Of a DNA stretch of 64,000 bases, positions 1-64,000 are shown one piece after another (position 1 is the first letter of the stretch; the number at the start of each line of letters is the position of its first letter). Origin of the DNA: Margaritispora aquatica (Eukaryota > Ascomycota > Leotiomycetes > Helotiales > Discinellaceae); contig VJWN01000008.1 in assembly GCA_007644065.1 (NCBI GenBank), forward strand, positions 1,428,411 through 1,492,410, in the 5' to 3' direction. Under the pieces are notes generated by a model. It had not been told where the DNA came from and did no database searches. It was given only the letters and a program-made list of their open reading frames with translations. The translations under genes and the position numbers were made by a program.

Positions 1-1107
1 TCGGTTGTCACTGCTCTAATGGTGATATTCTCTCGGTCTCTAAAGTCTTTCATGCAGCTCAATTACGCCACGGATAATGGCTGGTTCTACATGAACACGA
101 TAATGGCATCCATAGCATCAAGTCAAACTGCCTTAAAATCACAATCATCCCGGAGAGGGAGCACTTGGTCACTACATGGTGGATTGTCAGATCATAGTGA
201 TAAGATGGTACCACCACCATTTTCCAAGCTTTCTTCCCTCCATCAAGTCCTCGCTGTAGGACCCAAACATGGTGACGACCTCAAATACTTTCTACCATGC
301 TTGCGAATCCCTTCAGTGGAGTCCTACAAGGTGAAACATATCTACCAGATGCTCCCACTTGACGGCGAGATCTTCACCGTGTCGCGGCTCACGCTGAGCT
401 GGGCGATAGTGGTAGGACACGACACGTTGCGAACTTTTTTGTCGTGTTTTGTTAACCTCAGGTACTTCTGCTGCGACAATTTGATCATTCCCCAGACTCG
501 CTCCGCCGGTGGTGATTCCGACCTTTCTTTTCGTGTGGATAGGATGATGGAGGGTCTGATGAGCTCGGCCCATTGTTTGGAGGAGATCCGTTTAACTGTT
601 CGAGGCATACATATGTTTGCAAGAAGGACTTTCTCCTTAAGCAGTTTTAAGAAATTGAGGTGAGTTCATCCTTCTCGCAAGTTTCAACAAATCTATTCTA
701 GGTAGTGTACCTGCTCAAGGTTAAAATCTAGAACCCTTGCCATCGATGCTCGTGCCATGCTTGGTGCTTATCCTCTGCCAAACGAAAGTATTATGACTCC
801 TTCAAAAAACAGCTTTTCAACCCGCATACCTGATACACTTGAGCATTTGACTATCTACAACTGTGATATGGTTTCGCTTGAGTATGAAAGGGGCATTTTT
901 GGGTCTGAAAACCCCCCTGCTAGCCTGAAAACTGTTCATGTAAGATGATTTCTATATGCTTCTAATTTGACGGATGTCTTTCGTACTGATTATGAATAGC
1001 TAATGGAATACCGATGTGTGGATGATTCCGAAGTTGCACATTGGGATCGGCTGGCGTTGAAATTGGGAATCGACCTCCAAAGAACAATGGTCAGCGAGAC
1101 TGATTGA
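1..1107 (+). CDS. LRR/F-box-like protein, 5'-truncated by window edge
   Basis: Three exons read in one frame: up to 659, 732-939 and 1000-1107 (TGA). Intron 1 (660-731) starts GTGAGT and ends CTAG; intron 2 (940-999) starts GTAAGA and ends ATAG. The first visible ATG is at 19, but the frame is open through base 1, so the true start probably lies outside the window. The product has no catalytic motif. It shows spaced leucine-rich stretches such as LEEIRLTVRG, FKKLRTLAIDAR and LEHLTIYNCDMVSLEYE, typical of the degenerate LRR region behind a fungal F-box. The F-box itself would be in the missing N-terminus. Both joins restore smooth LRR-like sequence, which supports the gene model; the function is inferred from that pattern only. 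Confidence 0.6.
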
Positions 1108-1368
1108 TCGAGTAATCCTTGTGTCTAGTGTTTATCTGAAATGCATCGAGTTTCACTACAACGATCATCAGTATGTTTCTAAGGGTCCACATAGTAGAAG
1201 TAGGTTGTGAAGTGATAGACGGGGAGTCGCGGCTTTCGCACATTCCCCCACTTTACCAGCTTTAGCCATTCATAAGCAATGCCGCTTCTCCCCGCCCGCT
1301 AATCGATTGCCTCTAAGTTTTGGCTTTCTTCCCATGCAGTCGACTGTTCTCCCAGCTTGGGTATCACA
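1108..1368. other. short intergenic spacer, promoter of the Zn2Cys6 gene
   Basis: This spacer lies between the stop of the LRR-like gene and the ATG of the Zn2Cys6 regulator. It should hold the 3' end of the first gene and the 5' leader of the second. I see no clear TATA box or repeat. The frame of the regulator is open a few codons upstream of 1369, but only with a TTG at 1357, so the ATG at 1369 is taken as the start. Confidence 0.5.
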
Positions 1369-3523
1369 ATGGAGATAGGAGCTACTTCATCACCGAAACG
1401 TGGTAGAGCGGAGATCTCTCGAGATACTCGTTCGTATCCGAGGAAGCGTGCTCTGAAGGCATGCAATACTTGCCGCATGCGAAAGACGAAGTGCAATAAT
1501 GAGAGACCTGTTTGTGGATTTTGTCGCTCTCTTGGAACGAATTGTGTATTCGACGATGCACATGATCTCTCAACGTATGTTTGATGATCCTCGCTCTAGA
1601 TTTGTGTTGAATTTTGACTTACCCACACTTAGGTTCGACCCGGCTAGTCAGGTGATCATTAATCGACTCGATCAAGTCCTTGAAAAGTTGGATCAAAGGT
1701 CTGTTGAGCACACACAAGGTGGAGTATTGGATGTTCAGCTTGTATCGATACAATCCAACCCTCCACTCGTAGATTCAGCATTGCCTGACGATCAGAACCA
1801 TGGACTTATCATGGATGATAATAACACACCGGTGCCTTCTCGCAGAGTTGCCCCAGATGCCGTATTGGACTGGCCTGTATTCCAAGGCAAATATCCATCG
1901 GGTTACTTCTCCAACCCTTTGTTTATTGGAGAATTCAAAGGGAAAGATAACGTCCCTGCTGTTCGCACTAAGAGCTCCGTAATGATCAATGAGGAAGAGA
2001 TCCCAAAACTTGTGGAGAAATATCTGTCTCGAATTCATACCAGATGTCCAGTTCTTGATGTCGTTACAGCACGGAGGTATGCAAACAATGTATCTCAAGA
2101 GGGCTTGCGATGGGATAGTGAATCGTGTCTCACGGTAAGACTTAAGATTTTCACATGCACGAATTCGTAGATTGGATCTTGCTAACATTACCTCCCCGTC
2201 AGCTGATCATGTGTGCACTTGGATCTGTTGCTCAGTCATTTAACGATCTGTATACTTGCGACCATATCGATAATGATATATCAACCTCGAAGAGTCTTCA
2301 TCAAGCGTCCTTAGACAAAGGAAGAGTCTACTATGAAGCTGCGTGTAAGCGAGTTGGGCTTCTAGATGCGAGCGTGTTATCAACGCAATGCATCTTTCTC
2401 TGTGGAATCTTTGAAATGTATAATTTGAATCCTATCAAAGCTTGGAGATGGTTTTCAAACTCATCATCCACGCTGTACACTTATCTTAGATGTCAGGAAA
2501 TACATTCAACCCAAGATACCCCTCCTGTCACACAATGCTCCGAAACACAGCGTTTGGAGACTAGCATCTATTGGTCATCGTACAAATCCATGTGGTAATA
2601 ATACTCCAATGGCTCTGATTCATTTCCGTTGGACTGATATCAGTAACAGCGAGATCAGAACAGAACTTCTACTACCTCCTTCAATACTAGGGGAAGTCCT
2701 GTACCCCTACCTCTTGCCCAATCCGCCCTCGAACTTAGATACAGGAGTTATACCAATCAATATTGCCAATTCATACTTTGAAACCACACCAAAAACTTTT
2801 CCGCAAATTCGTGAGCTTGAAAATTCAGACACACTGGAAGAACATGCCTGGTTCTTCTTCCTCACGGACATCATCCTCGCTCGATTAAATGCCCGCGTTC
2901 TTCTAAATCTCTACGACGAGGATCACCATCAGTGGAATGCCAACAAACTGGATCGAATGCTTCAAGCCGCTGATATATTTGAGAAGCACATTGAAGAATG
3001 GTAAGCAATTTATTGTCTATTCTTTACAGGTCAGACTCCTGACATACACTCTAGGTTTTCCACACTACCAGCTGCACTCAAATTCAACGATGCCGACACC
3101 CATCCAAATAACGAACTGCGTTTTATCGTCCATTATCTCGCACTGGAGATAAAAGCTTGGCTCTACCGTCCATTCTTATACTACACCATTCACCACGTGC
3201 CATTTTCCCTTCTCACTCCCCGTATTCAAACGTTAATTCTCAAAGCAATAGACAGCTGCATTCATTGGATTAGACTGAAGCCAGCTAAACATCGTCATCA
3301 CGGCAGTTGGTATGTATGTAGATCTGTCTTAGCCAGTGCGTTGTGCTTGCTTGGTGCTGTCAAATCAGGGCATCTTACCGGTGTTGAGAGCTTAAACGAT
3401 TGGCGAGGCGTGGTGAAGGAGGCTATTAGTGTTATGGCATTTTGGGAGGACGAGAGTGAAGATTTCAGGAAGGGGAGAAAGGTTTTGGAGGAACAGTACG
3501 ATCAATTGGACAAGACTACTTGA
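1369..3523 (+). CDS. Zn2Cys6 (fungal binuclear zinc cluster) transcription factor
   Basis: Five exons: 1369-1574, 1633-2134, 2203-2594, 2650-3000 and 3055-3523, giving 639 aa. All four introns are 54-68 bp with GT/AG ends and keep frame. The N-terminus is basic and carries C-X2-C-X6-C-X6-C-X2-C-X6-C at residues 32-59 (CNTCRMRKTKC then CGFC), which binds two zinc ions and DNA. The middle contains the fungal transcription factor regulatory domain, with the marker stretch CEIRTELLLPPSILGE formed exactly across intron 3, followed by helical C-terminal sequence. It is a nuclear regulator of unknown target. Its 3' end faces the RidA-family gene at 3663. A role in controlling the neighbouring minus-strand metabolic genes is plausible but only inferred from position. 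Confidence 0.9.
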
Positions 3524-3662
3524 AGTCGGATACTTCCTTCAATAAAATTCACCAAACTAGACAACTTCCATGCCAAATGCCTTCTCAACCAATGACAAAG
3601 CAACTATCAACACCACAACCTTCAAGCTTCATCCACCACCTCGCGTTCAATCCCGTGAATTC

Positions 3663-4194
3663 TCAATCCTTTTTCGCCGCCTGCTCAACATGAGCCCTAA
3701 CATCAATCTCGACCTTCATCCCCTCTATTCCCAACTTCCCCGTCTCAATGACCGTCCAAATCGGCTGATGGTCCGGACACCACTTCTTCAAGCACGCGAC
3801 CATGACATCCAGCGCTGCGTCATTGAGTGGGATGTGGTACGACTTTACTGAGAAGACGTCTGCCCACCCCTTAGACCCAGCTTGCTTAAGTGTCGCGTCG
3901 ACATTGGCGAACGCTTGCTCGATTTGCGTGGGGATGTCGGGCGAGATGACCTCAGTGATGCGATCCCATCCACCTAGGAATGTGTAAGCTGAGGTGCGAG
4001 GAACTAGCTGAGTAGGTATTGAGAGGGAGAGCGGGAATGGGAAAGGAGGAAATCGGGAATAAGGTGGGTGGGTGAAGTGTACCTTGGCCTGAGCACTCAA
4101 TCACATCGCCAACGCGCACAGCTTGGCTATACCAGGTGTCTTTGGCAGCTCGCACGCCGTAGCCTTCGTAGTTGTAGTACGTCAAATGAGCCAT
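3663..4194 (-). CDS. RidA/YjgF/YER057c family protein
   Basis: Two exons on the minus strand, 4194-4083 and 3973-3663, encode 140 aa. The 109-bp intron has an unusual GTACAC donor and a CTAG acceptor; the join gives CSGQGGWDRITEV, the family's conserved core. Features of the fold visible here are VGDVIECSGQGG, QIEQAFANVDATLKQAG, DVFSVKSYHI and the C-terminal GMKVEIDVRAHV strand. In archetypal RidA, which hydrolyses reactive enamines/imines, an arginine precedes the VEV strand. Here the equivalent stretch reads PIWTVIETGKL and the arginine is absent, so imine deaminase activity is doubtful and the protein may belong to a divergent subgroup. It sits tail-to-tail with the Zn2Cys6 gene and upstream of other minus-strand metabolic genes. 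Confidence 0.88.
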
Positions 4195-5059
4195 AGTGTT
4201 AACTGCAAGTTGGTGATTTTGCTTCGTCAAAGTGAAAGGTTTTCAATGAAGCTCGTTGGACGAGAGAATATGATGGATGATTGATGGTTTCGTATGAAGG
4301 TGAAGATGAAGATTTGAATTAAAGCTGAGAGGAAATAGGGTCCTTTATAGGCATTTCTGATGTAACTTTGGACTATGGCACATGCTTTGCTTGGTATGAG
4401 GATGAGGTAGTTTTGGTGGTTCGCTTATGTGCTCGTACCCCACTTTGGTGGAAGGGGGTAAGATATGGGACGGGGAGTCACGGCAATGAATGTGATTGGA
4501 TGCGCTTCGAGGAGAGTATCTTGGATGGATCTGGATTATCAATCGGTATTAAAAGAGATCTTTTGTGTTACCTTATTCACGACTTGGTCGTTTTTCGAAC
4601 ACTAATGACATTGCTAGGCCAATCCGCTTAAATTTGGCTTTGTTCAAGAAGTAGGCTGCATAGTGACAACTTCACACCTATTTTGGCAACAAATAGTGCT
4701 TATTTGTACCATTCATAGGATCATCATTATCTAGATAGGCTAGAAGATGTTGAAGGATTAGACAATCTTCATATTATCGTTAGTAAACATGAACTCATAC
4801 TTCAAGGGGCTAAAATCTAGTGAGTCTGCTCTATAGAAAACTGTCGTCAAGTGTTGTAGGCTTAGTGACTTTGTGAGATATGCTTGATTGAAACTTATTT
4901 TGAATCTCTGCAGTGAACTAAGATGCACCGCGTATGCTACTATATACAAACAATCCGATGCAATTTCATGATGCGCCTGCGCCATTCACTCCATCTTAGA
5001 AGTCATTCTTCACCAACTTCCTATCAGCCATCTCCTCCTTCCCTTCCACCACATCCCAT
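4195..5059. other. intergenic, RidA promoter and 3' end of acetate-carrier gene
   Basis: About 865 bp without a supported gene. The right side holds the downstream region of the acetate-carrier gene and the left side the promoter of the RidA-family gene. Open frames here are short and show no recognisable protein. Confidence 0.5.
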
Positions 5060-6058
5060 CTATGCCTCGCGAGTAGCAGAAGTCGAAGCACCAGCATGCT
5101 CATTCTTCAAGGAATCGGAATGCGCAAACACCTTAGTCGACAGATCAAACACCGGCAGCGGGCACGGCACGCCAGTTGAAGCGCACGCAGTGATAATAGC
5201 CAAATACCAACCCATAATCATGGCCACGAACCCAAAGCCGCCCGCGATCTTGAAGTAATACAGAGCGTGCTCCAACCCAGCAGCAGTGGGGTTATGGCTA
5301 AGCTGGTACGAGGCCGCAGCGAAGAAACTGAATGTGAACATCAAGCTGAAGAACACAATCACGAATGGCACGTTTGTCCTCAAGCTCGCAAACAGGAAGC
5401 ACAGCGTGATGAGCGTCATGACAGCGTTGTAGTTTCCCTGCCCTGCATTGTAGGCCTGCGAGAGAGCGCCGGGCACTTGACCTTCAGTGTACGAGGCGAC
5501 GACGCCGAGAGCGGGATTGTAAATGTAGCCTAGATTCACCCAGTGGCACCCATATATGATGAAGACGGCCATGGGGAACGAGTTGCCGAGGATGAACTCC
5601 ATTATGCCTGCGAGATTCATTGCGATGCCGCCGAGGAAGAAGAACGTCCCCGAGAAGGAGGTCAGAGAGCTGGCGCTGGAGCCTGTGGAGTTTGTGTTAG
5701 CTTTGTCTTATTCTGTTCTGCATTCGAATTGGGCCTCGAGGAGAATAAACGTACCTTGGAAGTCAAGAAGTGCGAATATGGTACACGAGTATGGGATGAG
5801 GAAACCCATGAGACCGAGGAGAGTTGGATTACCTTAGTAGTGCGTCAGTATGAGATTTCACATTCATTAGTGGTGAATAGACATACCGAGACGCTTTGCG
5901 AGATCTCCCTTGCCGGCAGAGGGCTGGAAGAAGAGCCTCTCATATTGATCTGGGCTAAGGGACAGAGTCATCGAGCGACTGAGTTCGTTGTGTGAGCCAT
6001 AGGGCTTGTCGTGGTTGTGGCCATTGCCTGCAATGTGCTCTGAATCATGGGAAGACAT
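5060..6058 (-). CDS. GPR1/FUN34/YaaH family acetate transporter (Ady2/AcpA-like)
   Basis: Three minus-strand exons, 6058-5887, 5832-5755 and 5682-5060, give 290 aa. The joins rebuild the family signature NPTLLGLMGF and then FFFLGGIAMNLAGIMEFILGNSF. About six hydrophobic segments follow a polar N-terminus of roughly 55 residues, as in yeast Ady2 and Aspergillus AcpA. Family members carry acetate and other short monocarboxylates, or ammonium by some reports, across the plasma membrane. The first exon is hydrophilic and starts MSSHDSEHIAG. The middle exon is only 78 bp. Introns are 54 bp (5833-5886) and 72 bp (5683-5754). It stands between the RidA-family gene and the IDO-reductase fusion gene on the same strand. 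Family assignment is firm; the exact substrate is inferred. Confidence 0.93.
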
Positions 6059-8238
6059 TGTTGGTTCTTCGAAATGTTGATATGAGGATACAAAGTAAAG
6101 CAATGAGTAAGTTCGAAGTATCAAAGATCTCCTGAGCAGATACTGGGGGAGGATGGTAGAGAGGACTGGCTTGGACGAGATGAAAAGCAGGCATTCGAAT
6201 CTTTATACGACTTTCTCTCCTTTCCCCAAAGCTCCTTCTGCCCAGAAATCCATGCACAGACAAGATCGAGGCTCCCTGATGTGGCTTGCCATAGCTTCCA
6301 CCAAAAATCAAAAGCGTGCTTAATAGTGACAAACAAGCATGCGGAGGAGGACGCCAACACTAGCAGCCCCTTTCCGCGACTCGCTTAGTAGAGCATCTCT
6401 TGCAGCATATGATTGGCCACAGCTGCAACCCGAGCTCCAATGGCGAGGTTGGAGCGCCCGTCTATTTTTCCAAGGTCTCGAAATGGGGTGGATTCTAGAA
6501 CGACGCTGTCTATTTTCACCCTTGCCAACCCCGCATCCGACGCGCAAAATCCGGGGAAAACTTGGTCTCTTGTGGAGTTCCTCCGGGGTGGAAGCACTCA
6601 AGCTTTTGAAGAGGCGTAGAGGCTTGGGTAAGTGTGTTATTCCCGGTGTATTTCCTGCCCGTGGTTATACCACTTTTATCCTGTTGCGAATGCGAATTTT
6701 TGTGAGAGGGATGCTGTATATGAATGAATGACGAAAATACAAGCATTTCGATTAAGAAACCAAGAAGACAGAGCCTCTATCCATCGTCCGTTAGATATGG
6801 AAATCTTGTTCAAATTGGGTCAACGATCTAATTCTTCAAGTTGACGTCTACCATAGTGACGATCATACCACCTGTTCCCTAGTATCTCCTAGGTAGTCAG
6901 CTAGCTCGAACTCGCTCTCACATCGAGAATACTGAGAGCTAACCCATATCCACTTCGTCAGCTAAATTCATTATTGGGCCAGTAATCAGCAACATGAACA
7001 GCGTCCGTCCCGATCGTTTGGGGTCAATCCAGCTCAAAAATGGCAGTTCGTATCGGCTTCTCGCAAGATCAGCGAATTCCAGACTTCTAGCGCAAATAGT
7101 CTTAGTCATGTCATTGGTCCGTCTTTTCTGGCCATGATGCACGACGCGGAACCGTTCCTTGGAGCTCGAACTTCTCAAAACATGAAGGTATGTTGGGTAA
7201 TCGAGTTGGCATAGCGGACTGAGGGAAGCTCAGGAGAAGGAAGACTCAGTGTGGTGTGGTGTAGGTTTGTTACTGAAGGAGCTGGAACTCCGAGAATTTG
7301 AAATACTTCCTGTTCAATGCAACTTTTGAGGATTGGAACTCTTTATAATTGATAGAGATATAGCACCTGTAGATCTTGGTAAGGTGTAGCTGAGTCGCTA
7401 ATATCACATGATCTTGCACAAGGTTGGCGAACAGAGTGAAACAGCTTTCATCGCTGCAGAAAGTAGGTATTCACTCGTCAACGAATTGCGAGTACTAACG
7501 TTCACTGGTTCGATCTCTCTCCCCCCATCTTATTGCGACCCCTTCCGATGCCCACTCTCACTGTCATGTGGAGTATTTGTTTGGATGCAAGCTAAATGCA
7601 ATTCGAACATAGAGTTTTCGATCCCATGAGAGATACACCAGCTAGCCCATACATCAAATGCAGGACTTTCCCCCTTCGGACCAGCTCGGAATCCGTACCC
7701 TCAAGAAGGGTCGGATCGAATTTCTTGGGACGGCGTGAGTTATGTTGTGTGGATGGTGGTCCTGGAACTGGACAGCATCGACTCCCAACTGCCCAATTTT
7801 CGTTGGACGATGTCTGGAGAGGTCATTTCACACTCTGTTCAAGCAGAAGGGTGAAGCACTTTCTTTTTGGCTTTACAGAAGCTCTGGGTTGCGCTCTCAA
7901 GGAGAAAGAGGGTTTTGTGTGGGCATGGCACTTGCCAGTGACGACCTGCTGGGGTTCAAAATAATGAGACAACACTGCCGAATTCATGATTTATCACCTC
8001 ACAATAAGAAATCTTTACACATCAAAAACCTTCACAATCCAGAATTAAAGAACTAAGTAAGCAGCACGTTATCAATTCCTTGTGCCTACTCCAACCATCA
8101 AGGTCGACTAAACCCGAGGTAAAGCTATCTAGAAGAAACGCCTCCACCTCCACAACTTTCCCAACTTTTCCAATCATCCAACTCCTCAAACATACAAAGA
8201 AAACGAGCAGGAAGCTCATCGAAATTTCCACCTCAGCC
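6059..8238. other. 2.2-kb intergenic region
   Basis: This spacer contains the upstream region of the acetate-carrier gene and the 3' flank of the large fusion gene. Several open frames of 60-130 codons exist on both strands, but none has splice partners, a known motif or a convincing protein composition. I see nothing else that can be supported. Confidence 0.5.
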
Positions 8239-11200
8239 TCAGAAAGTCGGTGCGACCCTAACGTTCGCATCCTGCAACATGAATGCCCTTAAACTCGTCG
8301 TCGAACCTCCTCTTATCCGCACATGCGCTCCGCTCCCAGCACTCGCGCTCGATGCTGACGACTTCGTGCTCGCGCCACGCATCAAAGGTGGGATAACTCC
8401 ATTTCCGTTTCCATTTCCACTCGGGTTGGCGTGTCCATGCCCGTCGATAGCAAGCCCAGTCGCGCGTCGGTTCATCTTGTTGAACATGTTCGGTAAGGCG
8501 ACTGCCCCTCCTGCGGGAGGCAGAGACGCAGTGCGTGGTAAAGGCTGGAATTTGCCTTGATTGTGAGGTTCTCTCTGGCCTTGATGTTGCGAGGAGGGGG
8601 CATGAGGATGAGCGTTTGAAAGAGCTGCAAGTCCATCATGGGAAGCATTGCTCACGCCACGACTCCGACTATATGCTGGTGTTTCAACAGTCGCCGATCG
8701 TCCTCGCATATTGAGATTATGAAGCACAAGGGGCGGGAACGTCCCTCTTTCCTTGTCCCCGCCGCGCGTGAGTTCCGGGGAACGACTTGTGCTCCTCGTT
8801 GACGACGGTGGTGTTGGGACACCATGCTGTGATTTATGCGTCGCCTGCATTCCCATTCCCATCTGTGGCAACGGTGGTCGCGGCCCATAAGCAGACATTA
8901 GATGCTCGAGACTCACGGCGCCAGCTGTGGGCATCCTGCTGAGTCTGCGAATAGCGCGCATGTTGTCCGTCATGAACTTGGACATGCGCTTCATTGCATG
9001 GCCGTTCTCGTGTGATTCGTACGCCGAGACGCCGTTTTTCAGGACTTGTCCGCGCGCAACGTGCTGAGATGTGAGATCCATGGCGCTGGTGCGGTGTCGA
9101 GGTGTGGGTTGTGTACTGATGCTCTGCTGAATCTGCGTGATCACCTCGTCAAGCTCGATGGATGAGTCTTGATTGCGGGAGCTGAATTTAGAGCTGGAGT
9201 TTGACGAGGGGTGGGTTGGGTTGATGCCAAACATGATGTCTTGTGTGAGCACAAAGAATGAACCGTCGTGGATCTTGCGCCTTAGAAGGTTCCATCGGGT
9301 CCTGGCTGGGTTCTGCTCCATTTCGGGGTGGTAGATGGAATGTTGCGCGAGCTTGGAATAGAAGCCGTCGAGCCTTACAGCCATGCGCTCCATGACTTGT
9401 AGGAGGAATGTGGACAATGCAGTTATTCTCTGCGACTCTGAAGCAGCGTCGAGATCCATAATGTTGTCGAATGCATCCATGCCCACGCAAGCATCTTCAC
9501 GGATTCCCTCAAGCAGCTCCATGTCCAGCTTCACCGAAGTCCTAGCATACTCCAAGATTCCACGTTCGTGGAAACGAGCAGCTTCACTATCGCTGGTGAA
9601 TTGTCCGATTTCAGACACGATTGTCGAGGTGGACATGGCGTCTGTGGAACCTTTGGCGCGAGCAATTATGCCGAGAATGTCAGGTATGCGACTTGCGCTT
9701 GATCCTGCAGCCGCATTCGCGAGTGTGAATGAGAGCTTCAGATACAGTTCTTGAAGCTTCCCACCAAATAGTGCGGAGAACCCACCTTGGAGAAGTCGAG
9801 ACTGGTGGTGGTAGAATCTTCGCACTCCACCCATGTTGAACAGATTTCCTTGGAACCAGAGATGAGAAGACTCCATGAACTCGTGCACTTCGAAGGCTTG
9901 TGCGACTAATGTCTCGACGGAAGTTTTGAGGTATTCAGACCACAAGTCGTGAAGCATATTGATCTCTTCGCATTGGTGGTAGTCTGCTTTTGGCGAGAGG
10001 TGTCCAATGAAATACTTATTGAGCAAACTCGAGACTTCGGGATTGTTTGTGTGTGCTAGCAGGTCAAAAGACTTGCTACAATCAACACCAGCATTTGACT
10101 TAATGATACTGGTTCCTCCAGGGTGCATCTTGCAGAACTCAGTGACATCGTACACACTCCCATGCACGGCGATCCAAATTGGAGTCTCTGCAACATGTCC
10201 AGTGTGCATGGCTAGTTGAGACATTGGAATAGTCGGAATATTACATGGCAGCGGCTTAGGTGACATGAAGACATCCAGCATGAAGCGTCTTTCAGCGAAA
10301 GCTGTATCGAGAATGACATCCGTGGTCTCCATCCTCGTAGTTCTATGGTTGTAAATTGCTCTCCTAATGCCAGAGATAACCGAGTCGAAGACTGACAGCG
10401 AACCACATACATAGAGATGCCCACCAAAACCACCCAGCTTTTTCGAGAGTACAAGATCGCACACCATTGCTCCTTGCTCAATGATGGCTGCGTCAATGTA
10501 TCTCGGCGTCGTCTCTGTCTCGACCAAGTCTCTGGCATTGCGATCATATCTTAATCCGCGAGAATCGCGCGAGAACGCAGTATACACTTCCATAGTACCG
10601 GCGTGGACATGCTCCCTCAGCTCATCCTCATAGCAGAACTTCTCTCGAGATTGCACGCCAAGGAAGAGGATATTTCTCCCAATTGAGCGACCGGCACGAG
10701 ATTGCCAGAAACTCCTGAACGGCGCAATACCACTCCCACCAGCGAACATCGCAACAGGCGCGACATCGTCGATTGGCAGCTGGAAAGCGAAAGGTCTCGA
10801 TACACCAATGAGCAGCTCCTCATCATCTGCGATAAATTCTTCCTGTGCTGATACTGGAGGATTGAGGAAACTGCTGCCAACTCCATGTCGAGGTGCGGCA
10901 GAGTCGGTGAAGATGGAAGAGACGTTGTATTCAGAACGCGAAACGGTGAGATCTACTGTACTTGGCAGTAATTCATCCGGATAGTTTGAAATGCTGTACG
11001 TTCTTGGAACTTCAATCTCTATTAGATCAGTCAACCAACGGAGGTCATTCGATAGATCAAATGCCTGATCCCAAATGTGACCTGGTGTTTCTGCAACCGC
11101 TGATTGTAGAAGATCGCCTAGTGACGCTCTCACGGGCCATTCTGTTGTACCGAGTACCTGAAGGACAGTGTTTGAGGACGCCCGAAGCATAGTATGAAGT

Positions 11201-13353
11201 TTCATGACTAGCTCCTTGGTCAATGGTGCCAAGTGGCCTCTGCGTAAAATATCCTTGATTGTCAATTTCGGCACAGGAATCTTCGATACAGAACCAAGGT
11301 GTTCAGCGAATCGTTGCCAAGTCGCATCGAGTGAAACAGACTGGTCAAGCATCCTGTCAAATCCTAATGCAGCGGCTACTTTAGCGCATTCGACCCAGTT
11401 GTTCAATGGCATGACGGCAAGTCGATCTCCAGGTTGGAAGGTGATGCCCGTTTCCTGGATATCAAGCATGACCTTAGCAATAGACCTCTCCGGATCAGAG
11501 TCGACAAGATATCGACCAAGAACCCGCGAAGTGTATCGGCACTCTGCAAATGTGCCTCTCATCTGATGGGGTTCGACATGCATGTTTCCTCGGTAAGGTT
11601 CGAGTCGCTCTTTCATTGCTTCAGAAAAGGCTTTGTGTGTCTCTTCCCAAGGTCGGCCCTGAGCATCAGGTGCGCCAGATTGACCGTTCGTTTCCGTCCG
11701 GCCAGTCTTACCGGCAACTTCCAAAAGCCCAAAAACTTTGTATCGGTGAACACCCATGAAGCCTCTCTCACCGGCGTAGGCCTCGACAATTCCATCAAGT
11801 GCACCGATGAGCTGGCTATCCCCTGACTGCATGACATAGTCTGGTATGCTGTAGTGATACTCAATCGCAGCGATGAAAGCTCTCCAGTTTGAGGGAAGCC
11901 AAGCTCTTAGATGCACACCTTCAGCGCCAAGGAAAGAGTCGTATTTCTTGCGGCCTAGAAAGGCATCCATGACCAAGTAAGGTGGGAACTGGAGTCCAGA
12001 GGTCGCTGGGCATCGTTTTGATAGTGGCGCTGAGAACTTAGCCCATCTTACCCACTCTGCGGGAGAGACATAGTTGTCGCCTGAACTGGGATTGAGTGAG
12101 ATGGAGTGAAAGGCGTTTGGCATCCTCTCCAGAATCTCTTTCAGTCTGATGAGTTCTCGCAAGAGTCCTTCTCTGTTTTTTGTCATAACATATTCTTGAC
12201 AGTTTGCGATAGCATCGACGCCATGCTGAAAAGAAGCTTTGCTGTATTAGCTGAAAGTATTACCTCAACTAGAAGTGAACACTAACCTGATGTATCTGCG
12301 CATCCTTTGAGAAACGCAATCTCGGACGAATCACCAAACATTGGCCATCTCAGATCCATATTGTCAAATCGCCCGATATACGGATATCTCGACGTTGGAT
12401 CCCTCACTTTGACATTGTACGAACTCTGATCAAAAAATGTAAGATGAGGAATTGATCGTCCCATTCGCTTACAGATCTGATAGTATGGCAAACCTATACT
12501 CTTGGGAATGCCTTTGACCTCGTCGCCTAATTCATCGCTCATCTCAACCGAGCTAGGTGACGCAGAGGTGACATTAACACCTTCAGTACCATTGTGCTTG
12601 TCCTCGTACCTGTAGATACTGCACAGCATCCCCAAAGCGACGAGAGCCGCCCAAAGCGCCTTGTCTGGGATCACATCTGCAGTACCTTCAACCACAGGCA
12701 GCGCAGCAATCGACTCTCGCACTCGACCTCTCGCTACACATCCTGGCATCCGTTCACACAGATCTGACCATATTCTTCCCGACGACCTCGCTAGTGCACC
12801 GGCAGCTTCATCGGTATCTGGTGGAGTAAAGCCGTGTTCGACGCTCAGATATCCATCTCGCCATCCCGTTCTAGGCCCTACTTCCTCTGCACGGAGGAGA
12901 ACTTGTCGAGCTGGGGCACCCAATGCTACAGCGAGTAGGTCTTGGTCGCTGGCGTTGAGAGAATCGAGATGTTTGACTCCGTGATCATTTTGTAGGGCTT
13001 TAATCCTCTGCATAGGCGGAACATTTGAGTAGAGGACTTCATTGATTGCTTTCCGTTCCCTATTATCTGTCAATATGAAATTCGGGGTTTTGTGTAGGGT
13101 TGATCACCTCTGGCGCAAATACTGTTCAGGATCCACTCCCAAAGGTATCTACTGTTCATTAGCCAGTTGCCAACAAATAGTTTCTCAAGTGTAGAGGGGG
13201 TAAATGTACATCAAAACCAGCTCTGAGATCTCCAGCCTGCGAGAAGCTGTTAAAGTTGCAACCTCGCGGGCCAAGTCTACTACCATTCGCATTCCCACCA
13301 ACAGGGCATCCCGATCCCGTGCTCCCAGACGCTGGGCAAGATCTCACGGACAT
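8239..13353 (-). CDS. IDO-like heme domain + FAD/NADPH reductase + cytochrome b5 fusion protein
   Basis: Four minus-strand exons, 13353-13210, 13148-13108 (41 bp), 13059-12287 and 12236-8239, give about 1651 aa. Residues about 60-535 resemble indoleamine 2,3-dioxygenases: VEHGFTPP, LPYYQICKRMG, a RMPNAFHS stretch, then WRAFIAAIE and HRYKVFG, where His483 is the likely proximal heme ligand. Residues about 540-980 are a CPR-type FAD/NADPH module with a connecting domain: RTYSIS (731-736), GVGSS (771-775), AGGSGIAPFRSF (818-829), LYVCGS (927-932) and a final DVF where CPR has DVW. There is no FMN domain. Residues about 990-1067 are cytochrome b5 (HPGG His1024; His1048, spacing 24). A helical region (about 1075-1325) of unknown type and a Ser/Pro/Gly-rich disordered tail follow. 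Two Cys-Pro pairs occur at residues 6-7 and 16-17. The likely flow is NADPH to FAD to b5 to heme. The substrate is unknown. Confidence 0.87.
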
Positions 13354-14401
13354 TATATTTATCGATAAATGGTTAAACTAGAAGTTAAAAGAACCACCTG
13401 GGTTAAGAATATAATGGCCGTCCAGGGCGTAGGTGTCAACGAAAGCAAAAATGAACAACACAAACTCGAAAAGAACAAGATAAAGAACATATGATGATCA
13501 GATCACAGCACATTGGTAGTCAATATATTCAAACTCATCTGATCCTTTGTCTCCGTCGAGGCCGTTGGCTAGGCCCGACATCAACATCTTCAGGATATGT
13601 GGACGCGACTTGGCTGCAACAGGGCCTTCATGGGATGGAAGAGACTTTGCAAAACGTGGCTTGCATTCGTTCGTTCCTGGCATCTCAACATCGTGGCAAA
13701 GAAAGAGGCGCACCGTTCATCCTCCTGCGACAACTTGGCTGGAACTCTCGCCTCAACTCCCATCTCCCATTCAGCATGACTGCCGGCCCCAAGATCCAAT
13801 AACCATCCCACCTGTGAGGCAATTTATGAGAGACTGTGGGGAAGTGCTGCATCTGAAATTCGCAACGTTCGATCACCGCATCGCTAGACACTTGGCGGAA
13901 GACTTGGCGGGAGACTTGGCAACCGCATCGGATTGTGAAGACCTGGGAGCGAATTTCATCTGGGATGCTTGGAAACTGGGAAGGCAGTCCCAGCCGTTGG
14001 AAAACAAATGCATCCACGGAGAAACATCAGACTGAGAAATTGATGGGTAATTGGCGGTTGGTTGACAGGTGTTATTGGATGACAGCGGGATATCGCAAAA
14101 AGCAGATGGTTACGTCCGTCCACCTGAGAATGAAACGAGTCAACGTAATCACTGCAAATAGACTCTTGGTACGGACTGGAAACACCGTTCAGCAATTTCT
14201 TGGTCGCTTTTCTATGCATAAAGGATGCTGTCATAAAGAAAGGTTTTTCTTCTCCTAAAGTTTCATGCTCGACTTACTAGATTCGCGCACTATTGTCATA
14301 AATCGCCTGGTCAACCAACATATTGCATCTTTCGAAGGATCTGTTCATAATATCCACGAGGATCCAAGTTTTTCATTCATGGTTTGTATGTCGTGATTAA
14401 T
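13354..14401. other. intergenic, promoter of the IDO-reductase-b5 gene
   Basis: About 1.05 kb between the start of the fusion gene and the stop of the aldehyde dehydrogenase gene, both on the minus strand. It should contain the promoter of the fusion gene. Apart from a short direct-repeat array at 13890-13921 no element stands out. A plus-strand open frame (13547-14035) lacks any recognisable feature and I do not call it a gene. Confidence 0.55.
13890..13921. repeat. three direct repeats of a 12-bp unit in a promoter
   Basis: The units are ACTTGGCGGAAG, ACTTGGCGGGAG and a third partial copy starting ACTTGGCA, head to tail with a 12-bp period. They lie about 540-570 bp upstream of the ATG of the large fusion gene. 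On the minus strand the core reads CCGCCAAGT. Such an array may be a regulator binding site, but it could also be chance. No binding factor can be named from the sequence. Confidence 0.5.
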
Positions 14402-16190
14402 CTAAAGCTTTAAGCCCATGTTCACATGAACAGCCTTGGTCTGGGTATATCCTGCCAAACCAGCTTCTCCAAGCTCACGTCCAATACCACTCTGCTTAAC
14501 ACCACCAAACGGAATTCTGTAGTCGGAGTCGTTACTACTGTTGATCCAGACCATGCCTGCTTCGATTCTCTTCGCGATTCTGTGTGCTCTGGTGATATCT
14601 TGTGTAAACACAGCACTGCCCAAACCATATGTGCTATCATTTGCAATCTCTAACGCTTCTTCCTCGGTTTTGAAGCTGACAATAACCACGAATGGACCGA
14701 AGACCTCCTCCTTGAAAATCTTCATGCTTGGGTTGACGCCAGTGAAAATGGTTGGCTCAATGAAGTAACCCTTTCCAGATGATGGACCCTTTGTGAAAAC
14801 CTCACCACCTGAAAGAAGAGTAGCACCTTCTTCCTTACCTGCCTTGACATATCCAAGGACACGCTCATGTTGTGCCTTAGTGACTTGCGGGCCTTGGAAA
14901 GTTGTCTCAGCGAATGGGTCACCCACTACTGAAACTTCCTGAACTTGCTTCTTGAAAGCACTGACAAATGTGTCGTAACAAGTCTCCTGGACAAGGATAC
15001 GAGATGTAGCAGAGCAAATTTGACCTTGGTTGGACATAATACCTAGAGCTATTAGCTTGATCCTCATGGATATCAAACATCACTTACCAATGTGAGCCCA
15101 TTTCACGGCTTGCTCCATATCAGCATCGTCAAAGACGAGAAGAGGCGACTTTCCACCAGTTTCCAATGTTATGTTCTTCATGTTGATGGCAGCCATCTTC
15201 ATAATCTCCTTACCAGTAGCAGTACTTCCAGTAAATGCGACCTTATCGATATCCAAATGGGTTGCAATTGCTGCGCCAGCTTCTCTTCCATGGCCATTGA
15301 GAATGTTAACAACTCCGGGTGGAAAGCCAGCTTCCTTGATTAAATTGGCCAAGTACAAGATGCTCAGAGGAGTCTGCTCGGCAGCTTTGATGACAACTGT
15401 ATTACCACAGGCAAGAGCAGGACCAAGCTTCCAAGCAGCCATTGCAAGCGGATAGTTCCAAGGGATAATCTGCCCGCAGACACCCACTGGCTCCTTGATG
15501 GTGTAGGCAAATTTGTTTGGTCCAGTGTCAATAACTTGGCCATGGATTTTATCGGCATAGCCTCCATAATATTTCATGACACCAATAACCTCTCCAGCAT
15601 CTCCAAGAGCCTCACTATATGGCTTGCCGTTATCCCAGGTCTCAATGGTTGCCAATGTCTCGGTATGTGCTGCACATAGGTCGGAGAGCTTGATCATCAT
15701 GTTTCCACGGTCGGTAGGAGAGAGATCACGCCAGGCTGGGTCTTTCATTGCCTTGCGAGCTGCAGCCACAGCTGTATCGACGTCTTCGACTGTAGCTGCA
15801 TACACCGAGGCAATCTCAGTCTCATCACTGGTAGAAGATCAGCTTGGCTCTGTATGGAAAGAGAGATATGAAGTCTTACGTAGGATTAATAGTGGCTATC
15901 TTTTGGCCATTGCTACTCTTGACCCATTCATTGTTGATGAACAACCCCAGAGGTTGTGTATATTTCCTGCCATTGGGTGCCGTAAGTTCGACTGAGAGAT
16001 CAGACATCTTCAATGCTGTGCAACTAAAAGACCTGCGACTATTCTTGCTAATACGAGTGCTTGGAGCTGATGTTCGAGAGAAAGATGGCAGGAGCTCTTT
16101 TGTATGCAAAGTAGTGTTGCTGATGTGCTTGCTTATCTGAAGTAGTGAACCTCGCAGATGTGCCGGCAGAGGGAGGAGATATCGAAGCAT
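14402..16190 (-). CDS. NAD(P)+-dependent aldehyde dehydrogenase, possible mitochondrial leader
   Basis: Three minus-strand exons, 16190-15880, 15827-15088 and 15042-14402, encode 563 aa; from the internal ATG at codon 62 it is 502 aa, the usual ALDH length. ALDH marks are all present: IIPWNYPL, FTGSTATGKEI, LETGGKSPL with the general-base glutamate, the catalytic cysteine in NQGQICSA just after intron 2, and EEVFGPF. The enzyme oxidises an aldehyde to an acid. The first 61 residues are rich in Arg, Ser and Leu with almost no acidic residues, and contain RRSFS, a typical mitochondrial processing site. The two in-frame ATGs may thus give mitochondrial and cytosolic forms. Both introns have GTAAG donors (52 and 45 bp). 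Its neighbour, an acetate carrier further along, would fit acetaldehyde/acetate metabolism. Confidence 0.95.
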
Positions 16191-17626
16191 TCGGAAAGAA
16201 TGTCAGAATTGAGAGACAGCTGCCACATTTATGGTTGGATGGTTGGTTACCAAATGCTTCTCAAAGGTGGTGGTAGATAGCGGGGCTTTCGAAGCTGTGG
16301 GCAGCTCAGCTGCCGAGAGTGGAAAGGTTCGAGAACAAATGGAGGCATAACCGCATAGAATAGCTATCTTGGGAATAGCTCCAGACTATGTCGACCTCCA
16401 CATGCATATGAAAGCTTCGACTGAAGTTGGTACCAGTATGCCGAGAAAGAGATGGTTAAGTATGACATTTGACTATTATCTTTGAGACCAACCGAACAAT
16501 CATGAGTAGAAAAGTAGATAAGATATTTGGCTCATCAATCAGTCGCCGAAGAACATCTCCGAAATGTTCATAATATCTTGTCTTTCATCTTCTCCAGACG
16601 AAGTTAGTGTCTAGATCTTGATGTAAACCCCATCTACATAAGATACATACATACCTTACCTTCATGAGCTCTACCTCAGGTACCTTAGCTACCCCTCACT
16701 AGCACGTGCGCTAACACATTACTAGCTAAGGTATATTTGAGGAATAATGTAAGATTACGGTAGGTATACTGAAGTATTGATACCATTACGAAACTTGAAG
16801 GAAACCATTCTCATGGGGGGTTTCATACATATACAAATACAAAATTTGCTACGTTGCAATTACAGTTACACACACTTGGTAACCTGGACGACCATATATG
16901 GCAATAAATTTGGATTCATTGTTTGCTGCGCTTTTCTTGCAAATTGCCCTCCTATCGATTAAATTATTGGCTTCTCAAAAACACAACGCCTTCGTACATT
17001 ACAGTCTGACCTGTCTTTATATATATACGCTCCAAAGTGCGTCGATCCTGATCAATTCTTCATACAGCCCTTTTATGTCTTGAAGACCATCCCTATATCC
17101 TCCGCTCCCACCTCAAAGCACAAATGCCACCGCCACCGCCCAAAGACTCCGCCCTTCCAGACGCTTTCCTCCCCAAGCAGTGCCCTGCCCTGCCGTGGCC
17201 GAGCAAAGCAAAATGCCGCCTGCACAAACTCCGTGCTCAAACGCAAGTCAACAAATTCAATCAGGTATAAGACAAGGCCGTAGAAGAAGAAACCTGAACA
17301 ATGCGGGTTGATGTAATAAAAGTTCAAAGACAAAATGGGGTATGCGCCGCCAGGGGTATATATCGGTATGGTAAAACTCGCGGATCCGCTCAAGACAGAA
17401 AATGATGTTGGTTGCCCAACGATGACTCTTCTATGCTTTGATATGATCAATGACAGTAGAAAATGGTAGAAATACAGTTGACGCAGTGTATCAGGTAGAA
17501 TGCGATCAAATGCGTGGTAGGGTCGACAAGATAGGTACAGAAATACTGAAAACGAAAAATTGTCGTTGAGAGTGACGATGTGCTGTGATCCATCGGGGTA
17601 TTATATGGTGTGGTTTTTATATGTTG
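16191..17626. other. intergenic, ALDH promoter and 3' flank of the bZIP gene
   Basis: About 1.4 kb. The left part is the ALDH upstream region. Around 16640-16740 there are repeated TACATAC and TACCTTA-like runs. The right part is the 3' flank of the bZIP gene. No supported coding sequence is present. Confidence 0.5.
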
Positions 17627-19586
17627 TCATCGTCTGCTGCTACTGTCTCCCTGTCTGCTATTATTGTCTCCCGACCACCCTCGTTCGTAAGGTCCCCGTT
17701 GATATGGGCTGTAATTTGGAGGTGGAGGGGGTGCTGTCGTCGATGGAGATGCACTTGGTGCACTCGTATTTGGAGGTATATTGGAAGTTTCCATTCGAAG
17801 AGGAGGTAAGCTTTGAGCAACGGGTCCTGGAGAGTATCCAGCTTGAACAGGTGGCAATGTTGAGGCAGGATGAGCGTAAGGTAGGCTGGTGAAGTCACCA
17901 CGAGCATCAGTTCTTCTCCTTCTCGGTGCACGCTCTCCACCGTCTGGACCTCGTTCCTGAACTCTCTCAGGTCCTGGCCCTGGCCCAGGCCCAGGATTCT
18001 GAAAGCTCATTGATGGCGGTGGTGGAGGAGGAGGGCCACCCATATGGCCCATCGTCATAGATGCAGGAAACTGGCCACTTCCACCACCACCTCGTCCACC
18101 ACTCGATTGAGGAGAGGGTGGTCCTTGAGCAAGATGTCTGGTCTCTGGTGTTCGATAAACGACGTCTCTGAATCTGTTTCTTTCAGATCGATAAAAATCG
18201 CGTTCTTGCTCAACCTCGCGGACTTTGCGTTCCAATTCTCGAGTCTGTTGCTGTAGCTTCTCAATACTTGCGCCGGCCTCTTTTTCCTTTTCTTTTCTAC
18301 GCTGACGGAATCGGGCTGAAGCTCCTAATCATCATGGTTAGCTTGTGATTCTCAAGTTCATTGAATCTGGCTTTCAAGGCATGTCTTCGGAGTATCAAAC
18401 TGCAGAATATGTCCCTCAAGCTCTTGGCTCCACGCTTACCTGCGTTGCGCGCCCTTTTCTCATCTGCCAGCCGCGAAGCTTGGTGGATATCTACAGGTAC
18501 TTGATACGAGCCCTCGGGTGTGTTCATAGTCATGAGTTTGATATTTTCTGACCCTGACGTCTGCATTGAACTGCCCGGACTGCTGGACTGAAAAGAGCTA
18601 CCGTGTGTCTGAGGAGTGGGGGCGTTGTACAGACCTTCACCACCACCACCCCCCGACGGCCCTGCAAATTGCATACTTCCTCCACCTTGCTGCATGGTCG
18701 ATGCGAATGTCGTTCCTGGGTAGTATGGACCGGACGGTTGTGGTGGTCCTCCAGGACCACCTTTGTGGTAGAATGAAGCTGGAGACGTTTGGCTCGAAGG
18801 AGGATTATGGGAAGACGCAGAGATACTTGGGCTCGCGCTTTGGGATAATGGAGGTGCTTGCATACCTCCGCTAGGCCTCCGACTGGCACCTAGGGGATTC
18901 GAGGCCTGAGGGGAGTAATTGTACTGCTGGCCGCCTGCTCCTGCTTGGGCTGGCATTGGTGGTATGTCTGAAGTGGCGGACGGTCCGGGTTCCGCTGTAT
19001 ACGCTCTACTAGGTCGATTCCCAGAGAGAAAAGGCGTCTGGTGTGCATCTATTGTTGCTGGTCCAGGTCTGTGATTCCTACTCACGGCACGAGGTGATCT
19101 GGGCGTCAAGATTGGTCGATCGCGGGGATAATTGAGATGAAATCCAGGACCAGAACCCGCAACTGGTGTACCTGGACTTGCATGCTGGCCAGGGAAGGAG
19201 TGAACTGGAGCAGTTGAAGGACTTGCTCCAAAAGGTGGGGGAGGTCCTATCGCGGAGAGAGGGGATTCGGTCGTACTGAGAGGTCGTGGTATGGAAGGTG
19301 TGCTCTCTTCTGTCGGATTTAATATTGAGTGCACGCCTAGATCTCGAGATGGGGGAGCATTTCTCCAGTCTTCGCTAGATATAAGGGGATGGCCATGCTG
19401 AGGTGATGGATGAGCATGTTGCTGAGTGAACGAGCCTCGACTCTCTGGCTCGTTTTGATGCCTTTCTCCCGGGCGTCCTCCTTGCTGTTGAGGGTCATCT
19501 CGAAGCTGGACTGGTGGCAGTGTTATCCTTTGTCCATCCGTAGGCGACCGAGATACAGGTCGAGACGCAGGAAGCCTCTGCGACAT
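17627..19586 (-). CDS. bZIP transcription factor with long Pro/Ser/Gly-rich arms
   Basis: Two minus-strand exons, 19586-18440 and 18324-17627, give 614 aa. The intron lies inside the DNA-binding helix: the donor follows RARNAG and the join continues ASARFRQRRKEKEKE, the basic region with the invariant Asn and Arg. A coiled-coil zipper follows (IEKLQQQTRELERKVREVE...). Both arms are low-complexity: Pro/Ser/Gln-rich before, with PPPPPPP and Gly/Pro runs after. The frame is open upstream of 19586 but the only candidate start there is a GTG, so the first ATG is used. A 5' untranslated exon is possible because a CCCAG acceptor with CTAAC sits near 19735. The basic region is like that of fungal nitrogen/stress bZIPs such as MeaB, but I cannot fix the orthologue. 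Confidence 0.88.
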
Positions 19587-20503
19587 CGAGTCCTGATCCC
19601 CAAAGTCCCCAGGATCCGGACATTGACGATCACCACTTCCTTCCCAACTTTGCTTGTAGCTGCGAAGCTTGAAGACAAAATTTGCGAGATGTTTGTCGAG
19701 CACCTCAGGTCCTTGAGTTCCTGGGAATCGAGTTAGTTTTGGTGATGGATCCGAGTCCTCTGGAAAAGCAAGAAACGCCTGACTCTCGCACGACTGCCGT
19801 CTCAGTGGTCCTTGTACAGCAGCCAGGTCGACTATCTTTGTTTAGGCTTGCCAATGAGGCTTCCTCGGCAGCGGTGAAGAGCTCACAATAATATCTATTT
19901 CAAGCGGTGGTGGCTCAGAAGTTTGTGTAGTATGTCAGGCGTGAAGCATCGTTGGTGCGCCGCCTCGTGAGAAACTTCTTATGCGATTTATATATTTGTT
20001 CTTCGCAGCCGCTTAGTATAAAGCAAGTGTCAAGCAGGGGATCCTATTGCGATGGTGCTGAGCAGGAGTCAACAGTGTAAGCTGTCTCTGGTCGAGACAG
20101 AAGGCTGATTGTGAGCTGTGAGAGTGTTTGGGAATCCAGTGGTACTATGGGAAGGTCACTGGATATCAGTCACCGTGAGTGGAATAGTTGGACCAGCCAG
20201 TTGGGTTGGATGGTTGAGGGAAATCGGAAAGCAACTTACGCAAGTGGGAAGGGATTCAGCCAGGCGGACCACTCAAGAGCTAGAAGTGCGATAGAAGCAT
20301 GCGGTTGGTGGAAGGCAACGAATAGACTGAGGTGAGAAAATATCTTTGCCAACCTCTTAGTTCTACAGGCTGAAGACTGATGGGTGAAACTGAAAAGTTC
20401 ACAAAAGGTCTTTGCCGTGGATGGCTGAAGATATTCTACAAATGACGCTTGTAGCTGATAGCTTTTTTTTACCTCAAAAGCCGAGCAACAGGTTGCTCCG
20501 TCA

Positions 20504-20523
20504 CCCCAAGCTTGGGGGGGGGG
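20504..20523. repeat. palindrome CCCCAAGCTTGGGG followed by a G10 run
   Basis: A perfect 14-bp palindrome spans 20504-20517, and the guanine run continues to 20523. It could form a short hairpin. It is upstream of the bZIP gene by about 0.9 kb. No function can be assigned. Confidence 0.6.
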
Positions 20524-21320
20524 ATGCTGGCCAGGGCAGTGACCGAGTCCCACGACTCCCACGTAGTGAACAGGATCATTGGCACTAGAAAGTGATCATG
20601 ATGTCCAGGGCGAGCAGGGCTAGGGTTGCGACTCCTGCAAGAGGAGCGGGCCTTTGGGAACAGCAAGCTGGGGTGCTTTTGGAGGCTGCAGGGAGAAGCA
20701 AGCGTCAAGCGTGCAGGCGTTGACGGTCGGTCTGTTTTACCAGGTCATCAAGCTTGTTCTAGACAAGGTACCGGAGGAAAAAACACGAGGAATTAACATG
20801 GCAGGGTGAACTAGTGCATTCTAGATACTTTTACGGTTAGAGGCTGTCTCGCGAAGATGTTCTAAAGAGGTGAAGAACAAGGGGAAAAGCTCGAGCATTC
20901 AATTGACTAGAACCGGGCTTCAGGGCTTCAGAGCTTCAGAGCTTCCAAGCGCTTCCTAGAAAACTGCGTCCAAAAATTGGTCGGCTTGAAGTGACCCGCT
21001 TGTGGTGGATACTGGATGCTGGGTGGCGGACTGTGGACACTTGGACTAACCTAAGCGGAACACGGGAGAGGCCTTTGCGCGAGCGACCCAGCGGCCCCCT
21101 GGGACTAGACGATATCACGTTATTTATGGAGACTTCGGTTCTCCTTCCAGCTTCCAGCTTCATTCTTAATCTTCACCGTCCAAGTCTCGTTTGGGCTAGA
21201 TCCTGGGTTATCACGCTTATTATTGGGGCTTTATTCTGGACTTTCAAACAGGCGGTGACCAGTCCAGTCAAACACCAGGAACAGACCATATTGCGATACA
21301 TTTTCGGCATGCTCACTATT

Positions 21321-21347
21321 CACTGCTCACTGCTCACTGCTCACTGC
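21321..21347. repeat. tandem repeat, 7-bp unit CACTGCT
   Basis: Almost four head-to-tail copies of CACTGCT are visible. A second loose array, TCTTGTA/TCTTCTA-like, follows near 21400-21430. These are simple microsatellite-type repeats in the gene-free stretch. Confidence 0.85.
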
Positions 21348-24300
21348 ATGAACAAGTGACTATTCCAAGCCTCTCATCCTCCAGCTTCAGTGTCCATATT
21401 TCTATCTTGTATCTTGTATCTTCTATCTTCATGTTGGTTGCAGGCTGCAATCATGTCAGACCTAGTGTGAGACTTGGGATTCCAGCTGTTGTAAGAGCGA
21501 TAAGCGCAGCCTCAACTTGTCTTGAGATCTCGATATCAGAGAATAGAAACGGTAAGTAACGGTACTTTCCGACAATCTGATGTTAGCAAAAACAGGCGAT
21601 TTGATACATGTCTAGAAATAACACTAGGTACTGTACCTAGATCTAGTGGCATGAACTAACCTCCAGCAAGTTGACCAGAAAAATGATCGCTCATAAAAAG
21701 CTAGATTTGGCGACTTAGAGTACCTGCCATCAAGGATTTTGCAACTTAGTCACAGATGTTACAACTTGTCAATGTAGAGACAGCAGTGAAGTTGAGACTC
21801 TGCTCCACTTGTGGTCATGAAAGTTACATAAATGTTTACCCAACTAATATGAGTTTCCGAGCAGCATATCACACTGCAGTAGCATATCCGCATCTGCATC
21901 AGGAACTGCTTGCAGTTTCCAACACCTCGCTGTCAGGATCACCTGGAACCATCATCAACACACAATAACCAGAAAAAAGTCAAACTCGTTAACTGGTGCA
22001 AAACCAGGGCCGAGGCTACGCGTTATAAGCGCTCCTCCACACCGTTCCAATCTTGCACTCGCTTGAGCAATTTCAAGATTTTCTTCTCAGCCATCATCGT
22101 TGTCGCTCTCACCAAGAAGATGGAATGGTCTTACCAATCTGACATGTTGTTAAAGGCTTCAGGTCCTGACTGATTCAATTTCAATATTTGACAACTTTGC
22201 TATGGACTGGTCTGGATGTCAATTATTGGGCAATGGTCCCACCACGGACCGCCGGGGTGTTCTTTCGTTCTTTCATCATCCGGATGGTCCTTTGCCTGAT
22301 CCCAGGAGTCCACGAGAGCCCAAGGACCAGGTTTCGGCAGGGTATCATGAGCAGGGAGCACATTGACAGAACACCCTTGTTCGCCAATTATTTTCTCCCA
22401 CCTTATATTGGACGTACTAATCTACTGGTTCCCTATTTCGCGCCAGATGCTGGGCTAGAGAAGTCATGATCTTCCTGCATTATGTTGAGCGAAAATATAC
22501 AGTTTGAATGGACTTCTTTTGAACGATATTCAATGGCTTACATTGCGATGATCATCGACAATCAAGATGATTTTTCGAGTTATGGAAGCCAAAGCACATT
22601 CCTGATCCTCGGCTTGACCCACCAGATCCATAAGATGGTCCATCCATCGCACCGGTGAACGGCAGCAGGATGAGCTGCAGTAGTTCGGGCTGCGCACTGA
22701 TAAATGCCACTCCTGGACTCCCCAACTGAGCTTTCCAGAAGGTCGGCAGCATAACATGGAATCTCGTTCAGGGCATTGCTCCGAGTCAATAAAACGGGAA
22801 TCGTACAGCCTTTCCATCAGTGTATGGAGGAGGTCTTGAGGAAAGAACAGTCAGCCAACACGGAGGCAATCATGTTGCTTCCGTTCTATAAAAATACGTT
22901 GCCTGGGATCAAGCTTCTCGAAAGCCTGGTGACTTCTTCATCAGATTCATAGAAATCAATGCATCTCCAAAAATCTGCTTGAGTCACTCATGAGCTCTGC
23001 CGAAGTGAATAACACGGTACGGGAGGAATGGTGGCTTAAATATTACCACCCATTCAAGTCCAGACGGAGCATGCGGACCCAGCGCACGTAGTACCCGAAG
23101 TCAACGCTCGGTAACCGTTGTGAGCAGAGAGATTGCAATTTTCGTGCCTTTTGAAAGTAACACGGATGTAGTCACGCGGTTCTAAACTTGTGTTTCAGAA
23201 ACAACCAAAGGCACCAGACTACTCGGGAGATCGCTTCTTTATACGACTTAAACAACAACTTGATCAACCAACACATTTCGGCCTATGAAAATTGAAGCTT
23301 CAACTGGCATCAAATCATAAAAATCTATTCCAGTCCATGCATGTCCGTCGTTTTTAAAATGCCCCTAGAAAATGGAGCCCAATGCATGTTTGCTCTGGCT
23401 TGGGCAGGGATTTATGAATCGCTCGATTAGTGAATTTCTGAAGAGGAGATTCTTCCCATTCGTTCAACCAACAAGACTTCTTTTCCAACGGTACGCTGCT
23501 GTCTCGCGTCGGTAATTAAGTGCGCCATTATTGTCTTGCCTCAGCGGCGTGGGGTCCTTGAGGATTGTCTCGCAGCAGTCGCATCCAAGACCCCCAGGAA
23601 AGCATTCAAGACATCCCTCCTCTATGGTCCGGTACGGAGTGTCTCACCCGATGGCAGAATGAGTCGAGAGAACGTGTCTTGTCTGTCTTGGAGCACAACG
23701 GACAATCTTGCGAATTTGGGAAGCTGCATCAACTTGACGTTGTTCACTTGAATTGTATTTCATGCACCTCTTAAGAAAAAGGCATCTGGCTTACTTAGAA
23801 TATTATATGCAGGCAACCATGGAGAATCTTGATTTGACCAAATGCTTTTAAACTGTTACACGACCAGATGAGGTATTGAATAACCGCGTTGGTTCCGCTC
23901 CAACAAAAGGCAAGATAAATCTGGAGATTTGAGTACAGAGAGCAAGCATATGCCCATGCATATTGTTTTAAACACAACCACAGGGACTTTATCTCATGCA
24001 TCATGCTGCAGATGACTGTGCAGGAAGTTCGACATCATATCACCTACCCTTATCCATCAGGAAGTGGTTAATGAGATCTTGCTCTCCGCCTTCTTCATTT
24101 TATCAATGCTCATAGAAATATCAAATAGAAGGCTTACAAGTCACAACAATCGACGTCATCACTCCAAGTTTACAAATATCCAACATTCTGAGAGTCCAGG
24201 GGTAAGAGATAGGCCACTCAGCGGAAGGTCAAGTCCACCCTGAAATGATGCCACGCCTTTGCACATGTTTCGAGGTAGTTTTTCAACTGCCCGAAATCTC

Positions 24301-27300
24301 CGGCTAGCTTCAAGGTACCACGATTGGACTAGCTACGAGTCTAATTTATGGTATGTGCTAACTCGTACTCTAACCCGGTCTAACTCCAATCCCACCCAGG
24401 CTGCTGGTAGCTGCAACCAGCTAGCGTCATCCCAACTACTGTGAACGAAGCTGACAAGCGTGACAAGGTCGCGGTGTGAAATGGTCCCAGGGAGAGTTTG
24501 GCTAGGATCACCTCTCCCGAGAGCCGTTCAGCATCTCAAACAGCGGTTGATGCCTCATGCCTGTCCGGCGTTAGGTTGCGGACCTGGCTTGTTTATGTTG
24601 TTCAGCAGCTCATCACTATTCAAGCTTTCTGGCTACCTGGTTATTTGCACAACGCAATTTACCTACCCTCTACTAAACATAATTAACCCTTGGCCCAAGC
24701 AGTCCATGAGCGAAATCAAAAGTCAGCAGGTCCTATTGAGGAGCATCCTGCGAGATCCGGTTACGCACGCAAATTCCATCGACAGATAACTCCGTGCAAC
24801 AACACTCTCACCTAAATACCGTACCGCAATGAGAGTGATGAGCTGTCAATTCTGACCGAGCCATTCTTTATGCAAGGCGCGCATTGCTGTGGGTTGTCGA
24901 CACATTGGATCTCAAACTTCAACTCACCGCTGTATCACGTCTTTATGAAGATTGTGATCCATCTTCGACCTAGGTCTAGCCCCGTGCAAATCGGTAATAG
25001 ACCCATCACAAACGAACTAAGGGAAAAGAAGAATGGAACAAGAAGTGCCAACGAGCTGGAGATGAGGCGGAGGAGCTAATGCACGATGATTGGCCTCTCC
25101 TGTTCCAAACCCTCCTCAACATGCAGTTGCAGGCTGGTCATGCAGGTGAACCCCCGAAGGTGCAGACTGCAGATACCGCATGAAGAACACCTCCCTAACG
25201 GACGTGCATCCAACATCAATCATGGGATCAGAGAAGTCAAGATTTGATAAATTCTCTATTGGGCGAAATCCCCAACTAGGATAATTTAGCTGTTGTTTTT
25301 GCTAATTGGCTGTTTGCTGTTTACTGGTCCTGTCAGGAAGTTGTTCACATCACCTTCAACCTACCTGTGACTCTGTGAGACAAATAAAGTATATTTTATT
25401 TCCTGCAAGGAGATGAGGAGTGCCCCTTCCGCCGCGGAACTCCCGGTGGGAAGGTTCACCAAGATGAATGAGTTCAATTATTGAGCTGATGAGTAGGTGG
25501 CTTTGACTTTGACGGCTGGTTACAGTACGACTTGAACCTCCTTCATCGGAAGTTGACAAACGGTTCGAGCGTTTACGGTACTTATTGAAAGTCAGGCTGG
25601 CGAAGTCTATGCACACTGCACGGATTGTGTCTGGCATCTCTTATGGATGATTCTGCCTGAGTTTGGACATCCGCTCGCTAGATCAGCATCATCTGAAATC
25701 TGCTTCAGGGACCACCAACCCAATCCTTATGTTTTGCGTAACTCTGACCAGAAAGGGCTCTCCTGTAGCAGCTGCACAAAACGGCAAACGGCACACCCAA
25801 GAACTTCATGTGCCTTGCTGAGACGCAGAGCCGACCCGAGCGTGACACGCAAAGACTCCCGAAGATACCAAGATGCAGCATATCTCGTTTCCGAGCGGAT
25901 TCGAATATGATGTTGCTCGTTCCTCCTCCAGCGCAGTAGAGCGGCGATAGAATGGTCTTGTTGGGGGTACCCGGGCAGCCAGGAAAGGGCCTTAATCGAC
26001 GTAACATGCAACCATTTCGACGACATCCCACCCTCGTCGTCGTCAGAGCGTGCAGGAACTTCCGTGGGTGTGACGACGTGTTCGCGACAGCTGTGGGATG
26101 GGCTCGAAAGTTTTGAGCACCAAGCTCATCCTCATCACCTCCTGCAGCTAGGGTACTGTCACGTGGGACAAGATAATATCTGATTTCAACCTGATGGAAG
26201 AAGTCAACGGACCGTACTGCATTAGTGCGGATCTCCATTACCAAAGTTATCAGACCTACAGGCCATACCGAACAGCGGTCTAGCTTTGATGTGCACTTCA
26301 TGCACTTCCCAATCGATGATGCAAGGTTCGAAACACAGCATCATTATGTCGCTGTTTACGCAATGGGAAGCAGCTCTCCCGCAGGATAAGGCGCCAAGAG
26401 TGAGTCGCAACTGCTGCTGGTCAACACTGAAGTCGTGAGTGACTGATGTACAGTAGGCGTGATGTGATTGGGAGAATGGCGCTTAGGCAGGTGATATTTC
26501 TTCATGCACGTTGGTAGGTACTTCATCACGTTGCTACCACACCATCCCTTCGCGTACCTGCACGGAATCCATGATTATCATTACAAGTACCCCATCCTCA
26601 CATACCGTAGGTACCGCATACTAATCTCCTAGCCTATTTCTTCAGCACCATGCTAGTCGGTATCTACATTGCGGTGAGCAAAAGTGCAGCATATAGCTTC
26701 CTATCTCAGATGGCGGTCAGTGAGAAGCCCCATGCACATGCATGTCTAACAAGTAGATACGAGGTCCTTTTCAACGGACTGAACTGAATCATGAGAGTGG
26801 GAGTTAGAGCCGACAAGTGTTGTGCTGTAAGGCTGCGGAGTGGAGCTTGAACAAGCGCACCTTTCACCATGCGGTGTCACCATGTTCCTCCCTATGGAGC
26901 TACAAGGTAATAACTCAATCATAGTCTGGAGCTACACAGACTGTGATGGTGACGGTATCTTCAGTCAGCCTTATCGCGGGGAAGGGAAAGGAGCTTTGGC
27001 CTCGACGAGGTTAGGGCTGCAGGTACACCATGGTACGCCCACCGCACACAACACTTGGTGAAAGCCGCAACAAGCCAGCAATTAGAGGCTCAGGGGAAGG
27101 AAGATGCGAGCTGAAGATCACTTCACATTACCTCACATGTACTCGAGTATCACTGCCGGCCGTCTGTCGGTCCCGCGCATGATGGCATTTGTTCCTACCA
27201 AGCTGAATCCAAAACTCTAATTACGAAGCTACCAACCGAGTGGCTAAGTAAAGTACTTTCCCTTTAAGGAATTTGAGTTTTGAGGTTTGAGTTTCGATCA

Positions 27301-29060
27301 ATTTGACGAATGAGAAAATGTCATCGGCTGGCAGTAAGGGACAGTTTGCGATTGGTGAGAACTAACCTCGAGGACCACAGGGACGAACGTTGTGAGTTTG
27401 AATAATCGAATCTCATCCTCCTGCCTTGAAAGGCGAGGGAAAGTTTAGTTGAAGCAGGGAAATACCTCGTTCAACAATAGAAATGACATAGAAACCGTCC
27501 AGTGGGAACACTGGAGCATATGCCATAGCATTCGTGAGCCGAAATCAGACCACGATGGTTGTTTCAGGAAGTTCATCACTTCTATAGTGCTGTGCTTGTT
27601 TTCTTGCTAGTGGGTATCATGACTTTTTCAAAATATGCGAAATTTCATCCATGCCTGGCCATTGGGGCGCTCCATTACAGATGATAGGTAAAGATGTGTT
27701 GCTTTTTGGCATTTGTTCGTCTGGTTACAGGATATATCTGTATGCAGGAGAGCAAACATTCTCTTCTTGCTGCCATGGGACCACTGTGAAGTATCTTGAT
27801 TTCTTTTTCTCTGATGCCCCAACCCCGTCCCTTTGGATGTGGTCTATAATTACTCTTCGCCTACTTCTTTTCATATCAGTCACAGGAAATCATCTAACGA
27901 CTAGACACTAAGCCTAGATCTCCCAAACCAAGAAGATATATACATCTGCTCAAGGAAAGCCACTCGGAAATTAATGAGTCGTCCCTCAGCTGAGACTTCA
28001 ATGTGAGAATGGATTCCAGAAGGGAAAAAAAGGCCTTTTCTTGGGTGATCTGAAAAAGAAAGAGGGAAAGCGGAGGATCAACATCGAGACCTCATCTATT
28101 TGACTGCGAGATATCACCCCACGCTTTGATACTTGTACCCCGCATATATGCTTGGAGGGAAAAGAAGCAACTCCTCCTTCATATCGCGAGGAAGAAGAAT
28201 TGAGGCGGCCTGGTTTCTGATTGATGAATAAGGAATGCGGAATGGGTGGACGGCATGCACAACATACTGGAAAGAACAGCCTAATGTGTGCCTGATGGTA
28301 TAACACCTCGATCTCATCGACACAGTGGGAGAGACATTGGGGTATTGGTTCTTTCTGGTTCGTAGCGTTTGGGCAGCTTGAGCCGGGTTTTATCACAATG
28401 GCATGTATATCACCGTTTTGGGCGCAATATCAACCCATGGATGCTTATTGCTCTTGATATACCGCCATATCAACGATTCTGATATAAAATTGGTACTCAG
28501 AGACAGTCTCACCGCAATTATGTCTATGGATTTGCTTTCAGATGTGGCCCAAACGTCGACCTGCGGAGAAACAACCAGTTATTCAGCCCTGGAAACGATC
28601 GACTCACTACCTTGATGGAGAGACACTGGACAAAGATACATCAACTTTGTATACAGAATGTGATTTCTTCACACAAACGGAGAAAAGCCGTGATACCACG
28701 GATAACAGGCCCGTTCCGTCCGTCCGACGGATATTGAAGTTTGGTATGGGAATGGTCTCTAGTTTCGAATAAACAGAAGAGGAGTCTGCTCTTTTGCCTT
28801 TTTCTTTGATTTATTTCGAATTTTGTTAGATTATTTTTTTCCTTCTTGAGAAGAGCCTTCATATTTCCATCCAAAAGCATTTTGCGCCACGGCCGGGACT
28901 TAGCCACGGACACCCAAGGTATGATTTCGTCATCCCACTCAACCCAACCCCACTATCTCAATACCAACCCCTCCATCAGACACCACCATTAGACACCATC
29001 AAACTCCTAACTTTCATTTTTTTCAATTCAATTCCACCCCAACTCGCGCCCCTTACTTAC

Positions 29061-30385
29061 ATGCCAATCAACAGGAGACTCATCTCCTCACTCGCCAGAA
29101 TGTCTTCACCAGCAATCAAAAAATGGACCGTCACAACGCCATACCTTGACCTCCACTGCGGGCTGGGCGAAGCGCCCTACTACGAGAAAGCAAGCCACAC
29201 GCTGCGCTTCGTAGACATCAAGAAGAAGCAGTTGCACACCGTCGACCTCACACGCGGCCCTACCTCACTCACCACGCTGCAACTCGACATGCCCGTGGGG
29301 GTGACGGCCGACATTGAAGGCGTCGACCCAGCCAAGAAGATCCTGGTCGGAGGCAAGCACGGCGTTTTCGTTCTTGATCGTGAGACGGGCAAATATGTGC
29401 TGCTGAAGCGCTTCTATGACAGCGAGGAGAACGACGCGAGGTTAAGGAGTAATGATGGTGCGATCGATCCGCAGGGTCGCTTTTGGATTGGTACCATGAA
29501 TGATTTTTGGGTGGGGGAGCCGCAAGCTGAAGGTGAGAATGTCTGATGTGGGATAATGAGGAATTGCCTACAAGGGGCATTTCTGAGACGTCTTTCTTTG
29601 CGTCTTTCGCGTGTTCGAGGTGGAGATGCGGAGGGGTTGAGGTTGCTTTTTTTCTTTTTCACGGGCTTTCTCAGTCGCTATTCGCCGTGATTGGTGTGGA
29701 ACATGGCACAGTTGTCTTTTCCCAGCCAGCTCGGAAATTTACACGTGATGAGAATACACTTCACATGCATCGTGGCCTCCTAAGGCTGTTCCTTTACCCC
29801 CAAAAAGCAAGACATGCAGATCAGGTACCCGCCTCAACCTCGCGCCAAGCACACCCCTCTAACCTCCTCTGTTCCGCCATAGGCACACTCTTCCGCTTCA
29901 ACTCCGACCTGTCGCGCCAACCCATGCGTCCCGCCCTGACGATTCCCAATGGCCTTGGCTGGTCCCGCGATCACAAGACCCTCTACTTCACGCACTCGAC
30001 TGAGAAGCGCATCATCGCCTTCGACTACGACGCCGCGACAGGGGATATCACCAATGAGCGCGTCTTCTGGCAGCACGACGGTGGTGGCGATCCAGATGGC
30101 TTCAAGATAGACGAGGAAGGCTGCATCTGGCAGGCTGTTTATGGTGAGGGGAAGGTCTTGAAGATTGACACCGAGGGTAAGATCGTCGGTGTGGTGGAAT
30201 ATCCCGCGAAGTGTATTACGTGTCCCGTGTTCATCGGGACCGAATTGTGGGTTACCAGTGCGGGTGGTGGTGGCAGTGAGGAGGAGGTTGGGAAGTTTGC
30301 GGGCGCCGTGTTTAAGGTTGATGTTGGGGTGGAGGGGCTGGCGGGCTTTAACTTCAAGTTGGAGAAGGAGGTGGAGGGACTATGA
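29061..30385 (+). CDS. SMP-30/gluconolactonase/LRE-like sugar lactonase
   Basis: Two exons, 29061-29532 and 29883-30385, give 324 aa; an alternative ATG lies at codon 14 (29100). The six-bladed propeller family is clear. Metal-site residues seen are Glu37 in GLGEAP, Asn131 in SNDGAIDPQGRFWIGTM, Asn180 in IPNGLGW and Asp229 in DPDGFKIDEEG, with spacing like SMP-30. Members open lactones such as gluconolactone using Ca2+ or Zn2+. The intron is 350 bp, far longer than others in this window, with GTGAGA donor and CATAG acceptor. Exon 2's frame is open through most of the intron, starting at an ATG at 29546, so a different N-terminus cannot be excluded, but it would lack the first metal ligand. 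The gene stands alone between two gene-free regions. Confidence 0.9.
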
Positions 30386-33300
30386 TTTGAAGTGTCAGAG
30401 AGAAAGCAGAAAAGAGAATATGGGAGGTAATAGTAGGTGCTGGCCTGCCCAGCTGGAGCGAGCGTCAAAGGGGAAGAGAGGGCTATTGGGATGTGCGCAG
30501 ATGTGAGTGGATGGAAAAAATGGAAGAAGCGGCCCAGGCTTGCGCTACGTATATGCGATACAAGTCATAGATGAGAGGGTGTACATGCATCACACTATTT
30601 TTGCTAATAGAGCGAACAGCGAACAGTACATAGATCATATAACCTTCCATGTAGCCAAATCTTCTCTGCTATACTCCGTATTCTTCATTTCGCCTTCACA
30701 AAAAATTGGGCTGGCAGGCCAGTATAAAAGACTTTGTTAATACCCGCTATGGCAGCCACACAAAACCTGGGCTATGCTATATGATTGAAATGCATATCTA
30801 GTATATTAGAGCGGAGTTAGGGTAAGAGAGGTGACGGGGAGGAAGGGGAGTAAGGAATCGCAACATCCAAACTGCAAGATTGCTGTTGTCATATTGCGAT
30901 GCGGTATGGTGCGGCTCTGCATTATGGAAGGGAGGCTTTAGGTGCAAGGTCATTGCCGGATGTGTTTTCATTCGGGCGTTAATAGCGTCATCGCATCTTA
31001 TCTCACACCACCTCACAAACGATGCCGAACAAACTCTGCGGTATTCGAATTCGGAGATCCATAATCTAAATTAACACCCCCATCTCACACTCAAATCGAA
31101 ATCGACCTCGACACCTTCACCCATCCCCTTCCCACGCTGCCACAAAATGGTACGTGTACGATCTAATTACGGCACTTACTCGTGTTTCTCGGAGGTCTGT
31201 CGATCGTCGGAGAATAGTGAAAGATCGAATGCAAAGTTCTCTGAGCAAGTAGCCTATCAGCCACTCTCGTTGGAATTCAGTCAAGTGATGTAAGATTGGT
31301 ATGAAACACGTTTTTTACCCTTGGTCTCGAGAGGCTCAATCGGAGATGAACAATCAGGCCGGAGTTGATTTTATCAGCGTCGACATAGCTAGTACAGACA
31401 ATTTTAAACAAGTCGATACACTAAAGTCTTTCTCTTCCATCTTCCCTGCTTGCTTACGACCCCTTACAGCTGACGCAGATCATCTAATACCTCCAGGCAT
31501 CTTCAGAAACCCGAGTACTGTAGAGTGAGATTACCTCGGAGCCGTTGCCATGTTCCGAGATGGATATCGATCGATATGCATTCATGTATGTACGTGTATC
31601 TTATGCATGCTGCATCGAGACAATGTACTTATTTAAGCGAAAGGGGGAATATATTAAGCGAGATACATGTCTTTCCCCTTCCCGCCGCCGCCGCAGGGCA
31701 AGTCAGCAGAAAGCGAGAGACCGGCGATGCCGTGCTCGGGACCGTGGCGTGCGCAACTCAGACATGGTATGTCTGTGTTTTGGTTCAGGAAGAAACAGTT
31801 CCGTTCGTCAGTTGTCGTTGGCCAGTCGGGTTGATTTTTTGATTGGTTGGTTGGTAAATGGGAGGAAATATCAACCGAACTGAACTGAACTGACCCCTGT
31901 CTCACAAATAAAATTCCGTCAACATTTCACGAACTGCTCTCGCTGTCTTGGTCACTTTTTGTGATTTTCATGTCGATGCTGAACATGCTCTTGTCTCGGT
32001 CTTTGGTTTGTCCTGTTTTTGTTTTTGGTTAGTCACTATGTCGGTCTTTCGCTATATTCTGTCTCGGCCCTTCTCTTCCTGTCTCTCGTCCGCTCTTAAG
32101 CTCCTCAAGGCTACCCTAAAGCAGAATTCCGGTACTTAACGAGGCTGCGCTGAACAGGTCTTGGCTTGGCTGAATTGACTCAGCTCATCGAGCTGCTTAC
32201 ACGCGCATGGGTCTCGACTTGCGTTCTTCAAAGTCTGACCTTTGAGCCCCAGTCCGTCTCTCGACCTTGAAGCCCCCGTCCCCTGGTAGGCTAGGGCTCA
32301 GAGTCCACGCTTGTGAAGAATGCATGCATGGCAACTACTCGGCGAGGGGAGAAGCATAGGGAGAGAGAGGCTCTTTTCCCCGTGAGGAGAATAACTCCGA
32401 CAGACGACACGCCATTATCGCGGAATATACCAGAAGTCGGTGATGAGGGCGTGCGGCTCAGCCCTACGGGCTGGGTATGGTTTCCGCGTTCCGCATTCCT
32501 GATTCCTAGGTGCTGCGGAAAAGAGGGCGTTGATCTTGTTGTATAGGAATGATCTACGTTTCGAGGTCTAAGTTGGTTCATTGCTATGGTTGCTGTCCAT
32601 CCTTCCCTAATTCTTCACGTGCAAGTGTGGAAGAATTCATGGCGCTTTCGTATTCACTTTCTGTTGCTAATGAGCCCATCTCATCTCATCTCATCTCATC
32701 TCATCTCATCCACATATCTTTCATCTCATTTCTCTTCTCTAATGCACCCCTCTCTAATTTCCGTGCGTCACCTTCTTCGCCCCGTATTTGTCCCATCGAC
32801 CAGATCATCGTGACCGAGCTCGAGCTTGAGCCAGATGCAGATGAGATCTACACATTTCATACATTATCTCTCTTTCACTTCATCTCTCGAATATCTTCAA
32901 TCTCCCTCAATAGCCGCAGGTAACAGGCAAGACATCTGTGCTGAGCTTTACCGAGTACAGCCTCAACGTGCGATGTGTTGTCTGTCTCACATAGCTCACC
33001 GCTCATGTGTCATGTAGAATTTATCATCCCATTTAAGGTTTGAGAAAGAGAGAGAGAGAGAGGTAAAGAGAGACAAGATCTACATGGCACGGATGTGCTG
33101 CAGACCTGCACCACATTGCATTGCAGTGCATTGCATGGAAGTGAATCTGGGGGGAAGCAGAGAACTATATACCGCGCGGTATAAATCGTGGGGAAGCAGA
33201 GCGTAGGGCGCTTCAAGCGGTAGGAAGTCGGGAGGTGGAGACTGGAGGATAGTGAGACAACGGCTTCGTGGGGTTTGGAGGGAGAGGTGTGGTGTGTTGG

Positions 33301-36300
33301 CGTTGCAGATGGAGGAGATGCGTGTTATGTATGGAAGAATGTGGGGGCTGAAATTTGAACGTTCTGGTAGTTTGAGGTGAGATGAGGTGGGATCCTGGTT
33401 GTGATGAGCGTCCGATGTGACCTAATGTTGTGTGGAGGTGGGTGGATGGTTTGGCGGGGGTTTGGAAAGCGGCTCCGGGGAAGAATCAACGGCGTGAGAT
33501 TTGGATAATAAAGGATTCGAAATTACTTGAATGTGTGGTCCTCGAATAAGTTCATGACCGACGTCGAAGAGGGGTATGGAAGGGTAGAAATTGATGAGTT
33601 GGGCTTGTTGGCAGCTCGCTTAACACTGCACGACTGGTGGGATGGGAAATGCATCCGCTATAGTATCGAGTTAAGGAGAATTTGTCAGAGACAATGCACA
33701 AGTAATAATTATGTGCGCATCTATAGAATCTGCTTTAGTTGTAGAGATCCAAGGAGAAGAGTGTTCGGTAGGTGGTATACGGTGCTCACTTTCGCCTTTG
33801 ACTCAAGCAAAATAAGGCCCATATCTTGAAGACGAAAGCTATATTGTGAGATCATCTTTAAAGCTTAAAGAAGTGGTGCTATGGATTTCGAAAGGGTTGG
33901 AGTTGTTATGGACAGCTAATTTTTCTGGGCGAAGTGGGGATTAAGAGGGGCTCGTAGTGACTTTCAATCCGAAATATGTGCTCAAATTCACATAGGGTGG
34001 AGCAAATCTACAGATGGGTAAGGTTTATTGGCTCTGAAGCATTGCTATTTGTGTATTCGCAAAGCTTTTGCTCGAGGTTTGCGAATTTTGTAAACGTTGC
34101 GACGTGATTATGTAGACCTATAACTGATGAGAAAGCAAGTTCAAGCACTTGCGATGTGAGCGATGACTTGAGGCATTGAGCAACGATTGAAATTGAAAAT
34201 TATGGATCTATAATTGAATGGTTCAGGAAATATCGCTCATGGTTGATCATTGTGAAGTGTTAGCTCGTCATCTCAGTCGTAGGCCCAAAGCAATGAAACA
34301 TATCCATCAAAACGATGAGGCAATCAATTGAACTTGAGATTATATCTGAGTAAATTGAAAGTCTCAAAGAATGGGACATCACATAAGGCCGAAAGAGGGA
34401 AACAAATAAGTCATGGGTAGAGCTGACGAGATCAATGTCTGAAAATGAAATGCACCGCCCTCCAACCAACCACATTCAAAACCAGTACCAAAGTTTGAAT
34501 CCCAAATTACAAGAATAAGTACATGATGCCGTTAATCTCCTCACTGACGAAATTATGAGGTATTACCAAATATAACGCGTGAAAGGTCCGACGCGAAAAT
34601 CAATTTCGCCAAATCGCTGGGCCAACGAGTGGATCCAAAAATGATCATAAAAAATCTGCAAAAAGCGTGACTTTGCTCTTTAGCTCGTACTAGCGCGGAA
34701 TCAAGATTTCTTGGGGTATATAACGCTCACTCTTCCTGCAAATTCAAACTTTTCTTTTCCATGTCGATTAATACGTACGTGCCAACCACCCCCCCTTCCA
34801 AGCACAACAACACAACACATCTCCTCCATGATCATATATCCTATCTTCATGACACTCAATGCATTTCAGCCGAAGACTCAAGCTAACATCAACGCGCAAC
34901 AGTTCAAAGAATCTTTTCTTTAGTTAATATCCTCCATTCTGAATTCTCTACTCGAGCTTCAGACTCCAACCTGGACGATGAGCCGATCCTCATCTCCCAA
35001 GAGTGAAGCCTTTACTCCCGACCTGTCTGCAAAGATGGCGGTGGTCATTCATTTGGTCACTGTATAGGGAGTGGTGATGATCTCAGCTTTTCTCGCATTG
35101 TTCTAGGACTTGTGGGTTTGGTGGGTTTTGATGGACGTCTGACAGGCTTCCCTTTTTTTCTTTCATTGTATGTTCAGCTTGTCTGGATTGCGAAGAAGAT
35201 TCTTTGATGGTTGTGCTTTGTTGACGCGATTTGAGGTTTTTTGCAGACGCGGATGGCAGGTGAACTTAACAACTGTTTAAGGTGTATGCATCGCAGGAAC
35301 TGTGTCTAGCTATTTCTTGATGTCAAACCTGGTAGATATGAAATTGATATGGCAGTGTCTGTTGAGAGTAGCTAATTTTGCTGTGCTTAGTATAGAGGTC
35401 CAATGCATTGAAACGCAATTCCCATCACATTTTCTGCACAGAGCAAGCATACAATAACGTCCAGCCTTGCGAGGAGTATGCATGTAAGCCTCACAAGAAC
35501 CTCTTGCGTGTCTCCAAACCAGCATTGGAACAGCAGTGCCGCTCGGAAGTCATCTGAGAGGAATATATGCCAGCAGTGAATACAAGTAAACAACACAACT
35601 GCAGGTCTTCAAGCTTGCAATTATCTTATGAACCTTCCGGAAATCTTCAATTATCCCGTCTCAAACATGTGAGCTGAGCCAGAAGTTCCAGAACTGCTGC
35701 CATGACGGGCAACCAGGACTTGGTAGAAACGGTCTCAATAGCTCTTTTCTGCCAACCAACGATGACGGAGAATTTCTCTTACGTGAGTCTCAGTTTGACA
35801 TAAACTCCATAGGAAGATTAACGCAACACAAATTAAGCTACACATATAGAACAGGACAGAAACACCATTGGGAACAACTATGCGGAGTGGATCACTTATG
35901 AACGCATAATGAACACCCGTGTTTCTAGTACCGTTGCTAGTACTGAACAAAAAGGGTGGAAGTCTAAGCTAGCTTTTCTAGGGGGCCATTGATAATTGTG
36001 GAGTAAGATATACTAGCTCGCTGGCAAGATGACGAGAAACCTAGATCGTTACATTGAAGAAGATAGATCTTGCATCTATAAGTGCAACTATCAGATAACT
36101 GCTCTTGTTACAAGCTTGTGTGAAAAAAAGAAAAATGAATGAGTGCTGATCTATAGATAGAAGATCTGCCGATGTGTACTGGTTCGGGGTGAGGTGGGTA
36201 GTCGACCGCAACTTCAATTTTTGAGTTCACTGGATCTCCTTGATTAGAAAATTACAACCCTAGCCTTGTTATATCACAAAACACCCCACATGGGATTAGT

Positions 36301-36640
36301 GTCGGAAAAGGACAGTCTAGTACACAACATTTTTCTTTACCTGATGAGAAGTGTCCTTTCTATTAGTTTAGCACGCCGGCAAGAGGATGGGTCGAATTAA
36401 GCGAGAATCCCCTATTTTTTGACACTGGACGACTTTGTTCACTCGTGTGCACTCTTAACTAGATCCGATACTAGAATCGCACCACTCCCACATACAATTT
36501 GAAACTATTTAAGCAATTTCTAACCTCTCTGCATTTTCTTTTCCTCGAACAGAAAACGTACATAAATACTTTCGCACCTTCACGAAATTCACATTTAACC
36601 TCATTTACAACCGTTCACAAACACAATCTACACTTTCGAA
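30386..36640. other. 6.2-kb region without a supported gene
   Basis: Only short frames (up to about 125 codons) without motifs or splice partners are found. At 31147 there is an ATG directly followed by GTACGTG behind a C/T-rich leader, which looks like a tiny first exon of a housekeeping-type gene, but no matching coding exon follows. Simple repeats occur at 32677-32710 (CATCT) and 33047-33062 (GA). The last few hundred bases should hold the promoter of the F-box-like gene at 36641. Confidence 0.5.
32677..32710. repeat. microsatellite, 5-bp unit CATCT
   Basis: Nearly seven uninterrupted copies of CATCT are visible in an intergenic stretch. A (GA)n run lies nearby at 33047-33062. Confidence 0.9.
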
Positions 36641-37925
36641 ATGGCAGGGCAATATTGTCTATTTCTGCAGAGCAGATTAACATCAATCTCGAGCAATACA
36701 TGCAATGCATTATCAGGGGATATTGACTCATCAATGGTAAGTGAATTATCGTCCACGTTTTACCAAATCTGCCTGTCTATTTCACATACTGATATCTAAA
36801 CAGCAGAGCAACTCAAATACCACCACAGCTTGGACAGTAGTGAAATCCAAGAATGCGAGCAAGAAATTGAAACAAAAAAGCGGCCGCGCCAATCCAAATA
36901 CCAACCTCCAGAGCGATCTGATACACATACCTGCCGAACTCAGGGAGATGATCTGGAAATACGCCCTAACAACCAGCTCCTCTTCCACCGCTCTTACTGA
37001 CTACGAGTCTTCCTCAAATAAGGAAGCAATCCGATGGGATCCCGCCAACAGCGCAAGCCTCAAGATCGACGAACGGCATTTTTCAGATTCCCAAAAGGAA
37101 GTCGTCAAAACCTCGGCAAACCTCTCCATGACCTGCTGGTTCTTGTACAAAGAGATTCACCGCTCAGGTCTTCTTTACAAATACAACACAATGCGGGTCT
37201 TCTCGCGCATGCCACAACTTAAACTCCTAATCCGATTAGCCAACGCTGTGACTTCACTCCATTACGTCGTCCATCCACGCACGCAAGCCAGCAACGTCAA
37301 TGCTGAGCTCATGCTCGTTGCATACACCTACCCACATCTGCGCCACCTCGTGCTCGAGATGGGCTACAGTCAAGATAGGGAACATATCCTCATCGACCGC
37401 ATCGACAGCAAGGAGATCTTCAGACCTACGCTAAACGAGGACGCACTGACGGAGATCCGCGGACTAGAGTTTTTCGATGCCATCAAGGGACAACTGCAGA
37501 CGTTCGAGCTGCGAATTGGTGTCTTCAAACAACAAAGCATTGCGACAAGTCGTTACATGCCAGGATCCAGCGTGTTGGGAGGGCAGTGGGCAGAGAAGCT
37601 ATCCTGGCGGTCGTCGCGAAATCCAGCGCGTTGGATCATGCACCTTCATGGTTGCCAACACTGTGTGCCCTTTGATGCCGGCATGGTGTTTGACAAGCTC
37701 TACCGGGACTTGGAGATGGAGATCAAGGGCAAGGTGTTGAGTTTGAAGGCGATTGAGAGGGAAAAAAAGGCGGCGGCAGAAGCTATGAAGAGGAGGATGA
37801 GAATGAAAGAGAAAACAAGAGCTCTGGAAAAGGATTTGTGGAAGGCGGCAGGCCAGGAGCTTTTTGAGAACATGAAGGCTTTGGAAGAGAGACAGCCTCG
37901 CCTTTTGGATGTAATATATACTTAG
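36641..37925 (+). CDS. F-box/2EXR-like protein with charged C-terminal helix
   Basis: Two exons, 36641-36736 and 36804-37925, give 405 aa. Exon 1 ends with an ATG codon followed by the donor GTAAGT; the 67-bp intron ends AACAG and frame is kept. The frame of exon 2 alone can only start at a GTG inside the intron, which supports the upstream exon. Residues about 60-80 read LIHIPAELREMIWKYAL, the start of the F-box-like/2EXR fold common in fungi, followed by SMTCWFLYKEIH, where such proteins have their conserved helix. The last 80 residues are rich in Lys, Arg and Glu and probably form a coiled coil. Fungal members are numerous and mostly uncharacterised; a role as adaptor in ubiquitin ligases is only a family-level guess. 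Confidence 0.8.
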
Positions 37926-38845
37926 GTACTGCTTGCTGTATCAGCGAATGAATCAGAACTATGGTATTTACTCCATACATCACACGACCTGTGTGTCCGT
38001 GGATAATGTGAAATCAGTTTTTAAGTCATTCGTTTTGAGACCGGGATCCTAGGCTTAGGTGATGATTTAGTTGCCTTCTAACTGGTTACAATTTTCATGA
38101 AAGACGTATGGCATTGGAAAATGAAAACGACTCCTTGGTTATGTCTGGCCTAACAGTATAGCTGGATCTTGATACAAAAGGTCATGATGCCTAGAATCAG
38201 AGACATGCATGCAGATGCTTCATGAAATGCAAAGCGATTTTTTCGATATAACACTCGTGCTTCCACGCTCGCACTCAAACAAGACGCAGAAAATCCGGCA
38301 AATATAACGATAAACTTATAACTTAATACTTGCATTACCAACAGTACGAGCACCAGTATCATCTCTTATCAAACTATTCTCCTTCTCCATGTCTGAGCTT
38401 CCTCATCAGTACCTGGAGTTTTCGAACCTCAAAGCCCAATAGCAGAAGTGGTTACTGCAACAGCCTCCCCTGCTTTCTCATCAACACTAGGCCGGCTTGA
38501 CAGTGACCCTTGGCGATAAAACAGCTAATAAAACTTACCGCGCTTAAATACTTTTCACCCATTTAATTTAACACTAACCACTTTGTGCCGTAGACAGGAG
38601 GTACCGATCCAGCCGCTGAGGATAGGACGCTGAATGCTTGGAGAACAGCCCTCAAGCTAGCCGGTTAACATTACTACCCATGAAAATCCATTAAGATAAG
38701 TCGGAAGAGAGAACCCAGAAGCAGTAACGGCTGATGTATAGGCTTAAGGAGCTAAGAGAATAATACAAAACACATCGCCTCGTTGCCATTACCTGGTAAG
38801 CAAAATATAGCAGTTGATATTAAATCGCTCTTGCCTGTATCCTCT
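37926..38845. other. intergenic, converging 3' ends
   Basis: About 0.9 kb between the stop of the F-box-like gene (plus) and the stop of the small membrane protein (minus). Both genes end here, so only 3' untranslated regions and terminators are expected. No coding sequence is seen. Confidence 0.55.
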
Positions 38846-39551
38846 TCAAACTGCACGATTGGGAACCGGATCTTCGTTTGCCTTCCGGGCATCTCTCAAC
38901 GACGCGTATAGATTATACATAACCTGAAAACTTCCAAGTCTGTTTCAGTCCATTAGTATTTTACCAAATATTAGGGGAAGCCTTGGAGAACTTACCCAAC
39001 CATTAAATCCATAGTCAAGCATCCAGCTACTGGGCCATCCTTAGCACCGCTTGAAATACCTTGTACATGATCAGGTTCATATCTCCCCCTCCTCTTTAAC
39101 TTTTTTGTAGGCGTGCTATTATCATTGGTCCATAATCCTATCAGACCTACAAACATTCCAATCCACAATATCGCCAATAAGCAGAATATGGTGTATGTTC
39201 TTCTCGGAGGAGCCTTGGTTGTTGGCATACCGTTAAGAACCTCGAAATGGTTGTTGGCGCGTACAAGAAGGACTAGCATCAGAACTGCACATAGTATTGC
39301 CTATGAGATGAATCAGCCAATCAGTTCGAAAATATTAATGTTGATATTCAGGAAATCTCCACAAGTCTACTTACAATCGTCAGGTGGCCAGCGAAAATTC
39401 CATTCAGATTTTGGTCATTAAGAGCAATTCCGGCAGCTGAAAGACCAAAGATCACTAGAAAAGAAAGAAACATCGGCACAAGAGATATTTTATACTCGTT
39501 CCAATTTTTGACCGCCTTTTGAGCAGGTGTGAGTTTATTGCGCGAGCACAT
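38846..39551 (-). CDS. small multi-span membrane protein, unknown function
   Basis: Three minus-strand exons, 39551-39375, 39300-38996 and 38939-38846, give 191 aa; introns are 74 and 56 bp and both keep frame. The third exon is easily missed: a GTAAGT donor follows ATGGTTGG and the acceptor CAG leads to LGSFQVMYNLYASLRDARKAN, closing with NRAV. At least three membrane segments are visible: about residues 24-44, 50-75 and 94-114, with a possible fourth near 145-165. A positively charged loop with KKLKRRGRYE lies between the last two. I do not recognise the family. It lies 0.85 kb downstream of the NAT transporter gene on the same strand; a functional link is not shown. Confidence 0.72.
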
Positions 39552-40404
39552 AATCGAGATTTCGAGTGTGAAGTTTGTGAGGGATTAGGTGAGGAGATGG
39601 TCTGAAAGGGAGGATCTGGAGGTTACACCTAGACCTTAAACACGTTCTAAAAGCTCAAATTTAGCCGCAGGATAGAAATGGCCATGTATAGGTGGTGGTT
39701 GCGTGTGACATGTTGAGAGAAGGTAATCGGTATATGCCACAAGGCTGAAACCTTACAAGTTGAAAGTTATGTACAAACCACATTCACCTAACGCCACGTC
39801 GATCATCACCCTGCTTGTCAAAGCTAATTCAGCTCCTACAAGCCACCAAGTGACGGAAACAACCTTAAGGGAGCCTAGGAATTTCTCAGATAGTATCGAC
39901 ACAGTTCGCTCGGCTATTACAGTATCATGCGTTTCGTTACCGAAAGCTGTCGTGAACCGGGCTTATCTACCTCAATGGAATCAATCCAAAGACATTTGGT
40001 CGTTCTCTCAGTTTCCATGAATATAAGAAAGTAGGTACGTTGTGGACATGCTGCCGTACACATGCTGCCGTACAAAATGAGAGAAGGAAAGTACGAGTTG
40101 ACAATCGTGAATTTTTGACAAAGTGGGTAACAAAATAAGCACTTGCCTGATAAGGAGCCATATATATTGTTGACTTGATGATCGAAGATATACAAAGATT
40201 TGTATAGTTTAGAGAGGAAAATACTGTTGATGTGAAATGACATCAACGCGCCACAAAGGCCTTAGATGATCACATGATAGCGTGATGTCAGCCAGATGAC
40301 GCTAGTCTAAGTAAAGGAAGTGTCGATTATACATAATTGCAATCGAACACCATGCACTAAAATACCTAGGTGCTACCTAATCTATAATCATCTATAACAC
40401 AAAT
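39552..40404. other. intergenic between small membrane protein and NAT gene
   Basis: About 0.85 kb containing the promoter of the small membrane protein and the 3' flank of the NAT transporter gene. Short frames only; nothing further can be supported. Confidence 0.5.
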
Positions 40405-42307
40405 CTATTCACCTTTTCCAGAGATGACAACGCCTCCACTACCTTCTCTGTCAATTCTATCCATTGCACTTCGATCGTTTGGCAACACCAAGTTAAGGAA
40501 TACCCCAATAACTGCCGCAACAATAAAAGGAGTCTCAACAATCAAATTCAGACCCTGCTCGAAACCTTGAAGGCTAATATTGCTGCCAGAGTAGTCGAGT
40601 ATTTGATTGAACCAAGCTGGCTGAACGATGTCGATGAAGCCAACTCCGAGGGATGCAGTGAGGATGAATCGGTTACGACGCGTGAATGCGATCAAGCCAA
40701 GGACTCGCACACCTGCAACTGCGATTGTGCTGTACAGGAATACTTGCATGCCACCAAGGACAGATGGAGGCTACAAAGCTGTTAGCTGGAGATACGTTGG
40801 ATGGGAAGAGTCCATACCATGCTTCCAAATACAGCACCGAATTTTCCGAAAATACCCATCAAGATTAGAAATCCAGATGCACACCACCCTGCCCGACGGC
40901 TGGCACAACCAGTCAAAGAAATGACACCGTTATTTCCAGCCTGGGAGACCATTGGAAGTCCTGTGCCAAAGGCACTGATCAGACTTCCAAGACCATCGCA
41001 AAGTATGCCTCCTTGAATCCGCGAGTTGAACTGGGTCCCCTCAATATCAACGTTCGATCTGTTCGGCTTGTTAGCATGATGTTTACTTTTTGGAGTAGCA
41101 ATACTTGCATCTCAGCAGTTGCCAAAATATCGGGCATGCATGATACTGCTTCGCATATGAACATGATAATCAGAGGCAGAATAAGAGCACCATCAACAGA
41201 AAGCTTGAAAGTGTGTACCCAGAGGAAAGTCACTGCTGGAGCAGCATCAATATTCTCGCGGGACCAATAACCTGTCGCGCCCGAAATGGCACAACCAGCA
41301 GCGAGTCCAAAGATGATTGAAGCAGACTTCATAAGCGGAGAACCAAATTGCTCGACGATGATCACTGTGACGAAAACACTGAAACCAAGTCCAATGAGTT
41401 TTGGATCTCCCCAGACAAGTGGCCTAGGTGCCGCTGTATTTGGGCACAGAGAATAGAATCCAGTTCCCCCATTGCAATTCGAGCTGCCTCCCCAATTGTT
41501 CATACCATTGCCAATGAGATAGACACCAACCAGGAGGAGCAAAGATCCAGTGACCACTTTGGGGAAAATCTTGTTGAGCTTCTTTGGGGGAACCATTGAC
41601 ATCGCAATTTGAATCCAAACAGTACACAACATGCTTCCTAAAATGGCACCCCATGCATCTGGGCATGGCAATTGTGTCCCATCAGCAGCTGTTGGACATG
41701 TCCCGTTCTTATATCGCATTGCAGTGTAGTTGAATGCAATAGGCAGGATATCAAAAGTAGGTCCAACCACTGACAGGAGTCCAGTACCGATATAGAATGG
41801 TGTCTTTGCAATATGTACTCTGGTCACTTGCATCGCAGTGGCAATTCCAGTCGTGATGAATGCAGCAGACACGAGGTATTGAGTGACTTCAGCATCGAAG
41901 TAAAACGCACCACCAGCAATGGCAAGAGGAGGCGAAACAATTGAACCGATCATTGTAAGTGCATGTTGAAGACCAAGGATCAAGGTGAGAAGAATTGGAA
42001 TTTCATCGTTCAGTCCATAGAACGGTGCTTCGTAGTCCTTGTATTTTCGATTCAGTGGCCAGATGTTCGGGGTGATGAGATACAAGTAGTCCTTGAGGGT
42101 GTTAGTCTAGCACCGGTATGATCGGACATGGAGGAAAACGTGATGTTAACTCACATAGTCGCCTAGCCAGCCTTCACGGCTCGTGAAATAGTGCTTGAAA
42201 TACGACCATCCCTTCTTCTGAGAGAAAGCAACCTCCTCAGTTGTGGACGATGCATAGGTGACATCCTGTTCATCTCCAAGCTTCTCTTTACCAGAAGGAC
42301 TCTCCAT
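40405..42307 (-). CDS. NAT/NCS2 family nucleobase transporter homologue (UapA/UapC-like)
   Basis: Four minus-strand exons, 42307-42155, 42091-41109, 41058-40818 and 40770-40405, give 580 aa, close to UapA. The N-terminus leads into GDYDYLYLITPNIWPL, with about a dozen membrane spans after it (LILGLQHALTMIGSI is the usual TM1). The second intron begins GCAAGT, a GC-AG intron; only this donor keeps frame with CCGAACAG. The NAT signature region reads GNNGVISLT (420-428). UapA binds purine with Glu356 and Gln408; here the equivalent positions are Ser368 (in EAVSCMPDI) and Gly420. These residues are absent, although the rest of the fold is intact, so transport of xanthine or urate should not be assumed. 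It is divergent from the amidohydrolase gene. Confidence 0.93.
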
Positions 42308-43073
42308 TATTCCTGTCAGCGAAAGACCAAAGATGGATGATGAAGAAGGCCGAGAAGGAGTAATGCCAGCTCAATTGAAGACTGAAAGATGGAGACAGCA
42401 CAACTCACCGTGGATATTCCGGTTCTTTAGTATTTCTCACAGCTTACACTTGAATGTGTAATATCAACATTAGGATCCGTGAGCTTCAGCACTGACCAGA
42501 TGAAAATATTGTTTGGAGTTTGAAGAGTGGGAGTTGATGTGATAAGATCTCAGGAGGTTTCCGTGGCCAATCATACTCTGTTGATTGAGGAGGCAACATT
42601 CTTATCGAGTCGGAGTCGCCCGAGTTCAGGGGCTGAAATCTGGGGTAGATCCACAGGGGCTGCAGATGCATGAGGTTGAAAATCTCGAATTCTTGGGAAT
42701 TTGGATATTACGGTGGATTCCTATCCTTTAGGTGAAGATACACCATCTTTTCTTTGTGAAATTACCTTCCTCGGAGGATATCTGGAGAAAGTTGAGATAT
42801 TCTCGAGTTTTCCCCAGACTATCCCGTACTCTCGGCCGAGTGGCTTGCAAATATTTCCTTCTTCCAAGTCAACAGTTGTGTTTGCTATGCCAATGTGAAT
42901 TACACATCAACCTGGAAATTAAGACCAAGAAAACTCATCCTCGATTCTTTGGGTTTCTTCAGAATTATTGTGTGCCTACTATTGACTGCACATTGAGTAT
43001 CAAAACTCTTACGACTCCGATCACCCAAACATAAGCTTGACTTGAGAATTCGCTTACACTTGTATCAACGAAG
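42308..43073. other. shared divergent promoter of NAT transporter and amidohydrolase
   Basis: This 766-bp spacer separates the start codons of two divergent genes, the NAT transporter on the left and the amidohydrolase on the right. Both leaders and promoters must lie here, which allows shared control. I did not find a repeated motif that could be named as a known regulator site. Confidence 0.6.
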
Positions 43074-44573
43074 ATGGCAGGACATAAATCAACACTCTAT
43101 ACAAACGCAACAATTCTCACTCTCAACGAGAACAGAGAGGTCATACTCGATGGCTACCTTCTTATCACAGGCAATCGAATTGCTGCCATGGGCAAGACTG
43201 CATCCGTTGACACCTCGAAACTGCCTTCAAATACCAATACCATCTCGCTTGCTGGTCGTATTGTGCTCCCAGGCCTCATCAATACACACTCACATCTTGC
43301 ACAATCGCTTCTCAGAGGCCTAGCAGAAGACCTTCCGTTACACTCATGGTTATGTGATGCTATCTGGCCATTGGAGGCTAGCTATGATGCAGATGATGGA
43401 TATGTTGCTGCTCGACTCACTATTGCAGAGATGCTCAAGACTGGCACAACGTGTTTCCTAGAAAGCATGTTGACTCACCGAAGTGGATTTGAAAATGTTG
43501 TCAAAGCTGTAGGCGAGAGCGGCATTAGAGCTTGTTTAGTAAGTCGATTCTACTGCACATCCAGCTCAGGACAAACCTAACAACCTCAGGGCAAACTCGT
43601 CAAATTCGAAGAAAGCAACGCCAAACTCAATATAACTGACCCAAGAGACAAAGATATAACCTCCATGTCCATAGCCTCCATGCTCGCCGCCCACACCGCC
43701 CACCACGGCAGCTTCAATGACCGCTTACACGTTTGGGCCGCAGCTGGCACACCCCGCGGCTCTCCTCTCTCCTCCCACCTCGGAATTGGCGAAGCTTGTC
43801 GAGAGCACGACATCGGACTCACGATGCACTGTGCTGAGGCACCCAAAGACCTAACCATCTACCGCGACAGCTACAACCTAACACCCATGCAGTTTTGCGC
43901 CCAAGCGAAGCTCACGGGACCAAAGACAGTGCTGGCGCATATGGTGCACCTCGATCTCGCGACTGACTTGCCAATCTTGAACGAAACTCGCACCAGTGTC
44001 GCGCACAATCCGAACAGTAACCTCAAGCTTGCGTCAGGTGTAGCTCGCATTCCAGAGATGCTGGACGCAAGCGTGAATGTGTGTCTAGGCACCGATGGCG
44101 CGCCGTGCGGAAATACTTATGATATGTTCCGCGAGATGCATCTTGCTGGCATTTTACATAAGGGCGTTAATCTCGACGCAACACTTGTGGGAGCCGAGCA
44201 AGTTCTTGAGATGGCTACAATTAACGGTGCGAGAGCCTTGGGCTTGGAGAAGGATGTGGGCAGTTTGGAGGTTGGGAAGAAAGCTGATTTCGTGGTTGTA
44301 AATCCTAAGGATTTGGGCTGTGCGCCGTGGGACGAGGGGCAGCTTGTTAGTGAGGGAGGAGGAGGTATGGATCCAATGACGGTGGTGGTGTATAGTTGTA
44401 CGGGAAGGGATGTCGAGATGGTGGTTGTGGATGGGGAGGTACTCGTTGAGGGGGGTGAGTTGGTTAGAGTTGATGAGAGGGAGGTGATTGAGAGTGCGAA
44501 GAGGGCTGTGAGGGGGATTAGAGAGAGGAGTGGTGTCAAGGCTAAGAATCGGAGGGGCTGGAAGTATGTTTGA
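43074..44573 (+). CDS. ATZ/TRZ-type amidohydrolase (deaminase-like)
   Basis: Two exons, 43074-43538 and 43590-44573, with a 51-bp intron, give 482 aa. The TIM-barrel amidohydrolase metal site is complete: THSH (His72, His74), HCAEAP (His235, Glu238), HMVH (His272/275) and GTDGAP (Asp324). The stretch GLINTHSHLAQSLLRGLAED and the wide HxH-to-HCAE spacing fit the group with guanine deaminase, 5'-methylthioadenosine/SAH deaminase and triazine hydrolases. These remove an amino or other group from a heteroaromatic ring. The neighbours are a nucleobase-transporter homologue (divergent) and a dioxygenase downstream, so a nucleobase or related heterocycle is the likely substrate. The C-terminus is long and charged. 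The exact substrate cannot be read from sequence. Confidence 0.9.
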
Positions 44574-45693
44574 GGGAAGGGGAGGGTAGTGGTAGTTGAT
44601 GGGGCTTACTGTAATGGGATCAAAAGCAAATAGAAATGTATGAGGTGTGCTAAAATATACTTCGAGAGAATGACTTAATGTGCATACCATTGTTTTTATT
44701 CTCTTAATTTCTAGTCTATACTAGCTGCGTGAGAAACTTGAAAGAAAGACTTGATCATTTGGAAATTAAATCTCTCCATATAACAAGTGATATAGTTTCT
44801 ACCTTCCCTACTGCTTATCATCAAGATTTAGCCACATGTTTACTAGTCTATCAGTTGTCTAAGCGAGACATGTAACCTGAGACCCATGAACAACCACAAC
44901 TTCAACCCACCAAGCTCTCGATTCATGTAATGACTTTAGCTGTCTCAGTAGGTAGGAATTCAACCTGCAAACTGTCCGTTTCCGCTCTTCCCGTCCCGTT
45001 TCACCTCTACATCCAATTCCAGCCCACACCCCGTGACTTTCGGACCTTACCACCCCTTAATCACATGATACGGCCGAGCAATCCCGTTCCGTCAAGCTCG
45101 TGTCCGAAGCGGATCCAACTGCATCTCAACTCATCAACTCTGGCGACGCCCGATTCGATAACCCCACAATCCCACCTATCAACCAACCTACCAATCAACC
45201 GATGCTGCGATCGTCAATTTGCCATACAGTACAGCGTCCCTTGTGCTGTGAAGTGTCGGAGGGAGCCGCTGATTGCGAGGTGTGCTTCAAAGGTGGGGAT
45301 ATCTGAGTGTTCGGAGAGATGAGTTGAGATGAAGAGTTCCAACGAGAGTGGAGAGGGTGGCTCCATACAGTAGTACACTACGCTTGAAAAGTATTGATGT
45401 GTGAGAGGTGAGGAGAGATATATAGACTGCTTGATGACCTGCTGTTGTGAGAGCAAGAGGGTATACAGCAGAGCAAAACAAAGCAAACATCAGAGCGAAC
45501 AGTAACCGCAATCAAGCAAGACATTGAGCAAGAAGAGACAACTCAGAGAATTAATTGAGGCGAGGCGAGTAAATATAGATGGATCCCTTCTTATATCGAC
45601 TAACATCCAAATTAGATTCATCTCAATATCAACAAATATATCAACATCACACCCCGCCACTCCACTCTCACAATCACACACCAAACCGCAAAA
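44574..45693. other. intergenic, promoter of the 2OG dioxygenase gene
   Basis: About 1.1 kb. The final 250 bases are rich in C, A and T with ATCAACA and CACAC runs, as expected for a fungal 5' leader; the ATG context is AAAAATGCC. No gene is supported in between. Confidence 0.5.
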
Positions 45694-46704
45694 ATGCCAA
45701 CCAAATACTCCGCCCGCACCATCCCCAAGATCTCTCTCCACGACTTCGAATCCCGCATCACAGAAATCACCAACCAACTCATCCACGCCGCCTCCACAGA
45801 CGGTTTCTTCGCCCTCACCAACCACGGCATCTCCCTCTCAGAAATCGAAGCCCAGTTCGCCCTGTCAGAACGATTCTTCTCCCTTCCCGCCCAAACCAAA
45901 GCCCAAGTCCCCTTCACGCACGCCAACGCAGGATGGGAGTCGCAAGCACAAGTCCGGCCTTCAACCGGCCAGCCTGACCAGAAGGAGTCTTACCAGATGC
46001 AATTCGGCGCGAACATGGAGGGCCTCTGGCTTCCCGAAACAGTCCTACCCGGATTTAAGGAGCAGAGTTTGAATTTCATGCGGAAAGCGCAGACCGTGAG
46101 CGAGATGCTCATGCTGTGCTTTGCACGTGGCCTCGGGTTCGAAGACGACTACTTCGTCAAGGCCCACGATGTGTCCCGTCCAGAAACGCAGACTGTGCTC
46201 CGTCTTTTGCACTACTACGCCGTTGACCCGAGCGTGCCTGTCCCGCCTGGATATTTCCGGGCCGGAGCACACGTCGATTGGGATTTCATCACGCTGCTCT
46301 TCCAACGGGCCGGACAATCCGGACTCGAGATCTGTCCGGGCCGCGAAGCCTCAACCTCCTTCGCCGTCCCTACCGAGAGCGAGAACAACGTCTGGACGCG
46401 CGTGGAGCCGCAACCAGGCGACATCGTGTGCAATATTGGCGACATGCTGATGAGTTGGTCCGACGACCGGTTCAAGAGCACGTTCCATCGCGTCAAGACG
46501 CCTGAGGTGGTCGGCGAGGACTATTTCGGCGAGAGGTATAGCATGGCGTATTTCAACCAGCCGTGTATCGATGCCGTTATTCAGGGTCCCAAGAAGATGT
46601 ATCCCGCTGTTACGGGGAAGGAGTTTACGGTTAGGGCGATGGAGAGGAATTTCAAGGCTGTGAGGGAGAAGAAGGCGGAGTTGGCGGTTGGGATTGTTGC
46701 TTAG
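45694..46704 (+). CDS. 2-oxoglutarate/Fe(II) dioxygenase, thymine-7-hydroxylase-like
   Basis: A single exon encodes 336 aa. It belongs to the isopenicillin N synthase-like (DIOX_N plus 2OG-FeII_Oxy) family. The iron site is His193-X-Asp195 (HVDWDFITLLFQ) and His265 (KSTFHRV); 2-oxoglutarate is held by Arg281 and Ser283 in RYSMAYF. The surrounding words LRLLHYYAV, RAGAHVDWDFITLLFQ and GDMLMSWSDDRFKSTFHRV are close to fungal thymine 7-hydroxylase as I remember it, and length matches. Thymine 7-hydroxylase oxidises the thymine methyl group in pyrimidine salvage. Many fungal secondary-metabolism dioxygenases share this fold, so the precise reaction is open. Its position next to an amidohydrolase and a nucleobase-transporter homologue favours a salvage or catabolic role. 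Confidence 0.88.
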   Translation: MPTKYSARTIPKISLHDFESRITEITNQLIHAASTDGFFALTNHGISLSEIEAQFALSERFFSLPAQTKAQVPFTHANAGWESQAQVRPSTGQPDQKESYQMQFGANMEGLWLPETVLPGFKEQSLNFMRKAQTVSEMLMLCFARGLGFEDDYFVKAHDVSRPETQTVLRLLHYYAVDPSVPVPPGYFRAGAHVDWDFITLLFQRAGQSGLEICPGREASTSFAVPTESENNVWTRVEPQPGDIVCNIGDMLMSWSDDRFKSTFHRVKTPEVVGEDYFGERYSMAYFNQPCIDAVIQGPKKMYPAVTGKEFTVRAMERNFKAVREKKAELAVGIVA

Positions 46705-48864
46705 CGAGGGAGTGAAGGAGGAAGGAGAGAGGATTCTGTGCTTTGCTTAGATATTGGGTTGATTGATTCTGCTTGGGTGGCCGTTGGTTATAGCCTGTAC
46801 TCTTTTATTTCCAAAAGAATGTGACATATCTCTTCTTAATTCTAGCAAAGCTGTTTGACAATTCTCGTAGGTAAGCTCACTTCCGAAAGTAAGATTGCAC
46901 GTTGTCTAGTTGTGATAACCGTGCTTCTTCGCGACAAAAGAAGTATTGCTATTGTCAATACCATAAGCACTACATTGAAGTACAATAAATATAAACACCC
47001 GCCAACCCAACTCAGACCCATACCTTAAGGTAACAATACATCATAATATGTTATACTGTATCCTCATCCCCTCTCTCTTTGCTCTTCTCTCTTCTCATTT
47101 CTCAAACCATCATCAATATGATTCCACCATGCATTACAACACAATTCACCAATTGAACCCACACTCATCACTTCATTCATAGCTTAATCTTAAGTAAGTA
47201 ATTAACTAGATGGCCAAGCAAACAAATACACAACCTACACCATGAAAGTACAAACCGGACACAACGACCCAAACGGTCAAAGGAACAAACAAGCACACAA
47301 AACACACAAACACACAAAGCCTACTTCCCTCCAGCACACAAACACACGCCAACACGAACGAAAGAAACCACTCCACCCAAACCAACAACACAATCGGAAC
47401 GCAGTCCCGACGAAATCGCCTCTTCACATCCATCTTCCTTCTCCTATCGAATCGATCGCCATTATAGATTAAGTCGTCATTTATCCTATATGTACTGTCC
47501 TGTCCGTACTCTACGTGCTATGCTCTGCTGTACTCTGTATCATTGGAATGTAAGATCTCTCTATCCCAGTAGCCAAGCAAACATGCCCAAGACCCCAAGA
47601 CCCCAAGAAAAGTCCCAAGCGACTGCGCCACCTGCCTTCTTCCCCACTCACACTCACACTTCGCGTACCCGAATCGTTGAATGTAACTTGATTAGGTAAG
47701 GCTCGTGATATGACTTTGTAGTTCATTCCATTCCGTTCAATGTCAACTTTACATGGACACCTACAGTAATGTTTTAAGTTCCCGTTTATGAAAGGATATT
47801 AGTAATAATAGGTATGTACCTTATCCACCTACCTGTCATAAAAAATCATTTCCTTACTTACCCATTGTGTGCACAATGAACACATGCACAAGCCATCCCC
47901 ATCCATCCAACCACCAAGCCCAAATAAAAGATTCCGATAGGTCCCTCGCTTAACCTCTTAAGCCAAAGCCAAGCAAGCTGCACTGCATGCACGCAACCAC
48001 GACTGACTTGACTGACTGACTTGACTTGACAAACTGCACGCCGCTCTTGGAAAATGCATGGCGAAGCGGGGGGTTGGCTGGTGTTGCATCGGGCGACGAA
48101 TAGTTTCTCCCTCCCCGTCCGTTTCCATTAGTTGATGTCGATGTCGAGGTTGAGGTTGATGTTGCCCCTCCATGGTTCCCACCTTGTATGGTTGGTACTT
48201 TGATGGTTTTGGGGCTTTGTTCTTTGTTCCACATGCTTTGCTTGGGGATGGGTAGGTGGATGGCGATCTCGATGATGGCGATGCCAATGATGATGGCGAT
48301 GCCAATGATGATGGCGTATGTACGTACTCTTGTACTCACTTGCTTGCCTGGATATGATACCCCCACTACAAGCAAGAGAGCAAGGTAGTACGGATGACGG
48401 ATAGAAGTCCGCATTCTTGTTTGCTTGCATGCATGCTTGCCTGGAAAGGTAAGTAAGTGGATGTGGAAGGTACAAAGTGCGTACTTCCAGCCAAGCAGCA
48501 ATGATGCAGTAGTCACGAACGCTGGTAGGTACCAAGTATGTATGTTCCACAGGCACAAGAACCCAATGGCAAACATGCCACATGACCATAGTCCTATCCT
48601 ATCCTGTCATATCCTGCCCTTTACCCCATTCATTCCACCTCCACATTACACTGCCTTACCCTACCTACCCTGCCTCAACATACCTGTCATAAAACGCCCA
48701 CGCCTTCCCTTCTCGAGCCATTTTGATCCGATCCTTTAACCTTCCCTCCCGTCTACTCGACTCTATTTTCACAACTGAATCAATTTCTTTGTTCTTAAAC
48801 CCAATCCCAACCCCAATCCCAACCCCATACCCAATCCAACTTCAAACCGAGAAAAACGAAACGA
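46705..48864. other. 2.2-kb intergenic region, promoter of the ENA ATPase gene
   Basis: The left part is the 3' flank of the dioxygenase gene. From about 47220 to 47400 the sequence is rich in ACAAAC/CACA runs. At 48271-48316 an 18-bp tandem repeat occurs. The last 150 bases before the ATPase ATG have CCAATCCCAACCCC-like runs as in a pyrimidine-rich leader. No coding sequence is supported. Confidence 0.5.
48271..48316. repeat. tandem repeat, 18-bp unit GATGATGGCGATGCCAAT
   Basis: Two exact copies and a partial third are head to tail (48271-48288, 48289-48306, 48307-48316). It lies about 550 bp upstream of the ENA-type ATPase start codon. A regulatory role is possible but unproven. Confidence 0.85.
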
Positions 48865-51800
48865 ATGGTTATTATCACCACCTCACACCCCGATGGCCAG
48901 AGCAGCCAAGTCCAAGCAGCAAACTCGCACTCCCACCCCCAGCCACTGGAGGACGTCGGGAACGATGTCGACGAGCCGCCTATACCGGAGCCCGGCTTGC
49001 CCGGGATCCCTCACCTTCATCAGCCTGATGATGAACACAAAGACAGAGACAAAGATGGCCAAGTAGTCGTCGTCGGAGAGAAAGTAAAGAAGGAATCTAT
49101 CGAGGTTGTGGGGAGTGTAGACACGCTCAATGCTGGCGACAGTGTTGTTGACGTTGACTTAACGACCTGGGATGGCGATGCGGATCGTGCGCATCTGTAT
49201 CCAAGAGATGAGATTGCGGGTGTGTTGGGCGTGGATGCTAGGTGAGTTTGAATTCCTCTTCGGTGGCATTGATCTGGGGCTAGGATGAGATATAAGATGA
49301 GATGAAACATTCTGGACCGAGATGAGATGTGACATGATAGGATTTTAACAAAGCTAACAATTCTAACAGACAAGGACTCACCAGCACCGAAGCCTCATCC
49401 CGTCTCGAGAGAGATGGCCCCAATCGCCTCGAGGGCTCAGGCCAAATCTCCATTGGCGAAGTCCTGCTCAGACAAGTGTCCAACGCGCTGACCATTGTCC
49501 TTTTGGCAGCCATGGCGTTGTCCTACGGAACGATGGATTTCATCGAAGGAGCCGTCATCTCGGCTGTAATCTTGTTGAACATCGTTCTTGGGTACCATTT
49601 CCCATCCTTCAATTTGACTGTCATTTTCTGACGCTGTGTGTAGATTCATCCAAGATTTCAAAGCCGAAAAGGCAATGCAATCACTCCTCAGCATGGCTGC
49701 ACCAGAAGCGAAAGTCATCCGTGACGCTGTGGAGCAGAAGTTGCGAGCAGAGAATCTCGTCGTGGGAGACATTGTGTCTTTGGAGACAGGCGATGTGGTC
49801 CCAGCTGACGTGCGAATCATCAGCTCGAACAACCTTGAGGTCGCGCAAGCGAGTCTGACAGGCGAGTCTGAATCGATCCCTAAGCACGGTGAAAAGATGA
49901 TGCAGGGCAAGACGGCTATTTCGATCGGCGAGCGCCTGAACATGGCGTATTCGACCACAGAGGTCACGTCTGGTCGAGGTATTGCCGTTGTAGTTGCTGT
50001 GGGGAGTAAAACGCAGGTAGGAATCATCGCTGCTCATCTTGGTGGAAAGAAGAATGTGGTTACGAGCTCGAATCCTTTCCGTCGCGTGATGGATAAGATT
50101 TGGCTGGGAACGAAGAATGTCCTTGGTCTGGTTGGAACCCCCTTGCAAGTCAAGCTATCTAAGTTCGCGATGCTTCTCTTCTTGCTCGCTGCTCTGCTGG
50201 CTATCATCGTCTTCTCGGCTAGCAAGTGGCAACTCGACAATGATGTGGTCTTGTATGGAATCTGTGTCGCTGTGGCTGTTATTCCGGAATCCCTGATTGC
50301 TGTGATCACCATCACTATTGCTGTTGGAGCAAGTGCTATGTCCAAGGTAAATGTGGTGATTAGATACAAGCCAGTCCTCGAAGCAGTTGGAGGTGTCACG
50401 GATATCTGCTCTGATAAGACTGGTACATTGACTCAAGGCCAAATGTCCGTCAACAAGGTTTGGATACCAGGCATGGGAATTTTGAAGGTCGACTACGAAA
50501 AGGATGTTCTAAATCCACACGATGGTATTTTTGAGATAGACAATGTCACAATTGGGAAACAGAGGCTCATGGAAGACCATGCTATGACGCTTTTAAAGCC
50601 CCTCTTAGATGCAGTGGCTCTTTGTAACAGTGCAGAAGTCTACGCACCAGCTGCTCAATCCGAGAAACCTGGCTCTGGAACTGGAAAATGGACGTCTTCT
50701 GGAAAGCCGACAGATGTCGCCTTGCAAGTCTTCGCTAGGAGATTCGACAGCGGCAAGGCTGATCTTTTGAGAGACGAGAAAGTGTCTCTTGTCGTGGAAC
50801 ATCAGTTCAATTCAACTGCTAAGAAGATGTCCGTGGCGTATAAAGATGCTCACACCAAGAAAATCATGGTATATGTCAAAGGAGCGTTCGAAGCTATGCT
50901 CCCGGCTCTCATCATGACTGCGGAAGAGAAGACGGTTCTGTCGCAACATCTGCAATCAATGGAGCATGAGGCACTTCGTGTCATCTGTGTTGCTACGCAA
51001 GTCGTATCTGAAGATTTAGAAATGTCCCTAAAAGAGCGAGACACTATGGAGTCAGGCCTTACTTTCCACGGCCTCGTGGGCATCTTCGATCCTCCTCGCG
51101 AGGAGTCCCTAGGTGCGGTAGAAAAATGCCACCAAGCTGGCATCGTAGTCCATATGCTGACCGGTGACGCCCTCAATACCGCCACCGCCATTGCGAAGAA
51201 AGTCGGCATCTTGCGTCCGCATCACAGCGCGAACGCCGTGATGAAAGCGCAGGATTTCGATAAATTGTCGGAGGTGGACATTGATGCCATGCCGTCGCTG
51301 CCGCTGGTTATTGCGCGCTGTAGTCCCGAGACGAAAGTCAAAATGGTGGATGCGTTGGGGAGAAGAGGCGCGTTCTGTGCCATGACTGGTGATGGTGTTA
51401 ATGATGCACCGGCATTGGAGAGAGCTCCTGTAGGCATTGCGATGGGTATTGCTGGCACGGATGTCGCTAAAGGTGCGGCTGATATGGTGTTGACGGATGA
51501 TAACTTTGCTTCGATCGTAAAAGCCATTGAGGAAGGACGAAGACTATTTGATAACATCCAGAAAGTCAGTATTACCTCTTTTCGGTGAGTTTTCAACTAA
51601 CCTCGTCTAGTTCCTCATGCATCTTCTGGTATCCAACATCGCTCAAGTGATCCTCCTCCTCGTCGCCCTTGCTTTCAAAGACGATGACGGCAAATCCATC
51701 TTCCCCTTATCCCCTCTCGAGATCCTCTGGGTCAACATGATAACCTGCTCTTTCCTCGCCCTTGGTCTTGGAATGGAAGAAGCCCAAGCAGATATCATGA

Positions 51801-52369
51801 CCCGTCCACCGCGCGATGGCCGCGTTGGCGTCTTTACATGGGAGTTGATCATCGACAAAATGGTCTACGGCAGCACAGTTGGCACATTGTGTCTCATCGC
51901 CTTCATTGCCGTAGTCTATGGACCAGGAGACGGCTATCTAGGTGTCGACTGCAACGGCAGCTGGAACGAGACCTGCGACGTCGTGTATCGCGGCCGAGCG
52001 ACCGTTTACGCGACGCTAAGTTTTCTCCTGCTGGTCACGGCTTGGGAAGTGAAGCATTTTTCACGAAGTGTGTTCAATCTCAACCCGACGCTCTTCAAGG
52101 GCCGCTGGTCGGTGTTTCAGGCTCTAGGACATAATCGAAAGCTCCTGTGGGCCGTCATTGGAGGGTTTGTGATTACTTTCCCAGTGATTTATATTCCGAC
52201 TCTGAATACTGTGGTTTTTAAACACAAGGGAATTACCTGGGAATGGGGAATTGTTGTCGCTTGTTTCTTCGTCTATCTAGCTTCTGTTGAGGGCTGGAAA
52301 GCTCTTAAGAGACGGTTTAGAATGTGGGAGGTTGATCAGCCAAAGGGGAGTGATAATGCTTCTGTTTGA
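48865..52369 (+). CDS. P-type (P2D/ENA) Na+/K+ efflux ATPase
   Basis: Four exons, 48865-49241, 49370-49591, 49644-51564 and 51611-52369, give 1092 aa. All P-type marks are present: TGES (272-275), the M4 motif AVIPESL (411-417), the phosphorylation site DKTGTLTQGQ with Asp457, and GDGVNDAP near 782-789. VIPESL together with WVNMITCSFLALGLGMEEA in M6 assigns it to the fungal ENA group, which expels Na+, K+ or Li+ at the plasma membrane or endomembranes. The first 110 residues, before the cation-ATPase N-terminal domain (GLTSTEASSRLERDGPNRLEG), are acidic and variable. Introns 2 and 3 have less common donors (GTACCA, GTCAGT), but the joins NIVLGFIQDFKAEKAM and NIQKFLMHLL are typical of the family. 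Confidence 0.95.
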
Positions 52370-53472
52370 AGTACATGCTAGTATTTGAACGGTGCTTGAC
52401 TGGTGAGAGTTCAATTGGAGTGCCAATACGAGAGAGAAAAGAGCAGTGGGGAGAGAAGCGAACGACGGTTTCTTTAGGTGCATGTTTTGCCATTCCTGTC
52501 CAGCAGAGTACAAGGCTAGTGACTATTGTGTTCTTTTCACGGTGGCGGCTTCTTTTTGGACGAGGGATTGGATTTGAAACTGAGATTGATATTGATATTA
52601 CTTCTGAGATTGGAAGTTGGTTTGAAGGCCTTTTACCCACAGTATCGTTGAGCTAGACATATCTCGGAGACTCTTTAGTTTAGAGAATTTAAGCCGGTGT
52701 GAATACAACATTCATGCCTTCCTCAATGGGGGATTTTTGACAAATATCTTGACTTGAAGTCATGTGTATGTGTGTATATACCTAGCTATACAATGCAAGG
52801 TACGTAGACATGAGGTGACTATTGAGGTTTTGACACGACATTTTGAAGCCCAAATACGACGCATAGAAATTTGATATAGCACAGACAAGATACTCAATGG
52901 AAGTGTATTGACAAATATTATGTCATGGAGTAATGAATATATAAATAAGGTGAAGTTTACAATGAGACACTTGTCAACATGAACACCACGCGTAATAACG
53001 TGACATAGCATATCAAACTAAGGCACTCTATGAAGCATACTTTATGCTTAATGTGACAATAGAATAGAAATATATAGTAGAAATATATAATAAATAACAT
53101 ATAACATATAGAACCTTATAGCTCCTCCAAGCTTCAATTGAATTTACCCAAACCGTTTCCAACAGAAGGCAATGGAAAAGTATAGTGTCGTGTGAGCCCC
53201 CCCCCCTAGTAAAGATATCCATTGGCGAGAGTGGATTGTGGGTTGTGAGTTGTGGGTTCTGGACTTGTGGTGGTGGATGGTGGATGGTGGATAGTGGGCT
53301 GCTAGGGTCGTCATTCCCACGCTAGCAGCTCAGTACAGATCGCATCATATCCAAGGCTTAAGGACCAAAGCTGTCTCAACTTCAAGAATTATCAACCAAC
53401 TTCTCTTCTCCTTTCCACCACCACCACCACTACCTCCTCCCCGCCCTTCAATCGTGTCAATTGATCTTCATC
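52370..53472. other. intergenic, 3' flank of ENA gene and irc22 promoter
   Basis: About 1.1 kb. It contains AT-rich sequence (53040-53110), a short C run near 53200, and GGTGGATGGTGGATGGTGGAT-like repeats near 53265-53290. The region directly before 53473 is pyrimidine-rich with CCACCACCACCAC. No gene is supported. Confidence 0.5.
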
Positions 53473-54460
53473 ATGGGTTTCTACAGCTATACCTCCTTGG
53501 CATTGCTCGCTTTACGCGCTGTTGGCGTCTTTGCTGCTGATGCTGTAAGCTCTCCTCTTCTATCCCATCTTCATGATGAATCCCGTTCAAACCAACAATT
53601 CCAAGCTTCAATGACAAGCTAACAATCTCAATCGCAGGCCGAAGCTCCTGTCACGCCCAACCTCGCCGTAACCGTCACAGCCACCTTCCCCACCGCCGAA
53701 GTCTTCGGCATCAAGCTGCTCAACGGCCACGCGACAAAGGCCATCGTGGACATTACCAACAATGAAGCCAGCGCCATCACCGTCTCCATGATCGGGGGCG
53801 CGCTCTCGAGTCTGCAGATCCTGCCCGAGGGCGCCCATCCCAGCATGGCAATCGTGCGCAACTTGACGGCCACGAGATACGAGACCCTGATACCGGCCGG
53901 CGAGAAGCAGAGTCTCCCGTATGCCTTCACCACGGACTTGCACCCGCAGGATCTGAGGCTCAACATCTTGGCCGTGATTAACGCAAAGGATGGAGCGGCG
54001 TATCAGATCCAGGCGTTCAATGGCACTGTTAGTGTTGTTGACCCAGCCACTAGCATTTTCGATCCTCAAATGTGCGTTTTCCCCAATTTCCTCCCCATAA
54101 CCTCTCCCATTCTCCAACCCAAACTAACACACCCCCAGCATCTTCCTCTACCTGGTCCTCCTCTCCGGCTTCGCAGGAACCCTCTACTTCGTCTACAAGA
54201 CCTGGATCGAGGCCCTCTTCCCACAAACCAAGCGCGGCGGCAAGGGTGGTGAGCGCGCCAAGCGCTCTTCTGCTGGTACCAAGAAGGCTGTCCCAACCGA
54301 GGAGCAGGTTTCCGTCATTGGTGCTGATGGACCAGCTGTGACGACTGGCGCGTTGGCCCAGCAGGCATATGATGAGAGCTGGATCCCAGAGCACCACTTG
54401 AACCGCCCTAAGGCGAAGCGCGTCCAGTCTGCTGCTAGCAAGAAGAAGGCTGGTGAGTAG
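53473..54460 (+). CDS. irc22: Irc22/TRAP-alpha-like ER membrane protein
   Basis: Three exons, 53473-53544, 53638-54071 and 54139-54460, give 275 aa. Exon 1 encodes exactly the signal peptide (LALLALRAVGVFAADA). The lumenal domain has the TRAP-alpha/SSR1 words ATFPTAEVFGIKLLNG, IPAGEKQSLPYAFTTDLHPQDLRLN and QAFNGTVSVVDPATSIFDPQ. One membrane span follows (about 169-190, IIFLYLVLLSGFAGTLYF), then a basic cytosolic tail with KRGGKGG and KAKRVQS. Yeast Irc22 and its filamentous-fungal relatives have this layout and reside in the ER membrane. The animal relative TRAP-alpha belongs to the translocon-associated complex. One or more N-glycosylation sites occur (NLT). The membrane-span join is formed across intron 2, which has a GTGCGT donor. 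Confidence 0.9.
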
Positions 54461-54834
54461 ATGATGCTCAGATAGGAGGAGTTGTCTAGCAGATTAGGAG
54501 TGGCAGTGGGTAGTTTGAGGGTTCGGATGGGAGCCGGGAGGATCGTGGATATGCACTATTTTCAAAAAGGTGTCTAAAAGCGTGGGGAATGCATTGAATT
54601 GTACAATAGACAAAAGTCGATATAAAGTATAACAAAGTGTGTACCTAAGTGAACGCACATATTTCACACTTGTCATTTTCACCTACGCAGTCAGTCTTGT
54701 GGGCACTTTATCCTACCCAGCTACCGAACCCAGCAAGAGCTGCAGATCAAAACAACAAGTCGGTTAAGGTAAGTTAAGTTCAAAAACAGTCCCACTCCCA
54801 CCCTGCCGTCATCCAACCCTAGGTCTGGGTATTG

Positions 54835-54855
54835 TTTTTTTTTTTTAAAAAAAAA
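54835..54855. repeat. T12 run followed directly by A9
   Basis: A thymine run passes straight into an adenine run. It may form a self-complementary hairpin downstream of irc22. It lies about 375 bp after the stop, too far to be called its terminator with confidence. Confidence 0.6.
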
Positions 54856-55064
54856 TGGAAATTGTGATTACATCAAGACCTCACGTTGAGTACAGGAAAG
54901 GAGATGACATGGTAAACACCCAAATGTCAATCATCCTGTCATATTTACATTCTCAAATCAGGGATTAGATCCGTCGGTCGGTACCAAGGAGAAGCAGCAA
55001 ACAACAGCAGAGGCAGGGGCAGGGACAGTCCTCCTTACGGTAGATGGAGGGAGGGCATATATAT

Positions 55065-55173
55065 ATAGGTAGGTAGGTAGTTAAGGTCAGGCACTTGAGG
55101 TGTGTAGTTTAAGATTGAGAAAGTAGGTAGGGAGGTAGGGAGGTAGGTAGGTAGGTAGGTAGGTAGGTAGGTA
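55065..55173. repeat. tetranucleotide microsatellite, TAGG units
   Basis: Two arrays of TAGG/AGGT copies, 55067-55081 and about 55123-55173, are separated by about 40 bp of unique sequence. The second is the longer, with about eight uninterrupted copies at its end. Confidence 0.85.
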
Positions 55174-56336
55174 GATCGTTGCTGTATACAAACCGTGGTG
55201 GTATTGATAATGAATAAAATAGCAAAGAAAGTCTTCAAGTAAGATAGATAGGTGTGAGTGAGCGCGATAGGATGTGTAAGATCTTATGGACTGTACACAT
55301 ACTCATCTACTTACTTACTTACTTATCTACCTACAAAATGACCAATACGGCCCACTTCACTTCACTTCACTTCTTCGCTTTCTCAACTCGTACCCTTAAC
55401 CCAAAGCGACCGGCTTTAGTTAGCTAACTAGCTAGCGACTTTGAAGTCCGTCGCCTTAGTCTCCTTTCACCACCTCTCCTCCCCCTTCTCCTTTTCGTTC
55501 CCTGTCTTTATTCACCAAGGAATATATGTACACTCTCACTTTGTTTCCCCCTTTATTTCGATTGCATCAGTAAAAAGTAAAAGGCGCTCTCATTCACAGA
55601 TAAGGATAAAGATATGATCTTTTGTTCTAGATGTTCGATTTTCGCTTGTCAGTTTGACAAACCACAATGAAAAGATAAGGTAAATATTTACTTTGCTTGC
55701 TTAGTTATTTTTTCTTCTTCTTCTTCTTTTCTCCTTCTGCCTCTGCTACAGTGCTCCCCTATAGTGCGATGTAAATACAAGGTAAAAGTAAACACACATT
55801 TGAGTTTAAGCTTAGCGAGCCGCGAGTGGGTAGGGTAAGGTAAGATTGGTAAGGTTGGGAAGGCAGATAGGTAGGGTAGGAAGGTACTTATATGAATCAC
55901 ACACATCCCATCAGAGCATAGACATACTCGTTTCTACATATGATTTCGGGCCCGTTTTGGATTTTAGAGCGTATGCTGCATCACAGCACCAAGAGCCTAA
56001 AAGAGTGGTTCAAGACTTCGTGGATACAAAATATGAAATATAAAATATGTATATAGGTAGTTAAGATAGTATGATGGGATGATATGTATTGATTCGAATT
56101 CGTAATTTGTACTTTCGGCTTAGGAGAAGGAGAAGGAGAAGGAAAAGGAAAAGGAGAATAAAAAACGGAAGCGGAAGTGAGAACCTTTTGGAAAAGGTTG
56201 CGTTTGGAATAGACATTATGACATTATAGTACTAAGTTACGCAGTAGTCTGCGTGCAGCTCTACAGAGCTTGGGTATCAGTATTAGTATCAGCAAGCAAG
56301 TGTCCCCTCGTTTTAATATCCAGCATTCATGAACCA

Positions 56337-57074
56337 TTACCACCCATTCAACTTCCTCACACCCAGCGGCACCGCGCCCTCCTCACCTCTCCTTCGTTTT
56401 AACATCCCAAACAATTTCCGCGCAATCGCATACGCCCTATCCCCGTCTCTCCTTTCCCCATCATCATCATCATCATTACCATCGACATCCATCCCCAAAC
56501 AGCAAATATCCTCCCAATCCTCCTCACTTAGCACATACAAGCCCTTCCCATCACAGCCCGCAGGCACGGCACTCGCCAGCCTCCTCGCTTCCTTCCTGCC
56601 CAGTCCCTCGCGCTTAACCAGCACCTGCTCGACCCACGCGCGACACTGGGGCAGCGACCAGGCCCACTGCGGCGTGGACGAGGCGGTGATCTTGCCGGCT
56701 TGGTCGTGCGCGTGCGCTGTGGGGAAGGGGGCGGATTTCGAGGGGATGAGTCGCATGATGAAGAGGTGTGTGGCGTACATTTGCGGCTGGTATTGGGTAG
56801 GGTCGATGCGCGTTATGACTGTGCTGGAGTTGCTGGAGTTGGAGTTGCTGCTTGTGGTGCTGGAGGGGGCATGGCTGTGGCTGTGGCTGCGACGGTGGGA
56901 ATGCGTGTGTGAATGTGAATATGTGTGTGAGTGTGAGTGTGAAATCGAGGAGCGTTTCTGATGTTTTGAGTGGGTGAAATGTGATTTGGAGGAGGCTGAA
57001 GAGGAGGACGAAGAGGAGGACGAAGAGGAGGTTGAAGAGGAGATTGAAGATGAGCTTGACGTGCGGGAGGACAT
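56337..57074 (-). CDS. Ser/His-rich protein with SAM-like C-terminal domain
   Basis: One uninterrupted minus-strand frame, 245 aa. The first 85 residues are extreme in composition: a run of serines (positions 5-30) followed by alternating Ser-His pairs (SHSHSH, HTHSHRRSHSHSH). The C-terminal part, about 125-235, is ordered: WAWSLPQCRAWVEQVLV, then GLYVLSEEDWEDICCLGM, an acidic DDDDD loop and RAYAIARKLFGMLKRR. This order of tryptophan, Gly-Leu-Tyr and terminal helix fits a SAM/pointed-type helical domain. It may bind another protein. The His-rich part might bind metal. Function is unknown. There are no splice signals to suggest more exons, and the frame is free of stops over the whole length. 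Confidence 0.65.
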   Translation of the reverse strand: MSSRTSSSSSISSSTSSSSSSSSSSSASSKSHFTHSKHQKRSSISHSHSHTYSHSHTHSHRRSHSHSHAPSSTTSSNSNSSNSSTVITRIDPTQYQPQMYATHLFIMRLIPSKSAPFPTAHAHDQAGKITASSTPQWAWSLPQCRAWVEQVLVKREGLGRKEARRLASAVPAGCDGKGLYVLSEEDWEDICCLGMDVDGNDDDDDGERRDGDRAYAIARKLFGMLKRRRGEEGAVPLGVRKLNGW

Positions 57075-57955
57075 GTTGACGTTTGTTTATCTGTGTCGCG
57101 ATGACGAAATTACCGTGACTTGGAATCGAAGTCGGCGCAAATAGTTGTACAGGTCGTAATAGCTGCTCTCCTGTAGATATCTGACGCCTTCTTATATCTT
57201 CCCGTGCCGTGCAATCGCAATATGCAAGGAGGTTTCCTGCCACCCCGAATGTGTACGAAATACGAATTACGAGTAACGAGCGATGCGAGCTACGTCAGTT
57301 TTTCAATTTTTGGCTTCTGATTGAGTTAACTATATGTCCATCATCAAATTCAAGATGCGACTTACTGTGTATCAACAGTAATGGCCGATTTTGTTGATTT
57401 CAAAATTATCGATTTTCTCGAAAATCTTCCGTGCGGTAGATTGAATCCTTGGCTTTGGGGCCTTAAGAATTTTTTGGGACTGATCAAGCTTTCCGGCGAG
57501 AAAGAGAGTTTTTAGGGATTATTGAATCAAGAAGATTTCGAAAGAGAGTTCGCGATGATATATTGATGATATCGTGTCCAATGTCCACAGAAAGGAGATA
57601 GGGGGCAGTCTGTGGTGGTCTCGCCTTGTTGAGGAAAGACATTTTCTTTTTATGGAAATTGTCCTCATCTCGCGTAGTACCCACGAGCCACATCCCCAAC
57701 ACTTCTGGGAACGCCCTGACCGGAAAGCCATGATCAGAACACGTCGTCGTGATGGGGAGGCAACAATCGCGTTGTGTCATTCATTATTCGATGTTGCGAG
57801 TTTGCGACAAGATGAAGGCCAGTGGCTTGGCCTTGTGTCGCAGTATATCAGATGAAATCGTGGCGATGATTGGGCCGCATCTCTCGAGTTCGTGTCCCAT
57901 CACCGACGAATTAAGCAGGTAATCTTACCACCAAAAGCTCAATAAACATTCACCA
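57075..57955. other. intergenic, promoter of the Ser/His-rich gene
   Basis: About 0.9 kb between the start of the Ser/His-rich gene and the stop of the 2EXR gene, both on the minus strand. Only short frames without features are present. Confidence 0.5.
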
Positions 57956-58726
57956 TCAGTGCGCAAGATGGCAGAATGTAAAGCTCTCCCACTCGTGATC
58001 ATATTTGACCAATGGCTCGAGAGGGGCCAAGTACTTCATCTCGGACGAGTACAAGATACTCCAGACAGGGAAGAGATCAATGGCGGACCTCGCTAACAGT
58101 TCCGATGTATGCCAGCGCTTTAGATCAGGTGGCATCTGATCCAGACGCTGTTCTAAATGTATTTGCTTGGTGTCCAACTCATCTAGAAACGACTCATCTT
58201 TGACACCAGTTCGAAATCGGATGGTAGGTGCTGGGAAAACCAACTCTTTCAAGCCCGAGAGACTTGAGAAGTTCGCGAGTAAATCAGATCTATCTCTCAA
58301 ATCTGCGGATTCGAAAGTTGTTATACATATAGCGAGGTATTTTAGACTCTTCTTCTCAAACTCCGACAACAATGAGAGCCAGTAGAGCCAGCCAGAGAAA
58401 CCTTGGGTAGATGCCCAGGAATTGAACCATTTGTCCATCGTAATGATGTCAATGTCGAAATTAACCCAAGTTTGATCTGAGCGAAATGCAAGCTGGTATT
58501 TCTTTTGCGCTATTCTTCTTGAATCTTGACATACGGACAATGGCACCGGCGGCGGCACGCGGGACCTGATGCAAGTCTGGATTGATGCCGGTCGAAGCGT
58601 TGGCAAATATGGCGAATCTGAAGTTATGTTTTCGTAGAACTCTAGCAAAACAAGCCGGGGAGTATAAGTTTCCTCCCATATCATAGAACGAAGCTCTACT
58701 GGCAGATCTTGTAGTGGAAAAGCCAT
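57956..58726 (-). CDS. 2EXR domain-containing protein
   Basis: A single exon encodes 256 aa. It begins with the fungal 2EXR pattern: FPLQDLPVELRSMIWEE, then a pair of conserved strands, PPPVPLSVCQDSRRIAQKKYQLAF, and the FDIDIITMD strand. The Glu-X-Arg of PVELR and the SRR element are the parts from which the domain is named. The rest is a variable, mainly helical region with LDELDTKQIHLEQRL. Hundreds of such proteins exist in filamentous ascomycetes, but almost none has a known role. It is similar in plan to the F-box-like gene at 36641, though not a recent copy judging by their different sequences. Confidence 0.88.
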   Translation of the reverse strand: MAFPLQDLPVELRSMIWEETYTPRLVLLEFYENITSDSPYLPTLRPASIQTCIRSRVPPPVPLSVCQDSRRIAQKKYQLAFRSDQTWVNFDIDIITMDKWFNSWASTQGFSGWLYWLSLLSEFEKKSLKYLAICITTFESADLRDRSDLLANFSSLSGLKELVFPAPTIRFRTGVKDESFLDELDTKQIHLEQRLDQMPPDLKRWHTSELLARSAIDLFPVWSILYSSEMKYLAPLEPLVKYDHEWESFTFCHLAH

Positions 58727-61700
58727 TGTAATCGATGAACAGAATAATTGCTGTGTATGCAGAGAAGTTCGAAGGATGATATATCAGGAATTGGTAGATA
58801 TCGTGAGAGATTCGGATAGCTAGCTATAACAGAGTTATAAAGCAGATCAAACGTAAATGGGATTGAGTTTGCTGATGAAGATCGAGTAAGAGAATGTTTG
58901 CTGAGACTGTCTTGATGGTGAAGGGATATTGAGGTGAAGAAAGAGGAAATAAAAAAGGATATAACTTGATTATTGTGGGCTAAGATGCCGCTAGAGGTAC
59001 CGATCCGATGTCATTGTAGCTTCATCCGCTACTTCGTGCTACGAATATCACACTAAGTATCCGCTGTACCACTAGTTCAACTGCAAGCTTAAGCAATAAC
59101 CACACACAAAGAGCGATACAAGGCAATCCATCTCGACTTGCTTGAGAGAAATATGCCTACACATCAATATCTAATTGTCTTCAAACTTGATGCATGCCTC
59201 AGAGACTCGCGAATCGAACGCAAATCGATGCAACGCACCTCGAAGATACTACTCAAACATCATCTCGCAGCTAGAGTATTGTTTTCCAGTACCAGTCAAC
59301 TAATTGGGGTGATTACAGCGGCAAAGAACTGTATTGCTACTACATTTCTTCACTTGAAGGAACCGCAAATATCGGCGTAAGTGTGAGGAGGTTTGGCTTG
59401 AGATAATATCTACTCCAATCAGTATCGCCAACCACAGTCTATTAATAAAAGGTATGTATACTCACCACCAAGGATTGACCAGTGCCCTATCCTACCCCCT
59501 TATCATTCTGTCCCCCTCTTTTCTCTCCTAACCTCGTCAGCCCATAAATTGTGTAACATTGAGATGATTTAGGAAGGTACTCATCACAGCCCATCCTTTC
59601 GACTCCGCCCAATATCTGCTCATAGGATCCTGCTGGTCTGCCATCTTCATACACCATACCAATGCAGCACAAGTCAAGATGTGATATTGCATGACAAGCA
59701 TCGTACCACCTTTTGCTAGCGACCACATCTCTTGAAAGAGAAGCAACTATTGACTTTGGTTTGGTCCAAACATAGCTCATCAAACCCACCTCATTTACCA
59801 AGTCTTTACGTATCAATAATCCTTCACCGCTTGGAAACTTCATAGACAATATGTCCAACAAGGTGTATCAGAATTGAGGGGAAAACAGACAACGATCAGG
59901 AAAGCAACCACTCACCTGTACACCCTTCAGAGCTCCTCCACCACCCTACTCCTCTATTCACTCAGTCGCACTGTCACCTGTCACCTCCTACCCTATAACC
60001 ACACAGAAACTCATCCTGACCACCTATCTAGCTGCCCAAGCTCCGGCAGGATACACCTATACCCAATAATAAACTGCCATCAATCCTTTCGCCTCCCTCG
60101 GTGATACCTCCCAATTCGTGTCCGACCTTCTCTTGCTACCTCTCAATCCACCATCCCGTTCATTATCTATCAATTCGTCTGCTGTCGTACATGCAGGCTC
60201 CTGCTTGCCCGAACCAACACGACCCACCTTGGGACCAAATACCAAATCCACACTACCGGACTTATCTCAAACTTTGAAGTTCGTCAGGCTCGCCAAATAG
60301 GACTACGAGGAACGTTTATTCCACGAATCGTTCCCTCGGGCTCTCCACTGATCCCAGAGTCATGGAGTAGAACATCTGCGTATCGACAAGTATCGCCAAA
60401 AGCCACTGTTGTTGTTCTCCGCGCTTCTATCGATTGTATGTGCAAAAATACATACCTCAAGCTCACCCCCTGATCATCATGAATAAAGCCTAATCATGCC
60501 ATGTGCATTCATCCGCACTTACTGATTCTCCCACACAAATCAGCGTACCTCAGCCAATGCCTAAACTGGATCACCTCTCTCAGCTATTTCCAAAAGTCAT
60601 CACATCCAATATTGAGCTCTCTCTGACAGATTTTGCCCACAGCACAGCTGAACTCCAATGCAGTATAACGGAGCCAAGACATCTGCCGAGGCCCATGGCA
60701 TCTCTGCTGCCTCCCCTATCTGTCTTCTATCTCGTCTGGGCTTTGCCTGCCGCCGTTTCCTGTCATATCTCTTATTGTTTCGCCAGGTCAGAAAAGGGTC
60801 TGTTCCCAACCACTCATCACTCTCAGCACTTTCGATCTCAGCTCGCTTAATCCCAACCAAGACAGGAACAGGGGAGTGCGGGAGCGGGAATGCTCACTAT
60901 CCCTGTTCAGGGTGCCCCTCAGCTGATTCGCCACATGTACATCGTGTGTCACTTCAGCTCGATCGTTTTGCTTCACCCACATCCACAGAACGGACTTGAT
61001 ATTCTCCTGCAACACACGAATGGCCGATCTTATCAGGTTCAAAACTCCGCATCGTCATAGATCTGCAGTTTTCGACTCTTTCGTATCTCGACAATCAGCA
61101 AATTGACGTATTGTTGTGTATCATTCTTCTCTGAAAGAATGTCCTGCTGATCTACACACATATGTGCTCCTGGTTTACCAGGAATGCTCATCCGACCCCC
61201 ACTCAAAAATCCAGTGTCCATACAGTAGATGGCTGTTGGCCAAAAGAAACAAATATCAACATATTTAGCCATGCGAGGGGCTAACCCACTGAATGTGAAG
61301 CAAAAGAACTTCCTAAAAGAATCTTTGCTGATTGCGGCTCCAGAGTTCAGCTCGAAATAACACTCGCCGCCACGATCGACAGGGCTGAAAGGTCATGATG
61401 CTGCACGATGTGGGGTATAATGCGGCTGGGACCAGACTTTTCTCCTCCATTCTCCTTGGGTTCCTGCAGTTCGGAACCAGATGATTGGTATTTGAAGAGG
61501 CCACTCAGGAGGTCATGGATATTCATCTAATATGGTGGGGGTGTTCGTCAGGTTGAAATATTGAAGCCGAGGCTGATGCTCTGATTGGTCGACCAAGTCC
61601 GAAGCCACCCACGAATAATAATTGAAAGATGCAAGATCTTCCCAATTGAGCCTTTTGATGTGAGCAATGACCAGACAGGATAGATTGGCGAGAGTTGCCG

Positions 61701-63224
61701 AGATATAGTTTGGTCAATAGCGGATAAGCTGGTATTTCAAGTATCCAATAACCACGTTATCATGGTAGCTTCATGTCAAATAAACATTGCGCTATACAGA
61801 CCGGTCAACACCCATGTTGTGTTTTGCATTGGTGTGAACGGTTGGCCCCAGCATTATTTGGCTTCAAGGCTAATGTATTGAGTGGTAAATAATGAATGGT
61901 ATTTTGGTCTAAAATCCAAAATACATCCCCATACCAATATTGACTGGGCCTATCGAAACGTCATTAAAAATCTCAAAGAGATTGCTCCTTTCATTTTGCA
62001 GTATTTTGATATACGAGTTCGACGAATCGGATGACTTGTCTCAAGATCCTCAAATTAATTCCCTTTATAGCATAGGAAACGTGTACCTCGTTCGGCCACG
62101 CGGATTTCTCGTGGGAATATGGTCTCAGAGATTTTTTTCGTCTGGAACAATGTTTCTGGAAGAGTCATGGTCAGCAGTTCGATCATGAAAGGGGTCTTAC
62201 TTCGTATGCATCGGTGTTCGTATTCGGACTCCATGGACAGTAATTGACCATGACAAACATGCTCATTGATATTTGTTATGCGAAATTCCGCATGCCATAC
62301 AGCTGTAATTTTAGAAGAGATATGATACGCTAGAAGCCCACTGCAGATGTCGCAGCGATGCAGTGGATAGATGTAGTTGATACGTTGTTTGTTGAGTTCA
62401 ACGAGCATGAAATTGCAAAACATGTCACGTCCAGCCGCTTCTGCCAAAAAGCATTTGCATCATCAAACATACAATGCAGAAATCTAATAAAAAATCAAAA
62501 ACTGTACCAATTCTCCAAGAGGAGCTCGTATGGTGAAGAAACGATCGTGGAGTCTGTCTCTCTATGATACGATTGACGAAGATCGAGGAACTAAGCATCT
62601 ACTAAGCACTTCCAGTGACACCATGCCCTAAAGATCCGCTGGCACTACCCAGAGCCAATTCTCTGGGTATCAATGTGCGGGATCTTGTCATAAGATGCTG
62701 GATCTGTGTAACATGGCACAGTCCTGACTGAAATGAAGCACAGCATAGTCAATTCCAGTACCCAAGATGGTAAGTTACACCAACCGCATTCAAGCGTCGG
62801 ACTAGGATACCAATGAATCACAGGGACAGAAAGGAGGAAAGAAAGAAAGGTGGTATGGTGTATGATGCCTAGTAAAATAGAAGTTAAACAACTTTCGGCC
62901 TCTTGAGCAATGCCAAAGCAGGGATGATAAGGCCTGACTGATCTTGTCCAAGAGCCATGAGAAACTAGATATCAATGAAGTTGTATTCTATAGAACACTT
63001 TCACTCGGATGAACTTAAATCAGTGAGAAAATAAAGTCAGTACTTCGCATTATTGCTCGTGTAACCCACGATGGAAGGGTGAATAAGGTTCTGCTGAAGA
63101 GATGAGAACATACCCCGGCTGATTTATTTTGTGTTTTAGCTCGTCGATATTTCTAACAGGTTGGCCTAGGATATTTCTCCTTTTTCTGGAGAGTTGTGGT
63201 ACGGAAATGCTTGACAGATGGACA
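58727..63224. other. 4.5-kb gene-poor region
   Basis: The left end is the promoter of the 2EXR gene. Several frames of 60-130 codons exist. The best is minus-strand 59487-59843, 118 codons from an ATG, with a composition like real protein (SRDVVASKRWYDACHAISH), but I find no start context, partner exon or known family. It may be a relic of a decayed gene. A minus-strand frame of 77 codons starting with ATG (61039-61272) is likewise unsupported. No mobile element hallmarks are seen. Confidence 0.45.
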
Positions 63225-63763
63225 TCATAGGCTAGCGATCAAGCCACGAGCTGGTGAGAGTTGAAATTCAGCTGACGAAGGATATGCGTCAAGGTATGCA
63301 CACAGCATGGATGCTGGAGAAGTAGGTTGGCATGGTTCGCGTCGTTTAAAGATTGGAGACACCATAATTGTGACTAAGTCGATAGTGATGCGAAGAAATG
63401 AGGGGAAGTTGAGACATCGAACGATATTCGATCGATATGCACCACATCGCGAGGAATATCTGATCTGGATATTGTGGTTGCCCCAATCAGCTTTCGTAGC
63501 ATCAACTTCGCATGGACTTACTGGATATTCCCCATCGAGCTTGTCAGTATCACATTCTTCTTCAGGTAAGAGCACCGAAGCCTCACCGGGCAAGAAAAGA
63601 TCACGATGCCACCCAGCTTCCCTGAAACAGAATCTAAAATGCGTACCCTTCATATCGTTTCCGTTCCAGTAGGCACCGACAAATAATAGGTGGAAGCGAT
63701 GTTCCTCAAACTCCCCGACCAAGTATTTGGCGGGTATGTACAACTTTGAGGCGTACGGGTACG
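63225..63763 (-). CDS. doubtful gene near the right edge, possibly partial
   Basis: A minus-strand frame with protein-like composition runs from about 63763 to the stop at 63225, including GIVPYPYASKLYIPAKYLVG, then FHLLFVGAYWNGNDM, FRFCFREAGWHRDLFL and SVLLPEEE. There is no ATG at its beginning, so it should be joined to an upstream exon; a possible acceptor (CCAAG) is at about 63769, and a GTACGT donor lies near 63889. A GTAAGT at about 63525 followed by a CAG 57 bp later could be another intron of a length that keeps frame. I recognise no family. The model is tentative and could be a gene relic. Confidence 0.3.
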
Positions 63764-64000
63764 GCACAATCCCAAGATCTTGGATTTTGAAGAGATTGAA
63801 AAGAATAGAAGGGTATGCAGATTAATTTCGGCCAGCACAGCATAATCCCAACATCTAATCCTTGTCAGTACCTAGTACCTAGTACGTACGGAGACACTGG
63901 TCACCACATGATCTCGAGACTGCTCTTTGCCCTGCAGATGCAGGGGAGCGGTCACGGATCATCAGGACAAGGCTTCTGTGTCGACTTCGTATGTTGTGTT

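Follow-up and report, generated by a model that had tools for sequence, protein, structure and literature searches.

A predicted IDO-fold heme domain joined to an FAD/NADPH reductase module and cytochrome b5 in fungi and actinobacteria

The 64,000-nt window, the whole stretch of contig VJWN01000008.1 from Margaritispora aquatica that was analysed here, encodes a protein of 1651 aa in which an IDO-like heme domain, a reductase module and a cytochrome b5 follow each other in one chain. The same fusion is present in many other moulds and in some actinobacteria. The most economical reading of these three modules with their conserved putative heme ligands is a self-sufficient oxygenase built on an IDO-fold heme, to which we assign a probability of slightly below 60%. 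The preliminary description of this DNA had already suggested such an enzyme, and the suggestion is supported in part; the active site differs from the one expected for a tryptophan-type IDO.

The minus-strand frame consists of four joined exons with zero stops (Table 1). The introns (61, 48 and 50 nt) all have GT-AG borders, the acceptor of intron 3 being AAG, and the peptide at the intron 3 joint (DTSASFQHG) was the same in 10 of 11 homologues compared. All three upstream exons had been called small; this is true for exons 1 and 2 (144 and 41 nt) but not for exon 3 with its 773 nt. One open frame of 1335 codons spans the C-terminal half of the IDO-like part, the reductase, the cytochrome b5 and everything that follows. 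Neighbouring genes could have been wrongly joined into a fusion, as the gene model was drawn up from DNA, six of the 120 database proteins among the matches listed lack one of the four Pfam domains described below, and shorter records of relatives exist. However, the 1335-codon frame joins the second IDO half to all later parts, 114 of the 120 homologues among the matches listed have all four domains in one protein, and the 13 bacterial members (see below) all carry the same fusion in an intronless ORF. A chimeric gene model was therefore rejected, and we give this explanation practically no weight.

Table 1. Features of the fusion gene; positions refer to the window.
Feature	Position	Strand	Basis
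Exon 1, residues 1-48, with Cys-Pro motifs	13210..13353	-	frame and N-termini of homologues
Exon 2	13108..13148	-	frame and homologues
Exon 3, N-terminal half of IDO-like domain	12287..13059	-	frame
Exon 4, stop codon included	8239..12236	-	open frame
IDO-like heme domain, residues ~106-537, intron 3 inside	11584..12929	-	Pfam; predicted fold of homologue P0121
FAD/NADPH module, residues 561-976, ends in DVF	10267..11514	-	Pfam, alignment
Cytochrome b5 domain, residues 988-1070, heme His 1024 and 1048	9985..10233	-	Pfam, alignment
Helical domain, residues 1077-1330	9205..9966	-	structure model
Ser-rich variable tail, residues 1331-1651	8242..9204	-	alignment
H483, proposed heme ligand	11746..11748	-	invariance in 33 sequences and IDO alignment
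K386, at place of IDO Arg231	12037..12039	-	alignment by eye

Four Pfam families matched the protein, which confirmed the fusion of three redox modules in one chain. The scores for IDO (PF01231, residues 134-366, E 1.1e-12, 47.9 bits, cut-off 26), FAD_binding_1 (residues 561-776, 42.2 bits, cut-off 32.3) and NAD_binding_1 (residues 816-884, 33.5 bits, cut-off 22) were all above the cut-off, and Cyt-b5 (PF00173) matched residues 1000-1066 with both heme histidines present. The claimed relationship to IDO was borne out by this score, by the HMMER alignment and by the IDO fold predicted for the IDO-like part of homologue P0121. Since only these four families were found at E up to 1, the protein has no FMN (flavodoxin), globin or NOS oxygenase domain by Pfam, and the module described as CPR-type without an FMN domain indeed comprises FAD_binding_1 and NAD_binding_1 only.

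The three-module description was correct for the modules themselves but missed further parts, namely the helical domain and the tail, and in bacteria an FHA domain and a neighbouring CBS-pair gene. The structure model of residues 985-1330 had a mean pLDDT of 88.7. The helical domain showed no Pfam match (E up to 10), a second copy was not found in the genome of the fungus, and no fold could be assigned since the PDB match lists were filled by cytochrome b5. An additional heme in this domain was considered and rejected, as none of its histidines is conserved at ≥98.5%. The most hydrophobic stretch of 19 residues in the whole protein scores 1.52, and a membrane anchor is therefore not suggested.

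A search with the whole protein retrieved 310 proteins at E up to 1e-3. Among the 120 matches listed, the IDO domain is missing in P0011, P0013, P0014 and P0106, Cyt-b5 in P0061 and NAD_binding_1 in P0077. Named carriers of the fusion include Leotiomycetes, Dothideomycetes, Eurotiomycetes and Sordariomycetes, with one species name each. The fusion is thus not an oddity of a single species, and the same domain order defines a family of Pezizomycotina and some actinobacteria. For the fungal alignment (115 rows) the window protein was combined with the 114 of the 120 listed proteins that have 1450-1760 aa; P0007, P0011, P0013, P0014, P0015 and P0106 were left out by length. Mean identity to the window protein was 78% for the IDO-like part, 76% for cytochrome b5, 69% for the FAD/NADPH module and 61% for the helical domain, and 34% for the tail, where only 73 rows were available. 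An RRLS motif is widely kept within this variable tail.

We examined 13 of 87 listed stand-alone short relatives. Ten finish in unrelated residues (P0125 directly after the IDO-like part), P0127 simply stops, and P0124 and P0129 skip parts. We read these records as the result of gene calling across introns, which is a reading and not a proof; some species may have a genuinely shorter form.

The residues expected for cofactor binding are conserved. In the cytochrome b5 domain, 114 of 115 rows have a His at position 1024 (the remaining row has a gap) and all 115 have one at 1048, in agreement with the two heme histidines reported before. The RxYS motif of the reductase and its terminal Phe, the latter noted earlier as the end DVF, are present in all 115 fungal rows and all 13 bacterial sequences. 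A Ser-Arg pair, which we take to be the site for the NADPH phosphate, is complete in the 115 fungal rows; of the 13 bacterial sequences, 12 keep the Ser and 11 keep the Arg. Among solved structures, the reductase is nearest by sequence to sulfite reductase alpha and the NOS reductase.

For the IDO-like part we aligned 20 fungal members together with the 13 bacterial ones (33 sequences). H483 is the only invariant His of this part, and G481, R484, K486, G489, G498, R499 and T502 around it are invariant as well. In both global hhalign runs H483 was placed under the canonical heme His of IDO, with three extra residues preceding it. The ungapped HMMER alignment puts residue 480 at this place instead, but of the 115 rows 111 have M and 4 have L at position 480, which is therefore less likely to be the ligand. 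We propose H483 as candidate proximal heme His. Numbering from IDO1 segments reproduced F163, S167, F226, R231, S263 and H346, presumably the functional positions of IDO1. Arg231 of IDO binds the carboxylate of the substrate. In an alignment by eye, P378-K393 fits the IDO helix of F226 and R231, with W381 at F226 and K386 at R231; since hhalign aligns this stretch differently, the equivalence of K386 is less certain. At the K386 position, 103 of 115 fungal rows and 11 of 13 bacterial sequences have Lys, again with the reservation that hhalign places the stretch differently.

The GTGGT loop and GGS[AN]xQSS, which we assume to be active-site signatures of IDO, were not found in any of the 115 fungal and 13 bacterial fusions, and neither was YMPxxH. 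Stand-alone fungal IDOs contain them in 111, 111 and 112 of 112 sequences, respectively. The pattern G[FWYL][ML]GxHRxK shows the opposite distribution (111 of 115 fungal fusions, 13 of 13 bacterial, 0 of 112 stand-alone IDOs). The designation as an IDO-like heme domain is hence apt for the predicted fold, the Pfam match and the candidate heme His, but does not extend to the active site, which lacks both signatures and, in the by-eye alignment, has a Lys at the Arg231 place.

The genome of M. aquatica harbors two IDO genes with GTGGT and, elsewhere, a third, diverged IDO gene. For one stand-alone gene, the best match crosses a stop, which is perhaps intronic. We compared five species for which both a fusion and a stand-alone IDO are listed. 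In 10 of 10 pairs the IDO-like part of the fusion was more similar (74-90% identity) than the stand-alone IDOs (51-62%), with the reservation that the stand-alone copies may not be orthologues. Judged by its sequence, the fusion is not the ordinary IDO of the fungus. According to the available part of PMC4191572, duplication gave rise to the homologous fungal enzymes IDO alpha, beta and gamma.

Two short peptide patterns were scanned against a collection of 84,980 genomes of prokaryote species and matched Streptomyces sp. NEAU-Y11 and Acrocarpospora catenulata. In both, a single intronless ORF (1188 and 1132 aa, respectively) encodes an IDO-like part, the FAD/NADPH module, b5 and a C-terminal part, arranged as in the fungi. 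Whole-genome searches matched 3 of 396 genomes in the phylum of the Streptomyces record and 11 of 198 among the relatives of Acrocarpospora, own records included and one of the 11 partial. From 12 genomes, 13 loci were taken into the bacterial set, which does not include G465 or the partial match in G399. All 13 members matched the four Pfam families at E up to 0.001, and nine of the 13 additionally had an FHA domain at the N-terminus; the FMN (flavodoxin) family was absent among the families listed at this threshold. Where the score is shown, FAD_binding_1 was below the curated cut-off of 32.3 bits in four bacterial proteins (32.0, 29.5, 26.3 and 19.5) and above it in L019 (36.5 bits). Global hhalign of the bacterial IDO-like part yielded an E of 1e-74 with the fungal fusion and of 2e-39 with a stand-alone fungal IDO. 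The equivalence of the C-terminal helical part is the weakest, since fungi and bacteria are only 11-22% identical there.

In 10 of 13 bacterial loci (nine by script, L048 by eye), the gene immediately upstream, on the same strand, is a CBS-pair gene, at a distance of 49 nt in eight loci and with a 4-nt overlap in L046; Pfam CBS was checked on two of the ten. The counts for FHA and CBS are not independent, since the nine proteins with FHA are closely related, sharing 83-92% identity with the first of them. No further neighbour was shared by more than 3 of the 13 loci. NCBIfam had no model at cut-off in six proteins (three bacterial, three fungal). An anti-phage system and spread by plasmids were also considered; PADLOC gave no match for three proteins, and a plasmid collection gave none at E 1e-20. 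We calculated a tree of the IDO-like part from the fusions and 15 randomly drawn of the 112 stand-alone fungal IDOs, leaving out animal and bacterial stand-alone IDOs. The fungal fusions formed one group (support 0.79). The root of the fusions had a support of 0.09, and we therefore do not state in which kingdom the fusion appeared first.

The individual features of the fusion are shared with known systems. P450BM3 and P450foxy are oxygenases fused to a reductase, and nitrate reductase and Ncb5or work by passing electrons directly from FAD to a b5 domain. Our protein resembles these four in combining an oxygenase with a reductase, or FAD with b5, in one chain, but its heme domain has a predicted IDO fold and not that of a P450, it has no FMN, and b5 follows the reductase. 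The reductase shares FAD_binding_1, NAD_binding_1, RxYS, the Ser-Arg pair and a terminal aromatic residue with cytochrome P450 reductase, NOS reductase and sulfite reductase alpha; unlike cytochrome P450 reductase, it has no FMN domain and ends with Phe, as does NOS, instead of Trp. The predicted fold, the PF01231 score and the candidate proximal His are as in IDO (IDO1/IDO2; fungal IDO alpha, beta and gamma), whereas the motifs, the Lys at the Arg231 place (by eye), the attached reductase and b5, and the presence beside stand-alone IDOs are not. According to the available part of PMC11791213, TDO, PrnB, TyrH, SfmD and MarE belong to a single superfamily, whose His-ligated heme oxygenases differ in their chemistry. 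By predicted fold and His, the fusion would be a further branch of these aromatic oxygenases, but none of them is described with its own reductase in that part of the source, and no product was obtained from PrnB when b5 or CPR was supplied separately (PMC11791213, same part).

For the self-sufficient oxygenase we propose that NADPH reduces the FAD of the CPR-type module, and that FAD would hand single electrons to the b5 heme without an FMN step. The b5 heme would reduce the IDO-fold heme held by the putative ligand His483, and the ferrous heme could then bind O2 and oxidise a substrate. The latter is probably small and aromatic, but not L-tryptophan. That the reductase is built in suggests a use of electrons in each turnover and not only for ferrous upkeep. 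More tentatively, the fusion may represent an additional class of oxygenases with the IDO fold, next to IDO and TDO: self-contained with NADPH, FAD, b5 heme and IDO-fold heme, distributed over fungi and actinobacteria, putting oxygen into its substrate with NADPH electrons in every turnover, and controlled in bacteria via phosphothreonine (FHA) and nucleotide (CBS) signals.

Alternatively, the protein could be a true tryptophan 2,3-dioxygenase that forms N-formylkynurenine and uses reductase and b5 only to keep its heme ferrous. Besides the predicted fold and the candidate proximal His, the demand of IDO for a reductant fits this view: the available parts of PMC4191572 and PMC13142367 mention the suggestion that cytochrome b5 is the physiological reductant, and state that CPR can support IDO1 in vitro whether or not b5 is present. 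We nevertheless consider it unlikely. Both signature loops are gone from all fusions, Lys is at the Arg231 place in the by-eye alignment, and ordinary IDOs are kept alongside, with three genes in the same genome and stand-alone copies in the five compared species. A dioxygenation free of net electrons would hardly explain a covalent reductase kept from actinobacteria to moulds. For these reasons we lean towards chemistry other than tryptophan dioxygenation.

Heme and FAD/NADPH in one chain are also the principle of flavohemoglobin, and the reductase is close in sequence to those of NOS and sulfite reductase. The IDO-fold heme might thus handle a small inorganic substrate (as NO dioxygenase, or with nitrite or peroxide). 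This is rather improbable, as Pfam detects no globin or NOS oxygenase family and the strong conservation of the IDO-like part suggests, if only weakly, more than a small-ligand site. We made no link to the fungal nitric-oxide literature, since the available parts of PMC4948021 and PMC10889981 contain the terms 'cytochrome b5' and 'sulfite reductase' 0 times. A redox or gas sensor, whose heme domain reports O2, heme or the NADPH state through FHA and the CBS partner in bacteria or through the tail in fungi, would make sense of these additional parts, including the widely kept RRLS, but has even less in its favor: four of 13 bacterial members have no FHA, the nine others are too closely related to count independently, and sensing needs no complete reductase.

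A full-text literature search (titles and starts of abstracts, with most subscription papers outside its scope) did not find a description of the fusion. The parts are known and their order is already in the sequence databases. In vivo operation of the proposed IDO1 reduction systems is described as still unclear in the available part of PMC13142367. As reductase, b5 and IDO-fold heme are covalently joined here, the electron step from b5 to an IDO-type heme should be directly measurable. The fusion could be a natural catalyst similar to P450BM3 on a His-ligated fold, widespread in moulds, and NADPH-coupled turnover of a non-tryptophan substrate, if true, would add a functional class to the IDO fold. 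In the databases, many of the fusions are named 'sulfite reductase flavoprotein alpha-component', NADPH-hemoprotein reductase or hypothetical protein.

The N-terminus of the fusion protein contains Cys-Pro motifs (SCP...GCP), which are similar to heme regulatory motifs. Within the first 40 residues, at least two Cys-Pro pairs were present in 70 of the 115 aligned family members, and a single pair was found in another 9/115. The otherwise variable tail harbors the short motif RRLS, which was present in at least 96 of the 115 rows when the six commonest forms were counted and which has the appearance of a kinase target site.

Positions of the features discussed in this part (bare coordinates refer to the window)
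Feature	Location	Strand	Details
Cys-Pro motifs, fusion N-terminus	13254-13353	minus	residues 1-33
RRLS motif, fusion tail	8938-8949	minus	about residues 1416-1419
Third stand-alone IDO, same genome	G000:C17:136965-137240 (L007)		
CBS-pair gene adjoining the bacterial fusion at locus L046	L046:11230-12096		288 aa; Pfam: CBS only

The third stand-alone IDO of the genome from which the window comes was strongly diverged and split across several exons.

Among the bacterial loci, the CBS-pair gene of L046 was longer and comprised an additional N-terminal stretch, which by eye resembles a receiver domain; Pfam names CBS alone. In Acrocarpospora catenulata (G002), the fusion occurs as two full-length versions (L048 and L049), which are 41% identical. 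One copy has an FHA domain and a CBS neighbor, and the other lacks both.

Beside the fusion gene, an aldehyde dehydrogenase was read by eye from two adjacent minus-strand frames (14402-15838). Inspection of ORF translations by eye also suggested genes for a permease of the purine type, an amidohydrolase resembling guanine deaminase, and an oxygenase of the 2-oxoglutarate/iron type close together at 40979-46704, which perhaps form a purine-use group.
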